Positions 1-64,000 of a stretch of DNA of 64,000 nt are shown here, piece by piece. Each line of letters starts with the position of its first letter. The first letter of the stretch is position 1. Under the pieces are notes generated by a model. The model worked only from the letters and a program-made list of their open reading frames with translations, made no database searches and was not told the DNA's origin. The translations under genes and the position numbers were made by a program. This DNA comes from Thermogutta terrifontis (GTDB lineage: Bacteria; Planctomycetota; Planctomycetia; Pirellulales; Thermoguttaceae), in assembly GCF_002277955.1 (NCBI RefSeq), contig NZ_CP018477.1, positions 3,679,206 through 3,743,205 on the forward strand, read 5' to 3'.

Positions 1-1
1 T

Positions 2-1066
2 TCGGAACCTGAGTATGTGGACGTCTACGGTGTCCCATTCGAAGTAATCCCGGTCAGAAAGAAACCCGTCAATCGTACCGAAATAGCCAAAGTATCCACA
101 CTTGTGCGGGCTCTCCCTCAGCGGAAGCATCTCGAAATCACTTTCCCCCGTGTTGAAGGGTTCGTTGTCGACGTGCGCACACGGATTCGACTCAGCCTGG
201 ACGGCCTTCCTTATTTACAGATCGACCCCGGCAGCGAGCCCACCGAAGTAACGGTTAAGCCGGCGGTAGGCTACCGCATAGGCCGACCTGACCGACTAGG
301 GCCCGGACCTGAGGTGATCCACGACCGCAACCCATTTCACCGGGAGAAACGCCTCCAGGCGACCGTGTACGAGATTGCGGCCGAACTCACGCGGCGACTC
401 AAAGAGAAACGGGAAGAGTGGAACGCCCGCCACATTCTCTTTCCTCAAGTCCTCAACATTGTGTGGCAGTACCTGGAAGAGCGCGTTGTGGTGAAACAGG
501 ACGCGCCGCCGGAGGAGGTCACCCTGCTCAAGTACAAGGAGCGGATTGTTGAACGCTTGACCGCGGCCATCGAACCGGATACCGAATCAGGAGAGCCACC
601 AATCCTTCCAGTGATCGAGAGGTTTCGCCCGATCGGTTCAACTGCCGAGGTCCTTTTCCGCACGGTCCGTCCATGTGTCGGTACAAGTAAGAGCCACATC
701 AGCCATGTGGTGCTCGATGCACCCAAGTGGGAGCACAGTGCAGCGTATCAACTGGAGCGAATGCCCGAGGTAATTGCCTATGCCCGCAACGACCACCTTG
801 ACTTTACAATCCCTTACGAGTGGCATGGGTTCCGACACGAGTACCGGCCCGACTACCTGATCCGCTGGCGCCGCAATGACGGCACTGAGGTCAAGGTGAT
901 CCTGGAGATCAAGGGCTTCGAGACGGAGCAGGATCGCCAGAAGGAGATCGCAGCGCAGCGGTGGATCCGGGCGGTGAACCATCACGGTGAATTCGGCTGT
1001 TGGCGATTCGTCGTGTGTAAGGACCCCGCTGGCCTGGAGAGAGTATTGCGAGATGCTTGTAGATAA
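2..1066 (+). CDS. Restriction endonuclease-like protein, C-terminal part (5' end outside window)
   Basis: The reading frame is open to the left edge, so only the C-terminal ~354 residues are present. A GTG at 17 is probably internal. Near the end is a PD-(D/E)xK-type nuclease core: counting from that GTG, D279 lies in an RPDYLIRW strand and E297-x-K299 in ILEIKG. It is preceded by a KNDHLxFxIPY-like segment (here ARNDHLDFTIPY). This arrangement is typical of the C-terminal nuclease domain of helicase-nuclease restriction proteins of the type III Res / BPTD_3080 group. The helicase motifs and any methyltransferase partner would lie to the left. The call rests on the last ~140 residues; the specificity and completeness of the system cannot be judged. 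Confidence 0.75.
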   Translation, partial: SEPEYVDVYGVPFEVIPVRKKPVNRTEIAKVSTLVRALPQRKHLEITFPRVEGFVVDVRTRIRLSLDGLPYLQIDPGSEPTEVTVKPAVGYRIGRPDRLGPGPEVIHDRNPFHREKRLQATVYEIAAELTRRLKEKREEWNARHILFPQVLNIVWQYLEERVVVKQDAPPEEVTLLKYKERIVERLTAAIEPDTESGEPPILPVIERFRPIGSTAEVLFRTVRPCVGTSKSHISHVVLDAPKWEHSAAYQLERMPEVIAYARNDHLDFTIPYEWHGFRHEYRPDYLIRWRRNDGTEVKVILEIKGFETEQDRQKEIAAQRWIRAVNHHGEFGCWRFVVCKDPAGLERVLRDACR

Positions 1067-1688
1067 CCACTCGCTGAATCGGGCATTTCTTCCCAGTTTC
1101 CGACCGCCGGGTGCCGACCAGTCACCAAAGAATGCAGTGTTATTTGACCCGCCGAAGTACTCCTTAGCTCAGCCTTTTGCGTTGTTGCCACTCGGAACTG
1201 ATAAGGAAATCTGGTGCCACCAGTGCGATTGCGCGCAAGTGAATTGTAGCCTCAGGGAAACCTCCAAGAGCCGTTCATCCCACGATGTCCCGGCGGAAAA
1301 AGATCACGTCATATCCCGTGGTTCGCAGACTCACCGGGGAGGCGGTCGGACGATGTTTCGTCCCCAAGTGTGCCGGATTGTGTGCCACCAGGGGGCAGTG
1401 AAGTGTCGTAACTGCTGCACTCATCGTCACTTATAGAGTTGTGTTCGAGTCCTGCCAGGCGCAATGGCGAAATTGTTCCAGTGCCCAGGTTTTCGTGTCA
1501 GAGATAGGGTTACCGGCGAGTCGCTCCAGAGAATCTCTTGTGACGATTCTTGGGGAAGTAGTCTTTGGAACCCTCGATGGGAAGCGCATCGCCGGGCGAA
1601 GTGCTAAGAACCCATCCAAAAGCCGCAGAATTGGCGTGATTCCCCGGCCTCGGTTCGGTTTACGGATGGGCTCTAAAACTGGTCGGTA
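1067..1688. other. Non-coding stretch after restriction gene
   Basis: No credible gene is seen: the open frames here are short, rich in Cys, Arg and Ser, and lack ribosome binding sites. At about 1441-1461 a short piece reads like a tRNA 3' end (TTCGAGT T-loop followed by CCTGCCAGGCGC), but the sequence before it does not pair with it. It may be a chance match or a remnant left by integration. Confidence 0.4.
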
Positions 1689-1717
1689 TTTTGCCGGTTC
1701 GCCGTCCTGCCTATAAT
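1689..1717 (+). promoter_or_regulatory. Candidate sigma70-type promoter for tRNA-Ser
   Basis: A perfect TATAAT lies at 1712-1717. The -35 is weaker: TTTTGC at 1689-1694 with a 17-base spacer, or TTGCCG at 1691-1696 with 15 bases. Transcription would start near 1724, about 45 bases before the tRNA. Confidence 0.45.
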
Positions 1718-1768
1718 CCTTGATAGAGTGACAATCTCACAAGTTGGTGGATTTTCCATAGGTGTTAA

Positions 1769-1855
1769 GGATGGGTGGCCGAGTGGTCTAAGGCGGCAGT
1801 CTTGAAAACTGCTGTACCCGTTCGGGTACCGGGGGTTCGAATCCCTCCCCATCCG
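1769..1855 (+). tRNA. tRNA-Ser (anticodon TGA)
   Basis: Full cloverleaf. The acceptor stem GGATGGG (1769-1775) pairs with CCCATCC (1848-1854), with discriminator G. The anticodon stem GCAGT/ACTGC encloses loop CTTGAAA with TGA at 1803-1805. There is a long class II variable arm (GTACCC/GGGTAC), and the T-arm has loop TTCGAAT. CCA is not encoded. It reads UCA-family serine codons. Confidence 0.97.
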
Positions 1856-2396
1856 CTAAATCATGTTTCGGGAAGCACCTGAAGCCTTTGTCCTGCCCGA
1901 AGGTCAAGGCGAATCGGCGATTACTCCCGTATTTTCTCGTCAGAACCCTTCCGGGCCCGAAAAGCCGGCTTTTTTGGACCGAGTTTGTGGCTTGGTAGGA
2001 CACCGAAGTCTCTCTGCGACACATCAACTCGGGTCACTTTTAGCTGGACGAGATACCTTGGTGGGACACCCAAGTTTCCCTTCGACCGGGCTGCCCCTAT
2101 CGCCGTATGTACACTCGGTCACTCATACCACAGCGTAGGATTATGGGATCGGCCCAGCATCTTGTGGCCAGAGTACTCACGTCAGCACAACATGTGGCGG
2201 GTGCATTGTAAAGTTTAAACAATCGCGCTGTAGTACTAACGAATTTCGTCAAATCTCCCGTGTGGTTGCAGAATCGTCACCGGGCCACCGAGGGAGGTTG
2301 TGGCACCGTGCGGAAGGACGCTGGACCACATTTCTAAAATCTATTCAGTGGGGAAGTTAATTGTGTCCCGCAGGCAAAACGGGATGGAGGAAAGCT
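1856..2396. other. Intergenic region with an imperfect direct repeat
   Basis: Between tRNA-Ser and the DinB-like gene I see no coding frame worth calling. The main structure is a pair of ~30-bp imperfect direct repeats (listed separately). Confidence 0.4.
1991..2086 (+). repeat. Imperfect 30-bp direct repeat, two copies
   Basis: The copies at 1991-2020 and 2057-2086 share the pattern CTTGGTnGGACACCnAAGT followed by a pyrimidine run and CGAC, with only a handful of mismatches over 30 bases, 66 bases start to start. Each is followed by a CTCGG(G)TCACT motif (near 2030 and 2111), so the repeat unit may be longer. The function is unknown. Confidence 0.5.
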
Positions 2397-2879
2397 ATGA
2401 GCACCATTGGCACCTTGATCGAAAGATACAAACAGGGACCGAGTTTGCTTCGGCAGGCGATTGCGGGGATGACTGCGGAGCAGATGGACGCTCGACCCGT
2501 CCCCGGACGATGGTCCACGCGTGAGGTCGTGTGTCACATCGTGGATTTCGACCAGCTTTATGCGGATAGGATGAAACGGGTGATTGCGGAAAAGGAGCCC
2601 GATTTTTCCCCAAGCGAACCGGACGCCTTTGCCGCTCATCTGGCCTATGGTAAGAGGGACGTAGTCAGGGAATTGCAACTGCTGACGCTTTTGCGCGAGC
2701 AAATGGCCGTCATTTTGGAGTCCCTCCCGGAGGAGGCCTTTCGGCGAGCGGGCCGCCATTCAGTCCGCGGATTGGTGACCCTTCAGGAATTGTTGCAGGC
2801 GATTACGGATCACATTCCGCACCACATTCGCTTTATTGAGGAAAAGAAAGCCGCACTGGGGCTTCACACCGGCAAATAG
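2397..2879 (+). CDS. DinB/YfiT-like four-helix protein
   Basis: 160 residues, predicted cytoplasmic. The pattern is that of the DinB_2 superfamily (putative metal-dependent hydrolases and thiol transferases): an N-terminal PVPGRWSTREVVCHIVDFDQLYADRM segment with the first histidine, and near the C-terminus TLQELLQAITDHIPHHIRFIEE, which supplies the other histidines of the usual three-His metal site. The ATG at 2397 was chosen because GGAGGA lies about 6 bases before it; an earlier in-frame start at 2361 lacks one. It stands alone, upstream of lysA on the same strand. The family includes bacillithiol-linked transferases, but the substrate cannot be read from the sequence. Confidence 0.8.
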   Translation: MSTIGTLIERYKQGPSLLRQAIAGMTAEQMDARPVPGRWSTREVVCHIVDFDQLYADRMKRVIAEKEPDFSPSEPDAFAAHLAYGKRDVVRELQLLTLLREQMAVILESLPEEAFRRAGRHSVRGLVTLQELLQAITDHIPHHIRFIEEKKAALGLHTGK

Positions 2880-3373
2880 CCCGCGATGGAGCTTTTCTCC
2901 GGCGGGGAGAGTATGTCGCAGAGATTGGGAACAAGCTGTGAGTTTCCAGCAGGTCCCAGTCCGTCCTGTGTCACTTGCAGGAGACCGACCTCCGGCATCC
3001 GTGTCAATTTCGAGGACGGTCGGCTCGAAATATTCCCTCTCCCCTGCGCAAGCCTTTTTGAGCGTGGCAGGGTTGTGCAATATTTTTTGCGGGAAAAACT
3101 TCTCCTCTTTGGCCTACGGAGCAATCGACAGGGGCAGGGAATGCTTTGGACAGGCGTCAAGTAAACCGGGACTTCGTCAGCCCGGTGGAAATGTGGTAAA
3201 GTGATCTCAATTAACATTCGGCTGCTTGATTGATGCCGACTGCTGCAGAAGATTGCGTTTTCTGGATGCGGCGGTCTGAGAGCCGCGAGCTCGACTGTGG
3301 CAAAACTGTTTGCGGGGCGAATGTTGGAGTTTCTTGGGTCGGACGCGTTTGACATTCGGCGTGAGGTTACTTG
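2880..3373. other. Intergenic region upstream of lysA
   Basis: About 490 bases without a supported gene. A possible extended -10 promoter, TGGTAAAGT (3194-3202), with a weak TTCGTC -35 at 3173-3178, would give a ~165-base leader for lysA. I could not recognise a lysine riboswitch or other known leader in it. Confidence 0.3.
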
Positions 3374-4681
3374 ATGGCTGAAACCAATCTGATAAGAACG
3401 ACGATTGGTGGTGTGCCTGTTGTGGAACTTGCGCAGGAGTTTGGAACTCCTCTGTACGTGTACGACGCTGCGGTGATCCGAAAGCGTTTTGCGGAACTTG
3501 CCGTCTTTGACGTGGTGCGCTATGCCCAAAAGGCGTGCTCAAACCTGGCCATTTTGGCGCTCGTCCGTCAACTGGGAGCGCTAGTGGATGCTGTGAGTGC
3601 GGGCGAGATTCATCGAGCTTTGGCCGCTGGGTATCCGCCGGCGGGAGATCCGCCTCCCATCATGTACACGGCTGATATTTTCGATCGAGATGCCCTCGAC
3701 TTGGTGGTTGAGCATCACATCCATGTGAATTGTGGCTCGCGTGACATGATCGAGCAGCTTGGGGAACGCGTTCCTGGCCGAGAGATCACGCTCCGCGTCA
3801 ATCCCGGGTTCGGCCACGGACACAGCCGAAAGACCAACACAGGCGGAGAGCTTTCCAAGCACGGAATCTGGCATGAACAGTTGCACGAGGCCCTGTTCGA
3901 GGCGGAGCATCACGGTTTGAGCGTGGTGGGACTTCACATGCACATTGGGTCGGGAAGCGACTTCGAACATCTGGCTCAGGTGTGTCGGGCCATGGAAAAA
4001 GCGGCTGTAGAGGCCGGTCGGAATCTACGATGGATCAGTGCGGGAGGCGGTTTGCCAATTCCATATCGGGAAGGGGATGCCCGCATTGACATTCAGCGAT
4101 ATTTCGATCTCTGGGATGCGACGCGGAAGCGATTGGAAGACCGGTTTGGCCATCGGGTGCGTCTGGAGGTGGAGCCCGGCCGCTACATCGTCGCGGAGGC
4201 GGGTTTTCTCATCACGGAAATTCGGGCCGTTAAGGAACAGGCGCAGAACACGTTTTATCTCGTGGATGCGGGGTTCAATAATCTCGTCCGGCCGGCCATG
4301 TACGGCGCCTATCATCCGTTGCGGCTGGCACCGCGAGACCCGAGCCTTCCACGGCTTTTTCAAGAAGTCATTGTGGGGGGACCGCTGTGCGAGTCCGGCG
4401 ATATTTTCACGCAGGAGGAAGGGGGAATTGTCACCAAGCGACTGCTTCCTCAGGCGGCAGTGGGGGATTACATCGTTATTGAGTGCGCCGGTGCCTACGG
4501 GTTTGTGATGGGCTCCAACTACAACAGTAAACCTTATCCGCCTGAGGTACTTGTGGATAATGGCGACGTGAAGTTGATTCGGCGTCGTCAGACTTACACA
4601 GATCTTTTTGAAGACGAGATGATCCCCTCGGAGTTTTTGGCCGACGAGGATTCCCGGCGATCCGTCACTGGCCTATCCTGA
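3374..4681 (+). CDS. lysA: Diaminopimelate decarboxylase
   Basis: 435 residues, the normal length for LysA. It catalyses the last step of lysine synthesis (meso-diaminopimelate to L-lysine and CO2) with PLP. The PLP-binding lysine is K53 in VRYAQKACSN. The glycine-rich phosphate loop GGGLPIPY and the substrate/dimer motif CESGD (339-343) are present, followed by the conserved CAGAYGFVMGSNYN segment. The start could be the TTG at 3371 or the ATG at 3374; ATG is preferred, with a TGAGGT Shine-Dalgarno 8-13 bases upstream. It stands alone between a DinB-like gene and a convergent small gene. Confidence 0.95.
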   Translation: MAETNLIRTTIGGVPVVELAQEFGTPLYVYDAAVIRKRFAELAVFDVVRYAQKACSNLAILALVRQLGALVDAVSAGEIHRALAAGYPPAGDPPPIMYTADIFDRDALDLVVEHHIHVNCGSRDMIEQLGERVPGREITLRVNPGFGHGHSRKTNTGGELSKHGIWHEQLHEALFEAEHHGLSVVGLHMHIGSGSDFEHLAQVCRAMEKAAVEAGRNLRWISAGGGLPIPYREGDARIDIQRYFDLWDATRKRLEDRFGHRVRLEVEPGRYIVAEAGFLITEIRAVKEQAQNTFYLVDAGFNNLVRPAMYGAYHPLRLAPRDPSLPRLFQEVIVGGPLCESGDIFTQEEGGIVTKRLLPQAAVGDYIVIECAGAYGFVMGSNYNSKPYPPEVLVDNGDVKLIRRRQTYTDLFEDEMIPSEFLADEDSRRSVTGLS

Positions 4682-4735
4682 TGGGCCACCGTTGACGGTT
4701 TTGCCGTATTTGGTGCTCAACTTGGTTGGCTCCGG

Positions 4736-5038
4736 TTATTGTGCGGCTTCGGGACGTTGGGTTCGCGTGCGCCGACGGGCCGGCTTCGCAGTTGACCATT
4801 CCCGGGTAAGAGTTTCGAAGACCTCAGGCGACTCATAGCGGACGATGCCGGGGGCTTCGGGGATTGGACCGATCAGCCCTTTGAGCACCGGTAGACCGCG
4901 CACGCTCAAATCAGTGCAACAATCGTCCACGCCTACCTGAGTATGTCGTTTGAGGAGATCCTCGGGACTATCATAATCGCGGATACGGATTTCGCCGTCG
5001 GCACCCCGTGTGACAACGCGGATTGTGTGCTTCTTCAT
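4736..5038 (-). CDS. Hypothetical protein, ~100 residues
   Basis: 100 residues starting MKKHTIRVVTRGADGEI. No known domain recognised. The N-terminal half alternates hydrophobic and charged residues like a small beta-rich fold; there is a CC pair (DDCC) and a basic tail (KPARRRTRTQR), with no signal peptide or membrane segment. The ATG at 5038 has GGGAG about 8 bases upstream; a longer start at 5065 is less likely. It lies downstream of pyruvate kinase on the same strand, 340 bases away, and converges on lysA. Confidence 0.6.
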   Translation of the reverse strand: MKKHTIRVVTRGADGEIRIRDYDSPEDLLKRHTQVGVDDCCTDLSVRGLPVLKGLIGPIPEAPGIVRYESPEVFETLTREWSTAKPARRRTRTQRPEAAQ

Positions 5039-5377
5039 GGTGTGTGACTCCCATCGACGTTGCACCAGGTTTCCTCCTCATTTTGAAAATCGTCTGATGA
5101 GCAACACCCCTTTTGAGCGTCTGCGAGGTCCCCGCATTTCAGGTGCGACCGGCGCTCTTCGGAAATCGGTTGAAGCTGGAGTGATCGCTCAGGTGCGGCG
5201 AACCGCTGTGACGCGCGCAACTTGTGTAAATGGATCACCGACAGTGCGTGGAGAGCGAAAAAACGGATAGTGCGCCCGAAATGGATTATGCGCATCATGC
5301 GGTCGCACACGTTGGGCCCGACGTCCGTCGCTTGGATCTGAGGCATTCCGGAGGGAGGGGTATCGAGGGCCTGATGA
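5039..5377. other. Spacer between pyk and small downstream gene
   Basis: 339 bases, with both flanking genes on the minus strand. No further gene, tRNA or clear terminator is seen. Confidence 0.35.
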
Positions 5378-6823
5378 TCACTCGGCCACGAACACTGAAA
5401 CCGTATTATGGGCACTGGAGACAAGTCCGGTCCCATAAACGAAGACAACTCGATCACCTGACTGAATAAGCCCCTCGCGTTTTCCCCATTCCGTGGCGAA
5501 TCGCAGGAGAGCCGGGGAATCGTTTAAGGGGGCTTCCATCAGGGGGATGATTCCCCAGTAGAGACACATCCGCCGAAGCACGTGCGGAGACTCGCTCACG
5601 CCGATGGTGGGAACCAGGAAGCGATGTTTGGCGATGGTCAAAGCAGTCTGTCCGGAACGGGTCAGAATGATCATCATTTTCGCACCAACCTCGTGGGCGA
5701 TAAGGCCGGCGTGCCACACGGAGGCCTCGGTGATATCCGCCGTATTTGCGGCTTCTGAGTCTCCTGCCTGGTATCGCACCGGAGGCTGGCTCACAGATTC
5801 CGTAGCCAGAGCGATGCGGTGCATCATCGTGACAGATTCGACGGGGTAGTTACCAATGGCCGTTTCGCCAGACAACATACAGGCGTCGGCCCCGTCGAGA
5901 ATGGCATTGGTGACATCGCTGACTTCAGCTCGGGTAGGAATGCGGGACCGCTGCATGCTCTCCAGCATTTGTGTGGCAACGATGGCTGGTTTGCGGTGCC
6001 TTTTCGCGGCGGCCAGGATCCGCTTTTGGACAATGGCAACGTCAGCAATGTCGATTTCCACGCCGAGATCTCCCCGGGCGACCATTACAGCGTCAGCCAG
6101 GTCCAGAATCTCATCTAAACAGTCCAGGGCTTCTGGCTTTTCAATTTTTGCGACAATTTGCGGCGGATTTTGAACATTGCCGATCAATTTCCGCAATTCG
6201 TGGATGTCATCAGGGGAACGGACAAAGCTCAGGCCGACAAAATCGATATCTTTTTGGAGGGCCCAGGCGAGTGCTTCCCGGTCCGCGTCGGTTATGGCGG
6301 CCAAGGGTAGCTTGACACCCGGCAGATTGACGCCTTGACGGCTGCGGACAAGACCGGGCTGCGTCACCAGACATGTGGCTCGGTTTTCCGATTTGCCGAT
6401 CACCTGAAGGGTAACAGTACCGTCCGCGAGAACAACGCGATCTCCCTCCTTCAGTGCGGTGATGACCTCGGGGCAGGAAACGGGAAGATCGGTGGGTTGC
6501 TGGGCAGTTTCCTCCATCACAAACGTGACCTGCATCCCCGGTTGGCATTCCAGCGCTCCATTTTTCAGCTCGCCAAGCCGAATCTTTGGACCGCCAAGAT
6601 CAATGAGAATGCCAAGTGGGGTTTTGAGATCCTGTTCGATCTCTCTGATCCAGCGAACACGGGCATCGTGCTCGTCGAAAGAACCATGGGCCATATTGAG
6701 TCTGAAAACATCGACCCCCGCTTTGACAAGGGCTTCGATCTTGTCCCGTCCATGGGTCGCTGGACCCAGTGTGGCGACAATCTTTGTCTGGCTGGGCCGA
6801 CGTGGCACTGCAGGCAGTTCCAT
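5378..6823 (-). CDS. pyk: Pyruvate kinase
   Basis: 481 residues, standard for bacterial pyruvate kinase. It converts phosphoenolpyruvate and ADP to pyruvate and ATP, the final step of glycolysis. Visible in order: the N-terminal TKIVATLGPA strand, FRLNMAHGS, the B domain (about 75-175), the active-site AKIEKPEAL lysine region, MVARGDLGVEI (metal and substrate loop) and KPAIVATQMLESM. A C-terminal allosteric domain with TRSGQTALTIAKHRF follows. No extra phosphotransfer domain is fused at the end. The ATG at 6823 begins MELPAVPRRPSQTKI. It is a single gene; the next gene upstream is divergent. Confidence 0.96.
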   Translation of the reverse strand: MELPAVPRRPSQTKIVATLGPATHGRDKIEALVKAGVDVFRLNMAHGSFDEHDARVRWIREIEQDLKTPLGILIDLGGPKIRLGELKNGALECQPGMQVTFVMEETAQQPTDLPVSCPEVITALKEGDRVVLADGTVTLQVIGKSENRATCLVTQPGLVRSRQGVNLPGVKLPLAAITDADREALAWALQKDIDFVGLSFVRSPDDIHELRKLIGNVQNPPQIVAKIEKPEALDCLDEILDLADAVMVARGDLGVEIDIADVAIVQKRILAAAKRHRKPAIVATQMLESMQRSRIPTRAEVSDVTNAILDGADACMLSGETAIGNYPVESVTMMHRIALATESVSQPPVRYQAGDSEAANTADITEASVWHAGLIAHEVGAKMMIILTRSGQTALTIAKHRFLVPTIGVSESPHVLRRMCLYWGIIPLMEAPLNDSPALLRFATEWGKREGLIQSGDRVVFVYGTGLVSSAHNTVSVFVAE

Positions 6824-7178
6824 CGGTTCACTCCAGATTCACGAAAAGTTTGAAAATCACAAACGCCTTCTAACACTTTTTAGAGAATTTAGTTAGCGTG
6901 ATGCATCATAACGCCTTTTACAGGTTACTCACAAGCTGACCAGTCCCCACTTTTTGTATGGGCCTGAGAGAAGCCAAAGGGTCAATGTGTTGGAGGGACA
7001 ATTCCCGAAATGCCCGTACCGACTCGGCGGGACCTGCTTGTCGAGCCCACCTTGCGATGTAGGCTAAGGGATTTCGTTGCATCGGGTACGAAAAGCGTGG
7101 CCGATCGAAGTCTCCGGAAGTTTGACCCCTGAGCGCGGATGGAAACAGTACAAATGGCTCGCTGAATCGCGCAATTAC
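6824..7178. other. Divergent intergenic region, pyk / Gfo-Idh-MocA gene
   Basis: It holds the control regions of two divergent genes. It is AT-rich near 6870-6910, upstream of pyk. I could not assign a pyk promoter with confidence, and the frames open here look like chance. Confidence 0.35.
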
Positions 7179-7207
7179 TTGCGGCTGGTTTCCAAGCAAG
7201 TTATTCT
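7179..7207 (+). promoter_or_regulatory. Candidate promoter for first Gfo/Idh/MocA gene
   Basis: TTGCGG (7179-7184), a 17-base spacer and TATTCT (7202-7207). The start codon is 80 bases downstream. Moderate match to the sigma70 consensus. Confidence 0.35.
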
Positions 7208-7287
7208 GAAGGGGAACGATCGTGGGTGTTCTCAGTAATTTGGCACACCATCGGCTGTCTTTGATTGCGCTGGTAAAGGAGTTGCGT

Positions 7288-8625
7288 ATGCAGTTGCCCC
7301 ATGCGTCGCGCCGGGATTTCTTGAAATGGTCAGCGGGAATGGCGGTTGCCGTGCCGCACATTTGGGTCAGCCCCTTTTCCTGGGCGGAGTCACCCAATGA
7401 ACGCTTGAATGTTGCGGCGATCGGAGTGGGGGGCCGTGGCACGGACATCGGACGGCAGGCGGCCCAGCTTGGGAACATGGTAGCATGTGCCGACGTGCAC
7501 CGCCTCAATGCCGAGAATTTCGCCAAGCCCTACGAAGGACGCTGTGCGGTGTACAAGGATTACCGCGAGATACTCGATCGCAAGGATGTGGACGCCGTGA
7601 CGATCGGCACTCCAGACCACTGGCACGTCAAGATTTCCATCGATGCCATGAAGGCGGGCAAAGACGTTTATTGCGAGAAACCCCTCACGCTGACCATTCA
7701 GGAAAGCCAACTCATTTGCGAGGCTGTGCGACGCACCGGGCGTGTGTTCCAGGTGGGAACGCAGCAGCGAAGTGAATTCAACAGCATGTTCCTCAAGGCA
7801 GTTGTGATGGCCCGGAGCGGCCGCTTGGGTAAGAAGTTGCGGGCCATCAGTTCCGTCGGCCAGGCCACGTCGGGCGGACCTTTCCCCAATTCCGAACCAC
7901 CGGAGTATCTCGACTGGGATTTTTGGCTCGGCCAGGCGCCCAAGGTGCCGTTCTGCGAAAATCGTATCGGCTGGAATTTCCGCTGGTGGTTTGAATACTC
8001 TGGTGGCCAGGTGACCGACTGGGGTGTCCACCACACGGACATCGCCATTTGGGCTCTCGGTGGTGAAGAGACCGGACCCGTCGAAGTAACCCCGGTCAAC
8101 TTCGAATTCCCGCTCGGTCGGGAATTGATGCTGGAAACGCTTCTCGGCAAACGTCGCTGGGAAGACCTGCCGGTTGCTTACAATGTGGCGAAGACTTTCG
8201 ATTGTGACATGCTCTTGCCGAATGGGAACGTGGTGAAGCTTCTCAGTGGCCCGAACGAGCTGATCATCGAGGGCGAATTGGGCCGCATTCGGGTAAATCG
8301 AGGGAGCCTCACGGGGCGACCAATCGAAGAGCTCACGGAAGCCGACAAAAAGTGGCTCGATGAGGAGGTCCGCAAGCTCTATCGCGGCAAGGAGCCGGGC
8401 AGCCACATGCGGAATTTCTTTGAATGTGTGAAAGACCGGAGTCTCCCCATTTCGGACGTTTTCACACATTGCAACGCGGTGAATGCCTGCCACATGGCGA
8501 ACATTGCCATGCTCCTGAATCGCAAGGTGAAGTGGGATCCGCAGAAGTACCAGTTCGTGGATGATGAGGAAGCCAACGCGCTGACCAAGCGCAAGCAGCG
8601 CGAGCCATACACAATTACGCTGTAA
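7288..8625 (+). CDS. Gfo/Idh/MocA-family oxidoreductase, Tat-exported
   Basis: 445 residues. A twin-arginine signal (SRRDFLKWSAG, R8-R9) is followed by a hydrophobic stretch and an Ala/Ser cleavage region, so export is expected. The mature part has a Rossmann NAD(P) motif (AAIGVGGRGTDIG) and the family lysine in EKPLT within DVYCEKPLTLT. A C-terminal beta domain carries GGQVTDWGVHHTDIAIWAL, the region that usually supplies catalytic Asp and His. The ATG at 7288 has AAAGGA 8 bases upstream; an upstream start at 7222 would bury the Tat motif. It is adjacent to a close paralogue, and such pairs are common in planctomycetes. The substrate, probably a sugar or sugar derivative, cannot be named. 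Confidence 0.9.
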   Translation: MQLPHASRRDFLKWSAGMAVAVPHIWVSPFSWAESPNERLNVAAIGVGGRGTDIGRQAAQLGNMVACADVHRLNAENFAKPYEGRCAVYKDYREILDRKDVDAVTIGTPDHWHVKISIDAMKAGKDVYCEKPLTLTIQESQLICEAVRRTGRVFQVGTQQRSEFNSMFLKAVVMARSGRLGKKLRAISSVGQATSGGPFPNSEPPEYLDWDFWLGQAPKVPFCENRIGWNFRWWFEYSGGQVTDWGVHHTDIAIWALGGEETGPVEVTPVNFEFPLGRELMLETLLGKRRWEDLPVAYNVAKTFDCDMLLPNGNVVKLLSGPNELIIEGELGRIRVNRGSLTGRPIEELTEADKKWLDEEVRKLYRGKEPGSHMRNFFECVKDRSLPISDVFTHCNAVNACHMANIAMLLNRKVKWDPQKYQFVDDEEANALTKRKQREPYTITL

Positions 8626-8714
8626 TTGTAAAGGACCGGCCAGCTTCGCCCAGAGCGTGCTCGGTTGAAGCCCGCCTCGGTTGTGCAACTGGCCCGTTAA
8701 AAATGTTGCCCACA

Positions 8715-8745
8715 GGGGATACGGTTCAGTCCGAACCGTATCCCC
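8715..8745 (+). terminator. Strong hairpin, likely transcription terminator
   Basis: A perfect 13-bp stem, GGGGATACGGTTC (8715-8727) with GAACCGTATCCCC (8733-8745), loop AGTCC. It is followed by ATTGTGTTT, a weak U tract. It separates the two Gfo/Idh/MocA genes, which therefore may be separate transcripts. The rest of the 317-base gap (8626-8942) shows no gene. Confidence 0.7.
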
Positions 8746-8942
8746 ATTGTGTTTAATACTCGAGATGTGTTCTGAAATGGCGTTGTTCGGCTCCCGAACA
8801 GCATCCAGCGCCGCCCCAGATTATTTCTCCTGGTGCATTGACCGGTTTGAAACATCCGACTACACTCGAGCCAAAGCGCATCAAGTGATTCGCCTTCCCC
8901 GCCGAAATCTCGACTTTCGATCCCACCTGGAGGAGACTTCCC

Positions 8943-10274
8943 ATGCTTGCAGGAAAACTGTCCCGTCGTGATTTACTGAAAGGTGCCGCTCTGAGCGGGG
9001 GAGTTGCTATTCCTTTACTCTGGCTTCCCAGGCTTGCCCGCGGAGAATCCGCTAACGAGACAATTGGGGTCGGGGCGATCGGAGTTGGGGGACGGGGTTC
9101 AGGAATTGGGAACGAGGCCGCACGGTTCGGCGTGATGCTCGCGTGCGCGGATGTGGATAGGAGTCATGCCGAAAAATTCGCTGCGCGCTTTGGAGGCCAG
9201 TGCGAGGTATTTACAGATTACCGTCGAGTGCTCGATCGCAAGGACATCCACGTGGTGACCATCGGAACACCCGATCATTGGCACACCAAAATCGCCGTGG
9301 AGGCGATGCTGGCGGGGAAGGATGTGTACTGTGAAAAGCCGCTCACGCTAACGATAGACGAGGGCAAAATCCTACGGCGGGTGGTGGCAGAAACAAAACG
9401 AGTCTTTCAGGTGGGGACCCAGCAGCGGAGTGATCGCCGTTTTCTCCAGGCTGTCGCGCTTGCCCGGAGTGGCCGCCTCGGAAAGCCCCTGACAGCCACC
9501 TGTTCCATCGGGGCGGGCCCGAAAGGGGGCCCCTTCCCTACAAGTGATCCACCCGCGACGTTGGACTGGGATTTCTGGTTAGGTCAGGCGCCATTTGTCC
9601 CCTACACCAAGGAACGCTGTCATGGTACGTTCCGATGGTGGCTGGAATACTCGGGAGGCAAATTGACCGACTGGGGGGCGCACCATGTGGACATCGCCCA
9701 GTGGGGTCTCGGATGCGAACACACAGGCCCCATCGAGGTCGAGGGAAAAGGGGATTTCCCCACCATCCCGGAGAATTTTGACCCGGTGGCATTTTTCGCG
9801 GGGAAGGTCGCTCTGCCCAACGCTTACAACACGGCCACGACCTTCCAGTGCACACTCAGGTTCGCCAACGGGGGAACCATTATCGTTCGGCACGGCCCGG
9901 ATAACGGTGTGTGGTTCGAGGGGCCGAGCGGACAGATCTTTGTGAATCGAGGCAAAATCACAGGCAAGTTGCTTGAGGAGTTGACCAAGAACGAACAGCA
10001 GTGGCTCGAGGAAGAAGTCACCAAGCTCTATAAAGGACGCCAACTGAAAGGACACATGGCCAACTTCTTTGAATGCGTGCGCGAAAGAGCCGAGCCCATC
10101 TCAGATGTGGCGACGCACCATCGCGAGCTTTCGTCATGTCACATGTGCAATATCGCGATGCTCCTCAAGCGCAAGCTGCGATGGGATCCCGAGAAGGAAG
10201 TTTTCGTCGGTGACGAGCAGGCTAATGCTCTGCTTTCACGCCCGCAACGAAAGCCCTATACGATTGAGGTGTGA
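8943..10274 (+). CDS. Gfo/Idh/MocA-family oxidoreductase, Tat-exported (second copy)
   Basis: 443 residues, clearly paralogous to the gene at 7288-8625 along its whole length (same GVGGRG, DRKD, GTPDHWH, VYCEKPLTLT, VGTQQRS and DWDFWLGQAP segments). The Tat signal is LSRRDLLKGAAL (R8-R9). The NAD(P) motif, the EKP lysine and the GGKLTDWGAHHVDIAQW segment are all intact, so it should be an active exported oxidoreductase. GGAGGA lies 8 bases before the ATG. A strong terminator follows. The two copies have diverged enough to differ in substrate. Confidence 0.9.
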   Translation: MLAGKLSRRDLLKGAALSGGVAIPLLWLPRLARGESANETIGVGAIGVGGRGSGIGNEAARFGVMLACADVDRSHAEKFAARFGGQCEVFTDYRRVLDRKDIHVVTIGTPDHWHTKIAVEAMLAGKDVYCEKPLTLTIDEGKILRRVVAETKRVFQVGTQQRSDRRFLQAVALARSGRLGKPLTATCSIGAGPKGGPFPTSDPPATLDWDFWLGQAPFVPYTKERCHGTFRWWLEYSGGKLTDWGAHHVDIAQWGLGCEHTGPIEVEGKGDFPTIPENFDPVAFFAGKVALPNAYNTATTFQCTLRFANGGTIIVRHGPDNGVWFEGPSGQIFVNRGKITGKLLEELTKNEQQWLEEEVTKLYKGRQLKGHMANFFECVRERAEPISDVATHHRELSSCHMCNIAMLLKRKLRWDPEKEVFVGDEQANALLSRPQRKPYTIEV

Positions 10275-10363
10275 AAGCCGATCGGGCGGCAAGCAGGACC
10301 GGCGGTCCAAGCCGCGTGAGAGACAGGACAAGTCGCTCGGTAGAGGCTGAGTGGGACCCTGGG

Positions 10364-10409
10364 CTGCCCGGCGCGCATTTCGGAGACGGGTGTTCGCCGG
10401 GCAGTTTTT
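10364..10409 (+). terminator. Rho-independent terminator
   Basis: A 10-bp stem, CTGCCCGGCG (10364-10373) with CGCCGGGCAG (10395-10404), followed at once by TTTTT. It ends the second Gfo/Idh/MocA transcript. Confidence 0.85.
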
Positions 10410-10554
10410 CCGTCTGCCCTGGGCTTTGCCCTGGCTTCGCGTATCATCAAAGAAGGAACCGGCACGAAAAACGGGGCTGCGCCTTGCTACCCGCGATTTT
10501 TCGGCGTTTACTTACATTTTTGGGTGCCATGATTGTCCGTGAGAAAGGTGTCCT

Positions 10555-11376
10555 GTGTCTTACTGGAGCAACAAGAATGTTCTGGTGACGGGAGGCTCGA
10601 GTGGGTTGGGGCTCGCCATCGCGCGGGAATTCGCCAGGGCTGGGGCTCGGGTGGCGATCGTAGGACTGGAGCCGGCCGGCGTCGAGAAAGCGGCCGAAGA
10701 ACTGAGCCGCATTTCCCATTCGATCTTGCCGCTTGCAGGCAATATTTGCGTGGAATCCGACGTTGCCCGGATTGTGGGTTCCATCCACGAAAAGTGGGGA
10801 CCGCTGGAAGTGCTCGTCAATAACGCAGGCCGGTCGATGCGGGGCACCGTGCGGGACACGACTCCGGAACAATTTCGCGAGTTGATGGAACTGAACTTCA
10901 TCGCTCTGGTTCGCATGACCCAGGTTTTCTTGGATGATCTTCTGTCGACGCGTGGTCATGTGGTCAACATTGGATCTCTGGCTGCCAAAGCGGCTGCCAA
11001 ATTTGTGGGAGCTTACCCGGCGACAAAGCACGCCGTGGCGGCCTTTTCTCAGCAACTTCGTTTGGAACTGGGGCGTCGGGGCCTGCATGTTTTGCTGGTT
11101 TGCCCAGGGCCCATTGCCAGAGCAGGGGAACGCCTCTACCGTTTGGAGGGGGCTGAAATGGTCCCGGAAGCGGCACGGGCGCCAGGGGCGGGGGTAAAAG
11201 TGCGGAGTATTTCAGCGGATTGGCTCGCCAGGCGTATACTTCGCGCGTGTGAAGCTCGCAAGCCGGAGCTGGTCGTTCCAGCCAGGGCAAGGTTGCTTTT
11301 CGCCATCGCCCAACTGTCCCCACACTTGGGGGATCGGCTCATCGAGCGATTCACTCCCCGGGGGGAGGATTCGTAG
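10555..11376 (+). CDS. Short-chain dehydrogenase/reductase (SDR)
   Basis: 273 residues. Classical SDR layout: the TGGSSGLG nucleotide motif (12-19), NNAG (89-92), the catalytic Ser141 in NIGSL and the YxxxK motif at Y154-K158 (YPATK). It is an NAD(P)-dependent oxidoreductase of unknown substrate; the C-terminal part (PELVVPARARLLFAIAQLSP) resembles membrane-associated SDRs of the DHRS7 type. The start is a GTG at 10555 with GAAAGG about 5 bases before it. It lies between a terminator and the rpsL promoter, so it is probably monocistronic. Confidence 0.88.
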   Translation: MSYWSNKNVLVTGGSSGLGLAIAREFARAGARVAIVGLEPAGVEKAAEELSRISHSILPLAGNICVESDVARIVGSIHEKWGPLEVLVNNAGRSMRGTVRDTTPEQFRELMELNFIALVRMTQVFLDDLLSTRGHVVNIGSLAAKAAAKFVGAYPATKHAVAAFSQQLRLELGRRGLHVLLVCPGPIARAGERLYRLEGAEMVPEAARAPGAGVKVRSISADWLARRILRACEARKPELVVPARARLLFAIAQLSPHLGDRLIERFTPRGEDS

Positions 11377-11411
11377 ATTCGCGGCGTGCCGGTCCTTGAA
11401 GTCGCCGTCCC

Positions 11412-11443
11412 TTGACAAGTGATATGGGAAGCGTCACTATAAT
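11412..11443 (+). promoter_or_regulatory. Candidate promoter of the rpsL operon
   Basis: A perfect TTGACA at 11412-11417 and a perfect TATAAT at 11438-11443. The spacing of 20 is longer than the usual 17; a CACTAT at 17-base spacing also exists. The start codon of rpsL is ~147 bases downstream, leaving room for a leader. Confidence 0.5.
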
Positions 11444-11589
11444 GTTTTCCGGGCGAAAGCTCCGGCTGATTCCAAATAGCGGTAGAGTCGCATCGCCATT
11501 GAGGTTTACTATTGCCCACCTGCGCGTGGGGTTAAGGTACAAAAAAGTTGCAAAAAGATCAAAGATCGTCGTGAGAGAACGAGTCCAGC

Positions 11590-11964
11590 ATGCCCACAAT
11601 TAATCAGCTTGTACGCAATCCTCGGAAGCCCAAGAGAAAGTTCAGCAAGTCGCCGGCTTTGGACGGTTGCCCGCAAAAGCAGGGCGTGTGCCTGATTGTG
11701 CGGACCATGACCCCGAAGAAGCCGAACTCGGCGCTGCGGAAGATCGCGCGGGTTCGGCTGAGCAACGGGAAGGAAGTCACGGTCTACATTCCTGGTGAGG
11801 GGCACAATCTTCAGGAGCACTCCATCGTGCTGGTTCGGGGAGGACGTGTCCGGGACTTGCCGGGGGTCCGGTACCAGGTCATCCGTGGAACGCGAGACTG
11901 TGCCGGTGTGGAAGGGCGGCGCCAGTCACGAAGCCGCTATGGTGCTAAGAAGCCGAGCAAGTGA
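11590..11964 (+). CDS. rpsL: 30S ribosomal protein S12
   Basis: 124 residues, the standard size. A component of the decoding centre. It shows the hallmark segments [12 protein letters not shown], the [19 protein letters not shown] loop around the streptomycin-resistance lysine, and [10 protein letters not shown]. First gene of rpsL-rpsG-fusA; rpsG follows after 46 bases. Confidence 0.98.
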
Positions 11965-12010
11965 TTTTAGGAATTTTTCCGAGGTGGAATTTTAAGATCG
12001 GATAGAACTT

Positions 12011-12481
12011 ATGGGTCGCAAAACAGCCAGTGAAGCGATTCTCAAGCCGGATCCGAAGTATGGGTCGCTTCTTGCCAGCAAGTTCATCAACTGCATGATG
12101 TGGAATGGCAAGAAGACGGTTGCCCAGGCTATTTTTTACAAGGCGTTGGACATTCTTGCCCAGCGGATTCCGGACCGGAATCCAATTGACGTTTTCACAG
12201 AAGCCGTCGAGAACGTGAAACCGAATATCGAGGTACGTTCTCGACGGGTCGGTGGTGCGTCCTACCAGGTGCCCATGCAGGTGAGTCCCAAGCGGCAGCA
12301 ATCGCTGGCCATCCGCTGGATTATCCAGGCGGCCCGCGAGCGGAAAGGTAAACCGATGTACGAGAGACTCGCGGCCGAACTGGAGGCGGCTTACAAAAAA
12401 GAAGGAGCGGCCATCACCAAGCGGGAAAACGTCCACCGGATGGCCGAGGCCAACAAGGCGTTTGCTCACTTCGCTTGGTGA
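12011..12481 (+). CDS. rpsG: 30S ribosomal protein S7
   Basis: 156 residues, the usual bacterial length. A primary 16S rRNA binding protein that nucleates the head of the small subunit. N-terminal [35 protein letters not shown] and the conserved [12 protein letters not shown] hairpin are clear. The Shine-Dalgarno is weak (GGATAG); coupling to rpsL translation is possible. In E. coli S7 represses this operon by binding the rpsL-rpsG gap; here that gap is only 46 bases. Confidence 0.98.
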
Positions 12482-12580
12482 GACTCCCTGGGACGACGCA
12501 CACCGCGCCGAGCTATTTCGGTGCGGTGTTCTTTTGCGCAGTGAGTGGTTACTGAAGTTACAGAGAGTTTGGTCAGCGCC

Positions 12581-14653
12581 ATGCCTCGCGACATCAGGAA
12601 TATTCGCAACATCGGGATTGTGGCCCACATCGATGCGGGAAAAACCACCCTCACCGAACGGATGCTGTTTTACGCGCACTTTATTCACCGGGTGGGTTCG
12701 GTGGATGAAGGCACAACGGTGACAGACTACGATCCCGAAGAACAGGAACGCGGGATCACCATCCAAGCAGCGTGTGTGACCTTCGACTGGCGAGGCGTCC
12801 ACATCAATCTGATTGACACGCCGGGTCACGTGGATTTTACCGCAGAGGTGGAGCGATCCCTGCGCGTCCTTGATGGGGCTGTGGTGGTTTTCAGTGCTCG
12901 CGAGGGTGTGGAAGCCCAGAGCGAAACGGTCTGGCGGCAGGCGGACAAATACCATGTTCCGCGTATCGCCTTCATCAACAAGATGGATCGTGAAGGAGCG
13001 GACTACTTCGGGACACTGGAAGAGATCGAAAAACGCCTGGAGTGTCGGCCGATCCCGGTCAATCTCCCGATCGGGAGTGGTCCTGCCCACTTTAACAACC
13101 CCTTCCGTGGTGTGATCGATCTTATTTCGATGAAAGCCCTCCGGTTTGTGGAAGAAGGGAATCACGCAGAGGTGATTGCCGAGGAAATTCCGGAGGAATT
13201 AAAAGAAGAGGCGCAGATTTGGCGCCACAATATGCTGGATCAGTTGTCGCTGTACAGCGATAAGCTCACAGAATTGCTGCTGGCGGAAGAGCCGATACCG
13301 GAAGATCTTATCCGTTCGGTGATTCGGCAGGCGACCATCGGTAATTTGATTGTGCCCGTCCTGTGTGGCTCGGCCCTCCATGGAATTGGGGTGCAACCGG
13401 TTCTGGATGCTGTGGTGGATTACCTGCCCGACCCGACCGAGATTCCTCCGGTTGAAGGCACGGATCCAGAAAACCCCAATAAAAAGCTCACTCGAAAAGC
13501 GGATCCCAAAGAACCGTTTTGCGGACTGGTCTTTAAGGTTCAGGCGGACCGGTACGGCGATCTGGATTATGTACGCGTTTATTCCGGGCGGTTGACGGCT
13601 AACAGCCGGGTTCTCAATCCTGGCAAGAACAAGAAGGAAAACGTTCCCCAACTGTGGCGCATCCAGGCCGATCGCCGCGAACAAATCGAGGCGGTGGAGG
13701 CTGGGGATATCGTGGGTATCATGGGCATGCGGCACTCGGTTACGGGGGACACGTTGTGCGACCCCAAGCATCCCATCCTGCTGGAACCGATTGTTTTTCC
13801 CCAGACCGTCATCGATATGGCTATCGAGCCGGAAACCACGGCGGAGCGAAAAAAGCTGATCGATGCGCTGGAGTTGATGAAACGGCAGGATCCCACGTTC
13901 CGGTACAAAGAGCACGAAGAAACCGGGCAGATCATCATCAGCGGCATGGGCGAACTTCATTTGGAGGTGGCCGTCCACCGATTGGTTCGGGAACACAACT
14001 TGAAAGTGCGCGTCCAGAAGCCGCGTGTGAGCTACCGCGAGACAGTGGAAAAGGCCGTGGAAGTTACTGGTGTGTGCCACCGCACCGTGGGCGGTCAGCC
14101 ACTCTTTGCGGAGCTCTCCATTCGCATGGAACCGTTCGACAAATCCCCCAAACCTGTGGTTGTGACGGTTGAAAACGCCGAAGGGCTGCCAGCCCCATTC
14201 CTGAAGGCCGCTCTTGAGGTTCTCGAGCAGCAGGGAGAGGGCGGTGGCCTGCTGGGGTTCCCGCTCATGCACGTTCGGGTAGCCATTACCGGTGCCAAAG
14301 TTCACGAGACGGAATCGAATGAGTTGGCCTTTCGCCTGGCCGCCGCGGACGCTTTCGATAAAGCCCTGCGCGAAGCCGGGATTGTTCTTCTCGAACCGAT
14401 TATGCGTTTGGAAGTGACGGTTCCTGAAGAGTATGTTGGCGATGTGATCAGTGATCTCCAGCAGCGGCGGGCGGAGATCGTCCGCACCACTGTACGCGGA
14501 AAAAACACGGTCATCGAAGCCCACGCACCGCTGGCGGAGCTGTTTGGCTATTCCAACGCCATGCGCGGGTTGAGTCAGGGACGGGCGTCATGCAGCATTG
14601 AGCCGTATACGTACGGGCCGGCTCCGGCAGAAGTGCTGGAAAGTTTTCTCTAA
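12581..14653 (+). CDS. fusA: Translation elongation factor G (mtEFG2-like type)
   Basis: 690 residues from the ATG at 12581 (a GTG at 12545 would add 12; the conserved region begins at RDIRNIRNIGIVAHIDAGKT). A GTPase with P-loop AHIDAGKT, switch I QERGITIQ, DTPGHVDF and NKMD, then domains II-V to the typical SYSNAMRGLSQGRA-like end. The G domain reads VDEGTTVTDYDPEEQERGITIQ and CVTFDW. That is closer to mitochondrial EF-G2 and the related bacterial group seen in spirochaetes and planctomycetes than to E. coli EF-G. It is third in the str-type operon; tuf is not next to it. Whether it does translocation, ribosome recycling or both cannot be read here. Confidence 0.93.
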   Translation: MPRDIRNIRNIGIVAHIDAGKTTLTERMLFYAHFIHRVGSVDEGTTVTDYDPEEQERGITIQAACVTFDWRGVHINLIDTPGHVDFTAEVERSLRVLDGAVVVFSAREGVEAQSETVWRQADKYHVPRIAFINKMDREGADYFGTLEEIEKRLECRPIPVNLPIGSGPAHFNNPFRGVIDLISMKALRFVEEGNHAEVIAEEIPEELKEEAQIWRHNMLDQLSLYSDKLTELLLAEEPIPEDLIRSVIRQATIGNLIVPVLCGSALHGIGVQPVLDAVVDYLPDPTEIPPVEGTDPENPNKKLTRKADPKEPFCGLVFKVQADRYGDLDYVRVYSGRLTANSRVLNPGKNKKENVPQLWRIQADRREQIEAVEAGDIVGIMGMRHSVTGDTLCDPKHPILLEPIVFPQTVIDMAIEPETTAERKKLIDALELMKRQDPTFRYKEHEETGQIIISGMGELHLEVAVHRLVREHNLKVRVQKPRVSYRETVEKAVEVTGVCHRTVGGQPLFAELSIRMEPFDKSPKPVVVTVENAEGLPAPFLKAALEVLEQQGEGGGLLGFPLMHVRVAITGAKVHETESNELAFRLAAADAFDKALREAGIVLLEPIMRLEVTVPEEYVGDVISDLQQRRAEIVRTTVRGKNTVIEAHAPLAELFGYSNAMRGLSQGRASCSIEPYTYGPAPAEVLESFL

Positions 14654-14810
14654 TCGTCCCCGTTCCCAAGTGATTCGGGCTTGCCAGCGGCGGTCCTCCT
14701 GGGAAATACTGTTGCTGGGCTGTTACCTCTTTCCCAAAGCAGGTGTAACAGTCCCATAAAAGGTTTGTTGTCTCAGTATTCCAAGACCCTTGTCATTTGA
14801 GGGAGATCGC

Positions 14811-16544
14811 ATGCTGGCAGATTACAAACGGCTCCGGAAGTTGGCTCCAATCCTCACTATCGCCATGGGGGTGTGCTGGAGTGGGGCAATCCTAATCGGC
14901 GAGGAACGGGATCTAGGGCTCAAGCCCGGCATGACGGCTACCGTCACGGCCACCTTCGACGGACAGCCCTTTTCCTATGAAGTGACGGGCGTCACAAACA
15001 AAGAAAATTACCAGGTCGTTTTTGTGCGTTATCCGTCACCGGTTACATCAGAACTGCCACAGAATAACATTATCCCGGTGGAGTACTATCTTCCCACCGG
15101 TCTGTTCGCTGATGGGCCGAAGCGTCCGGCCGTGATTTGCCTCCACATCCTCGATGGCAGTCTCGAACTGGTCCGAATGCTGGGCTCCGTCTTGGCGTCG
15201 CATGGGGTTTCTGCGGTTGTGTTTCCTCTTCCCTACTATGGAGAGCGGGGCGGTCCCTTGGGGCCCCGTGATATCCTGGAAGAGCCCCAGCGATTTCTGC
15301 GCGTTCTGGAACAGACCTATTTGGAAGTTCGCCGGGCCACGGATTTTCTCGCTTCCCGACCTGAAGTGGATCCTGAGAAAATCGGTGTGGCCGGTATCAG
15401 TCTGGGAGCCATAGTTGCAGCATCGGCTGCCGAACGGGAACCGCGAATCTGGCGCACAGCTTTGATCCTTTCCGGAGGCAACATTCTCAAAATAGTCGCG
15501 ACAGCGCGGGAAGCCGAGCCTCTGCGGGAGTTTCTCGGCCGGCTGCCCGAGGAGGATCGCGCGAAAGTGATCGAAGGCTTCCGCGAGGCGGATCCCCTCA
15601 CCGGTGCGCATCTGCTCCGCGAACGTGCCCTGGCTGGTCGAGTCCTCATGATCAATGCGGCCGAAGATGAAGTTATTCCCCGGGATTGTACTGAGCAACT
15701 GGCCGCGGCTTTGGGAATATCCAACCAAGTAATTTGGTTGGAGGGCCTTGGTCACTACACAGCGATCGCTGCCTTGCCGGAAATCCTCCAGCAGACAGCG
15801 CGGTTCTTCGCTCAGGATTTGCCCGTCGAACTTCAAAACGCGCAACCGGCGGCGGAAAGTCTCACACCGCTGAATCGGATCGCTGGATGCCTTCGCGAAA
15901 TCACCCAGTTCTGCATGGAAGAACCACGCCCGGGAACCTGTCACATTATTCATGTAGCGTCCCAACTGGAAGGACAAATGTTCGATGTACTGCTGATTCG
16001 AGGGCGGGGGCATCAATTTCGACTGGAAGGCCAACTGGGCAACTTCGGGCGCGTCATGGCGGGGCAGGGCGATTATCCTTGGCTGGTGGCACGAACCGGA
16101 AAAGTTTTTGCGGGTGAGCCGGGCGCCCCCCTCGAGACAAAGTCACCGTTGACTTACGTGCGGGGAGTAATTCTGGAACGTCTGCGTTTTGTGATGCTGG
16201 CGTTGGGTGGACTGGCGAGCACGCCCGCCGCCCTCGAACCGCTCCTGCAAATTCAACAGGAAAAAAACCAGAATGGCGAAACCCTCACAGTTTGGCCGGC
16301 TGGCAAACAGTCGCCTAAAATGACCATGACTTTTACCAGGGCCGGGGTCATGCCCGAAGAGATCGCTGTCGAGACACCTGATCGGAATGTCATTATTCGA
16401 ATCAAGAGCTGGCAGCTTCACGCACCGGCCAGCGCCGGGGTATTTGCTCCCCCTGCGACGGAATCCGTTCAGGAAGTATCTCGAAATGATCTTTATCGAA
16501 TGTTTGGAGCTCTTGTGAACTTCGCTGCGGAACAACTTCCCTAA
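14811..16544 (+). CDS. Exported alpha/beta-hydrolase protein
   Basis: 577 residues. A hydrophobic N-terminal segment (about 11-30) suggests a signal peptide or anchor. The middle is an alpha/beta hydrolase of the dienelactone-hydrolase/prolyl-oligopeptidase type: nucleophile S197 in GISLG, D286 in NAAEDEV, and H315 in GLGHYT, a complete triad. About 240 residues of unrecognised C-terminal domain follow. The ATG at 14811 has GGGAG 6 bases before it. The substrate is unknown; an ester or peptide is likely. It is 145 bases ahead of a putative Ntn hydrolase on the same strand. Confidence 0.75.
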   Translation: MLADYKRLRKLAPILTIAMGVCWSGAILIGEERDLGLKPGMTATVTATFDGQPFSYEVTGVTNKENYQVVFVRYPSPVTSELPQNNIIPVEYYLPTGLFADGPKRPAVICLHILDGSLELVRMLGSVLASHGVSAVVFPLPYYGERGGPLGPRDILEEPQRFLRVLEQTYLEVRRATDFLASRPEVDPEKIGVAGISLGAIVAASAAEREPRIWRTALILSGGNILKIVATAREAEPLREFLGRLPEEDRAKVIEGFREADPLTGAHLLRERALAGRVLMINAAEDEVIPRDCTEQLAAALGISNQVIWLEGLGHYTAIAALPEILQQTARFFAQDLPVELQNAQPAAESLTPLNRIAGCLREITQFCMEEPRPGTCHIIHVASQLEGQMFDVLLIRGRGHQFRLEGQLGNFGRVMAGQGDYPWLVARTGKVFAGEPGAPLETKSPLTYVRGVILERLRFVMLALGGLASTPAALEPLLQIQQEKNQNGETLTVWPAGKQSPKMTMTFTRAGVMPEEIAVETPDRNVIIRIKSWQLHAPASAGVFAPPATESVQEVSRNDLYRMFGALVNFAAEQLP

Positions 16545-16689
16545 CCCTGCTGTTGATCAGTTTGGAAATCCTTCATCGTCCCCGAAGTTGGCATTTCCGG
16601 CACATCGTTCTTGGTGACCATAACTGGCAACAATGAACCACGTTTAGACAATCATAAGACGCCGAGTAAACGTGACGGGAGATACCTAC

Positions 16690-18060
16690 ATGATCGGTCA
16701 GATAATGACGCATTTGCGTGGTCTCATCAGTTCTGGCTCCACTTCTAAGCTTCCGTGTCAGGGGAAGCCATCTTCGCAATACGACGGCGTGGATTTTCGG
16801 ACATTCAGTTCAGCTGGGACTGTGATAACGGCCGTCGTTTGCCTCGCTGTGGCGTTTGCGGTGGGCTGGAGCAACAGTCCGATAGCGTCAGGTAATGAGC
16901 CCCTTGCGCACGCGGAAGCTGGAAATCCAAACGTGGGGGAAACGTCAACGCCCGGGGTTTCCAGCCGTTATGAGGTTCTTCGTGTCGATTCGGATCGCCA
17001 CGGTTTGCTGGCGCGCTGCGAAGGAAAGCTCGTGCTCATCGTCAGTGGCAAACCTGCGGACATGGGCCGCGCCCAGGGACGCCTTCTCGCGGGGTCAATT
17101 CAATATTTGGTGGAGCGAGTTCTCTACGGGGTGGGAGCTTTCGACTCGGTGGAAAGTGGCACATGGTTTTTCGACCGCATGGAAGAAATTCACCGTCGAA
17201 CCTCTCCGTATATCCCATCACGGTACTTTGAGGAGATTGACGCTCTAGCCGAAGCTGCCGGTCTTTCTCAGCGGGATGCCCGTTTTGCAAATCTTTTTCC
17301 GGAAAGATTTCATTGCAGTGGGGTGGCGGTTCGTGGTACGGCCACACGTGACGGTCAGGTCATCCATGCCCGGGTGCTCGATTACATGCGGGACATCAAT
17401 CTCCAGGGATGTGCCGTGGTGCAGGTCTTTATTCCCGAAGGCCGTCATGCCTGGATGAGTTTGGGATATGCGGGGCTGGTGGGAACGGTTACAGCGATGA
17501 ATGAGGCCGGGCTGGCTGTCGGAGAAATGGGTGGTGGTGGAGAAGGCCATTGGGATGGCATGCCCATGACCCTTCTTTTACGGGAGATCATGGAGCGGGC
17601 AGGGACGGTCCAGCAAGCCCTGAAGATCCTCCAGGAGACTCCGCGAACGTGTGAGTATTATTACGTCTTCAGCGACAGGTCAGGTGATCTTGCGGCAGTT
17701 CGGGCAGTGCCGGAAGAGGTTCTCATCCTGAAACCCGGTCAGCAACATCCCCTCCTGCCACCAGTTCCCAAAGACACAGTTTTCATCTCCGCTGATGAGC
17801 GGGCGCGGGTGCTCAGTGAGCGTTTACACGAGTATTTCGGCCGAATTGATGTCCCCACCATGATCGAGATCATCAAAAGGCCTGTGGCCATGCGATCCAA
17901 TTTGCACAACGCCATCATGACGCCGCAAACCCTGAATATGTGGGTGGCGGATGCGGGTCGGACAACCCCTGCCTGTGACGAGCCCTACGTGCGGGTAAAT
18001 CTTCGCGAGTTGCTCGATCTCTTTCGCGTGACGCTTGCCACCAGCACCGCGTCCCGGTAG
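16690..18060 (+). CDS. C45-family Ntn hydrolase / acyltransferase-like protein
   Basis: 456 residues. One membrane or signal segment (about 43-60), then a domain resembling the acyl-CoA:6-aminopenicillanate acyltransferase (peptidase C45) family. It has GKPADMGRAQGRLL, then the FHCSGVAV stretch with C209 as the likely N-terminal nucleophile after self-cleavage, then SLGYAGLVGTVTAMNEAGLAVGEMGG. The family cleaves linear amide bonds; substrates in planctomycetes are unknown. GGGAGA precedes the ATG at 16690 by 7 bases. The long N-terminal extension would place the enzyme outside the cytoplasm. Confidence 0.78.
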   Translation: MIGQIMTHLRGLISSGSTSKLPCQGKPSSQYDGVDFRTFSSAGTVITAVVCLAVAFAVGWSNSPIASGNEPLAHAEAGNPNVGETSTPGVSSRYEVLRVDSDRHGLLARCEGKLVLIVSGKPADMGRAQGRLLAGSIQYLVERVLYGVGAFDSVESGTWFFDRMEEIHRRTSPYIPSRYFEEIDALAEAAGLSQRDARFANLFPERFHCSGVAVRGTATRDGQVIHARVLDYMRDINLQGCAVVQVFIPEGRHAWMSLGYAGLVGTVTAMNEAGLAVGEMGGGGEGHWDGMPMTLLLREIMERAGTVQQALKILQETPRTCEYYYVFSDRSGDLAAVRAVPEEVLILKPGQQHPLLPPVPKDTVFISADERARVLSERLHEYFGRIDVPTMIEIIKRPVAMRSNLHNAIMTPQTLNMWVADAGRTTPACDEPYVRVNLRELLDLFRVTLATSTASR

Positions 18061-18113
18061 ATCTCCTCGGACGCTTTCCGGGGAGGATGACGGTCTCCGA
18101 TTCGTTCGGGGAC

Positions 18114-18142
18114 TTGACAGCGGACGACTACCGAAGTAGTAT
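18114..18142 (+). promoter_or_regulatory. Promoter with overlapping repressor dyad
   Basis: A perfect TTGACA (18114-18119), an exact 17-base spacer and TAGTAT (18137-18142). The dyad ACTAC-CGAA-GTAGT (18127-18140) overlaps the spacer and -10. Half sites of the TAC/GTA type are what BlaI/MecI-family repressors bind, and a further GTCGTAG lies at 18150-18156. This is the expected arrangement for autoregulation of the BlaI-like gene that starts at 18176. Confidence 0.7.
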
Positions 18143-18175
18143 TACCGGTGTCGTAGATAAAAGGATCACTTCGTC

Positions 18176-18598
18176 ATGGCACAGAAGAAATTTCGGCTGG
18201 GTGATCTTCAGCTCCGGATTCTCCGCGTCCTGTGGGACAAGCAGGCGGCGAGTGTCCAGGAGGTTCATGCGGCCCTGGAAGGACGGCGGCTGGCCTACAC
18301 CACCGTGGCCACGATGCTCCGCAAAATGGAGCAGCGTGGATTGGTGGGGCATCGTCTGGAGCATCGTCGTTTCATTTATTTCCCTCGGGTCAGCCAGTCA
18401 CAGGTGGTAAGATCGGCGACAGCCGATTTTCTCGACCGACTGTTTCAGGGGAGTCTTTCCGCAGCGGTGTGTCACCTCCTGGAAACCCGGGATTTGACGC
18501 GGGAAGAGCTGGAAGAGCTGGAGCGCCTCATTGCTCAGCGAAAACGGGAATTGGAGGGGAATTGCAACGCTGCCCCGTCTGAGGACGAGGCTCGGTGA
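18176..18598 (+). CDS. BlaI/MecI-family transcriptional repressor
   Basis: 140 residues. Winged-helix DNA-binding domain of the penicillinase-repressor family: LGDLQLRILRVLWDKQAASVQEVHAAL, then LAYTTVATMLRKMEQRGLVGHR (recognition helix and wing). A C-terminal helical dimer region follows (FLDRLFQGSLSAAVCHLLE...). It sits behind a promoter with a fitting operator and 126 bases ahead of an M56 peptidase, the classic repressor-sensor pair. In this system the peptidase inactivates the repressor by cleavage in response to a signal. No beta-lactamase is nearby, so the regulated process is probably different. Confidence 0.92.
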   Translation: MAQKKFRLGDLQLRILRVLWDKQAASVQEVHAALEGRRLAYTTVATMLRKMEQRGLVGHRLEHRRFIYFPRVSQSQVVRSATADFLDRLFQGSLSAAVCHLLETRDLTREELEELERLIAQRKRELEGNCNAAPSEDEAR

Positions 18599-18724
18599 CC
18601 GGAATGGTGTGTTTGGAGGTTGGGCTACATTTTTTAGGGCGTGTCCGCGCGTGCTGTAGGTGGTTAGCCTGCTACTAGCGGACTGTGGCATGTTCTCGCC
18701 CGTGCGATACGGTTTTGGAACCTT

Positions 18725-20797
18725 ATGATGGAAACACCCTGGCAATCACTCGTGTTCCTCGCACTGGGTGTGACGCTGCTGGTGGCATTGGCGGCTTTGG
18801 CGGGCGGTGCGTCTGCACGAGCAGAGCTTCGCCGCCTGGTGTGGATTTCGTGTCTGGCGGGCATTCTGGTCTTCGTGCTCTCAGTTCTCTTTGCAGCGCC
18901 CATTGCCGTTTGGCAGTTGGTGCGCTTCTTCAGCCAGGAGGAAAGGCCGAGTGTCTCAGACGCTCTCGTGGAAGGTCATACGGGGGAGCAAAGTCTCGGA
19001 GCCGACCCGAGTGAGGTAGCTTCTCCAGCGATGAACGCTGCGTTTGTGATCTCAAGGCCAGCGAAGTTAGGAGAAGAGCTTGGCCCCGCACGGGATGTCC
19101 CTGTCCCGCCTGAATTCTTCGGCAGTCAATGGGAGCGGTGGCTGCTGCTTGTTTGGACGGGCGGGTTTTTGGTGTTCGGCACAGAAACGGTCCTGAAACG
19201 TGTGGTTACTGCGTGGGTCAGACGGAGTGGCCACGATTTATCTGGCACCCCGCTGGCAGTTTGGGTGAACGACATGGCACGTGAGGCCGCATATATCCGA
19301 CCCATCCGTGTGGTGGCCTCGGCACGCTTTCTGACGCCGGTCGCCTTCGGCGTCATGCGACCAACAATCGGGGTGCCTTTGGGGTTTGATCCTCATCTCA
19401 ACGCCAATGCCGATAAGGCGGTTTTGCTCCACGAATTAAAACACATCCTCAATCGGGACCCGTTTTGGCATGTGCTTGCGGATGTGGTTGTGGCAATTCT
19501 GTGGTGGCATCCTGCCGCCTGGTTTGCCCGGTTCCAGTGGGGAAAGGCCAGTGAAGAAGTGGCGGATGAGTACTCGCTGTGCATTCCTGATGGTCCCCGG
19601 GAACTGGCCGCGGGGCTTGTGTTCTATGGACGCAAAGCCCTGGAAGGTCGGATGACCCTGCTTGCCACAACGGGTGTGCGGACAAGGTCTCATCTTGCAG
19701 CGCGGGTCAAGCGACTGCTTTGTTTACAGGACGATCAGACCGCGGGGAGGTTGGATAAAGTGGGAGTGTCAGCACGGTTGCAGCGGTGGGCAGTTTGGCT
19801 CACTGCTGCGGCTGTGTTTTTTGCGTCCGTGGGAGCGACGGCTCCTCAGGTTCCTGTGGTGTATGGAGGTGCTCGTATGAGTTGGGTTCGATGGTGTTGG
19901 CGACATTCCTTGTTGGCGGCCGCGGCAGTGGCCTTTGTTGCGCCGTGGGGGCCGCCTCCTCTGGCCGAAGAAGGCCGAAAACCGGACAAGCCGGCAGCGG
20001 TTGAAAGAGCCGAGCGGGAAGAACGCGAAAAACCTCGCGTCGAACGTGAAGAACGTGAAGAAGGCAAGCGGGAACGAGGAGTGAGGGAGGACCGCGAACG
20101 AGAACGGGAGGAGCGGGAACAACCGCGTGAACGCCCCCGACCTCCCGAGGTGGGACCACGAGGGGAGCGACCGCTCGGTCCACCCGCTCTGGAAAGGATT
20201 GAACGGCAACTCGCTGAACTCCGAGAGCAGATTGCTCGGGCAAGAGAGGCAGGTCAGGAAGAGCGCGTTCGCGACCTGGAGCATCAGATCGGGCGGCTTG
20301 AGCGGATTCGAGAGAACATTCGGGCAGGACGGCCGCCGGAAGCTGGCTTGGAACCTCCTCCGGAAGCCCACACGGCCATGATGGAACGCCTGGAACGGCG
20401 GATGGCTGAGCTGCGCGAAAGGATTGCGCAGGCCGAGCGAGAAGGTCGGCAGGAGTTGCTCCGCGAACTGCGGGCCGAGGTTGAGCGAGTGGAAAGGGCA
20501 ATGCGAGATCTCCGCGAAGGCAGATTGCCGCCACGGCCGCCTGCTGTCCCTGTTCCACCAGAGAGAATGGAACGGGCCCGTCATGCCGCCGAATTGTTGC
20601 GACGAGAGGGATTCGGTGACATGGCGGAGCTGTTGATGCGGGCGGTCACGGGCATGCCGCCGGCGGGGCCGCCGCGCGCTCCAGAAGCTGGTCCGCCCCG
20701 TCCTGAGGGCGAGCGGAGAGGACCGCCTTCCGGTGATCGTCCGCGAGGAGAGCCGCCACGGCCTGAACGCGATCGTCCTGAAGGTGACCGGCGGTAG
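18725..20797 (+). CDS. M56 (BlaR1-type) membrane peptidase with long charged C-terminal region
   Basis: 690 residues. Membrane segments near 8-28, 39-63, 139-154 and, after the zinc site, 246-266. The zinc motif HELKH (236-240) and downstream SEEVADEYS supply a complete M56 active site. A further hydrophobic helix lies at 357-372. Instead of a penicillin-binding sensor domain, the end (about 418-690) is a run of Arg, Glu and Pro with two related coiled-coil blocks, ERIERQLAELREQIARA and ERLERRMAELRERIAQA. ATG ATG at 18725/18728. An internal in-frame start at 19877 has its own ribosome binding site (see the separate entry). It probably relieves repression by the BlaI-like protein upstream. Ends at a good terminator. 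Confidence 0.85.
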   Translation: MMETPWQSLVFLALGVTLLVALAALAGGASARAELRRLVWISCLAGILVFVLSVLFAAPIAVWQLVRFFSQEERPSVSDALVEGHTGEQSLGADPSEVASPAMNAAFVISRPAKLGEELGPARDVPVPPEFFGSQWERWLLLVWTGGFLVFGTETVLKRVVTAWVRRSGHDLSGTPLAVWVNDMAREAAYIRPIRVVASARFLTPVAFGVMRPTIGVPLGFDPHLNANADKAVLLHELKHILNRDPFWHVLADVVVAILWWHPAAWFARFQWGKASEEVADEYSLCIPDGPRELAAGLVFYGRKALEGRMTLLATTGVRTRSHLAARVKRLLCLQDDQTAGRLDKVGVSARLQRWAVWLTAAAVFFASVGATAPQVPVVYGGARMSWVRWCWRHSLLAAAAVAFVAPWGPPPLAEEGRKPDKPAAVERAEREEREKPRVEREEREEGKRERGVREDREREREEREQPRERPRPPEVGPRGERPLGPPALERIERQLAELREQIARAREAGQEERVRDLEHQIGRLERIRENIRAGRPPEAGLEPPPEAHTAMMERLERRMAELRERIAQAEREGRQELLRELRAEVERVERAMRDLREGRLPPRPPAVPVPPERMERARHAAELLRREGFGDMAELLMRAVTGMPPAGPPRAPEAGPPRPEGERRGPPSGDRPRGEPPRPERDRPEGDRR
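19865..19879 (+). promoter_or_regulatory. Internal in-frame ribosome binding site and start codon
   Basis: GGAGG at 19865-19869, a 7-base spacer and ATG at 19877, in frame inside the M56 gene. Translation from here gives 306 residues beginning MSWVRWCWRHSLLAAAAVAF, a good signal-peptide shape (basic, hydrophobic, then PLAEE), followed by the whole Arg/Glu-rich region. A separate exported protein may be made from within the M56 gene, or two formerly separate genes have fused. Confidence 0.5.
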
Positions 20798-20861
20798 AGT
20801 CACATCTCAGGTAATTGCAACGGCTCACCTGTAGAATGCTGATTAGAAACACCGCAGCCCG

Positions 20862-20895
20862 GCAGGGGTGATCACCAGATTGCCCCTGCTTTTTT
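20862..20895 (+). terminator. Rho-independent terminator after M56 gene
   Basis: The stem GCAGGGG (20862-20868) / CCCCTGC (20883-20889) is followed by six T. The loop contains the short palindrome GGTGATCACC. It lies between convergent genes. Confidence 0.8.
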
Positions 20896-20972
20896 GTTGG
20901 ACTTGTATATTTGAGAGCCACTGGGGTTTCGAGCAAGCTTTTCGACCGATCGCCGGCCTAGCAAGTTTCGCT

Positions 20973-21539
20973 TTATCGGCAGGAACACTCAGGCCGTGGG
21001 GTGATCTCGGGTGGACCGTCGAATTCGCGATGTGCGACGGCAGAAACCGCGAATTTCCGCCCTGTGAAGTCCAATCCGCATGTGGCGAGCAAATTAAAGA
21101 ACGGTTTTTGAGTAAGGTCAACGCACAGTGTGGCCTTGAGCATTCCCGGCGGGACGGAAGGAGTACTGGGAACCGGGCAGGGAAATGTGCCGCGAACCTG
21201 AACCGCTGGTGTGCTCAGGCTGTCCTCCAAAATGAGCGTGGCGCCGGGACCCACAGATAAGCCGTGAAGGCCGAGGACCGCGTTAACTGACAGAGCCGTC
21301 GCGTCGATGTCAGCGCCTTTGCCAGCTTCCCGTGCGGCAACTGTCACTGCATGTGTGATCGTCTGCTCAATGAGCATCAACACGCCGAACTGAAATACGG
21401 CCAAGGTGGCAAGCAGGAGAATCGGCAGAACAAGCACGGCCTCCAGCGTCAACGATCCTCGCCGTGAAGACCGTCGGTCCCATCTGTTCAGTGAATTCCA
21501 CGCCGGTTTCCTTCTGTGAAGTTTAATCGTGCAAGCCAT
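20973..21539 (-). CDS. TadE-like protein
   Basis: 188 residues from the ATG at 21539 (an ATG at 21560 would add 7). A basic N-terminus is followed by RRGSLTLEAVLVLPILLLATLAVFQFGVLM. This is a TadE-type type IV pilin-like signal: a Glu five residues into the hydrophobic stretch and one membrane helix. The outside domain contains four Cys, probably disulfide bonded. Third of three consecutive TadE/TadG-type genes on the minus strand. In Flp (Tad) pili such minor pseudopilins help assembly, but no tadA, cpaB or flp gene is in the window. Confidence 0.8.
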   Translation of the reverse strand: MACTIKLHRRKPAWNSLNRWDRRSSRRGSLTLEAVLVLPILLLATLAVFQFGVLMLIEQTITHAVTVAAREAGKGADIDATALSVNAVLGLHGLSVGPGATLILEDSLSTPAVQVRGTFPCPVPSTPSVPPGMLKATLCVDLTQKPFFNLLATCGLDFTGRKFAVSAVAHREFDGPPEITPRPECSCR

Positions 21540-21651
21540 TTCGTTTTGGTGTCTTCCCATTCAACGGTGATCGATCGTGTTTCTGCCGATATGCTGATGC
21601 CCTTTTCCACAAATCGCAGGCTGTCAGGGGATATGGTCCTAACAGGTTCGA

Positions 21652-22971
21652 TCAGTCACTGCATTTGTATTCGTCCACCCGCTGGAGGCGTATCGCCTTA
21701 CTCCCACACTGGTAAACGGCAATCGTATGTGCGGAGACCCTGTACCGCGGCATTTTAAGACCGAAAAGAGAGCAAATCGGGCTGGGCACCGCCAGCACGG
21801 CCTGCGCACGAACGGCGAATTCGCCGCTTCCAGATCCGCCGGAAATAATTGCGTAAGATTGCCCATTGTTGTTAGGAGCACTGGCAGGTGGACACGGCAG
21901 GTCGTCGATACCCGACGGGTGCACCGGACAGGTGGCCTGACAGTTATTGGACGATTCCGTATTGTCATAGAAGACAGCCGAGACTGGGGGAAGCGGACTT
22001 CCGTTGATCGCGAAGACGATCGTCACTCTCACGCCGTCCCGTCCAATCCCATCCCCATCATCCTGGCCACTCCCGTTTGAGACACCGGTCGTTCGAGCAC
22101 CAAACCGAATTCGGTCGCCTGGCTCGAAACCGAGATCCCCACTGATCGGGTCGGGATAAAAATTGATTGTCAGGGTGGGGGATAGGCCCGAGGTTGGAGA
22201 GAAGACAATCTGCGACGAAGGATTCGGAAAACCCTCCACATCGTTATGGCACGGGATGATCGGGGCCGGCAAATTATCTGAGAGCGCGGGTGGGGCAGAG
22301 GTAAAGTCAAATTGACCGCTGCCTCCGCCCGCTTGGAGGTCGATGGTGACGCTCTGTATCGTCAATCCGGCGGGAAGGTCCGGGGATGCGCGAAACACGA
22401 TACCCCAAGCATTGTCCTGGGCAAGGTTTCCCGGTCCCTGGGCAGTGGCGTCGATAAGGACGGTACCGGGGCTGCAGCCGGGACGCTTGTTGGCATCAAA
22501 CACGATAGGACAGGTGGCATTCGGGTCACGGATAACTGCCCCAAAAACAAGGTTTCCTTCAGGACTGACACCGCCGACCGGATCTCCGGGTTGCACACAG
22601 CAGGTGAGGTTCTCGTTCGGGTTGGATGGGTCGGGAGTGGGGTCGTAATTGGGGGCGATCGCTAAAGGTAGGCCGCGAACGTGATTGGCAGCCGCGTAAG
22701 CAACCCCGATCTGGCGAGGGATATAGGTGGAACCGCCACCGGCATCACCCCAGGCTTTGACGGCCGCCCGGGCTGCTGCTTCCAGGGCGTTTTCCAGCTC
22801 CACGCGGGCAAGCCAAAGATGGCCCAACTCCACGACGAACCCGAAAAGAATCAAGAAGATAGGAAGGGTGAGAATAAGCCACAGGGTGGCAAATCCTCGA
22901 CGACCGGCGAGACTCGTTTTTGACCGGCGGCTAAAAGGCAGGAATATGCGTTTTAGAAGTAAGTTTCTCAT
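21652..22971 (-). CDS. TadG-like protein with large extracellular domain
   Basis: 439 residues from the ATG at 22971; an ATG at 23037, overlapping the previous gene by 11 bases, is equally possible. RRGFATLWLILTLPIFLILFGFVVELGHLW gives one N-terminal membrane helix of the TadG/TadE type. LARVELENALEAAARAAVKAW follows, the usual helix after it. The remaining ~370 residues are Gly-, Pro- and Asn-rich with about 10 Cys and Thr/Ser, suggesting a secreted, disulfide-stabilised domain. No von Willebrand domain was recognised. Middle gene of the cluster. Confidence 0.78.
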   Translation of the reverse strand: MRNLLLKRIFLPFSRRSKTSLAGRRGFATLWLILTLPIFLILFGFVVELGHLWLARVELENALEAAARAAVKAWGDAGGGSTYIPRQIGVAYAAANHVRGLPLAIAPNYDPTPDPSNPNENLTCCVQPGDPVGGVSPEGNLVFGAVIRDPNATCPIVFDANKRPGCSPGTVLIDATAQGPGNLAQDNAWGIVFRASPDLPAGLTIQSVTIDLQAGGGSGQFDFTSAPPALSDNLPAPIIPCHNDVEGFPNPSSQIVFSPTSGLSPTLTINFYPDPISGDLGFEPGDRIRFGARTTGVSNGSGQDDGDGIGRDGVRVTIVFAINGSPLPPVSAVFYDNTESSNNCQATCPVHPSGIDDLPCPPASAPNNNGQSYAIISGGSGSGEFAVRAQAVLAVPSPICSLFGLKMPRYRVSAHTIAVYQCGSKAIRLQRVDEYKCSD

Positions 22972-23026
22972 GGCTGGATTGGACCCAAAGATGGAATGTG
23001 ACAGCCCCGGAGCTCGAGCATCTCGC

Positions 23027-23593
23027 TCACTTTTCATAGGCCCACACTGTGGAGAGCGTGGTTGTTTTGCAGCCCCCTGCCAGGTGAAGCCCAAACACCT
23101 TCAGCAACTCCGGCATAATATCTGCCTTTGGAACCGTGATGAGTATCCGTACATATTGCCCAGGGGGGACTGGACTGAGCTTGGTCGGGATAGGTGCCCC
23201 GGCCGGATCCACCAGGCTCACGGGGATTCCTCCAGCGTTGTGCTCCAGAACAATAATTCGGCGTGTCACACCGAAGGCCGCCAGTTGTTGATCAACGGCC
23301 TGGACAACGTTGGCCGGTACCGGATCGCCTTCCATTGTGGAAAGCCCAGAAGTCTTGGCCGCTTCTTCGGCACCAACGCGGGTGGCGAACGCCAACTCCT
23401 GTAAATTGGCGAAGTATTTTCCGAATTGCACCGTGGCAAGAAGTGCCACCAGCATGAGCGGCAGCACGAGGACGAGCTCCAGGCTTAGGACTCCGTAGCG
23501 AGACAAATAGCGTCGGCTCTGCCTGCGTCGAGAGATCACCGGCGTTCGTCCCTTAATAGCGGATGCATTTTCCGGAAAATGAGCAGAATTCAT
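23027..23593 (-). CDS. TadE-like protein
   Basis: 188 residues from the ATG at 23593 (adjacent ATG at 23596; an earlier start at 23662 is unlikely). A basic lead (SRRRQSRRYLSRYG) precedes VLSLELVLVLPLMLVALLATVQFGKYF, a single helix with the TadE-type Glu. FATRVGAEEAAK follows, the conserved region after the helix. First gene of the three-gene pseudopilin cluster; its stop overlaps one possible start of the next gene, suggesting co-translation. Confidence 0.78.
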   Translation of the reverse strand: MNSAHFPENASAIKGRTPVISRRRQSRRYLSRYGVLSLELVLVLPLMLVALLATVQFGKYFANLQELAFATRVGAEEAAKTSGLSTMEGDPVPANVVQAVDQQLAAFGVTRRIIVLEHNAGGIPVSLVDPAGAPIPTKLSPVPPGQYVRILITVPKADIMPELLKVFGLHLAGGCKTTTLSTVWAYEK

Positions 23594-23864
23594 CATCTTC
23601 GTTTGGAGAAGGAATATGGTGCGATTACGAGCGATTGGACTGTCGAACACGGTTTCGTGCAAACCTCATGCCGCTCGCAGAAAAAGCCAGTACCCAACGG
23701 CCCATCAAGCACGATGAGATGGACGAGTGGCGATGAGCGATCACAACATCCCTAGGAAGATGTTTCAAAAACGCAACATCCCCAGGGGAATGAAGAAGGA
23801 ACCCGGCGTCCAACGGACAAGCTGGCGGATCGCGTGAAAACTTATTGTCAAGCGAGTCGCACGC

Positions 23865-25418
23865 TCAGGGGCGAGTGCGTGCCTGGCGGATTTCTTGCAA
23901 GCGTTGCGCCGTGGCCTGGGCTTTCTCGGGAAGCTTCTTCACCAGATTGTGCTGCTCGCCCGGATCTTCAGCGAGATTGAACAGCATTCCCTCCGGGGCG
24001 ACACCAAGTTCTATGCCCGTGTTGGGGTTGACGGCCTGGCCCTTCCGCGGCGGAATGTACTTCCAGCTTCCCTGGCGCAGGGCCAGAACGCCAGCCTGTT
24101 CCACTAATTCATCTCGACCTTGAGCCGACTTTCCAAGCAGCGCGTCGAGGACGTTAATGCTATCGGGGGCCGCCTCCGCAGGCAGCGGTTGACCGACGAG
24201 CTCGGCCAATGATGCCAGAAAATCCACATGGCAGACCAGGGCGTCGGTTTCTTTCCCGGCGGGCACATGGCCGGGCCACCGAACGATCATGGGTACCCTC
24301 GTTCCGCCTTCGAAGGCGCTGTATTTTCCTCCACGCCACGGACCGGCGGGCTTGTGATCTCCCAGGTGTTCCACGGCACCATCGCGATATCCGTCGTCCA
24401 CCACAGGGCCGTTGTCGCTGGTAAAAATCACAAGGGTGTTCTCTCGCAGCCCGAGCTTGTCGAGGGCGGCAAGGATTTCTCCCACGCACCAGTCGAACTC
24501 CACAACCGCATCACCGCGCAAACCACACTGACTTTTGCCCACGAAACGGGAATGAGGGAGACGCGGGACGTGGATGTCATGCGTGGCGAAGTAGAGGAAG
24601 AACCGCTTGTCACGGTGCTCTTCCATAAACCGCAGGGCTTTCTGGGTGAGAACGTCGGCCATGTCCTCGTCCACCCAGCGGGCTTTCTTGCCCCCAGACA
24701 TAAATCCAATACGGCTGATGCCGTTAACAATCGTGCCGTCATGTCCGTGACTGAACGGGTATTTCAGCAGGTCGGGTCTTTCCCGGCCGGTGGGTTCATC
24801 GCCGATTTTCTCTTTGTAACTGACGCGGATCGGATCGTTGGGATCGGCTCCCACCACGCGATGGTTTTCCACGTACACGCAGGGAACGCGGTCTCCCGTG
24901 GCGGGAATGATGAAAGAATAATCGAATCCAATTTCCAGCGGACCGGGCTTGATTTCGCCGTTCCAGTCGATCGCACCGTCTCCTAATCCCAGGTGCCACT
25001 TGCCGACGACCGCGGTGGTGTAGCCGGCTTTTTTCAACACGGAGGGCAAAGTGACGCGACCGGGTTCGATGATTAAGGCTGCGTCTCCAGGCAGGACGCC
25101 GGTGCCGGGTTTGCGGAACGCGTACTGCCCCGTCAATAGCGCATACCGTGAAGGTGTGCATGTGGCGGCAGGCGAATGGGCATCGCGAAAGAGCAGTCCC
25201 TCTCTCGCCAGACGATCGATGTTGGGCGTGGGAATCCGTTTCGCACCGTAGCATCCTACATCCCCGTAGCCCAAATCATCTGCGTAGATGAGCACAATGT
25301 TAGGGAGCTCCTTTGCGGCTACCCCAGATCCCGCGGTTTCCCCCTGAGCAGTGCCCAAAAAAACGAGAGCCAGAATGACCAGACCACTATAACTGACCGG
25401 CAGAGTCATCCTCTTCAT
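23865..25418 (-). CDS. Sulfatase (arylsulfatase A-like, formylglycine type)
   Basis: 517 residues. Signal peptide (MKRMTLPVSYSGLVILALVFLG), so the enzyme is exported. N-terminal metal residues NIVLIYADDLGYGDVGCYG (D47-D48). C87-T-P-S-R91 is the C-x-P-S-R motif whose Cys becomes formylglycine. VVGKWHLG and VIFTSDNGPVVDDGY carry further active-site Lys, His, Asp and Asn. It hydrolyses a sulfate ester, probably on a polysaccharide; the exact substrate is unknown. The maturing enzyme (FGE) is not in the window. No sulfated-polysaccharide operon surrounds it. Confidence 0.93.
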   Translation of the reverse strand: MKRMTLPVSYSGLVILALVFLGTAQGETAGSGVAAKELPNIVLIYADDLGYGDVGCYGAKRIPTPNIDRLAREGLLFRDAHSPAATCTPSRYALLTGQYAFRKPGTGVLPGDAALIIEPGRVTLPSVLKKAGYTTAVVGKWHLGLGDGAIDWNGEIKPGPLEIGFDYSFIIPATGDRVPCVYVENHRVVGADPNDPIRVSYKEKIGDEPTGRERPDLLKYPFSHGHDGTIVNGISRIGFMSGGKKARWVDEDMADVLTQKALRFMEEHRDKRFFLYFATHDIHVPRLPHSRFVGKSQCGLRGDAVVEFDWCVGEILAALDKLGLRENTLVIFTSDNGPVVDDGYRDGAVEHLGDHKPAGPWRGGKYSAFEGGTRVPMIVRWPGHVPAGKETDALVCHVDFLASLAELVGQPLPAEAAPDSINVLDALLGKSAQGRDELVEQAGVLALRQGSWKYIPPRKGQAVNPNTGIELGVAPEGMLFNLAEDPGEQHNLVKKLPEKAQATAQRLQEIRQARTRP

Positions 25419-25623
25419 GGTGTGCCTCCCCCACTGATAAGGCGGCTTATGGAACCTGTGGTAAGAACATCTCAGGCGTCCATTGTAGTTTCCGATCTTC
25501 TGGCGCAGAAGACCTCAGTGTCCTATCTGCCGCTCTGGGCAGGACGTCCCGACCACGGATCTCTGATGATTACGCACCCCACAGCTTGCCAGGAAAATGC
25601 TTCCTCGCGACGGCAGCAGAAGC

Positions 25624-26250
25624 TCATCTGGTCCCCCACGCCGATGCTGCATAACGTCCTGTGCGATAGATCCGTGCCCGAAGGTCATCCACAAGCCAGT
25701 GACATACGCAGGAGTGGATGCTTTCCACCATCTCCATATCATCAAGCGGAACGTGCAGCCCAGCTTGCTGGATTTGCTTCAGCTTTCCGCCATCGAATCC
25801 TGTCAGACCATAAGTTTTCAGACCATGCGAGTTTGCCCATTCCACAGCCTCTAGGATGTTCGGGCTGTTACCGGACCCACTAATGGCGATAAGCACATCT
25901 CCTGAACTGCCGTAATTGGCCAGTTGCTGTACAAAGACCTGATCGTAGCCCAAATCGTTCCCCAGGGCCGAAAACCAGCTTATATTGGCCGCCAGACTGA
26001 CGGAGCGGAAGCCGCGGCGTCGATCGGTGCGAAGATCTTCTTCCCGGATGACTCCTTTGGCGAGGTCCTGGGCAAGGTGGTTAGCGGTGGCCGCCGAGCC
26101 GCCATTTCCGCAGACGAAGACCCATCGCCGATGCTCCCAAGCGTCATAGAGCCAGTCCGAAAGTGTTGCCAACGCAGCGAGATCCAGTTTCCCGAGTTCC
26201 TCCGCCAGACGATCGAAATAGACCTTGGGTTCCAGCGTTTCCCCGAGCAC
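25624..26250 (-). CDS. SIS-domain sugar-phosphate isomerase, GmhA-like
   Basis: 208 residues, one SIS domain. VFVCGNGGSAATANHLAQDLAKG and ISGSGNSPNILEAVEWA are the two phosphosugar-binding loops. ESIHSCVCHWLVDDL near the end corresponds to the zinc-histidine helix of sedoheptulose 7-phosphate isomerase (GmhA). That enzyme makes D-glycero-D-manno-heptose 7-phosphate for lipopolysaccharide heptose. One usual metal ligand (Glu after the His) appears as Asp. The GTG start at 26250 has GAGGAG 9 bases upstream. No other heptose genes are adjacent, so the substrate is not certain. Confidence 0.8.
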   Translation of the reverse strand: MLGETLEPKVYFDRLAEELGKLDLAALATLSDWLYDAWEHRRWVFVCGNGGSAATANHLAQDLAKGVIREEDLRTDRRRGFRSVSLAANISWFSALGNDLGYDQVFVQQLANYGSSGDVLIAISGSGNSPNILEAVEWANSHGLKTYGLTGFDGGKLKQIQQAGLHVPLDDMEMVESIHSCVCHWLVDDLRARIYRTGRYAASAWGTR

Positions 26251-26525
26251 GGTGCGTGACTCCTCTGCAAACTGAGCGTACCAGCTTTGTTAATCGAAGC
26301 GGTTCCAACTAGTGAATTGTGGCGTCGTCGAGACAGCCCATAAAGCGACCCGTCACGGCCACGGATGTTTCAGGGGATAGCCAGCGGCATGCGATCACAT
26401 GACTATTCCGGAAAACGACCTGTCATTGACGGCCTGCCGGATCTTGTGGTTCTAAATGTGCAGCCATTGGAAGCGGATGGAATGCTCCGATTGATTCTCC
26501 AGTTTCAAGAATCTGGCGCCCCGGC

Positions 26526-26912
26526 TCAGAACGCGAGCAGTCGTAAGGGGCCATCTTCCGGTAACTCCTCATCCTGGGAGGATCTTCTTTCCGCGACTTC
26601 ATGGACTTCCAACCCTCGCATATCGGCGGGGAGGATGAAGATTTTTCCATCGCCCATGCGGCCGGTTCTGGCATGAGTGATAATGAGCCGAACGATTTCT
26701 TCAGTACGAAAATCTTCCACCCAGATTGTGATCTGCACTTTGGGAATGAAGGCCAGTGCGTAATCCCCCCCTCGATACTCTTCGAGGTAATTCTTTTGTC
26801 GGCCGAACCCCTTGACCTCTCGCACAGTGCACATTTCCACCGGCGCCAGTTGCAGCGCTTCCAGAATTCGCTCCGCTACAAACGGTCTTACAATGGCGAT
26901 AACGGTCTTCAT
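26526..26912 (-). CDS. P-II family nitrogen regulatory protein
   Basis: 128 residues from the ATG at 26912 (upstream in-frame sequence is not P-II-like). Starts MKTVIAIVRPFVAERILEAL, then VKGFGRQKNYLEEYRGGDYALAFIPK. The Tyr of the T-loop, the usual uridylylation site, is present in YRGGDY. TGRMGDGKIFIL is the conserved ATP/2-oxoglutarate loop. About 16 residues longer than E. coli GlnB, with an acidic tail (SSQDEELPEDGPL). It signals nitrogen and energy status to targets such as glutamine synthetase or ammonium channels, but no amtB or glnA is adjacent. It is divergent from the next gene. Confidence 0.88.
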   Translation of the reverse strand: MKTVIAIVRPFVAERILEALQLAPVEMCTVREVKGFGRQKNYLEEYRGGDYALAFIPKVQITIWVEDFRTEEIVRLIITHARTGRMGDGKIFILPADMRGLEVHEVAERRSSQDEELPEDGPLRLLAF

Positions 26913-27147
26913 CGGCAGCCATTTGCTATTTTGGCAAGGCTCACCCGCAGGACTGGAGCAGGGTGGCTCTCGGCCGACAGGCACATCCCGGGCGATTTGC
27001 TTGGCCGGCTCGATTCTCTTTAATGTACGAAGCGTGTATTGGATTGAAAAGAGTTCATGCCGGGCTCGTCGGGCTTTCGATCCCAACAGATAATAAAACG
27101 TTACCCATGGCGATCATCGTGGCCTCAGCGGGAAGGAAAGGTTCAAC

Positions 27148-27444
27148 GTGACCGACAAACCGCAGCACTCGCAACCCGAACGCACCCCTTATCAGGAAGC
27201 AGTTATTCGTCGCTATTACGAAAACCGCGACACGATCATGCTCCAGAAGCTGGGAGACATGATTGGGGACCTTTATTTGGCCGAAGGAAAAGCCCGCCAG
27301 CGATTGTGGAAGCGTATCGAAGCCACCCTCCGCAATCTGAGCGTGCCCGAATCACGCATCGCTCATCTGGTAAAAACCGATAATCCTGAGTATCTGGCGA
27401 GGCTTTACGAGGAGCTTCAGAAGAAACCCCCGGACAAAAAATGA
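27148..27444 (+). CDS. Conserved small protein, function unknown
   Basis: 98 residues, helical and charged (MTDKPQHSQPERTPYQEAVIRRYYENRD...). No signal peptide, membrane segment or domain recognised. GTG start at 27148 with GGAAGGAAAGG upstream, a good Shine-Dalgarno. It lies divergent from the P-II gene and 109 bases upstream of thyX on the same strand. Confidence 0.65.
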   Translation: MTDKPQHSQPERTPYQEAVIRRYYENRDTIMLQKLGDMIGDLYLAEGKARQRLWKRIEATLRNLSVPESRIAHLVKTDNPEYLARLYEELQKKPPDKK

Positions 27445-27553
27445 TTTCGAGGCTTTTTGCAAAAAGTGACGCTGGTTTGGCGAACGGCTGGGCGTGTGGA
27501 AGGACTGATAAGGGGTTTTGTGGATAGAGAGAAAAACGTGACTGACGTCGGCC

Positions 27554-28441
27554 ATGAACAGCAACGCAGAGCAGATTGAAGCGCTTCGCTGGAAGAAGTT
27601 CCAAGTTCTGGACGATGGTTTCGTTGCACTTGTGGATGTCATGGGAGATGACTCGGCCATTGTCCAGGCTGCCCGCGTCAGTTATGGGGCGGGCACCAAA
27701 ACTGTCTCCGATGACCGAACGCTCATCCGTTACCTCATGCGGCACCGCCACACGACGCCTTTCGAGATGGCCGAAATCAAGCTTCTGGTGCGGGTGCCGA
27801 TGGATATCTGGCGGCAGTGGATTCGGCATCGCACGGCCTCGGTGAATGAATACAGCACGCGATACTCGATCGCCATCGATGCTGCACACCGCACCCCGCC
27901 CGACGGTTGGCGGCGGCAATCAAGGAACAACCGGCAGGGAAGTGAGGGGTTTCTCGACCCCGAAATCGGTCGACAGCTCAGCGAGGAAGAGCGAGAACTC
28001 CAGGAATACGCCCGCCGGGTGTACCAGCATCGACTTGAGTTAGGCGTGGCGCGAGAACAGGCGCGTAAGGATTTGCCGCTCTCCACTTACACGGAGGCCT
28101 ACTGGAAAATCGATCTTCATAATCTTCTCCATTTTCTCGAATTGCGCATGGATCCGCACGCGCAGTGGGAAATCGCTCAGTATGCGCAGGTGATAGGGCA
28201 CGAAATCGTGGCACGGCTTTTCCCCATCACCTGGGAAGCATTTCTGGATTATCGCTTGCAAAGCGTGGTGCTGTCCCGCCTGGACTGCGAAGTAATTCAC
28301 AAGTTGGCGTCGCGCGGGCGGATACCGGCGACGGAGGAAGATTTCATGGAGTTGCAGCACCCGTCTTGGCAAGGACTTTCCCGCTGCCGGGAACGGGACG
28401 AGTGTTTGGAGAAACTTCGCAAGCTGGGGCTGGTCCAGTGA
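27554..28441 (+). CDS. thyX: FAD-dependent thymidylate synthase
   Basis: 295 residues. The ThyX signature RHRxxSxNExSxRYS is complete at 91-105 (RHRTASVNEYSTRYS). It methylates dUMP to dTMP using methylenetetrahydrofolate, FAD and NAD(P)H, replacing ThyA. A second conserved block, ARKDLPLSTYTEAYWKIDLHNLLHFLELR, carries the substrate- and flavin-binding residues. The ATG at 27554 has no strong Shine-Dalgarno. Longer than many ThyX proteins (about 220-250 residues), mainly in the middle and at the C-terminus. Confidence 0.95.
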   Translation: MNSNAEQIEALRWKKFQVLDDGFVALVDVMGDDSAIVQAARVSYGAGTKTVSDDRTLIRYLMRHRHTTPFEMAEIKLLVRVPMDIWRQWIRHRTASVNEYSTRYSIAIDAAHRTPPDGWRRQSRNNRQGSEGFLDPEIGRQLSEEERELQEYARRVYQHRLELGVAREQARKDLPLSTYTEAYWKIDLHNLLHFLELRMDPHAQWEIAQYAQVIGHEIVARLFPITWEAFLDYRLQSVVLSRLDCEVIHKLASRGRIPATEEDFMELQHPSWQGLSRCRERDECLEKLRKLGLVQ

Positions 28442-28663
28442 GTTAGGGCGGTCCGTGCTTTCCACACGGGCTCTCCCTACCGAGAATAAGCTTCAGCACG
28501 ATTTGTTCTTTTCTGCCGTTTGTAGTCCCCAGTCTTCAGAAGTGATCTTGGGAAAATGTAGGGCTCCCGGTAAGATTCAGGGAGTTATTAAACGACGGCT
28601 GGCAGAATGTAAAGACGGCGGGCTGCAAGCAAACGGCCCTTTCCTTTCAGGAGGAGCGGATCC

Positions 28664-29710
28664 ATGGTGTGTTCCCGGCCAGGGGATGGCCCTCGGTTTT
28701 TCGCCGTGTCACGGTGGTTTTGTCTCGGGAGTGCGATTACCCTTTTGACGCTTCTTGGTTTAAACGACGCATCCGGCCAGGTTCCCGCCGGCGGTGCAGG
28801 ACAGTCCGCTATTCCTCCACGAGGCAACGAGGGTTATGTTCCGCCCGCCGCTGCGCAGGCGCCAGCCGTGCCGAATCCGAGCCAGCCAATTACCCCCAAC
28901 GACGCGCAATCGACCAATGCCCTGCTACCGCCTCCGTTCACATTAACTCCCTACGAGCAAGAGCAACTTGATCGGGTGCTCCGCGCGTGGGAAGAAAGAA
29001 GTTCCCGCATCAAGACGTTCGAATGCGAATTCACGCGGTGGGAATTTGACCCCGTGTGGGGACCGCCCAATCAGCCGAAGCGCATCACGCGCGGCAGAAT
29101 CCTGTATTCGGCACCGGACAAAGGGCTATTTCGGGTGGACGAAGAGGTTGTGGAAAACCGCTGGCAACCCGCGGCGCATCCTGAGCGCTGGGTGTGCGAT
29201 GGTCGCGCCGTGTATGAATACCGATTTGAGACCAAGCAGATTGTGGAAACCCCGCTTCCCCCCGAACTTCAGGGGAAGGCAATCACCGAGGGACCTCTGC
29301 CATTTCTGTTTGGTGCGGAAGCCGAATCCCTCAAGCGACGTTACTACATGAGGATCATCACTCCTCAAAATGTGAAGGATGAAATCTGGCTGGAGGCGTT
29401 TCCCCGGTATCAGCGGGAGGCGGCCAATTTTCAGAGGGCGCAGCTTATTTTAAAGCTGCCTGCACTGGATATTTATGCCCTTCAGCTTTACCACCCCAGT
29501 GCCCAACCCAACACGCAGTCCCGGACCGTATTCCAGTTTGATCGCATCAAAGTGAATGCCTTCGACCCGCTACGGATTTTCAAAGAGGATCCATTCAGGC
29601 CGATTTTGCCCGATCCGTCCTGGGCGAAGGTGACAGAACCGGCATCGGCCTCACCCTCTGGCACTCCGCCGCACCTGGGCCAGCAACCTCAGGCGATCCG
29701 TCCCCAGTAA
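28664..29710 (+). CDS. TIGR03009-like planctomycete exported protein
   Basis: 348 residues. A hydrophobic signal region (about 17-38, ending LNDASGQ) and a Pro/Ala/Gln-rich linker (about 40-95). The globular domain starts at LTPYEQEQLDRVLRAWEERSSRIKTFECEFTRWEFD. It matches what I know of TIGR03009, a domain found in multiple copies in planctomycete genomes, with a LolA/outer-membrane-carrier-like beta fold (FTRGRILYSAPDKGLFRV, WVCDGRAVYEYRFETKQI). The role is unknown; lipoprotein or lipid carriage is only a structural analogy. AGGAG lies ~8 bases before the ATG. Confidence 0.8.
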   Translation: MVCSRPGDGPRFFAVSRWFCLGSAITLLTLLGLNDASGQVPAGGAGQSAIPPRGNEGYVPPAAAQAPAVPNPSQPITPNDAQSTNALLPPPFTLTPYEQEQLDRVLRAWEERSSRIKTFECEFTRWEFDPVWGPPNQPKRITRGRILYSAPDKGLFRVDEEVVENRWQPAAHPERWVCDGRAVYEYRFETKQIVETPLPPELQGKAITEGPLPFLFGAEAESLKRRYYMRIITPQNVKDEIWLEAFPRYQREAANFQRAQLILKLPALDIYALQLYHPSAQPNTQSRTVFQFDRIKVNAFDPLRIFKEDPFRPILPDPSWAKVTEPASASPSGTPPHLGQQPQAIRPQ

Positions 29711-30040
29711 ACTCAAGCAATTTGCCTCCCACACAACAGCACTGGCGACCTTACCTCGTAAATGACTCGAAGAAGTCTGGTAATGCGACCACCAAGCGAC
29801 GGGCACCTCTCTCACCACCTTCTGTGCCTCCTCAGGTAGTCTGATCAAGGTGACGAGTAACCTGGTCCCCGAGGTCTCGATGAGGCTTTCGGTGGATAGC
29901 GAAGTGCCGATCTTCGGGCACAGGGGACGTAGCGTGGGCCACGTTGGAAAAGGAATTATCTTCGGATCTGCGTGTTCAGCCAAAGAAACTTTGCCGGTTC
30001 TGCGTGAGTTCGGATTTTCAATCGACTCTCGTAACTTCAC
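29651..30040 (-). CDS. Doubtful small protein downstream of candidate RNA
   Basis: 129-codon frame with GTG start at 30040, read away from the candidate structured RNA, whose U tract ends 25 bases upstream. The N-terminal ~110 residues have an ordinary protein composition (AEHADPKIIPFPTWPTLRPL; TRLLVTLIRLPEEAQKVV), but there is no Shine-Dalgarno. Its end overlaps the tail of the gene on the other strand by 60 bases. No domain recognised. It may be a chance frame. Confidence 0.25.
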   Translation of the reverse strand: MKLRESIENPNSRRTGKVSLAEHADPKIIPFPTWPTLRPLCPKIGTSLSTESLIETSGTRLLVTLIRLPEEAQKVVREVPVAWWSHYQTSSSHLRGKVASAVVWEANCLSLLGTDRLRLLAQVRRSARG

Positions 30041-30064
30041 ATGACGATTGACCGTCTATAGGAT

Positions 30065-30202
30065 AAAAAAAGCCGCGCTCGGTCATTGGCTGGAGCAGGT
30101 CGGGGCCTCCAATTCCCCATCAGGCAACCAATCCGTGACCCATGTGGGGTATCGGGTGACACACATGGGCGCGCAGCACCTGTCCGAATGACCGAGCGCG
30201 GC
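30065..30202 (-). ncRNA. Candidate structured RNA with three-way junction and U7 tail
   Basis: A perfect 16-bp inverted repeat (30072-30087 with 30187-30202, sequence AATGACCGAGCGCGGC) encloses 99 bases that can fold further. A second stem is GGA-bulge-CAGGT (30092-30100) with ACCTGTCC (30178-30185). Hairpins are GGGG/CCCC (30102-30105/30115-30118) and CCCATGTG/CACATGGG (30139-30146/30162-30169). On the minus strand the last stem runs straight into seven U (30065-30071), like an intrinsic terminator. I could not match it to 6S, SRP, tmRNA or RNase P RNA. It could instead be a small inverted-repeat element. Confidence 0.5.
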
Positions 30203-30413
30203 CAGGATTCCGTTCCACCCACCGGCCGAGCGGGCCGCCATCCTTGAACTGCTCATTCGTCCGTGAACGCGTCGGCGGCCGTACGGAATCACGACGGTTC
30301 GCCGATCTTCCCCTGTCGTCCTTGCGTTATTTCGCTGCTTCCCTTTCCCCCCCCGTCTCAGACCTACCTTCCTCCCAAATTCTTGGACTCTTCAGGCCAA
30401 TGCCCGCCGGGAA
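30203..30413. other. Spacer between mraZ-like gene and candidate RNA
   Basis: GC-rich, with no gene. A GGCCCGCTCGGCC stretch near 30222-30238 partly resembles the neighbouring closing stem of the candidate RNA. No convincing promoter for the RNA was found. Confidence 0.3.
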
Positions 30414-30896
30414 CTACTGGGCCAGGCTTTCGTACAATCTGGCAAATCTCGGCATGGCCTTTTCCAGGTATTTCTTCCAATGTTCGGGATGCCAAATTTC
30501 GACGCAAACAGCCGCTCCCACCACCATCACTTCACCGCCGGCTTCAACGGCAAGAAACTCCCTGAAACCTTCCGGGATGACGATCCGACCGCGTTGTGCA
30601 ACGGGAACAGTTCGGAAGCGGCTGGAGAGGAGCCGCCCAAAACGCTGCACATCGGAAAGCCGCGTGTCCAGCCTTCCCATTTGGACTTTTTGTCGGATCA
30701 GCTCCACGCCGGCTTCCCAACGCGTTCGCCAGTTTTGTTGGCTCCATAAACTCAGACAACCTCGCCTCTCCTTGACCAGAACACACTCTTTCGCGTCGGG
30801 AGCCAGTAAGTCCATCAATTCGTTGGGAATGGAGAGCCGATATCGCTCGTCCAGAGCACGCACATATTCCCCGAGGATTAAGGGAGTTTGCGACAT
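30414..30896 (-). CDS. MraZ-like transcriptional regulator
   Basis: 160 residues with two SpoVT-AbrB-type half domains, as in MraZ: ILGEYVRALDERYRLSIPNELMDLL (about 7-31) and TVPVAQRGRIVIPEGFREFLAV (about 96-117). MraZ usually heads the division/cell-wall cluster and represses it by binding GTGGG-type repeats. Here it stands alone with no rsmH, ftsI or mur genes. A single GTGGG lies upstream, near 30958-30962 on the minus strand. The start ATG is at 30896. It may have a role other than dcw control. Confidence 0.82.
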   Translation of the reverse strand: MSQTPLILGEYVRALDERYRLSIPNELMDLLAPDAKECVLVKERRGCLSLWSQQNWRTRWEAGVELIRQKVQMGRLDTRLSDVQRFGRLLSSRFRTVPVAQRGRIVIPEGFREFLAVEAGGEVMVVGAAVCVEIWHPEHWKKYLEKAMPRFARLYESLAQ

Positions 30897-30932
30897 CGGC
30901 CTGAGTTCGTTTTTCGTCGTGCTCTCTTTTTA

Positions 30933-31142
30933 TCACACTGCCATGTTTTGGGCAAGATACCCACAAAACTTGCCATCTTTGAGTGCTAGATGGGATGCAA
31001 ACCCATATGCAACGAGTTTAGCTTTCTCCGTTTCGTCTGCAAGATCACCCAAACAAATTTTTTCGTCGCGCAATCCCATGCGCAACAACGCAGCGGCGAT
31101 GATCTTGTTCGTATCACTTGTGTCCCGGTGAGTAGCAGTCAC
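30933..31142 (-). CDS. Possible small protein upstream of mraZ-like gene
   Basis: 69 codons with balanced composition unlike the chance frames around it (NKIIAAALLRMGLRDEKICLG, KLVAYGFASHLALKDGKF). GTG start at 31142 with GGAAG 9 bases before it; it ends 36 bases before the mraZ-like start. The sense of the frame continues about 20 codons upstream without a start. No family recognised; it could be real, a gene remnant, or chance. Confidence 0.35.
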   Translation of the reverse strand: MTATHRDTSDTNKIIAAALLRMGLRDEKICLGDLADETEKAKLVAYGFASHLALKDGKFCGYLAQNMAV

Positions 31143-31547
31143 AAGCGTGCTTCCGTTGCGCTGCTGACGCTTGAAATCGGTCTGCGCAGATGCCCGGCCG
31201 CGGCTTCAGCGCGGATGGAGAGCGGCCGTTCCGAGCAAACTTGCGACAGACCGCCGACGAGTCCCCAAAGCTCTGGCAACGCCATCGATTCAGAAGCCGT
31301 AAGAGTGCCTTTGTTAGTTTCAGATCGGTTCAGATTGAGCACGCAATGATTGCGCGAGGACCGTTTGCGGACTGCGGCAACTAGCGTGTTGCCAATCGCT
31401 TGTCTTGGCACGCCGCTGTGGCGTGCAGCGAACCACCGGACAGGACCGAATGCAGGTTCATCGTCGGTAAATTCCGCAAAATTCGTGGATCCGATTCTGT
31501 TTTGCGGTTTTTGAGGAACGAACGACTGGGATTTTTGTTTGTTGTTT
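31143..31547. other. Gene-poor stretch
   Basis: No supported gene. A 7-bp hairpin GCACGCC/GGCGTGC lies at 31408-31426 without a T tract. Base composition shifts to AT-rich from about 31490. Confidence 0.35.
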
Positions 31548-31577
31548 TTGACAAAATAGTGAGCTAAGAAATAGATA
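31548..31577 (+). promoter_or_regulatory. Candidate promoter for Cys-rich exported protein
   Basis: A perfect TTGACA at 31548-31553 in an AT-rich tract, with TAGATA at 31572-31577 after 18 bases. The coding start is 70 bases downstream. Confidence 0.45.
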
Positions 31578-31647
31578 TAGAAAGATGAGCCCAGTTCGTT
31601 GGCCAGCCGTCTTGGGCTCGAACCAGCAAAAAAGGAGAACAAAAGTC

Positions 31648-32562
31648 ATGCGATTGGCGAAGCGCTTGTTCCTGGCGAGTGTGTGCTGTGTCGTGCTAGC
31701 ACTGAACTCGCCCGCACAGGTCTTACGGAATCTGGGGCCGAGAGACAAAGGTCAGCCTGTGCCCCAAAATGAACCAACCCCAGCGGTGCCCCAACGGCCA
31801 AAGAGACTTCCGTTTCCTTTACCTCAGGTGGTAAAGCCTGCTCCCACGACGGAAGAGACAAAAGCGCATCAGCCAGGCCCGGGTTCCGCACAAACCCCAG
31901 AAGGCAATGGAAAGAGGGACGTGGGACGAGGCATGGTCATTGCCCGCCCCACCCGGGTGATCATCGTTAACGACGGCAACCAGGTGGCGGTTCAGGCCTC
32001 GCAACAGATCGAGGAAATGCTCCGACCTGCGATCGAGGAATTGAGCAGGGGAGGCAAGATTACCAAAGCCGACGCAGCACGGAAGTTGAATGGGGATAAT
32101 CGGCTCATACGAGGGCCGCGTGCTCCCCAGGGAGTTCAGGAGGATGATACGCACAAATTGGCGGAGATGCTTGCCAAGTGGCTGGAAAAGTATCCCGTCC
32201 GGACCTTGGGAATCGTCGTCACTGTACCCACTGAGAAGAACAAGCCACCCGCGTGTCCACCGCCCGGCTGCGGCTGCACCCAGGAGCCGGGTATTTCGAT
32301 GTCGTGCGACTGTGGACTTTCGCGAGGCTGGTGCTTCTGCCTGTTCTGCATGTACTATCCGCTTCCCGATCCAACTCCCCGCATGTCCGACGGTGCAGAG
32401 CCATCCGGGCCACGGAATGTGGACCTGATCGTGATCGTTCGCACCCCGGAGACGTCTTCCGCAGTTCTTCAGCATCTGTGGAACTCTGGCCAAGAAGAGT
32501 TGCGAACAATAAGTCCGACCGCTTCATCCCTCGTGATCAAAACTAAGAGCTGTCCTCCGTGA
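31648..32562 (+). CDS. Exported Cys-rich protein, function unknown
   Basis: 304 residues from the ATG at 31648 (AAAGGAG 11 bases upstream). Clear signal peptide (MRLAKRLFLASVCCVVLALN, cleavage near SPAQ). A Pro/Gln-rich linker follows to about 95, then an alpha/beta-looking region (MVIARPTRVIIVNDGNQVAV; EEMLRPAIEELSRGGKITKADAARKL). Next comes a cluster of eight Cys at 203, 208, 210, 220, 222, 229, 231 and 234, including CPPPGCGC and CDC, suggesting disulfides or metal binding outside the cell. No family recognised. It ends ahead of a strong terminator. Confidence 0.7.
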   Translation: MRLAKRLFLASVCCVVLALNSPAQVLRNLGPRDKGQPVPQNEPTPAVPQRPKRLPFPLPQVVKPAPTTEETKAHQPGPGSAQTPEGNGKRDVGRGMVIARPTRVIIVNDGNQVAVQASQQIEEMLRPAIEELSRGGKITKADAARKLNGDNRLIRGPRAPQGVQEDDTHKLAEMLAKWLEKYPVRTLGIVVTVPTEKNKPPACPPPGCGCTQEPGISMSCDCGLSRGWCFCLFCMYYPLPDPTPRMSDGAEPSGPRNVDLIVIVRTPETSSAVLQHLWNSGQEELRTISPTASSLVIKTKSCPP

Positions 32563-32731
32563 GCGGGGATTTCCTGGTTCGCGGCCGGGCGCAGCAGGTT
32601 ATGACCTGTACATAGCTTGTGACGCGTGGTTGTGAAGCACCCACCTGTTTGCCAGCTCTAGTTGGGCGGTGTTAGCTCGGCTGTGGATGCCAGGGTCGTG
32701 GCCCGCGATTCAGGTCGTTCCATTGGTTGAC
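32563..32731. other. Spacer before terminator
   Basis: No gene seen between the Cys-rich protein and the terminator at 32732. The whole gap to hemL is 321 bases. Confidence 0.35.
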
Positions 32732-32764
32732 ACTCCCTGAATGATTTTCAGGGAGTTTTCTTTT
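32732..32764 (+). terminator. Rho-independent terminator
   Basis: A 10-bp perfect stem, ACTCCCTGAA (32732-32741) / TTCAGGGAGT (32747-32756), loop TGATT, then TTTCTTTT. Confidence 0.88.
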
Positions 32765-32883
32765 CTTGCCATCATGGGAAATCCGCTATTTCCCGGCTAA
32801 GATGAGTTTTCTCCAATCACGCAGCGAACCTGGTGCTGTCCGAGTATCCCCAGTGTCGCAAAAACAGGAGATGGAGGCGCATT

Positions 32884-34182
32884 ATGCGATGGGAGCGTAG
32901 CCGCGTGGCTTTCGAGCGAGCGAAACGAGTCATACCGGGTGGGGTCAATAGTCCGGCGCGAGCATTCGGCGCGGTAGGGGGCCACCCGATCGTGATCGAG
33001 CGGGGAGAGGGTTGTCGCCTCTACGATATCGATGGGAATTCCTACATTGATTACGTGCTTTCCTGGGGGCCGATGATTCTTGGACACGCCCATCCGGCCG
33101 TCGTCTCTGCGCTCGAGCGTGCCATTCATCGTGGAACAAGTTTTGGAGCTCCTACCGAGTTGGAAACGCAACTCGCCGAAGTTGTCTGTCGGCTCGTGCC
33201 CTCCGTGGAAAAGGTCCGCTTTGTCAATTCCGGTACCGAGGCCACCATGAGCGCTATCCGTCTCGCGCGGGCTTACACCGGCCGGGACAAAATCGTCAAA
33301 TTTGCCGGGAATTACCATGGCCACGTGGATTGCCTTCTCGTGGCGGCAGGGAGTTCCGCAGCCACGCTGGGGGTGCCCACGTCCCCAGGCGTGACGCACG
33401 CAGCTGCCAAAGATACTCTCGTTCTGCGGTACAACGACGTCGGGCAACTCGAAGACGCGTTCAACCAGCATGGCCACGAGATCGCAGCGGTGATTGTGGA
33501 GCCGGTTGCGGGAAATATGGGCTGCGTGCCCGCCGATGTTGCCTTCCTCAGGAAACTGCGGGAATTAACCACCGCGTTTGGATCGCTCCTCATTTTTGAT
33601 GAAGTGATGACCGGATTTCGTGTGGCGCTGGGAGGCGCACAGAGCCTCTTGGGTATTTTGCCGGATTTAACCACGCTGGGAAAAATCATCGGCGGGGGCC
33701 TGCCTGTGGGAGCTTACGGTGGGCGGACTGAAATAATGGACCACATCCTGCCTGTCGGCAAAGTGTTCCAGGCGGGCACTCTGAGCGGCAACCCACTGGC
33801 GATGGCAGCTGGTCTGGCCACGCTTCAGGTCCTGGAACAGGAAAACCCTTATCCCGAACTGGAAAAGCGTTCTCAACAACTGGCGGACGGGCTCTTGTCT
33901 CTGGCGGCTCGGGCTGGGATTCCTGTTCAAGTTCAGCGCTGTGGATCGATGCTCACCTTGTTTTTCAATTCGCAGCCGGTCCGCGATTGGGATACGGCCT
34001 CACAATGTGACGTGAAACAGTTCGCTCAATTCTTTTGGGCGATGCTTGAAAGAGGAGTTTATCTCCCGTGCAGCCAGTACGAGGCATGGTTCCTCTCCAC
34101 AGTGCACTCGGAGAGGGAGATAGACCAGACACTCGAAGCAGCGGAGGCGGCGTTCGGGCAATTGCGAACACGTGATTCCTAG
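32884..34182 (+). CDS. hemL: Glutamate-1-semialdehyde 2,1-aminomutase
   Basis: 432 residues, the family length. A PLP enzyme that makes 5-aminolevulinate in the C5 heme pathway. N-terminal [17 protein letters not shown] and [11 protein letters not shown] are typical. [20 protein letters not shown] binds the cofactor phosphate, and [10 protein letters not shown] precedes the Schiff-base K267 in [17 protein letters not shown]. The ATG at 32884 has GGAGG 6 bases before it; a start at 32833 is unlikely. It converges on tsaB. Confidence 0.96.
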
Positions 34183-34220
34183 CCGCATAGCCTGCCGACG
34201 AGCCACCCCGAAACATTATC

Positions 34221-34919
34221 TCATGGATTTGCCAATCGGGGCGAGGTTCGCTTTTCCTCAGCGTAACTCGGCCGATAGTAGATGGGCTTGAGTGTCCACA
34301 CATCTCCGCGCTCTCCGGCCGAGTACCGCTGATAGGCCAATTGGGCAACGCTGGCAGCCGTAGGATCCCAAAGTTCTGGCTGGGCTACTGTGACCGCGGG
34401 ATTAACACTTTGTGCGAACCGATGGAGACCAGGGCCGGTTACGGCGACAGAGCCCCTCTGGAGCAACGCTTCAAGCCACTCCCGGAGATCGACAACCCCT
34501 GGGTCTTCCCAAAGCATCCAGCCGCGGTCGTCGGTCCACGTGTAAGCTCGGGCAACGATCTGACCTCGCTGCGCATCGCCGATCACGGCGAGATATTCTG
34601 CGATTCTCGGCGTCTGCCAAGCTAAGACGTCAAAAGTATTCAGGCCAAGAACTTCCGCACCGACGGCGTAAGCAAAAGTTTTGGCCGTGACCACCCCAAT
34701 CCGAACGCTTGTGAATTGGCCCGGACCGACGGTGACGCTCACCAGATCGACGTCCTTGGGGCTCCAATCCACCATTTGCAGAAGATCGCGAAGGGTGGGT
34801 GCCAGACTCGCCGCCGCCCGGGGGAATTCCGGAAGGCGAAGTTCACCCAAGATGGTCTGGTCACTGGCAACTGCCACGCTGCCGGGGACAGCGGTTGTCT
34901 CGATCGCAAGGATGTTCAC
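34221..34919 (-). CDS. tsaB: tRNA threonylcarbamoyladenosine biosynthesis protein TsaB
   Basis: 232 residues. The ASKHA-fold N-terminal half, MNILAIETTAVPGSVAVA, and the TsaB signature VSVTVGPGQFTSVRIGVVTAKTFAYA are present. The partner of TsaD and TsaE in making t6A37 of ANN-decoding tRNAs. Length agrees with E. coli TsaB (231). The ATG is at 34919. No tsaD or tsaE is in the window. It is divergent from the tRNA cluster. Confidence 0.92.
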   Translation of the reverse strand: MNILAIETTAVPGSVAVASDQTILGELRLPEFPRAAASLAPTLRDLLQMVDWSPKDVDLVSVTVGPGQFTSVRIGVVTAKTFAYAVGAEVLGLNTFDVLAWQTPRIAEYLAVIGDAQRGQIVARAYTWTDDRGWMLWEDPGVVDLREWLEALLQRGSVAVTGPGLHRFAQSVNPAVTVAQPELWDPTAASVAQLAYQRYSAGERGDVWTLKPIYYRPSYAEEKRTSPRLANP

Positions 34920-35204
34920 TGGTTGGGGCCCTCGCGTGATCCACGTTGAAAGCGAATGAAGAACCGACTATTCCCGGGCGTTTTTCTACGACCCGGTCCG
35001 GCGAGGTGGTATCCTCATCATGAACCTGCTGCCCCCGCCTCGGTTCCACATAAAATGAGCACTTAGCGGAATGTTTGGCCGTTGCATTAAGGTTGTTTTA
35101 ATGCAATAGAACCGAGGCGCAACGGCGAAGCACTGTTACTGCCGATCAAGGTAGGTCGTATAATACCGATTGGAAGAATCCCTATCAACCCGGCGGGGGA
35201 CACC
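34920..35204. other. Divergent control region, tsaB / tRNA cluster
   Basis: No gene. The hairpin TTGCATTAA/TTAATGCAA (35082-35090/35098-35106) has no T tract, and a second TATAAT lies at 35159-35164 with a poor -35. Either could influence tRNA expression. Confidence 0.35.
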
Positions 35205-35232
35205 TTGCATTGCCTCCACGGGGCGGTATATT
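35205..35232 (+). promoter_or_regulatory. Candidate promoter for tRNA-tuf operon
   Basis: TTGCAT (35205-35210), a 16-base spacer, TATATT (35227-35232). The predicted start is about 20 bases before tRNA-Thr. An alternative TATAAT lies at 35159-35164. Confidence 0.45.
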
Positions 35233-35259
35233 TATCGTTTACATTTCCCTTCGCCGAAC

Positions 35260-35332
35260 GCTAGCGTAGCTCAATCGGCAGAGCGGCTGACTTGTAATCA
35301 GCAGGTTGTGGGTTCGAGTCCCACCGTTAGCT
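35260..35332 (+). tRNA. tRNA-Thr (anticodon TGT)
   Basis: Acceptor GCTAGCG pairs with CGTTAGC (one G-U); the anticodon stem GCTGA/TCAGC encloses CTTGTAA. T-arm GTGGG-TTCGAGT-CCCAC. CCA is not encoded. First of four tRNAs ahead of tuf. Confidence 0.97.
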
Positions 35333-35391
35333 TTGCGGGCGAAGGGCGGCCGAACGGCGATAGACACTTGGCCCGCGTGTCATCAAGAGTT

Positions 35392-35474
35392 GGGGGGTTT
35401 CCCGAGTGGTCAAAGGGGTCAGACTGTAAATCTGATGGCTTACGCCTTCGCAGGTTCGAATCCTGCACCCCCCA
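35392..35474 (+). tRNA. tRNA-Tyr (anticodon GTA)
   Basis: Class II tRNA. Acceptor GGGGGGT pairs with ACCCCCC, discriminator A. Anticodon loop CTGTAAA between CAGA and TCTG; a long variable arm precedes the T-loop TTCGAAT. Confidence 0.97.
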
Positions 35475-35496
35475 TTGTGGCAAACGAAAGCCACTC

Positions 35497-35567
35497 GCGG
35501 GTGTAGCTCAACGGTAGAGCAGTAGCCTTCCAAGCTATTGACGGGGGTTCGACTCCCCTCACCCGCT
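35497..35567 (+). tRNA. tRNA-Gly (anticodon TCC)
   Basis: Acceptor GCGGGTG pairs perfectly with CACCCGC. Anticodon loop CTTCCAA gives TCC. T-loop TTCGACT. 71 bases. Confidence 0.97.
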
Positions 35568-35605
35568 CTGGCCCTGGGTGGCGACTTTCGGTGGCGAAGG
35601 CCGAT

Positions 35606-35678
<73 letters not shown>

Positions 35679-35770
35679 TATTGTGTTTCCGAGCCGGCCG
35701 GTTGAGTGGATTGTGTGATCAGGTAACTTAAGTTCGAGGTTCCAGACCAGAGAACGGAGATTGATCGAGA

Positions 35771-36970
35771 ATGGCTAAGGATGTATTTGTTCGGACGAAG
35801 CCCCACGTCAACGTAGGGACGATCGGTCACATTGACCATGGCAAGACCACGCTGACCGGTGCGATTTTGGCGGTGCAATCCCGGAAGGGACTTGCCAAGT
35901 TCAAGAGCTATGCAGAGATCGCCAAGGGTGGTACGGTCCGTGACGCCACAAAGACGGTCACCATTCACGTGGCCCACGTGGAATATGAAACCGAAAAGCG
36001 GCACTATGCTCATATCGACTGCCCGGGCCACGCAGACTTCATCAAGAACATGATCACCGGCGCGGCTCAAATGGACGGTGCCATCTTGGTGGTCTCGGCG
36101 GCAGACGGTCCGATGCCGCAAACCAGGGAACACGTGCTGCTGGCACGCCAGGTGAACGTCCCGGCGATGGTGGTGTTCCTCAACAAGATCGACCTGGTCG
36201 ACGACCCGGAACTGCTCGACCTGGTGGAAATGGAGCTGCGGGAATTGCTGAAGAAGTACGACTTCCCGGGCGACGAGGTGCCCATTATCAGGGGGAATGC
36301 TCTGGCCGCCTATCAGCGTCCTGACGATCCTGAGGCGACCAAGTGCATTCAGGAGCTCCTCGATGCCATTGACTCGTACATCCCCGAGCCTGTGCGGCCG
36401 ATCGACAAGCCGTTCCTGATGGCGGTCGAGGACGTGTTCTCGATCGAAGGACGTGGTACGGTCGCCACTGGTCGTATCGAGCAGGGCACGATTCGTCCCG
36501 GCGACGAGGTCGAGATCGTGGGCTTCTCGCGAGAACCGCGGAAGACGGTTGTCACGAGCATCGAAATGTTTAACAAGACGCTGGACGAAGGCCGGGCTGG
36601 CGACAACGTCGGATGTCTGCTCCGTGGTATTAAGAAAGACGAAGTCGAGCGCGGCCAGGTTTTGGCGAAGCCGGGAAGCATCACGCCGCACACGAAGTTC
36701 GAGGCGGAGGTTTATATCCTGTCAAAGGATGAAGGTGGACGTCATACCCCGATTATGAGCGGTTATCGGCCGCAGTTTTATTTCCGGACGACAGACGTGA
36801 CCGGCGAGATTCAGCTTTTGGGTGGTGCAGAAATGGTTTTGCCGGGCGAGAATGTCAAGCTTCAAGTGGAGCTGATTTCGCCTGTGGCCATGCAGGAGAA
36901 TCTCCGCTTCGCGATCCGCGAGGGTGGTCGCACGGTTGGGTCTGGAGTGGTCACGAAGATCCTCGAGTAA
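35771..36970 (+). CDS. tuf: Translation elongation factor Tu
   Basis: 399 residues. Delivers aminoacyl-tRNA to the ribosome. GTPase motifs [17 protein letters not shown] and NKIDLVDD are intact, followed by the two beta-barrel domains to [11 protein letters not shown]. Switch I has [28 protein letters not shown], where most bacteria have an ERxRGITI sequence: an unusual variant of the effector loop (RDATKTVT). Follows four tRNA genes, as tufB does in E. coli, and lies upstream of tRNA-Trp and secE. It is the only tuf in the window; the str-type operon at 11.6-14.7 kb lacks one. Confidence 0.96.
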
Positions 36971-37164
36971 TTAACGTCTGCTGTGCGGAGGGTCATCGCA
37001 GAAGCAGTTTGAAGGGCACGCGACGGATTCTGACTGGAGGAAATGAACCAGCCAGTCTGGTTCAGAGCTGTGGCCTTCAGAAGCCGATGGGCTTGATCCC
37101 AGATCGAAAGGCGGATAAGCTTATATAGGTTCAAAAAGCCGCGACGCGTCGGAGTGCGCGCGGT

Positions 37165-37237
37165 AGGGGTGTAGCTCAATTGGTAGAGCACCGGTCTCCA
37201 AAACCGGCGGTTGGGAGTTCGAGTCTCTCCGCCCCTG
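37165..37237 (+). tRNA. tRNA-Trp (anticodon CCA)
   Basis: Acceptor AGGGGTG pairs with CGCCCCT (one G-U pair), discriminator G. Anticodon loop CTCCAAA between CCGGT and ACCGG. T-loop TTCGAGT. It lies between tuf and secE, a common bacterial position; rpmG, often here too, is absent. Confidence 0.97.
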
Positions 37238-37353
37238 CTTTTGGGGAAGCAATCCCGAGGTATTTCGTGGGCTGGCGCCAAGATGGGTTGGCTTCTCGCA
37301 GGACGCCGACCCGGGTGGTAAAGGAAGGTCTCTAGCCAAGACGGCGGCCGTTC

Positions 37354-37800
37354 ATGCTCCAAGCCGCAAGCAAGCGAAAAACGACGGTTCTCGGCATTAT
37401 CGTTTCGGAACTGTTCAGGACGGGTTTGTACAAGCGTACCCAGGGGCGGGTGGTCCGCCAGGCCACGTTTGGGGCGATTGTGGCGATGGCCATTTTCGCG
37501 GCCTGGAGGCTCGAAGGAACCCTGGGGTCCTGGGGATTCGATACCGGGGTCAGACTTGGTGTGCCCATCCTTTTCGTGGCTGCCATCGGGTGGTTCGCCT
37601 ATCGACTGATGAACGTGCCGGTGGTGGCTGATTTTTTGATCGCCGTAGAGGCCGAGATGCGGAAGGTGACCTGGCCGACGAAGAATGAACTCATCAGGAG
37701 TTGCGTCGTCGTGCTGGTCACGATGTTTTCCTTGGCCATTTGTTTGACTGTGTACGACTTTGTGTGGGCCACATTTCTCCGTTGGCTGGGCGTTCTTTGA
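37354..37800 (+). CDS. secE: Preprotein translocase subunit SecE
   Basis: 148 residues. Three hydrophobic segments (about 38-53, 68-86 and 116-138). Between the last two is the conserved cytoplasmic amphipathic helix and hinge with AEMRKVTWPTKNELIRS, the SecE signature. Stabilises SecY in the translocon. The three-helix form resembles E. coli SecE rather than the short single-helix form. Its place before nusG is conserved across bacteria. Confidence 0.93.
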   Translation: MLQAASKRKTTVLGIIVSELFRTGLYKRTQGRVVRQATFGAIVAMAIFAAWRLEGTLGSWGFDTGVRLGVPILFVAAIGWFAYRLMNVPVVADFLIAVEAEMRKVTWPTKNELIRSCVVVLVTMFSLAICLTVYDFVWATFLRWLGVL

Positions 37801-37939
37801 GTTGAGAAAGGGTGGCCTTTCTGGACGCTTTTTAAATGCCAATGTGCTTTCTAAGCGGGGTGCCCCTGGCGAGCATTTTTGGGAACATATATAGTAGAGT
37901 TTTCCGCCCATTGATGGCGTAGCCAACTCGCGGTGATTC

Positions 37940-38749
37940 ATGTTTGCGGATGAGGTCCCCCTAGAAGAGAACGCGATCCCTAAGGAATCCAGTTCGGCTG
38001 AAGCCAACTGGAGGCCGGATGGGGTATCGCCTATGAAGACCGCCTCCGAAGAGGCGCCGCAATCCGCTGAACAGCCGGGCGGGACCGAAGATCGGTCAGC
38101 AGAAATTCACGAGGCCGGTCAAGCATCATCGAAGAAGACTCGGCGGCGGGGTAATCGCGAGAACGGGACCGGCCCCACAGCGGATGCGGAAGGGGAATCC
38201 CAAAAAAGCTCGCGGATGGCCTGGTACATTGTCAAAGTCCAAACCAATCGCGAGGACTCTGCCTGCGAGGCTCTCAAGCGGCGGATCAAAGTGGCGGGCC
38301 TCGACCGGTATTTCGGTCAAATCATTGTCCCGGTCGAGCGGATCACAGAAGTTAAGGGCGGAAAAAAACGCGTGGTGCGGCGAAAGCTGTACCCTGGCTA
38401 TATCGTCGTGCAAATGGAGTTGACCGACGACACCTGGTTTCTCGTGCGGGAAACTCCGGGTATTGGCGACTTCACAGGAGCGATCGGTCGCCCCACTCCC
38501 TTGCTGCCGCATGAAGTAAATCGGATTTTGGCCAAGCTCGCAGAAGAAAAGGCCGAGGACGCACCTAAGTTGAAGATTGGTTGCCGAGTGGGCGATCGAG
38601 TAAAGATCAACGAAGGACATTTTGCGAATTTTGAGGGGGAAGTGTCGGCGGTGGATGAGGCCAATGGGCGTGTGACCGTGATGATCAACATTTTTGGAAG
38701 AAGCACGCCCGTGGAGCTTGAGTATTGGCAGGTAGAGCCAGCAGCGTAA
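37940..38749 (+). CDS. nusG: Transcription termination/antitermination factor NusG with N-terminal extension
   Basis: 269 residues against about 180 in E. coli. The standard protein begins at residue 93 (MAWYIVKVQTNREDSACEALKRRI), with the NGN domain to about 200 and a C-terminal KOW domain (VGDRVKINEGHFANFEGEVSAVDEANGRVTVMI). Residues 1-92 are acidic and low-complexity with a KKTRRRGNR basic patch, probably disordered. The ATG at 37940 has GGTGA upstream, whereas the ATG at 38216 lacks a Shine-Dalgarno, so the extension is likely translated. Bridges RNA polymerase with Rho or ribosomal S10. Confidence 0.94.
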   Translation: MFADEVPLEENAIPKESSSAEANWRPDGVSPMKTASEEAPQSAEQPGGTEDRSAEIHEAGQASSKKTRRRGNRENGTGPTADAEGESQKSSRMAWYIVKVQTNREDSACEALKRRIKVAGLDRYFGQIIVPVERITEVKGGKKRVVRRKLYPGYIVVQMELTDDTWFLVRETPGIGDFTGAIGRPTPLLPHEVNRILAKLAEEKAEDAPKLKIGCRVGDRVKINEGHFANFEGEVSAVDEANGRVTVMINIFGRSTPVELEYWQVEPAA

Positions 38750-38851
38750 GATTGCCCGCCTCGGGGAGTCAACAGATTTCTCCGGTTTTTGCCAAGCAAA
38801 TCCTGATTTGCGATCAATTCGCCTAATATTGTCGGCTAGGGTGGTACCGGA

Positions 38852-39277
38852 ATGGCAAAGCAGTTGGTTGGTACAGTTCGGTTTTGTGTACCCGGTGGTC
38901 AGGCAACGCCTGCGCCGCCTGTCGGTACATCGTTGGGACGGTTTGGAATCAACCTTGGTCAGTTTGTTCAGCAATTTAATGAGCGGACGCGCCAGTATCT
39001 TGGATTACGAATTCCTGTGGTGGTGCGGGTATACAATGATCGCTCTTTCGAAATGGAGACGCACACTCCGTTTGCGTCCGACCTCTTGAAACAAGCCGCT
39101 GGGATTGCCAAAGGTTCGGGAAACACTCCGAAGGAGAAGGTGGGGAAGGTTACCCGGGCTCAGATTGCTGAGATCGCAAAAGTGAAAATGGCTGATCTGA
39201 GCGCCCGGGATTTGGAGCACGCTTGCCGGATTATCGAAGGAACAGCCCGCAGTATGGGGCTGGACGTTGTGGACTGA
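38852..39277 (+). CDS. rplK: 50S ribosomal protein L11
   Basis: 141 residues, normal length. GGQATPAPPVGTSLGRFGINLGQFVQQFN (thiostrepton-site N-terminal domain) and the C-terminal rRNA-binding domain with KVTRAQIAEIAKVKM. Part of the GTPase-associated centre. First of rplK-rplA-rplJ-rplL. Confidence 0.98.
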   Translation: MAKQLVGTVRFCVPGGQATPAPPVGTSLGRFGINLGQFVQQFNERTRQYLGLRIPVVVRVYNDRSFEMETHTPFASDLLKQAAGIAKGSGNTPKEKVGKVTRAQIAEIAKVKMADLSARDLEHACRIIEGTARSMGLDVVD

Positions 39278-39462
39278 GACGAGTCCGTCTACGGCGCAGC
39301 GTAGTGGTTAGGGACAGTCGAAGCGAAGAAATAACGGTGAGCCAGATTTCGGCGAACATTCGGTTAAGCCTTTAGATTCTGAATGCCAGCGCACCGCTCC
39401 ATCGATCCTGGGATGCCCAGCGGTCAGAAGCAGGGGCGGGAGAGCTCGAAAGGGTTCGCAAC

Positions 39463-40143
39463 ATGGCGAAGCGGTCCAAGAGATATCGTGCACTTGCACA
39501 AAAGGTACCGGGGAAAACCCCGCTACCTTTGGAAGAGGCGGTTAAACTTTTGAAGAGTTTTAACAATACCAAGTTCGACCAGACTGTGGAGGTCGCCATC
39601 CGAACCGGGATCGATGCCCGACAGGCTGACCAGAACATCCGTGGGTCGGTGGTTCTGCCGCACGGTTTGGGTAAGCCGGTGCGGGTGATTGTGTTCGCAA
39701 AGGGCGATCAGGCTGACGCGGCCCGCGCAGCCGGTGCTGACGAAGTGGGGGGAGCGGATCTGGCTGAGAAGATTAAAAATGGATGGCTGGATTTCGACGT
39801 GTGTATCGCAGCGCCAGACATGATGGGGATTGTGGGGCCTCTGGGAAAAATTCTGGGACCGCGCGGATTGATGCCCTCACCCCGAGCTGGGACTGTCACG
39901 CCGGACGTCGGTCGTGCTGTCCGCGAGTATAAGGCCGGAAAAGTTGAGTTTCGCAATGACAGCAGCGGAAACATCCACGCACCGGTGGGCAAGCTCAGCT
40001 TTGACGAGCAAAAACTTGTCGAAAATATTCGAACGTTCGTTGAGCATATTCAAGGGATGCGGCCTGCCAGCGTGAAGGGGCAGTTTATCAAAGGAGTGAC
40101 TATTTCCGCCACAATGTCTCCGGGTATTCGGGTAGCGGTTTAA
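39463..40143 (+). CDS. rplA: 50S ribosomal protein L1
   Basis: 226 residues. Binds the L1 stalk of 23S rRNA. [19 protein letters not shown] region present as [27 protein letters not shown] precedes the ATG. The 185-base gap from rplK is unusually wide for this operon; L1 normally represses the operon by binding the mRNA upstream of rplK. Confidence 0.98.
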
Positions 40144-40222
40144 GCGAGTGTCGGTGGCGGGTTTTCATCCGTTCGTCTGGCGTACAGCGTAAGAAACAGG
40201 ACTTGGTGAGTTCACTGAAGCA

Positions 40223-40789
40223 ATGAGCAAGTACGTTAAACAGTTGATAACCGAACATTACCGGCGGCGGCTCCAAGGAGTCGATTCGGCCGTGCTGGTG
40301 AATGTTATCGGTTTGGACGCTAACAGGACCCGGCGTCTGCGTAAAGAGCTGGCCGAGAGAAACATTCACCTGATGGTGGTGAAGAATACATTGGCCGCCC
40401 GGGCATTCCGCGGCACACCATTGGAGAGAGCGTTTGAGAATATCACGGGGCCGACGGCCATTTGTTGGGGTGGTGAAGACATCGTGAGCCTCACAAAGGA
40501 GGTCGTGAGGTTTGCGAAGGACGAGAATTTTGCCCCTTTCTCAACCAAAGGGGGTGTGTTAGAAGGAGAGCCCCTGACTCCCCAGCAAGTGGAGGAGATC
40601 AGTAAATGGCCGTCGCGGCAGGAGCTGCTTGCCCAGCTGGCGGCTCGGCTCATGGGACCGGCCTCAACTTTGATGAGCGCTCTGGCAGGACCGGGATCGA
40701 CTTTGGCTGGGCAGTTGAAGCAACTGGCGGAGGGCGAAAAAACCGGTGCGGAAGGCGAGTCTGGGGCCAGTGGGGCTGGCTCGTCGTGA
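40223..40789 (+). CDS. rplJ: 50S ribosomal protein L10
   Basis: 188 residues. N-terminal rRNA-binding domain (VDSAVLVNVIGLDANRTRRLRKELAERNIHLMVVKNTLAARAF) and a C-terminal helix that docks L7/L12 dimers. In E. coli L10-L12 represses translation from a long rplJ leader; here only 79 bases separate it from rplA. Confidence 0.97.
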   Translation: MSKYVKQLITEHYRRRLQGVDSAVLVNVIGLDANRTRRLRKELAERNIHLMVVKNTLAARAFRGTPLERAFENITGPTAICWGGEDIVSLTKEVVRFAKDENFAPFSTKGGVLEGEPLTPQQVEEISKWPSRQELLAQLAARLMGPASTLMSALAGPGSTLAGQLKQLAEGEKTGAEGESGASGAGSS

Positions 40790-40906
40790 GGTTTCAAGCC
40801 CGACGGCGTTTGAATTTCCGGGTGAACTGGCTTGGAAAAACGTGACTCAGGTTTCGTATCAGCGAAATAACGGGTTCGAGTGATTGGACAAGGATTGGAG
40901 TGACCG

Positions 40907-41329
40907 ATGGCAACCGACGCACCTGTACGTGAATTCAGCCAAAAGATTAAGGAATTGGGTGACGCGATTGTAGCGCTGCCCTTGAAGGAAGTGAAAGAAT
41001 TGAACGATTACCTGGAAATCGTTCACGGAATCAAGCCAGCGGCCGGCGGAGTTATGGTGGCTGCGGCGCCGGGTGGTGCTGGTGCAGCAGGCGCTGCCCC
41101 TGCCGCCCAGGAGAAGACCGAATTTGATGTGATCCTCGAGAGCTTCGGCGCAAACAAGCTTAAGGTGATCACGGCAGTGCGGTCACTTCTGCCGGGAATC
41201 AGCCTGGCGGATGCCAAAAAGCTCGTGGAAAGCGCTCCTTCGAAAGTCAAGGAGGGAGTCAGCAAGGAGGAAGCGGAGAAGATTAAACAGGCCCTGGAAA
41301 AGGAGGGTGCTACTGTCTCCATCAAGTGA
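40907..41329 (+). CDS. rplL: 50S ribosomal protein L7/L12
   Basis: 140 residues. N-terminal dimer domain ([24 protein letters not shown]), an Ala/Gly-rich hinge and the conserved C-terminal domain [27 protein letters not shown]...[10 protein letters not shown]-type. Recruits translation factors to the stalk. GGAG lies about 9 bases before the ATG. Confidence 0.98.
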
Positions 41330-41628
41330 GGCTGTTCGGCTTTGTTCCTGTCGACCGGCGCTGCGCCGGGTGATGCGCGATGGCATTGCGTGAACGGGTG
41401 GGTGGCGGTGAGTGCGTCCAATTGGGGGGTGTGGCTTCGGAGAGGCGGAGTGGTTGTCCGCACGGTTTTCCCGGAAATGTCTCGTGGAAGCTCCATGCTC
41501 GTAACGAGTCTGGGCCGGGTGAGGGTTGCGCGCGCTGTTCTGTGACCAGACCGCTGCTCGGTGCCAGCTCGTTTATTGTTTTCTTGACGTCCCGGTGATT
41601 GGGTTTCACTCTGGAGGGTTCAACGGCA
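41330..41628. other. rplL-rpoB intergenic region
   Basis: About 300 bases with no gene. In E. coli this gap holds an attenuator and an RNase III site; a GC-rich hairpin-prone stretch near 41350-41375 could act similarly, but no T tract follows it. Confidence 0.35.
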
Positions 41629-44600
41629 ATGGCAGTTCCGGCCCAACGTCGCCTTGAAGTGAAAGAAGTCCGTCATTTTGGTAGCCGCCGATATGATTTC
41701 CCGATTCCGGACCTCACTCAAATTCAAACCAAGGCATATGAGAGGTTTCTTCAGGCCGATGTACCGTGGAATAAGCGGAAAAACGAGGGGTTGGAGGCTC
41801 TTCTCCGCGAAACGTTCCCCATTGAGAACCTCGACAAATCTCTGCGCCTGGAATATATCCGGTACGAGTTGGGCAAGCCTCGGTACACTCCGGAGGAGTG
41901 CAAACAGCTTCGTCTGACTTACGGACGGCCGTTCCGTGTCTGGTTGCGGCTGAACAAGGAGCAGCCGGTTGAGGAAGAGGTCTTCCTCGGTGAAATTCCG
42001 ATTATGTTGGGCGGTGGGGAGTTCATCATCAACGGTGCTGAACGGGTCGTTGTCAGTCAGCTCCACCGCAGTCCGGGAATGGACTTCATTGAGGACAAGG
42101 AAGGTGACCGGAAGGTTTATAGCTGTCGCATCATCCCGGAACGGGGAAGCTGGATCGAGATCATCCTCACCAAGCGGGATACACTGGCTGTCCGAATCGA
42201 CCAGAGCAACAAGTTCCCGGTGATGACGCTGCTTCGGGCCATGGATCCGAAGTTCAGCCAGAATTCGGATATCATTCGGGCGTTTTACGGTGATGTGATC
42301 AAGGAAGAAAAGATCGCCTCGCGGGCTTCCGCGTCAAAAATCAAGGACAAAGTTGCGGTAGAGGATATCGTCTATCCACCCGAGAGCCCGAACGCCGGTG
42401 AAATCATTGTCGAATGTGGCCAGGTCATTACGGAAAGCGCGGCCGAGCAAATATGCACCTCCGGATTGAAAAGCGTCTGGGTGATGCCCAACGATCGAAA
42501 TCGCTTGATTCTCGATTCGTTGGCCGAAGACCCGACAGCCAGCCACGAAGAGGCACTGCTTCGGATTTATCAGAAGCTTCGGCCGGGGAATCCCCCGCAA
42601 TTGGAGCGGGCCCGAACGCTGTTCTATGAGCGATTCCGGGATCCCAGCCGGTATCGACTGGGCCGGGTGGCACGCTTCCGAATCAACCGCAAGCTGGGGC
42701 TCAATGTCCCCGAAGATGAAATGGCCCTGCGAGCGGAAGACCTGATTGCAGCCATCAAGTATCTGGCGAGACTTCGTGCCGGAGATCCTACGGCGGAACC
42801 CGACGACATCGACCATCTCGGTAATCGCCGGGTGCGCACAATTGACGAACTGGCGTGCGAGGAGCTGCGAAAAGGCTTTTTGAAGCTCCGGCGGACGGTC
42901 TCCGACCGAATGAATTACAGCGACGTGGCCGACATGACGCCACGGAGTCTCATCAATCCGAAAAGTGTGTCCGCGGCTATCGAGTATTTCTTCGGACGCG
43001 GGGAGCTTTCTCAGGTGGTTGACCAGACCAACCCGCTGTCCATGCTGACGCATGAGCGGCGTTTGTCTGCCCTGGGGCCGGGCGGTCTGAACCGCAAGCG
43101 CGCCGGTTTCGAGGTCCGCGACGTGCACGCCTCGCACTATGGGCGAATGTGCCCCATCGAAACCCCGGAAGGTACCAACATCGGCCTGATTTCCAGTCTG
43201 GCGATTTACGCCAGCCTTGACGAATACGGATTTTTGATCACGCCGTACCAAGTTGTGAAAAATGGCGTCCTGCAGGACGAGATCCGCTGGCTCCGTGCCG
43301 ATGAGGAGTTCGACAGCTATCTGGCGCCCGCAGATGCCCCCGTGAAGGATGGCAAGATTCAGGGTGACACCATCGTCGCCCGCCACCGCGGGGACTTCAA
43401 GTTGGTCCCCGTTTCGAAGATCCAGTACATGGATGTTTCCCCGGCCCAAATCGTGGGTGTTTCCGCGGGCTTGATCCCCTTCCTGGAACATGACGACGCC
43501 AACCGCGCGTTAATGGGATCCAACATGCAGCGGCAGGCTGTGCCGCTTCTGGTCACTGAGCCGCCTCTCGTCGCTACCGGATTGGAAGGAAAAGTTGCCG
43601 AAAACTCCAGTCTGGTAGTTCGGGCGAAACGCGACGGGACCGTCACCTACGTGGACGCTAACCGAATTGTGATTGATGACACAGATGTCTATTTACTGGA
43701 AAAGTTTGTGGGCCTGACAGAGAAAACCTGTCAGAATCAAAAGCCCATTGTGAGGGTGGGTGACAAGGTCAAAAAAGGGCAGATCATTGCCGACGGAGCT
43801 GCTACGTGCCAGGGTGAACTCGCCCTTGGGCGAAATGTCCTTGCTGCTTTCATGTCCTGGGAAGGGTTCAACTTTGAGGACGCAATCATCATCAGTGAGG
43901 AGCTCGTCCATAACGATGCTTACACCTCGATCCATATCGAGGAGTTCGATGCTGAGATCCGCGAAACCAAACTGGGTCGGGAAGAGTTCACCCGCGATAT
44001 TCCCAACGTGAGCGAGAAGCAGCTTCGCAACCTCGATGAGAATGGAATCGTGCGAGTGGGTACACACGTCAAGCCCGGCGATATTCTGGTGGGTAAAGTA
44101 ACGCCCAAGTCGAAGACCGAGTTAACACCGGAGGAGAAGCTTCTGCGGGCGATTTTCGGTCGCGCAGGTGAGGACGTGAAGAACGACTCTTTGGAGGTCC
44201 CGCCTGGAGTCGAAGGCATCGTTATCCACACCCAAAAGTTTGCACGACGCACAAGCCTCTCCGAGGCGGAGCGGGAGGAATATGATCGGGCTCTTAAGCA
44301 GGCGGAGGCCGAAGGCAATGCTCAAATTGCAGCGGCTTTCACCAAACTGATTGAGGCTTTGGAACAGGCTCTCGGGCAGCGGATCACCGATGATGATGGT
44401 GTGCCGCTTTTGGAAGGCAAAGAGCATCGTTACATTGCGGAACAGGCACAGCGATTCCAGCTTGACCGCTTGGAAATCCGCAGCGCGCAGAAGCGTGCAA
44501 AAGCTGAAAAAATTTATGCGGAATTGTGGCCAGCGGTGGAGGCGGCGATCGATGCTCGGGATCGCAAGGTCAACTCTCTTAAGCGTGGCGATGAGCTCAA

Positions 44601-45348
44601 GAGCGGTGTGCTTCAAATGGTCAAGGTGTACATCGCCACGAAGCGCCACATTTCCGTGGGCGACAAGATGGCCGGTCGCCATGGGAACAAGGGGGTTATT
44701 GCGAAGATCCTCCCCAAAGAAGACATGCCCTTCTTGGCCGATGGAACCCCGGTTCAGATCCTCCTCAATCCGCTTGGCGTGCCCAGCCGTATGAATGTCG
44801 GTCAGATCTTGGAGACCCACCTCGGTTGGGCGGGAGCCAAGTTGGGGTTCCGCGCAATAACTCCGGTCTTCGATGGCGCGAACGAAGATCAGATTCGCGA
44901 GTGTCTGAAAGAGGCCGGTTTGCCCGAAAACGGAAAAGTGACACTTTACGACGGGCGAACGGGAGAGCCCTTCGAGCAGAAGGTAACGGTGGGCTACATC
45001 TACATGATGAAGCTGCACCACTTGGTGGACGACAAGATCCACGCTCGGGCGACCGGGCCCTACTCCCTTATCACGCAACAGCCTTTGGGCGGAAAGGCTC
45101 GCTTCGGTGGGCAGCGCTTTGGAGAGATGGAAGTTTGGGCCTTGGAAGCCTATGGGTCGGCCTACATCCTCCAGGAACTGCTCACCGTCAAAAGCGACGA
45201 TGTGGAAGGGCGGACGAAGATCTACGAGGCCATGGTCAAGGGAGAGAACACCCTGGAAGCGGGAACACCGGCCAGCTTCGATGTGCTGGTCAACGAGATT
45301 CGTGGCTTGGCACTCAATATGCAATTGGAGAAGGGGCCGTCGCTGTGA
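41629..45348 (+). CDS. rpoB: RNA polymerase beta subunit
   Basis: 1239 residues from the ATG at 41629, which has CTGGAGGG upstream (a TTG at 41599 would add 10). Conserved blocks in order: [17 protein letters not shown]-type [30 protein letters not shown], the rifampicin-binding region with no obvious resistance change; [19 protein letters not shown]; and [17 protein letters not shown] with [10 protein letters not shown]. Catalytic core subunit with RpoC. Confidence 0.99.
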
Positions 45349-45470
45349 GGAACTCGAGATGGAAAGGAGGAACTTGCTTGGGGTATTGGCTCAAGGGGCG
45401 CAAAAAACAGGTGGCTTTACGGGTTGAGGGTCGGTAGTCCATCTGTGCGGCAAAATAAGGAGTGTGAGCG

Positions 45471-48400
45471 GTGAGTTACGCCGAAACAACCTACGAACGA
45501 GTTAATGACTACGTGGCGGTCAAAATCAGCCTTGCCCGTCCCCACGATATCCGAAGCTGGTCTTTTGGCGAAGTGAAAAAGCCGGAGACCATCAACTACA
45601 GGACATACAAGCCGGAACGCGATGGGCTATTCTGCGAGCGCATTTTCGGTCCGGAAAAAGACTGGGAATGTAGCTGCGGTAAATATCGCGGCATGAAATA
45701 TAAGGGCATGGTCTGCGACCGCTGCGGTGTCAAAATCACTCACAGCCGGGTGCGTCGCAAGCGGATGGGGCACATCGAGCTGGCCAGCCCGGTCGTGCAT
45801 ATCTGGTTCTTTAAGGCGCCGCCGAGCCGGCTCGGTACGCTCCTCAACATGAAGGGAACGAGCCTGGAGAAGATCATTTACTACCAGGATTACGTGGTCA
45901 TCGACCCCGGCGATACGCCGCTTCAAAAGTACCAACTGCTGACCGATGAGGAATATCGCCAGGCCCGGGCTGAGTACGGGGAAGGGAGTTTCCACGCGGA
46001 TATGGGGGCGGAGGCGATCCGCAAGCTCTTGATGGACCTGGACCTGGTTCAGTTGTCCCGGGAGTTGCGGGCGGAACTGGCGCAGACCACGTCCAAACAG
46101 AAGCAGAAGGAGTTGATCAACCGGCTCAAACTGGTGGAGGCCATCCGCGACAGCGAAAATCGCCCGGAGTGGATGGTGTTGGATGTCATTCCGGTTATTC
46201 CGCCTGACCTGCGCCCGCTGGTGCTTCTGGAGTCCGGTAACTTCGCCACCAGTGATCTGAACGATCTTTATCGGCGGATTATCAACCGAAATAACCGTCT
46301 GAAAAAGCTGGTGGATCTCAATGCCCCTGAGGTCATCATCAAAAACGAAAAGCGCATGCTCCAGCAGGCGGTGGATGCGCTTTTCGACAACAGCCGGTGC
46401 AAACGACCGGTGCTCGGTTCGAGCAATCGGCCTCTCAAGTCTCTGACCGACATGATCAAGGGTAAGCAGGGGCGTTTCCGGGAAAACCTCCTCGGTAAGC
46501 GTGTGGACTACTCCGCACGGAGCGTGATCGTGGTTGGCCCCACATTGAGGTTGCATCAGTGCGGGTTGCCCAAGCGGATCGCCCTGGAGCTTTATCAGCC
46601 CTTCATCATTCGCCGGCTGCGCGAGTTGCAGCATGCCGATACGATCAAAAGCGCCAAGAAGATGATCGAGCGGCGGGATGAGGAGGTGTGGGATATTCTG
46701 GAAGAAGTCATTCAGAACCATCCGGTGTTACTCAACCGGGCCCCCACCCTCCACCGTATGGGTATCCAGGCTTTTGAGCCGGTGCTCGTGGAAGGGAACG
46801 CGATTAAGCTTCATCCGCTCGTCTGTAAGGGATACAACGCAGACTTCGACGGCGACCAGATGGCGGTGCACCTCCCGCTGTCCGTTGAGGCCATTGTGGA
46901 GGCTCACACCCTGCTGATGTCTTTCCACAACATTTTCAGCCCGGCTCATGGTAAGCCCATCATCAGCCCGTCGCAGGACGTGGTGATGGGATGGTACTAC
47001 CTGACTCTGGATACCATCCCCGATCGCAAGGGCGACGACATGGTGTTCTCCTCGCTGGACGAGGTGGAGCTGGCGTACAGCTTGGGCAAGGTGGATACCC
47101 ATGCCCGTATTCGTGTCCGGCTTCCTCAGGACATGCGGGTCAAAGGACGTTACGACCTGCCGCCAGGATCGATCATTCAGACCACCGTGGGGCGGGTCAT
47201 TTTCAATCGTATCCTGCCCAAGGGAATGGATTTCTATAACGAAGTGATGACCTCGAAGAAGCTGTCAGAGGTCATCTCGGACTGCTACGAGCTTCTGGGC
47301 CGACCCGCCACGATCGACCTGCTCGACACGATGAACCGGCAGGGATTCTACTGGGCAACCCGCAGCGGCTTGAGCTTTGCGACCGACGACCTCCTCATGC
47401 CACCCAACAAGAAGAAAGTGATTGAGGAGGCGGAAAAGGAAGTCATCAAGGCCGATAAGGGTTACCAGCTCGGCGCGATGACGGAGAACGAAAGAAAGAA
47501 TAAGATTCTGGACGCCTGGACGGTGGCCCGGGAAACAATCACACGCGAACTGGAAAAGCTGCTGGAGAGCGACCGGCGCTACCCGGGCTACGTGAATCCG
47601 ATCTACCTGATGGCCAAGTCGGGTGCCCGGGGAAATATCGAGCAGGTCCGTCAGCTTGCAGGGATGCGGGGTTTGATGACCAAGCCGTCCGGGGAAATTA
47701 TCGAAACGCCCATTAAGGCGAATTTCCGCGAAGGGCTGTCGGTATTCGAGTATTTCAGCTCGACCCACGGTGCCCGAAAAGGTTTGGCAGACACGGCCCT
47801 CAAGACGGCGGATGCGGGTTATCTGACCCGTAAGCTCGCGGATGTCGCGCAGAATGTCGTGGTGACGATGTACGACTGCGGCACGACTCAGGGCGTCACC
47901 AAGAGCGTGATCCACCGCGGTGAAAAGGTCGAAAAAGGGCTTGCGGAATCAATTAAAGGCCGTGTCAGCCGTCACAATATTGTCAACCCGATCACCGACG
48001 AGGTGATTGTCCGTGAAAACGAGCTCATCACCTCCGAGATTGCCCGCAAAATCGAGGAACTGGGGTTGACAAAGATCCAGGTCCGCAGCCCCATGACGTG
48101 CGAAGCACCGCTGGGCGTCTGCGCCCTGTGCTACGGCATGGACCTCTCCACAGGCCGGTTGGTGGAAGAGGGGCTCGCGGTCGGGATCATCGCGGCGCAA
48201 AGCATCGGCGAGCCGGGGACGCAGCTCACGATGCGGACGTTCCACATCGGTGGGACGGCGGCCCGCGCCCTGGAGGAAGACTCCGTCAAAGCCACCCGCG
48301 AAGGATATGTCCGTCTGGTTCGGGTCAACGTTGTGACCAACCCGGAGGGCATGGACGTCATCGTCTCGCCCAGTGGGCAGGTCATCATCGAGGATGAAAA

Positions 48401-49877
48401 ACACCGGGAACTGGAAAAGTTCGATGTGCCAAAGGGCGCATTCCTCCTGGTGAAAGAAGGCGAAAAGGTTACGCCGGGCCAAATAATCTGTCGCTGGGAA
48501 CGGCACAGCATTCCGGTGATCGCCGAGCGTGGTGGCCGGGTTCGGTTTGAAGACCTCATCGAGAACGAGACCCTCCGCATTGAGCACGATCCGACGACGG
48601 GCGCGGAACGTCTCTTCGTTCTGGAGTACCGCGGTGATTACCAGCCTCAGATCGTGATCGAAGATCCGGAAACCGGCAAGATTGTTGAATATCAGTACTT
48701 GCCGGAAAAGGCGCAGATCCTTGTGCGAGAAGGGGATATCGTTCAGCCGGGTACGTTGCTAGCGAAGCAACCCCGCGACGTCATCCGTACCCAGGACATC
48801 ACCGGTGGTCTGCCCCGCGTGACGGAGATCTTTGAGGCCCGCCGGCCGAAAGATCCGGCCGTCATTGCCGAAATCAGTGGGTATGTGGAAATCCTTGGAG
48901 AAAAGCGAAAAGGCGGACGGCGCACCATCGTCATCCGCAGCGAGAGTGGAATCGAGCGTGAGCACCTGGTGGGGCCTGGAAAGCACCTTCGCGTCCACAC
49001 CGGTGACTATGTGCAGGCGGGTTACAGCCTGGTGGAAGGTCCCCTCGATCCTCACGAGATCCTGCGAATCTCCGGCGAGGAAGAACTGCAGCGTTACCTC
49101 GTGCAAGAGATTCAGAGCGTCTACCGCCAGCAACAGGTGGACATCAACGACAAACACATCGAAATCATCGTCGCTCAGATGCTCCGCAAGGTGAAAGTCA
49201 TGGAAGGTGGTGACACCGGGTTGCTGGAGGGAACGCTGATCGACAAGTTCGAATTTCGGCGTCGTAACGCGGAACTCGCCAAGTGCGTGAAGATCGTCGA
49301 TCCCGGCGATACGAATTATCACGAGGGTGAAATCGTACCGCGCGAGGTGTTCGAACAGCAAAACGCGCAGGTGGAGAGCCGGGGTGGCCGGCCCGCCAAG
49401 GCCGTGGCGCCCACGCTTGCGCGGGCCTCAGTCCAGTTGCTCGGTATCACCCGCGCCGCGGTGCAAAGTGATAGCTTCATTTCGGCGGCAAGCTTCCAGG
49501 AAACGACGCGGGTGCTCACCGAGGCGGCGCTTGCCAGTAAAGTTGACCGGCTTGTCGGGCTGAAGGAGAACGTCATTCTGGGCCGTTTGATCCCGGCTGG
49601 CACGGGCTTCCGGAAGTATCAGGAGGCTGAAGTGCGTCTGCGGCCGGAGGCCCTCGAGAAGCTGGCTGCCCGTGCCACGACACCGAGCACCCACCGGTAT
49701 GCACTCCTGGAGGATATTCCACCGGCAGGCTCTCAACCGGTGGAGTCTGCGACGCAGGGCAATGGCGGAATGCAGGACAATCGGGTGCAGATCTCGTCCT
49801 CCAGCGAGAATGCCTCCGGACAGGGTGACGCCGTTTCGCAGTCACCAACAGGCCAGGGCGATGCACCCGCCAACTGA
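45471..49877 (+). CDS. rpoC: RNA polymerase beta' subunit
   Basis: 1468 residues. GTG start at 45471 with AAGGAG 8 bases before it. N-terminal zinc ribbon [21 protein letters not shown], clamp and [24 protein letters not shown]. The catalytic magnesium loop is [13 protein letters not shown]. Bridge-helix/trigger-loop region with [20 protein letters not shown], preceded by the second zinc site [16 protein letters not shown] Ser/Gln/Asn-rich tail of about 55 residues ends the protein. Last gene of the block. Confidence 0.99.
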
Positions 49878-49910
49878 GTGAAACGGATTCCTTTGCCGCA
49901 TGAGATCGAG

Positions 49911-49943
49911 GCCCGTGCTCAATTCCGAGCACGGGCTTTTGTT
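49911..49943 (+). terminator. Rho-independent terminator of rpoBC block
   Basis: 10-bp perfect stem, GCCCGTGCTC (49911-49920) / GAGCACGGGC (49927-49936), loop AATTCC, then TTTTGTT. 34 bases after rpoC. Confidence 0.9.
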
Positions 49944-50081
49944 CGTACTACCCCGTGTTCCGCCTTAAGGGCATTATCGTGTGCCCGAATGACTTTCTCG
50001 GTCTCTCGACACACCGTGCGAAAAGCCTTAGAGGGCCAATCCGCGGAACGACCGACACGCTAATTGGGGCTTTTCCTTCAA

Positions 50082-50825
50082 TCACTCACCGAGGCTGTTT
50101 GTGCCGACGTGACTCCGGACGTGCTTCAGAAGGACATCCACGACCTGGTCCACAGATAGGCCGTCAGTCTGGATTTCAATGGCATCGGGAGCTTTTTTGA
50201 GAGCACCGAAAGGACGCCGCGAATCCTGCTCATCCCGTTGCAGGAGTTCTTCCAAAACTTTCTCGTAAGCAATGTCAATTCCTTTCTCTTTGAAATCCCG
50301 CCAGCGCCGCCGGGCCCGTTCCTCCGGCGATGCAACGAGAAAAAACTTGACACGTGCATCCGGAAAAACGAGTGTCCCTTGATCACGGCCTTCGGTGACG
50401 AGGGACTCACGAGCAGCAATGGCCCGCTGCTGAGCGATGAGAAACTCGCGAACGAGCGGAACGTCAGCCGCGCGAGCGGTTTCTCGAGTGATCTCGGGCG
50501 AACGGATCAAATCCGACACATCTTCCCCATTGAGAAAGATGCGATCCTGTTCTACGTGAAGTTCAAGGGATTGGAGCAAACGACGGACTTGCTCATTATC
50601 ATGCCAGTTCACGCCCTGTCGGTGACCGGCCAGCGCCACTGCCCTGTACATGGCGCCGGTGTCCAGGTAGCGGATACCAAGCCTTTCGGCCAGCTTTTTG
50701 GCCACCGTACTCTTTCCCGCGCCAGCCGGGCCGTCAATGGTGACCACAAGCGGTCCCGATAGTTCATGGGTGCCACTGCCAGAGTGAGAAGGTGACGGTT
50801 CCATGTCTACTTGCTCTCTTGTCAT
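50082..50825 (-). CDS. cmk: Cytidylate kinase
   Basis: 247 residues. P-loop DGPAGAGKSTVAKKLAERLGIRYLDTGAMYRAVAL, the cytidylate kinase signature, and RDQGTLVFPDARVKFFLVASPEERARRRWRD, the lid region. Phosphorylates CMP and dCMP. The ATG at 50825 overlaps the stop of the upstream gene (ATGA), which implies translational coupling. The conserved core begins about residue 24, so an ATG at 50804 is possible. Confidence 0.95.
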   Translation of the reverse strand: MTREQVDMEPSPSHSGSGTHELSGPLVVTIDGPAGAGKSTVAKKLAERLGIRYLDTGAMYRAVALAGHRQGVNWHDNEQVRRLLQSLELHVEQDRIFLNGEDVSDLIRSPEITRETARAADVPLVREFLIAQQRAIAARESLVTEGRDQGTLVFPDARVKFFLVASPEERARRRWRDFKEKGIDIAYEKVLEELLQRDEQDSRRPFGALKKAPDAIEIQTDGLSVDQVVDVLLKHVRSHVGTNSLGE

Positions 50826-53743
50826 CCCATCACGTTGTCCCGGTTTTGCGAACCCGCCTGTTCACCGCGACCCGTCTGAAACCGCAACTCGATCTCCACA
50901 GTCTGGAAGCGTCCTATTTGAATACGGGCCGAATCGCCGTCCAATGCCAGCGGCTCGATCACTTCCCCCGAACCGTCAATACGGTGAGCAGCCGACAAAG
51001 AGCGGCAGGTCTGAATGGTCACAGGACCGGCACGTCCTTCTGTTTCGGTCAACGCAAGTCGCAGACCGGCCAGGTGGTGACTTTCAACAACGGGCTGGAG
51101 CGAAGACACCACGACATTCCGCACATCCAACGTGAGAAACCAAGCCGACTGCGGGCTACACGGCGGCGTCGCCTGACATAACAGGATCGGTGGTTGCAAA
51201 AGTTGGAGCGCGGCATGCAGAGGATAACGGATGTCCACGCCGACTCCCAGCGTGAAATCCCTTGCTTCCTCTCCTCGCACAATTAAAAGCGTGTCGAGCT
51301 TTCGCGGGCCGACCATCCGGTGGTAGGGCAGTCCGGGGCAAAGGAGCGTGAGCGTGTGATGACTCCCCGCCACCTGATTGAAATAGAGGCTTTCAAACCG
51401 CTCACGCTCTGTTTCGGTTCGGCACCATCCGAGTGAGCGTGAAAGCGTGGCCGTTTCGTCATTCCAGGCAAAGCGGCAGGCGTAGTAAGAGGCCCAGGGG
51501 TTCGAATCCGGAATTCGCCGCGGTTCGAGCTGAATCCGGATTCGAAAGAACGGTAAATGGACCGGGGCACTAACTATCTGGCTGAACCGGGCAATGGTTT
51601 CCCCCTGTCGATCGACCAGACGACCCTCACTTTGGATGGCCGGTTCTTCCGGGGATAGCGTCACGTGACGGATGCTCTCGGCGATCATGCGCGAATATTC
51701 GGCTTCCGGATCCTGCGTGTCCTCGTCAAGGATCGACGCTCCCAGCCGCATGCCCAGTCGCTGGGCAAGAAGATTGCGTCCGTAGGGAAGGGGGTAAATG
51801 CCCTGGATGCCGCCGGTCAGCTTATCCACCACCAGACGGGCTGTTTCGTTCTCAATGGCCCACTCTTCTTCCGGAGCTTTTTCGCTCGCTTTCCCGAACA
51901 AGCGACTCCACCAGGATTCACGCCGTTGTGATTGCCTGGCTACCTCAGATCCGGCCGCACTGGAGGCCCAGGCGTAACCATAGGATGGCACCACGCAGGT
52001 CGCCGGCTTGACCTGCTGGTCGGGCGAATTGTTTTCTCGTTTCTCGGCGGTTTGTGGGCGGACATATCCCCGAGCCGAAACGCAAGAGAGATTAAGCCAG
52101 AGCACCCCAGTTTCTGTGGATGCAGCCGGCGATCGCGGCAGAAGCGAGGTCAAGGAGTCACACGCGCTGCGCATCAGCGTGTCGAAGCGATCAGGCCATT
52201 GTGGATCGAAAGTTGATTCCCTCTCGTTGATCACAGCATCCGCGTTTCTCCACGCGAGTTCGGCAACCTCGCAAAGTTTTTGAGAAAGTTCGTCCCACAG
52301 ACCGGTAATCAGACCGCGAATGACGGCCAGCGCAACCAGCGCGTCTGCCTCCGCACATCGACGGACATAATGAGTCCATTTGGAAATCGGCCAGGAGGAC
52401 GACGCCGCCACATCCTGGGCGAGGTACGCGGGCCGATATTCATCCGCCTTGTGAAAAACACGGGCACCGACGTATTGAGTGTTGCGGAAGTATTCCGTAA
52501 TGGGTGTAAAACGGCCCAGCACTGGAGAATACTGGGCGACGCGCTTCAGCACGGAATACCATGGCGAAACCTGGCACGGCCAGTGTGCGAAGATAAGGGC
52601 CGCCGCATGGTCCAGATCGAGCATCCGCCCGATCGTTTCGCCCAATTTCAAGAACGTTGCAGGACGCGAGGCGTCTACCGGTACCCGTCCCACGCTGTCG
52701 ATATCGCTCTCATCAATTCCTTCCCATCGTAACTTGCTCTGATTCCCCACCGGGAACTTGCCGTCGTCCAGGGCGAAGTGAAAAGCGCCTTCAAAACGAA
52801 AGTGGGAAAGAATTCCCGGCAACAGGGCCGTCAGGCCGAATCGGCGTTTGCCATAGATGGGTGGACGTGTTCCCAGGATTTCATTCCACGTGTTCAGACC
52901 CTGGCGGAAAGATCGCAGCAGAGCCGGTTGGGGAAGGATCGCACTGAGGGATTCATCTTCTTCTCCTCCCAGTGTCACGACATGTCCCTCGGCAAGAACC
53001 GACTTGAGTACTGCCAGCGACTCCGGCTCGCGCTCGGCCATGGATTTGAGCAGATGGCCGGTTGTGAGCAGATTAACGCGGTCAAAGCTTTCTAGTTCCC
53101 GGCGCAGCCCGGCGCCAAGCGTCGTTTCCGCTGTCAAAGTGAGGTCGATGAGATACGCCTGAACCGGATAAAAATACTCGCGCGATTCGGTGAGCAGATC
53201 GAATCCCCGTTGAAGCTGTTGGCGAGCCTCATCCGCCTTGCCTACCAGGGCCGCGGCTGCCGCTTTGAGGACACTTTCCCGGAAACGGATTTCGTCGAGA
53301 TTGCTCATGTAGCGGAGCTGACGCGTCATGAGCTCCACCTGAAGATAGGCAAAACCCAGGGCGACGAAGTCTTCCACAATATCCTTTGGAACGCCCTCCA
53401 AAAGTCCTGGCGCTGCCTGTTCGATAGCTCGCCACAGGCCGGGCAGATTCTTAAACCGCCGGATCACAGTGACCTGGTCCGCGGGCAGGTCGGCCAACCA
53501 CGTGCTGGGAAGATTCTTTTCCGAACATTCGGGAATCACGATGAGAGCCTGATCAGGTGCCAGTGGCGGGTCATAGGCCCTTTCCCAGCGCGGCAGCATC
53601 TGCGTTCGATGCAGCAGCCCGGGATGGAACAGGCCACACCATCCCGCCAGAATCTCCTCTGATTCGTCGTCATTTCTGCTGAGCTGAAAATCTTCAAGAC
53701 TGTAGCACGGCAAAAGGATGATGGTTTGTTCGATGTTCGGCAT
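50822..53743 (-). CDS. Large GH38-like protein, function unknown
   Basis: 973 residues from the ATG at 53743 (MPNIEQTIILLPCYSLEDF). No signal peptide. The first ~450 residues look like a diverged alpha-mannosidase-type (GH38/GH57) barrel with its following helices: VVTLGGEEDESLSAILPQPALLRSFRQGL, FHFALDDGKFPVGNQSKLRWEG, and LKLGETIGRMLDLDHAA. The last ~300 resemble the beta domains of GH38 enzymes (ASYYACRFAWNDETATLSRSLG; GRLVDRQGETIARF). I could not point to the catalytic Asp pair, so activity is uncertain. Translationally coupled to cmk. Confidence 0.55.
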   Translation of the reverse strand: MPNIEQTIILLPCYSLEDFQLSRNDDESEEILAGWCGLFHPGLLHRTQMLPRWERAYDPPLAPDQALIVIPECSEKNLPSTWLADLPADQVTVIRRFKNLPGLWRAIEQAAPGLLEGVPKDIVEDFVALGFAYLQVELMTRQLRYMSNLDEIRFRESVLKAAAAALVGKADEARQQLQRGFDLLTESREYFYPVQAYLIDLTLTAETTLGAGLRRELESFDRVNLLTTGHLLKSMAEREPESLAVLKSVLAEGHVVTLGGEEDESLSAILPQPALLRSFRQGLNTWNEILGTRPPIYGKRRFGLTALLPGILSHFRFEGAFHFALDDGKFPVGNQSKLRWEGIDESDIDSVGRVPVDASRPATFLKLGETIGRMLDLDHAAALIFAHWPCQVSPWYSVLKRVAQYSPVLGRFTPITEYFRNTQYVGARVFHKADEYRPAYLAQDVAASSSWPISKWTHYVRRCAEADALVALAVIRGLITGLWDELSQKLCEVAELAWRNADAVINERESTFDPQWPDRFDTLMRSACDSLTSLLPRSPAASTETGVLWLNLSCVSARGYVRPQTAEKRENNSPDQQVKPATCVVPSYGYAWASSAAGSEVARQSQRRESWWSRLFGKASEKAPEEEWAIENETARLVVDKLTGGIQGIYPLPYGRNLLAQRLGMRLGASILDEDTQDPEAEYSRMIAESIRHVTLSPEEPAIQSEGRLVDRQGETIARFSQIVSAPVHLPFFRIRIQLEPRRIPDSNPWASYYACRFAWNDETATLSRSLGWCRTETERERFESLYFNQVAGSHHTLTLLCPGLPYHRMVGPRKLDTLLIVRGEEARDFTLGVGVDIRYPLHAALQLLQPPILLCQATPPCSPQSAWFLTLDVRNVVVSSLQPVVESHHLAGLRLALTETEGRAGPVTIQTCRSLSAAHRIDGSGEVIEPLALDGDSARIQIGRFQTVEIELRFQTGRGEQAGSQNRDNVMG

Positions 53744-54048
53744 GATTCTTCTGCCACACGGTGAAGGGCAACGATCACCTGCTGGGAAGGACAGAATATC
53801 TCCAATATACACAAATCAGGCGGGCGGCGTTGACCGGCTGGCGGATGCACGAGGGCAATTGTCCGCACGCGGGTCCACGACATCCCAGACGCATTGTCTG
53901 CGTCGGTGATGCGTGATGCGTATGTCGGAGGGCATGTGCTGGCTGGGGAACGTTGATAAGAAAACGTTCCGATCCCACCGGGAAATGGCGGACCTGAACT
54001 GTGGCCAGGGAGGCACTCAACGATTGCGTCCAAAATACGGTAGTCCGG
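53744..54048. other. Spacer between topoisomerase VI A-like and GH38-like genes
   Basis: 305 bases, both neighbours on the minus strand; no gene or terminator seen. A GATGCGTGATGCGTATG near-repeat lies at 53908-53924. Confidence 0.35.
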
Positions 54049-55206
54049 TCAATCCAGCCAGTCGCCGTCTCGCAATCGTTGTGGGGCATACACCTCGGTG
54101 ACGTAGCTGATGTCCTTGGAAATGAGGGCTTCAACCTCGAGCTTGAAGCCGTTGTCGAGAAGCTTTTTGATCTCGTCCTGCCAGGCCTTCTTATGCTTGA
54201 ACCAGGGATATTCCATGATTTGTTTGGCTCGTTTGCGGTCCGCTTCGGTGAGGGCAATCGTGACAGACTCTGAAAGGCCGCAGCGTTCGAAATCAAAGGA
54301 TCGCAGTCCAAGGAATCGGGCTTCTGGAATGGCCATTCGCTGCGATTCATAGGCCAGATTGATCGACCCCTGCTTGATCACGCTGTAGATGTAATATCCC
54401 CATGGGTCATTATCCAGAAGGCAGTAGATTGGCAGCCCCAGCTCGTAATGCAGGCGGTGCAGCAACCGCCGCACACCACGGGGTGGCTGCCCCATGCCGT
54501 GTGTAAGAATGCATTTGTGTTTTTTCCAGAATTTGTCCTCGTTGAAGCGCCGCCAAACGGTATCTTTTTCTACGTGGAGGACAAACTTTGCATCGCATTT
54601 GACGAACTGGATAACGTTGGGTTCCACAATCGAGGGAATCGCATAGCCACCCGAACCCATGCGGGTGCAGTCGATCTCATCCCCGCTGTCCACGATGGTG
54701 ATTTCTCCCACCATCGCCCCCCGGTTCGTGGCGTACACATGGAGTTCCTCACGAAGGGCGTTCAGGGTGACTTCGACATCTTCAATAATCGGGTCGCATT
54801 CCTCTTGTGTGGCGAACGTTTCCTCCTTGGTCCCTTCGATGGTGTGCTTGAGGAGGTAGAACAATCCACGGATGCTGGTCGTCTTCCCCTGCTCGATCAA
54901 TCGCTTGCAACCGCTGGCCACGAGCATTGTCTGCATATAACTTTTGGCCTGGGCAAGGTTGAAAAGATGACGACGGTTCTTGGCCTTGCCCATCTCAATG
55001 AATCGTTTCTTCTTGTTGAAATAGACGTTGGAAAGTGTCCGCGCGGGGATGTCGATATAGGGGTCTTTGCGGGCCTTCGCGGCCTGGATGACATGGTCCG
55101 CAAGGGCCTGGATCCGTTCCAGCGTCCGTTGGTCTCGTTCGTCCAAGGCCACTGCCGTGGTGGTAACCTGTTCTTCCTGGTTAGCCTTTCTCTTTTTTTT
55201 CGCCAT
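54049..55206 (-). CDS. DNA topoisomerase VI subunit A / Spo11-like protein
   Basis: 385 residues from the ATG at 55206 (GGTGAG just upstream; a GTG at 55215 adds 3). Winged-helix catalytic part: TTSIRGLFYLLKHTI, where Y117 matches the active-site Tyr that bonds to DNA; the residue before it is Phe, usually Tyr. Then the family block EETFATQEECDPIIEDVEVTL. The Toprim domain has E213 in HVEKDTVWRRF and D265-x-D267 in LLDNDPWGYYIYSVIKQG. All metal and catalytic residues are kept. The A subunit cuts DNA; the ATPase B subunit is normally encoded beside it but is not here. Confidence 0.9.
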   Translation of the reverse strand: MAKKKRKANQEEQVTTTAVALDERDQRTLERIQALADHVIQAAKARKDPYIDIPARTLSNVYFNKKKRFIEMGKAKNRRHLFNLAQAKSYMQTMLVASGCKRLIEQGKTTSIRGLFYLLKHTIEGTKEETFATQEECDPIIEDVEVTLNALREELHVYATNRGAMVGEITIVDSGDEIDCTRMGSGGYAIPSIVEPNVIQFVKCDAKFVLHVEKDTVWRRFNEDKFWKKHKCILTHGMGQPPRGVRRLLHRLHYELGLPIYCLLDNDPWGYYIYSVIKQGSINLAYESQRMAIPEARFLGLRSFDFERCGLSESVTIALTEADRKRAKQIMEYPWFKHKKAWQDEIKKLLDNGFKLEVEALISKDISYVTEVYAPQRLRDGDWLD

Positions 55207-55462
55207 GGGACTCACCGTTTATGTCAGGGATCGCCGATCTCACATTTCACGGTCCGTCAATTCTTTTAATGTACGGGCGAAAAAAGAGCCGGAAAAGGCC
55301 GACTTTTCGCCACCCTTTCCGGCTTAAGACTGGTGAACGAAATGTTGTTCCTCTCAAAGAGCTAAATACCGCCATTCAACCAGCGGCAGCGCAGACAATC
55401 GTTGTGGGTCCTCGAGCGGCGGCCGCAACGAGGACGAACTCAGGCGCCGATATCGGAATTGG

Positions 55463-57037
55463 TCATGCCTCCTCGATGACCGACCAGCCCAGTTTGTCCG
55501 CCAGTCCGAAGACCGCCTCTTTGAGGTTCCCGTACACGGTCACACGATGCCAGCCCCAGGCGTCCCATTGTGTGAACAATTTCTCGATATCGCCCACGGG
55601 TTCGCCGCACAATTTGGTGCGGCAGGCACGGTCATCCAGGGAATTCCCAACGCTCTTCGCCTGATGGAAGAGGATCTGCTTGCGCTCCGGTGCCAATTCG
55701 ACGGTTGTTGTTATGTAACCTTCGGGCATGAGCGATCGCACGGAAGCTCCCTGGCGATCCTCGGAGTGGGTGAGGATCTGGAAGGGATTCGCCGGACCAT
55801 TGGGGCCGAACACCTTATTGGATGCCACGCAGTGCGCGTAGATAATCTGTCGCTTGGCCGTATCGATTACGGGATCGGAGATGAAGCCCGGTCGCCCCTT
55901 TGTCATGGCAGTCATGACCACCATCGTGATCGTCGATCGCAGATCGCACTCGCAGGCACCGATCAGCCCACTGTTGTTAAGTTCGTGAAATCCCAAACAG
56001 GGATAGGCGTGGATATGACCGCCGTAGAAACCGCCCAGGCAATTGATTGTGATCGCGTTGGCACCGTGGGCTTGCAAAACGGCTTTTTCCGCCAGATACA
56101 TGGCCGCAGATTGTTCAAGAGTTTCGCGAGAGACACCCTCGATCAGGGCGGCTGTGTTTTGCCATCGGTCTGCGATCTCCCGGGCCTCGTCTTTGTCTAC
56201 GGTTTCCCAGGCCTTATTGAGCTCCTCGAAGGGTACTGAAATGACAGGCACTCCCAGCTCTTTCTGGATTGCATCGGAGATTCCCGGCCACCCACCTCCC
56301 ACGGCGAGAATTTTGGCTTCTTTGATGGCCTTGAGCGTATCCTCCGGTGAAAGTGGGTTCAAAGCGTCCGGGAGGGATGTCAGATCACCGGCGGCCGGGG
56401 TTTTGTCACGCCGGAGTTTGGTGACCGCTGCGACAAAGTCTGCCGTCGAACCGCCCTGTTTTACAATTTGAAAGCATCGAGCGGCCGCCACGTGGTCGTC
56501 CATATTGGAGGACGCCACAAACGCCACGTTCGGCTTGTTCTGGCGGAGGAAACTCGCCGTGTACACGAGGAAGCCGCCGCTCCCTCCGAACTGGAAGTCA
56601 ACATAGAGCACCGGCTTACCCGTGTCGGCAATTGTCTGCACAACGCGATTCCAGCAATTCATCTGGTAAACAATGTAACCGTCAGGCGGGTTTGCTTTGT
56701 CTTCCTCGACGATCTTCGCAGCCGCTTCCGGACCATTGGCCATGGCAGGAAGAAAGTCCGTGTCCGGGCAACCATTCTTGAGCGTTTGCTCGATTCGCGC
56801 CATAACCGGCCGGAAGTCGAAACCCTTGTTCGGCCAGTCGGGGCCTTCCTGAACAGGACCATGAAGAGCGAAAATCAGGCGGATTCGCAAGCGGGTGGAT
56901 TCCGCCCCGTGGGATTCCCGCGGAGATGGCCGAATCATCGTCGTGGCAGCCGCACAGGCTGCACATCCAGCCAGGAAACGCCGTCGTGTGACACAGCAGG
57001 CACATCCGCCAGAGACGACAGAGAGCGCGGTCTTCAT
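55463..57037 (-). CDS. Exported L-fucose/arabinose-isomerase-like protein
   Basis: 524 residues from the ATG at 57037 (GGGAGGAC upstream). A Tat signal VTRRRFLAGCAACAAATT (RRxFL), then a fold resembling L-fucose isomerase: an N-terminal region with MNCWNRVVQTIADTGKPVLYVDFQFGGSGGF, and ITINCLGGFYGGHIHAYPCLGFHELNNSGLIGACECDLRSTITM, the metal and substrate region of the family's C-terminal part. Fucose isomerase is cytoplasmic, so export by Tat is unusual; the substrate and reaction are unproven. Divergent from an exported esterase. Confidence 0.75.
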   Translation of the reverse strand: MKTALSVVSGGCACCVTRRRFLAGCAACAAATTMIRPSPRESHGAESTRLRIRLIFALHGPVQEGPDWPNKGFDFRPVMARIEQTLKNGCPDTDFLPAMANGPEAAAKIVEEDKANPPDGYIVYQMNCWNRVVQTIADTGKPVLYVDFQFGGSGGFLVYTASFLRQNKPNVAFVASSNMDDHVAAARCFQIVKQGGSTADFVAAVTKLRRDKTPAAGDLTSLPDALNPLSPEDTLKAIKEAKILAVGGGWPGISDAIQKELGVPVISVPFEELNKAWETVDKDEAREIADRWQNTAALIEGVSRETLEQSAAMYLAEKAVLQAHGANAITINCLGGFYGGHIHAYPCLGFHELNNSGLIGACECDLRSTITMVVMTAMTKGRPGFISDPVIDTAKRQIIYAHCVASNKVFGPNGPANPFQILTHSEDRQGASVRSLMPEGYITTTVELAPERKQILFHQAKSVGNSLDDRACRTKLCGEPVGDIEKLFTQWDAWGWHRVTVYGNLKEAVFGLADKLGWSVIEEA

Positions 57038-57425
57038 AGTTCGTCCTCCCGTCAGCGTGATTGAGCAGTTAGGCAGAAACACTCGCAGGTATTCGGGCCC
57101 GCACGTCATCGCTGGAAGGTAGATGCAGAACCCTCTGTAGCGAGAACCGGCAGGCGTCGAACCTGCGGCAAACAATGACCTTCGTGGTCATGTTAAGGCT
57201 AACCTTTAAGCTGTGAGAATTCAAGCAGAAACGTGAGACGTTTCATGATGTTACTGAAGATAGGGAAGCCGGTATCTTGTGAGGGCTGCCTCTGGTTGGT
57301 CCAATATTTGGCGCGTGAGTGGCCGGTGTGCTGGGATCGCTTGACCCTGCCCCTCCGCAATCGGTTTTGCTTGTGTGCATGCAATCCACTGCATGAAAAG
57401 AGGTGCACGAAAAGAGGAGTTGGCC
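57038..57425. other. Divergent intergenic region, sugar isomerase-like / esterase
   Basis: 388 bases with no gene. On the minus strand, hairpins CCGCAGG...CCTGCCGG (about 57145-57166) and ATGACC-ACGAA-GGTCAT (about 57175-57191) lie in the leader of the isomerase-like gene. The first looks like a tRNA T-arm, but no cloverleaf can be completed. Confidence 0.35.
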
Positions 57426-59558
57426 ATGAACGCGGGAAGACGCAGTCTTGGGCACTCAGTCGTTTGGGGAGTCGTGTTTGTGGCTGTGGTTGTCAGTGGC
57501 AACGTGGCGTTGGGTCAACCGCGGCCAGAGTGGCGCCCGCTCGGCCCTTTGCCGGGCGACAGCATGCTAAGCCGCTACTTCGAGCACGAAGTTGCCGTCC
57601 TTCGAGAGAACTGTCTGTCTGACATTAAAACACGAGCGGATTGGGAGCAGCGATGTGAGGAATACCGCCGCCAACTTCGTGAAATGCTGGGACTCGATCC
57701 CTGGCCAGCGAAAAGTGATCTAAAAGTGACGGTAACAGGCGCAATTGATCGAGAGGATTTTCGCGTGGAAAAGCTGTACTATCAATCTCTTCCGGGATTA
57801 TACGTCACTGCCAATCTGTATTTGCCGAAAAATGTTTCAGGTCGAGTGCCTGCCGTTCTCTACCTGTGTGGTCACTCGCAGGTGAAGATTGATAACGTGA
57901 GCTACGGTAATAAGACGCACTACCATTTTCATGCCGTCTGGTTTGCGCGGCACGGATACGCCTGCCTGGTACTGGATAGCTTGCAACTTGGAGAAATTGA
58001 GGGGATCCACCACGGGACCTATCGCTACGGAATGTGGTGGTGGAACAACCGTGGTTATACCCCGGCGGGAGTTGAAGCCTGGAACTGTGTAAGGGCGATC
58101 GACTATTTGCAGACCCGTGCCGAGGTCGACCCAGAACGGATTGGGGTCACTGGCCGCAGTGGAGGCGGGGCCTACAGTTGGTGGATCGCCGCGATCGACC
58201 CGCGTGTCAAGGTGGCGGTACCCGTGGCCGGTATCACAGATCTTCAGAACCACGTCGTGGATGGCTGTGTGGAGGGACACTGCGATTGTATGTATTTCGT
58301 CAACACGTACCGCTGGGATTATCCCATAGTCGCCGCTCTGGTGGCCCCCCGCCCGCTTTTAATCGTCAATGGTGATCATGACCCCATTTTTCCTGAGGAT
58401 GGCGTTCGCAGAGTGTACGAGACTGCGCGCAAGATTTATCGCTTGTACGATGCCGAGGATAAAATCGGCATTTTCATTACCAAAGCAGCTCATGATGATA
58501 TTCAGCCCATTCAAGAGGCGGCCTTTCGATGGATCGATCGTCATCTTTTGGGCAAAGAGCGGGAAGTCTATGACCCCGTCGAAAAGGTTTTCACGCCTCA
58601 AGAGCTGAAGGTTCTGGAAAAGATTCCCGAAGACCAGCTCAACACAATAATTCATGACCATTTCGTTCCGACGGCACCGATTGTCTTTCCGGAGAACGTT
58701 TCCCAATGGCAAGAACTTAAAACTCGGTGGATCAGTCTATTGAAACAAAAATGTTTCAGGGGCTGGCCCGCCAACCTGCCCTCACCATCCTGGAAGAACG
58801 TCAAGGAGGCGGAGGCCGACGGAATCCGGCTGGTGAGGGCGGAACTTCCGGTGCAGGATGAGGTTATTCTGCCCATTTACTACCTCCGCGGTGCGGACGG
58901 GACACCCAGGCAGATAGAAATCGAGCTGCTCGATCAGGACGATTGGTCCCGGTGGCTGTCCGGTTTGAAACTGCATTTCTCTGAAATCCTCGGCCAGGAC
59001 CTTGTCACCGATGAGGAGAAAACCCTTCAAGGGAGCGAGGAAGCGTGGCAGAGCGTGAAGTCGCGGATAACGAATGCTCCCGGCACCATGCTGGTTCTGC
59101 TGTTGCCACGAGGCATCGGCCCAACGGCCTGGAACTCGGATGCGAAGAAACGCACTCAGATTGAGCGGCGGTTCATGCTCATTGGTCAAACCAGCGACGG
59201 AATGCGCATCTTTGATATCGTGCGGGTCATCCAGTCAATTCGTGGGCAAAACGCCTGGAAAGGAATACCCCTAACGATGAAAGCCCAGGGACGTTTCGGG
59301 GTCCTTGCGTGCTACGCCAGTGTTTTTGAACCGGTGGATACGCTCATCCTGACAAACATGCCGACAAGTCACCGCGACGGACCCTACATCCTCAACAGCT
59401 CACGAGTTCTGGAAGTTCCCCAGGCTGTGTTGCTCGCTGCCGATCGAAGTCGCGTTGAGCTTAACACGCAGAGAACCGAGGATTGGCAGGCTCCGATTGC
59501 GGCTGCGAAGCGCCTCGGTTGGCCTGAGGATCAACTGAAAGTGAGTCCGACGCAGTGA
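57426..59558 (+). CDS. Exported acetyl-xylan-esterase-like alpha/beta hydrolase
   Basis: 710 residues from the ATG at 57426 (GAGGAG 8 bases before; an ATG at 57375 would spoil the signal). N-terminal hydrophobic signal (about 9-30, cleavage near VALG). The catalytic domain has nucleophile S245 in GRSGGG, an acid in NGDHDPIF (D317 or D319) and H356 in KAAHDDI. CGH and ATPAGVEAWN-type cap features resemble AXE1 or glucuronoyl-type esterases of planctomycetes. The final ~290 residues form a separate region I do not recognise. Likely removes ester groups from plant or algal polysaccharides. Confidence 0.78.
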   Translation: MNAGRRSLGHSVVWGVVFVAVVVSGNVALGQPRPEWRPLGPLPGDSMLSRYFEHEVAVLRENCLSDIKTRADWEQRCEEYRRQLREMLGLDPWPAKSDLKVTVTGAIDREDFRVEKLYYQSLPGLYVTANLYLPKNVSGRVPAVLYLCGHSQVKIDNVSYGNKTHYHFHAVWFARHGYACLVLDSLQLGEIEGIHHGTYRYGMWWWNNRGYTPAGVEAWNCVRAIDYLQTRAEVDPERIGVTGRSGGGAYSWWIAAIDPRVKVAVPVAGITDLQNHVVDGCVEGHCDCMYFVNTYRWDYPIVAALVAPRPLLIVNGDHDPIFPEDGVRRVYETARKIYRLYDAEDKIGIFITKAAHDDIQPIQEAAFRWIDRHLLGKEREVYDPVEKVFTPQELKVLEKIPEDQLNTIIHDHFVPTAPIVFPENVSQWQELKTRWISLLKQKCFRGWPANLPSPSWKNVKEAEADGIRLVRAELPVQDEVILPIYYLRGADGTPRQIEIELLDQDDWSRWLSGLKLHFSEILGQDLVTDEEKTLQGSEEAWQSVKSRITNAPGTMLVLLLPRGIGPTAWNSDAKKRTQIERRFMLIGQTSDGMRIFDIVRVIQSIRGQNAWKGIPLTMKAQGRFGVLACYASVFEPVDTLILTNMPTSHRDGPYILNSSRVLEVPQAVLLAADRSRVELNTQRTEDWQAPIAAAKRLGWPEDQLKVSPTQ

Positions 59559-59724
59559 AGCCGTGGAATAGCCGGAGGGATAATTAGGGAACAGCTTTGA
59601 CCTCCGTCACACACGTCCCACTTCCGGGCGCCGTGAAGCGTCTTCTCGCGGCCCGTTGGACCGTCAAGCGACTGGCTGGCGGGTGTGTTCCGCGCAAACA
59701 CCATCCCTCAGAATCCTGGTCACG

Positions 59725-59753
59725 TTGACCGCGAACCGGGGGTGACCTAGACT
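59725..59753 (+). promoter_or_regulatory. Candidate promoter for GNAT gene
   Basis: TTGACC (59725-59730), an exact 17-base spacer, TAGACT (59748-59753). The start codon lies 53 bases downstream. Confidence 0.5.
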
Positions 59754-59805
59754 GAGGTTAGGTCGATGTCACCCCCTGCTAATCTCGAGTGAGGGACACG
59801 GCGGC

Positions 59806-60378
59806 ATGGGCTGGACGTATTTTAAACGATACCGAATGGAAATCGACTTACAAAATCGCGTCCTAGAAGAGCCCGCGGTGCCTGAAGGGTACACTTTTCT
59901 GCCGTGGCAGCCCGATTTGCTCGACATTCATGCTCGGGTGAAACACATCAGTTTTCGCGGGGAGATTGACGCCAACGTGTTTCCCTGCTTTCTGGACGAG
60001 TCAAGCTGCCGTCGGCTGATGTTAGCAATTGTCCGTAAGCCGGGCTTCCTCCCCCAGGCGACCTGGCTGGCCGTGTTTCGGGGACAATCTTCGGACGACG
60101 GTGTCTGCGAATATTGCGGCACGATACAGGGTATTTTGGATCCCAATACCGGGATCGGAAGTATCCAGAATGTCGGCGTCACTCCTGCACACCGCAATCG
60201 AGGCGTGGGACGGGGATTGCTCTATCGAGCATTAAAAGGATTTCAACAGGCAGGTGCTCCGCGAGTGTTTCTTGAAGTGACTGCTGAAAATGAAGGCGCG
60301 ATTCGCCTCTATCAACGGGTGGGGTTTATCATCACGCAGACGGTATATAAAGTTGCCGAATTCCCGGCCCCCCGATAG
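59806..60378 (+). CDS. GNAT-family N-acetyltransferase
   Basis: 190 residues. C-terminal GNAT core: IGSIQNVGVTPAHRNRGVGRGLLYRAL, where R/Q-x-x-G-x-G/A (RNRGVGRG) binds acetyl-CoA, then VFLEVTAENEGAIRLYQRVGF, the usual strand-helix end. The first ~100 residues vary (HISFRGEIDANVFPCFLDESS). Acyl acceptor unknown. It has its own promoter and runs into an aldo/keto reductase 88 bases later. Confidence 0.87.
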   Translation: MGWTYFKRYRMEIDLQNRVLEEPAVPEGYTFLPWQPDLLDIHARVKHISFRGEIDANVFPCFLDESSCRRLMLAIVRKPGFLPQATWLAVFRGQSSDDGVCEYCGTIQGILDPNTGIGSIQNVGVTPAHRNRGVGRGLLYRALKGFQQAGAPRVFLEVTAENEGAIRLYQRVGFIITQTVYKVAEFPAPR

Positions 60379-60465
60379 AATGACGCGTGCCGATTGAGCA
60401 TCGCGTTGAACAGTTCAACGCGTAAGGTCGTCAGGATTCGTTTGCCTAGCAGAGGGAGATCGATA

Positions 60466-61392
60466 ATGTCGCTCGATCGACGTTCCTTCCTTGCCAATAC
60501 AGCGACCATTGGTGCGGGATTGTGGCTTGAAAGCCACCTCGCAGCGCAGCGGCCGGCGCACGCGAGCACAAGCAGCTTTTCAACTGACCCAGTCGCGCTG
60601 GTGCCGCTGGGGAAACACCTCAAGGCGACGCGTATCGGGATTGGCTTCGGCATGCGGGCGTTCAATCGCCAGTCGAATCTTACGCGTCGGGGATTGGAGC
60701 ACGCGGAGCGAGTTGTCCGCTACGCTTATGATGCGGGTATCCGATTGTTCGATAATGCCGACCTTTACGGTTCCCATCAGTATGTTGCCCGCGCATTACG
60801 CGATAAGCCGCGAGACAGCTACGTGCTCGTGACAAAGGTGTGGTTCCATCCCTCGGGTATCCCCGAGGAAGATCGCACTGACGCCGACAAGGCGGTCCAG
60901 CGTTTCCTTAAGGAACTTAACACCGATTATATTGATCTGGTGCAAATTCACTGCATGATGAACGGTCAATGGACGGACACGATGCGGCGACAGATGGACC
61001 TCCTTGAGGACCTGAAGCAGAAGGGGCTGATTCGAGCACACGGCGTTTCCTGCCACGCCGTTTCCGCGCTGGAGGCAGCGGCCGAGTCAGATTGGGTCGA
61101 CGTCGTGCATGCCCGCGTCAATCATCTGGGCACGAAAATGGACGACAAGCCCGAGGTGGTGATGCCGGTCCTGAAACGGATTCACGATTCGGGGAAGGGC
61201 GTCATCGGGATGAAAATTGTCGGCGAAGGGGCGTTCCGCAATGACCCTGCCTTGCGGGATCGGGCCATTGAGTTCGCGATTCGCTCCGGGTGCGTGGACG
61301 TCATGATTGTCGGATTCGAATTGCCCGAGGAGATTGATGATTTCAAGCAGCGTGTCGCCAGCACCCTGGAAAAATTGGCCAGTGTGGCTTAG
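60466..61392 (+). CDS. Aldo/keto reductase, Tat-exported
   Basis: 308 residues from the ATG at 60466 (AGAGGGAGAT upstream). Tat signal SLDRRSFLANTATIGAG (R5-R6). AKR barrel with catalytic D and Y in IRLFDNADLYGSHQYVARAL, K in VLVTKVWF and H in DLVQIHCM, all present. C-terminal VDVMIVGFELPEEIDDF binds NADPH. Export is odd for a cofactor-dependent enzyme but fits the Tat-folded Gfo/Idh/MocA proteins elsewhere in the window. Substrate unknown. Confidence 0.87.
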   Translation: MSLDRRSFLANTATIGAGLWLESHLAAQRPAHASTSSFSTDPVALVPLGKHLKATRIGIGFGMRAFNRQSNLTRRGLEHAERVVRYAYDAGIRLFDNADLYGSHQYVARALRDKPRDSYVLVTKVWFHPSGIPEEDRTDADKAVQRFLKELNTDYIDLVQIHCMMNGQWTDTMRRQMDLLEDLKQKGLIRAHGVSCHAVSALEAAAESDWVDVVHARVNHLGTKMDDKPEVVMPVLKRIHDSGKGVIGMKIVGEGAFRNDPALRDRAIEFAIRSGCVDVMIVGFELPEEIDDFKQRVASTLEKLASVA

Positions 61393-61595
61393 CGCCAGAA
61401 TTATCAAGCCCGAACTATCATTTGATAGCGCTTGACGCTGTAGGCTGCCGATCACCTTTGTTAAAAAGCGGTGCTGCTCGGTGGCGATTTAGACCGGCCT
61501 GGCTCGATGAGTGGAATCCTGCCGCGCGAGCGGTGAATTTATCCCCGTAGTACGTTCGACGGGGGGACAATCCCGATGGGATGCGACGGTGGCGT

Positions 61596-62879
61596 TCAGC
61601 CTGTGAAGCGACTGACAATCAGGCTGATATTCTGACCTCCGAAGCCAAAACTGTTACTGAGGGCGATATCGCACTTAGCTTCTCGGGCAACGTTCGGCAC
61701 GTAGTCGAGGTCGCATTCCGGGTCAGGCGTTTCGTAATTGATCGTCGGGGGGAGTACATTGTCCCGAATGGCCAGCAGACAGATGATCAGCTCTGTCGCC
61801 CCGGCGGCCGCGATGAGATGCCCCATCATGCTCTTGGTGCTGGAGACCGGCAATTTGTACGCATAGTCGCCGAAGACCTTCTTGATGGCGAGGGTTTCCA
61901 CTTTATCGTTGACCACGGTACTTGTACCGTGGGCATTGATGTAATCAACGTCTTCCGGGTTGATGCCCGCGTCCTTCAACGCCATCTGCATGCAGCTAAT
62001 GGCACCGCGGCCTTCGGGATGGGTGTCGGTGATCCGGTAGGCGTCGGCTGTTGTGCCATAACCGATGACCTCACCGTAAATTCGGGCACCCCGACGCTTG
62101 GCGTGTTCCAATTCCTCCAGGATGACCATCCCGGCACCTTCGCCCAAGACGAATCCATCACGGTTGCGATCAAATGGGCGGGAGGCCTTTTGGGGGGGAT
62201 CGTTCTGCGTGCTCAGCGCCGTGAGAAGGCAGAAGCCTGTCACGCCGAAGGGATGGATCATCGTATGGGTTCCCCCGGAGAGCATGATATCGGCTTCGCC
62301 GCGACGAATAATCTCCACGGCCTCGCCGATCGCCTGACTGCTCGCCGCGCATGCCGTCAGACAGTTCATGTTCGGGCCTTGGGCGTTGAACAGCCCGGCC
62401 AGATGACCTGCCGGCATATTGGGTTCCTGCTCGAGCTCTTCGATCGGATGAAGGATTTCGAGCCCTTTTTTCGTGAATTTGACAACGTCCAGTTCGCCAT
62501 CCGAAAGGGCCGCCACCATCATCTGGGTGAAGCGGTGAAAATCCTGCTGTCCTTCGCCGCTGCCAGTGTAGACCCCAAATCGCGTGGGATCGATTTTCGC
62601 TGAATCAAGCCCCGCGTCCTGCCATGCTTTTTTCGCGGCTCCGATAGCGAAATGCGTGTGACGCCCCTGGAACTTCCACTCTTCGGGATCCTCACCGACG
62701 TCGGCCAGGCTCCAGTTCTTTACCTCCGCCGCAATCCGAGTGGGAAAATGGCTGGCGTCGAAGAGCGTGATATAGTCGATACCTGACTCGCCGTTAAGGA
62801 GGCGACGCCAAACAGTTTCGAGATCCGCACCCAGCGGGGTGACCATTCCCATTCCAGTAATGACAACGCGGCGCCTCAT
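61596..62879 (-). CDS. fabF: Beta-ketoacyl-ACP synthase II
   Basis: 427 residues. Condensing enzyme of fatty-acid chain extension. C177 in LTACAAS, H317 in NAHGTSTVVND, K349 and H354 in STKSMMGHL make the complete Cys-His-His site. C-terminal SNSFGFGGQN. Longer than E. coli FabF (413), mainly around residues 55-75 and 125-155. Follows acyl carrier protein and fabZ on the same strand, 178 bases after fabZ. Confidence 0.96.
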   Translation of the reverse strand: MRRRVVITGMGMVTPLGADLETVWRRLLNGESGIDYITLFDASHFPTRIAAEVKNWSLADVGEDPEEWKFQGRHTHFAIGAAKKAWQDAGLDSAKIDPTRFGVYTGSGEGQQDFHRFTQMMVAALSDGELDVVKFTKKGLEILHPIEELEQEPNMPAGHLAGLFNAQGPNMNCLTACAASSQAIGEAVEIIRRGEADIMLSGGTHTMIHPFGVTGFCLLTALSTQNDPPQKASRPFDRNRDGFVLGEGAGMVILEELEHAKRRGARIYGEVIGYGTTADAYRITDTHPEGRGAISCMQMALKDAGINPEDVDYINAHGTSTVVNDKVETLAIKKVFGDYAYKLPVSSTKSMMGHLIAAAGATELIICLLAIRDNVLPPTINYETPDPECDLDYVPNVAREAKCDIALSNSFGFGGQNISLIVSRFTG

Positions 62880-63057
62880 GGAGCTAGCTCCGATTACTGC
62901 TCAGCGGATTCTGCGACTTCCAGTGATTGCCGACAATTGATGATATCGGGCGTCCATTGGCAACTTCATGGGTAGGCTATCAAGATCAGTTAACTGATCC
63001 TATTTTAAACGCTACACGGAGAGACGACACAGCGATAGGATTCTCCCCAATTCCCGG

Positions 63058-63567
63058 CTACGCCGATTCCTCGGGCGGTTCCTTCAGTGGGGATCCGTCG
63101 GCGGCTTTTCCCACCTCGTAGGCCCGAAGGATTCGCATCATGTGCGTCAGCGTTCCGGGATCAAAGAGTTCCCGGTCATTGAATTCCTCACCGAGATGGG
63201 CGAAGACCAGTTCCATCTCGGCCTGAAGGGTTTCGCCCTTGTGGCTGGTTGCCTTGACAACCGCTCCATGGGGATGGATGTGCTCGATGGTGGCTGTGTA
63301 AGTGAGCACGTCGCCGGGCACAGCCTCGCAGTAAAACTTAGCGTGGGGAACCTTGGCCAGCACCACTTTCAGCCTGAACTGGTTGTATTCCCCAACCAGC
63401 AGGCCGCCCGTCTGGGCCACGCCTTCAATGACGAGGCTGTTGGGCATGACAGGATAGCCGGGAAAGTGATCGTGAAGATATTCTTCGGCCAGGGAGACAT
63501 TCTTGATCGCCCTGGCCATCCGCCCGCTGTGGAATTCGATAAACCGATCGATCCAGTACCACCGCAT
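63058..63567 (-). CDS. fabZ: 3-hydroxyacyl-ACP dehydratase
   Basis: 169 residues. Hot-dog fold with H34 in DHFPGYPVMPNSLVIEGVAQTGG and E48, the FabZ-type catalytic pair. YCEAVPGDVLTYTATIEHIHPHGAVVKATSHKGETLQAEMELVFAHLG completes the fold, followed by an extra C-terminal tail of ~35 residues. Removes water from 3-hydroxyacyl-ACP. ATG at 63567. Between the ACP gene and fabF. Confidence 0.92.
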   Translation of the reverse strand: MRWYWIDRFIEFHSGRMARAIKNVSLAEEYLHDHFPGYPVMPNSLVIEGVAQTGGLLVGEYNQFRLKVVLAKVPHAKFYCEAVPGDVLTYTATIEHIHPHGAVVKATSHKGETLQAEMELVFAHLGEEFNDRELFDPGTLTHMMRILRAYEVGKAADGSPLKEPPEESA

Positions 63568-63646
63568 ATTCTGGGCTCAAAGTTTAAAAATCAGCACGCG
63601 TCGGGATGCACCCGTTCGGCGGCCCCCTCCGCATCGATGCCGACCG

Positions 63647-64000
63647 TCATGCTGAGGCCTGGCCTTCCTGCTGCTGGAGCTTCAGCTCCACAAACCGACA
63701 CATGTCGCGTACCGTCAGCAGATTGGCAAAGTCCTGAACCAGAGGATTCCGGGCAAATTGGTCCAACTCGGCAAACGGCATCCGCTTGCGGAGTTCGGCG
63801 AGGCCCGCCTCGGTGAATTTACCGTCTTTGACGTACTCCGGATTGGTCAAAATATCCTCCGGGAACAGTTCGCCTCGCGGAATTTTGATATTGAACGTTT
63901 TTTCCAGCTTGAACACGATGTCGAGGAAGTCGATCGACTCCGCACCGAGGTCCCCCACCAGTGTAGCCTCAGGCTTGACCTCCTCTTCGTCTACGGCCAG
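63647..64000 (-). CDS. Acyl carrier protein (5' end outside window)
   Basis: The frame is open at the right edge; 117 residues are visible. VGDLGAESIDFLDIVFKLEKTFNIKIP contains the Ser that takes phosphopantetheine (D-S-I/L-type: AESID, 22nd visible residue). After the usual helix II the protein continues with PEDILTNPEYVKDGKFTEAGLAELRKRMPFAELDQFA before the last helix, an insertion of ~30 residues relative to E. coli AcpP. The downstream fabZ and fabF support a role in fatty-acid or lipid synthesis; it may be a specialised ACP. Confidence 0.88.
   Translation of the reverse strand: MAVDEEEVKPEATLVGDLGAESIDFLDIVFKLEKTFNIKIPRGELFPEDILTNPEYVKDGKFTEAGLAELRKRMPFAELDQFARNPLVQDFANLLTVRDMCRFVELKLQQQEGQASA

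Follow-up and report, generated by a model that had tools for sequence, protein, structure and literature searches.

A single-copy, covarying RNA family of Pirellulales, commonly located downstream of mraZ, and its tentative connection to CsrA sequestration

Comparative analysis of a structured element encoded in the Thermogutta terrifontis genome revealed a real, single-copy RNA family with covarying stems in the order Pirellulales, to which the element very likely belongs. That the family is both real and new is regarded as very likely, close to certain. An order-wide, single-copy, covarying RNA without a match in Rfam represents a new family to be annotated, whatever its function. The element was studied within a stretch of 64,000 nucleotides (referred to as the window), which is located on one contig of 4,810,751 bases.

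Within the window, the RNA comprises positions 30202-30072 of the minus strand (131 nt; all features given below are on this strand unless stated otherwise), and is closed by a perfect 16-bp stem, P1, followed by seven U residues. The P1 arms (5' strand at 30187-30202, 3' strand at 30072-30087) were obtained from folding and a stem search, with additional support for the 5' strand from covariation in homologues, and are 100% complementary with 99 nt in between. The terminator-like U7 tract was read from the sequence at 30065-30071. Likewise read from the sequence was a second stem of 8 bp, CCCATGTG/CACATGGG (30139-30146 / 30162-30169), corresponding to a hairpin CCCAUGUG/CACAUGGG (30139-30169) that carries the GUCACCCG motif in its loop and represents an alternative to the MFE pairing. 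Furthermore, a motif scan located the CANGGA motif CACGGAUU within the core RNA (30130-30137), and a 3' hairpin UGGGG-AAUUGGAGG-CCCCG with GGA in its 9-nt loop (30099-30117) was matched to helix P5 of the covariance model R3 described below. The minus-strand MFE amounts to -72.2 kcal/mol (z -4.36), and none of 200 dinucleotide shuffles was equally stable; the plus-strand fold of the element reached z -3.62. A sequence-only reading made prior to this analysis had proposed that the minus strand encodes a structured RNA of no known class. Its closing stem, 8-bp stem and terminal U7 all held, and the proposed two internal hairpins in a three-way junction held in part, since the MFE and centroid structures disagree and the interior fold is not unique. 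A terminator scan restricted to loops of 3-8 nt gave no terminator at the element. As a separate observation, a promoter-like site, TTCACA-17-TAGGAT, lies on the opposite (plus) strand at 30036-30064, adjoining the U tract.

A blast search of the own genome returned a single full match, the next best being 17 nt long (E 0.25). The interpretation as a mobile inverted-repeat element was rejected based on this single full copy and on the presence of only one match in each genome matched by the models R1 and R2; repeated copies, which would have refuted the RNA interpretation, were thus not found.

Directly upstream of the RNA, the mraZ gene was identified (30414-30896, PF02381, E 2.6e-18), ending 211 nt before the RNA on the same strand. 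The earlier statement that the surrounding 500 bases hold no supported gene therefore failed: the reading had missed mraZ as well as a conserved block at 30203-30350, which contains most of the CsrA-type motifs in Thermogutta. This CANGGANG-rich block of 148 nt is a conserved part of the Thermogutta mraZ 3' region and is 90.5% identical to the sister genome G087, compared with 93.9% for the RNA, 90.9% for mraZ and 60.9% for positions 30350-30413. Between the terrifontis/G087 type and the genomes G086/G088, two-sided changes were observed at P1 pairs 5, 8 and 11. For the two long neighbouring frames on the plus strand (28664-29710 and 31585-32562), Pfam gave no match. It had also been suggested that the element is a leader or attenuator of a 129-codon frame (29651-30040). 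In favor of this explanation, the element ends 25 nt before the frame with a stem plus U7. Against it, the frame shows only 62.3% identity to G087 with 11 gapped positions, and a convergent DUF1844 gene lies downstream at 36 of 71 loci of relatives. The frame is not conserved and is unsupported as a gene, and the leader explanation is considered very unlikely.

A blastn search of 119 genomes of the same taxonomic family returned one full relative (G087, 88%) besides short matches, and further relatives were therefore located by walking downstream of mraZ, which was found in 94 of the 119 genomes. At many of 30 fetched mraZ loci, a stem of similar span was present just downstream on the same strand, enclosing GUCACCC and UGCAAGUC. 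Model R1, seeded with six of these mraZ-downstream sequences, matched 28/119 genomes of the taxonomic family at one place each. From 44 R1 matches, 25 were retained in alignment A5, weaker and reverse-strand ones being left out, and the resulting model R2 showed two-sided changes at 29 of 33 pairs. Within the order, R2 in turn gave matches in 90 of 396 genomes, again at one place each and across ten families. Alignment A8 omits locus L063, which coincides with L143, as well as a match of L070 on the reverse strand.

In the alignment of 71 RNAs to R2, two-sided changes were found at all 33 pairs (0/500 shuffles), with P1 covarying at 15/15 pairs, and 91.3% of cells were paired compared with 72.7% after shuffling and 25.9-46.9% in slid controls. 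This alignment was fitted to the model and hence leans towards the structure; when 33 sequences were aligned by MAFFT without fitting to the model, P1 also covaried (13 of 14 predicted pairs). The checks proposed with the earlier reading, namely covariance-model searches and compensatory changes, thus yielded planctomycete homologues with models R1-R3 and covarying stems, and its central claim of an unclassified, single-copy structured RNA held. The most conserved stretches are GUCAC (62/71 RNAs), represented in the window by the core motif GUGUGUCACCCGAU at 30151-30164, and TGCAAGTC, also given as UGCAAGUC (47/71). Thermoguttaceae RNAs (e.g., L069-L074) were observed to have a near-invariant P1 sequence, CCGGUCCGG/CCGGACCGG, beyond the needs of pairing. 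A kissing interaction UCCGUG/CACGGA between the P3 and P5 loops is striking in some RNAs and was rejected as unsupported: own pairs scored 11.97 compared with 11.87 for swapped ones (739/2000 as high), and 11.40 compared with 11.15 (522/2000).

Across the class, model R3 gave matches in 45 of 397 genomes, of which 44 belong to the order. The sole match outside the order (G591) follows mraZ in the same orientation at a distance of 236 nt. Ten loci were also retrieved for additional or weaker R3 matches, and each of them contains mraZ. A core-pattern search returned 20 contigs, all titled planctomycete, including Lacipirellula limnantheis and Aeoliella straminimaris, and the exact GGCAYGGAWGCC hairpin is carried by a Lacipirellula RNA. 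In several genomes missed by R3 (genera g55 and g69, family f16), a hairpin GGCAUGGAUGCC and a closing stem were seen by eye downstream of mraZ; these were not scored.

The window copy itself is very likely a divergent member of the family. A targeted R3 search of 47 kb, run without filters, scored it with 31.4 bits (E 3.8e-5) on the correct strand and 19.7 on the opposite strand, and R2 scored it with 23.3 bits; a default-filter search of the window and genome-wide or unguided searches did not report it. Its membership is accordingly based on position, strand and size, on P1 with the U tract, and on the GUCACCCG motif together with the score from the targeted search. Rfam searches at gathering and permissive thresholds provided no relevant match for the RNA. 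In a partial search of the literature on Planctomycetes, mraZ, CsrA, and small or structured RNAs, no title or abstract was found that describes it.

Linkage to mraZ is a prominent property of the family: of 73 distinct RNAs (L063 and L143 counted as one place), 66 have mraZ upstream in the same orientation, at a distance of 6-431 nt. These counts include eight seeded cases, namely the six R1 seeds and the loci L038 and L041, which were picked for their mraZ neighbour. A run of at least four T residues follows P1 within 20 nt in 55 of the 73 RNAs. Upstream of the RNA, no general sigma70 promoter was found, the mean best score being 3.83 compared with 4.45 for shuffled sequences (72 rows, which include both L063 and L143 from one place; the matrices are approximations). 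The usual state of the RNA is likely that of a tail of the mraZ transcript, an inference made without expression data. At L164-L166 (f16, g69), a separate GC-rich hairpin and a long T run were seen by eye further downstream, so that P1 and terminator appear to have parted there. The planctomycete hosts of the RNA are reported to divide without FtsZ, and the link to the RNA gives mraZ a new context in such bacteria.

Seven RNAs lack an adjacent mraZ as judged by tblastn; one of these loci, L084, shows an apparent C-terminal mraZ remnant by eye. The RNA is retained without adjacent mraZ in genomes of g31, in G003, G172 and G180, and in the g34 genomes G067 and G068, for which no mraZ match was obtained. 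Neighbours at such loci are pdxJ (L075, and by eye also L080), DUF1844 with pyrG, or greA. In genus g34, R3 matched two of ten genomes searched, and both matches contain the core and have AMMECR1 on one side and a divergent L25 gene on the other. Promoter-like scores at the seven loci without mraZ were 2.4, 3.0, 6.9, 7.8, 7.8, 8.0 and 12.3, i.e., five of the seven have stronger promoter-like sites, and the 64 mraZ-linked loci scored lower (mean 3.5; Mann-Whitney p 0.006; 71 distinct loci). Both the link of the RNA to mraZ and INDEPENDENCE from mraZ are seen across loci. Since the RNA is kept in lineages without adjacent mraZ, it appears to be more than the terminator of this gene, and its outliving of mraZ favors a role in trans.

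These results bear on a possible rival explanation, in which the element is a cis-acting mraZ 3' UTR, i.e., a stable terminator or stability element, perhaps also a CsrA target controlling mraZ, without any role in trans. This explanation is supported by the position of mraZ, which in most cases directly precedes the RNA in the same orientation and comes as close as 6 nt, by the missing upstream promoter signal of mraZ-linked RNAs and by the frequent U tract. Against it, core-bearing RNAs are kept beside pdxJ, DUF1844/pyrG, greA and AMMECR1 where mraZ is not adjacent, several of the loci without mraZ have the better promoter-like sites, and a conserved interior of 120 nt would be superfluous for a terminator.

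Regarding function, motifs of the CsrA type are enriched in the family. High-affinity RsmE ligands present an ANGGAN hexaloop, and the SELEX consensus is RUACARGGAUGU (PMC7652899). GGA was the most enriched trinucleotide in the 71 RNAs (253 compared with 159 in dinucleotide shuffles), at a mean of 3.6 per RNA (range 0-7), and the 3' hairpin reads GGC-AYGGAW-GCC in many members. CANGGANG occurred 39 times compared with 3.2 in shuffles, and 6 times compared with 0.5 in 12 non-redundant RNAs (0/200 shuffles). In the flanks, CANGGANG was not enriched upstream (3 vs. 2.1) and hardly downstream (4 vs. 1.7); plain GGA was somewhat enriched upstream as well (178 vs. 140). An exact ANGGAN hexaloop closed by at least 3 bp was present in 30/71 RNAs, with 1.5 expected and a shuffle maximum of 6, compared with 0/71 reverse complements, 4/70 upstream and 1/69 downstream control sequences. 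The looser test, GGA in any loop of 5-8 nt, gave only a weak signal (64/71 vs. 53.9, maximum 63). As the sequences are related, z-scores of the motifs are overstated.

Among Thermoguttaceae core RNAs, the exact hexaloop was found in only 4 of 25 (0.63 in shuffles), and the 131-nt window RNA contains none; its two hexaloops are located in the upstream block. A motif and hairpin scan identified them as GGA-ACGGAA-UCC with a 3-bp stem (30205-30216) and CGUUC-ACGGAC-GAAUG with a 5-bp stem (30254-30269), the latter being a predicted CsrA/RsmE-type site. Copies of CANGGANG in this block lie at 30317-30324, 30258-30265 and 30239-30246. From the mraZ stop to the end of the RNA, the 342 nt in Thermogutta thus hold 14 GGA, three CANGGANG and two hexaloop hairpins, and this mraZ 3' region ranked first of 12,732 windows of 342 nt in a CsrA-motif scan of both strands of the 64 kb. 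In four related Thermogutta genomes, CANGGANG occurred 13 times (0.94 in shuffles) and hexaloops 11 times (0.71), values not reached in 300 shuffles. Elsewhere in the window, 42031-42412 on the plus strand is the second densest type of CsrA-motif stretch, with two CANGGANG, four CANGGA and 14 GGA in 342 nt.

CsrA is encoded in all 119 genomes of the taxonomic family, often in several copies (1 to 16 matches per genome; four in the own genome), and such multi-copy CsrA is unusual. Three of the own-genome CsrA proteins retain L4 and R44, as counted by eye; both residues are named in PMC7652899. CsrA itself is widespread among bacteria, with RNA antagonists mainly in Gammaproteobacteria and the protein FliW in others, and whether any species uses FliW and sRNAs in cooperation is undetermined (PMC7652899). 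FliW was found in 12/119 family genomes and was not found in the own genome by the same search. Since CsrA is universal and FliW rare, the restraint of CsrA in most of these genomes remains open; universal CsrA also precludes a comparison of co-loss. Furthermore, 10 of the 12 FliW genomes also carry the RNA, so that it is no simple replacement for FliW.

CsrA sequestration is proposed as the best single mechanism, although the case for it is evenly balanced and it is inferred without binding or expression data. According to this model, the RNA would normally be produced as the 3'-terminal part of the mraZ transcript, ended by its own P1 and U tract, and would be released from the mraZ mRNA; its GGA hairpins would then bind and sequester CsrA dimers, making the RNA a functional analogue of CsrB/RsmZ through titration of CsrA. 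Transcription, release, CsrA binding and titration are all inferred from sequence alone. The RNA is a concrete candidate CsrA antagonist for genomes without FliW. A counterpoint is that the most conserved core stretches are no CsrA motifs; it is possible that the core serves as a scaffold, makes another contact or binds a second partner.

It is also possible that the RNA acts in trans with a different partner, such as RNA polymerase in the manner of 6S RNA, a ribosome-related target or an unknown protein, the GGA loops being incidental or secondary. GUCACCC and UGCAAGUC, the most conserved motifs, have no role in CsrA binding, and 6S RNA has been reported missing in T. terrifontis, P. staleyi and R. 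baltica (PMC5673643), both of which fit this alternative. Moreover, the 9-mer AUGCAAGUC, present in 30/71 RNAs, has a second occurrence in the own 16S rRNA, close to its 5' end. Against it, no Rfam 6S match to the RNA was obtained at any listed E-value, in agreement with the earlier verdict that the element is not 6S, which held in Rfam scans (no RF00013 match); the best 6S hit in the own genome reached 12.5 bits at another place, below the cut-off. The 16S similarity is weak compared with shuffles (k=9: 8/300; k=8: 57/300; window positions 30030-30240 minus tested), which often reach it, and 16S rRNA mimicry via AUGCAAGUC was rejected. Neither a 6S-like nor a 16S reading explains the excess of hexaloops.

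Returning to CsrA sequestration, a bolder version is conceivable, towards which we remain slightly skeptical: the RNA may be the planctomycetes' own, independently evolved CsrA sponge, placed at the 3' end of the mraZ mRNA, retained throughout Pirellulales as well as by one or more genomes of the class that fall outside this order, able to turn into a gene of its own once mraZ disappears and coexisting with FliW where the latter is present. If this holds true, genomes with FliW possess an RNA antagonist of CsrA alongside the protein one.

Among known systems, the Rhodopirellula-1 motif (Weinberg et al. 2010, PMC2864571) is likewise listed for Planctomycetes; it differs in that Proteobacteria are listed too, and the relevant passage of PMC2864571 gives no Rfam accession. 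Identity with this motif remains possible, as the sequences were not compared. 6S RNA (RF00013) shares the closing stem, size class and single copy, but the RNA family has no Rfam match to it and its interior holds separate hairpins. FliW would likewise restrain CsrA, although as a protein and not as an RNA. The RNA family resembles CsrB/CsrC and RsmX/Y/Z of Gammaproteobacteria in possessing multiple GGA motifs, often located in hairpin loops, in ending with a stem and U tract and in occurring in genomes that encode CsrA, and it shares exact ANGGAN hexaloops with RsmE ligands (PMC7652899). In contrast to CsrB/RsmZ, it occurs in another phylum without an Rfam match to any CsrA-RNA family, and most members have fewer GGA motifs, CsrB containing more of them. 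Moreover, it is linked to mraZ rather than free-standing, and possesses a strongly conserved P1 of 15-16 bp together with the GUCACCC/UGCAAGUC core.
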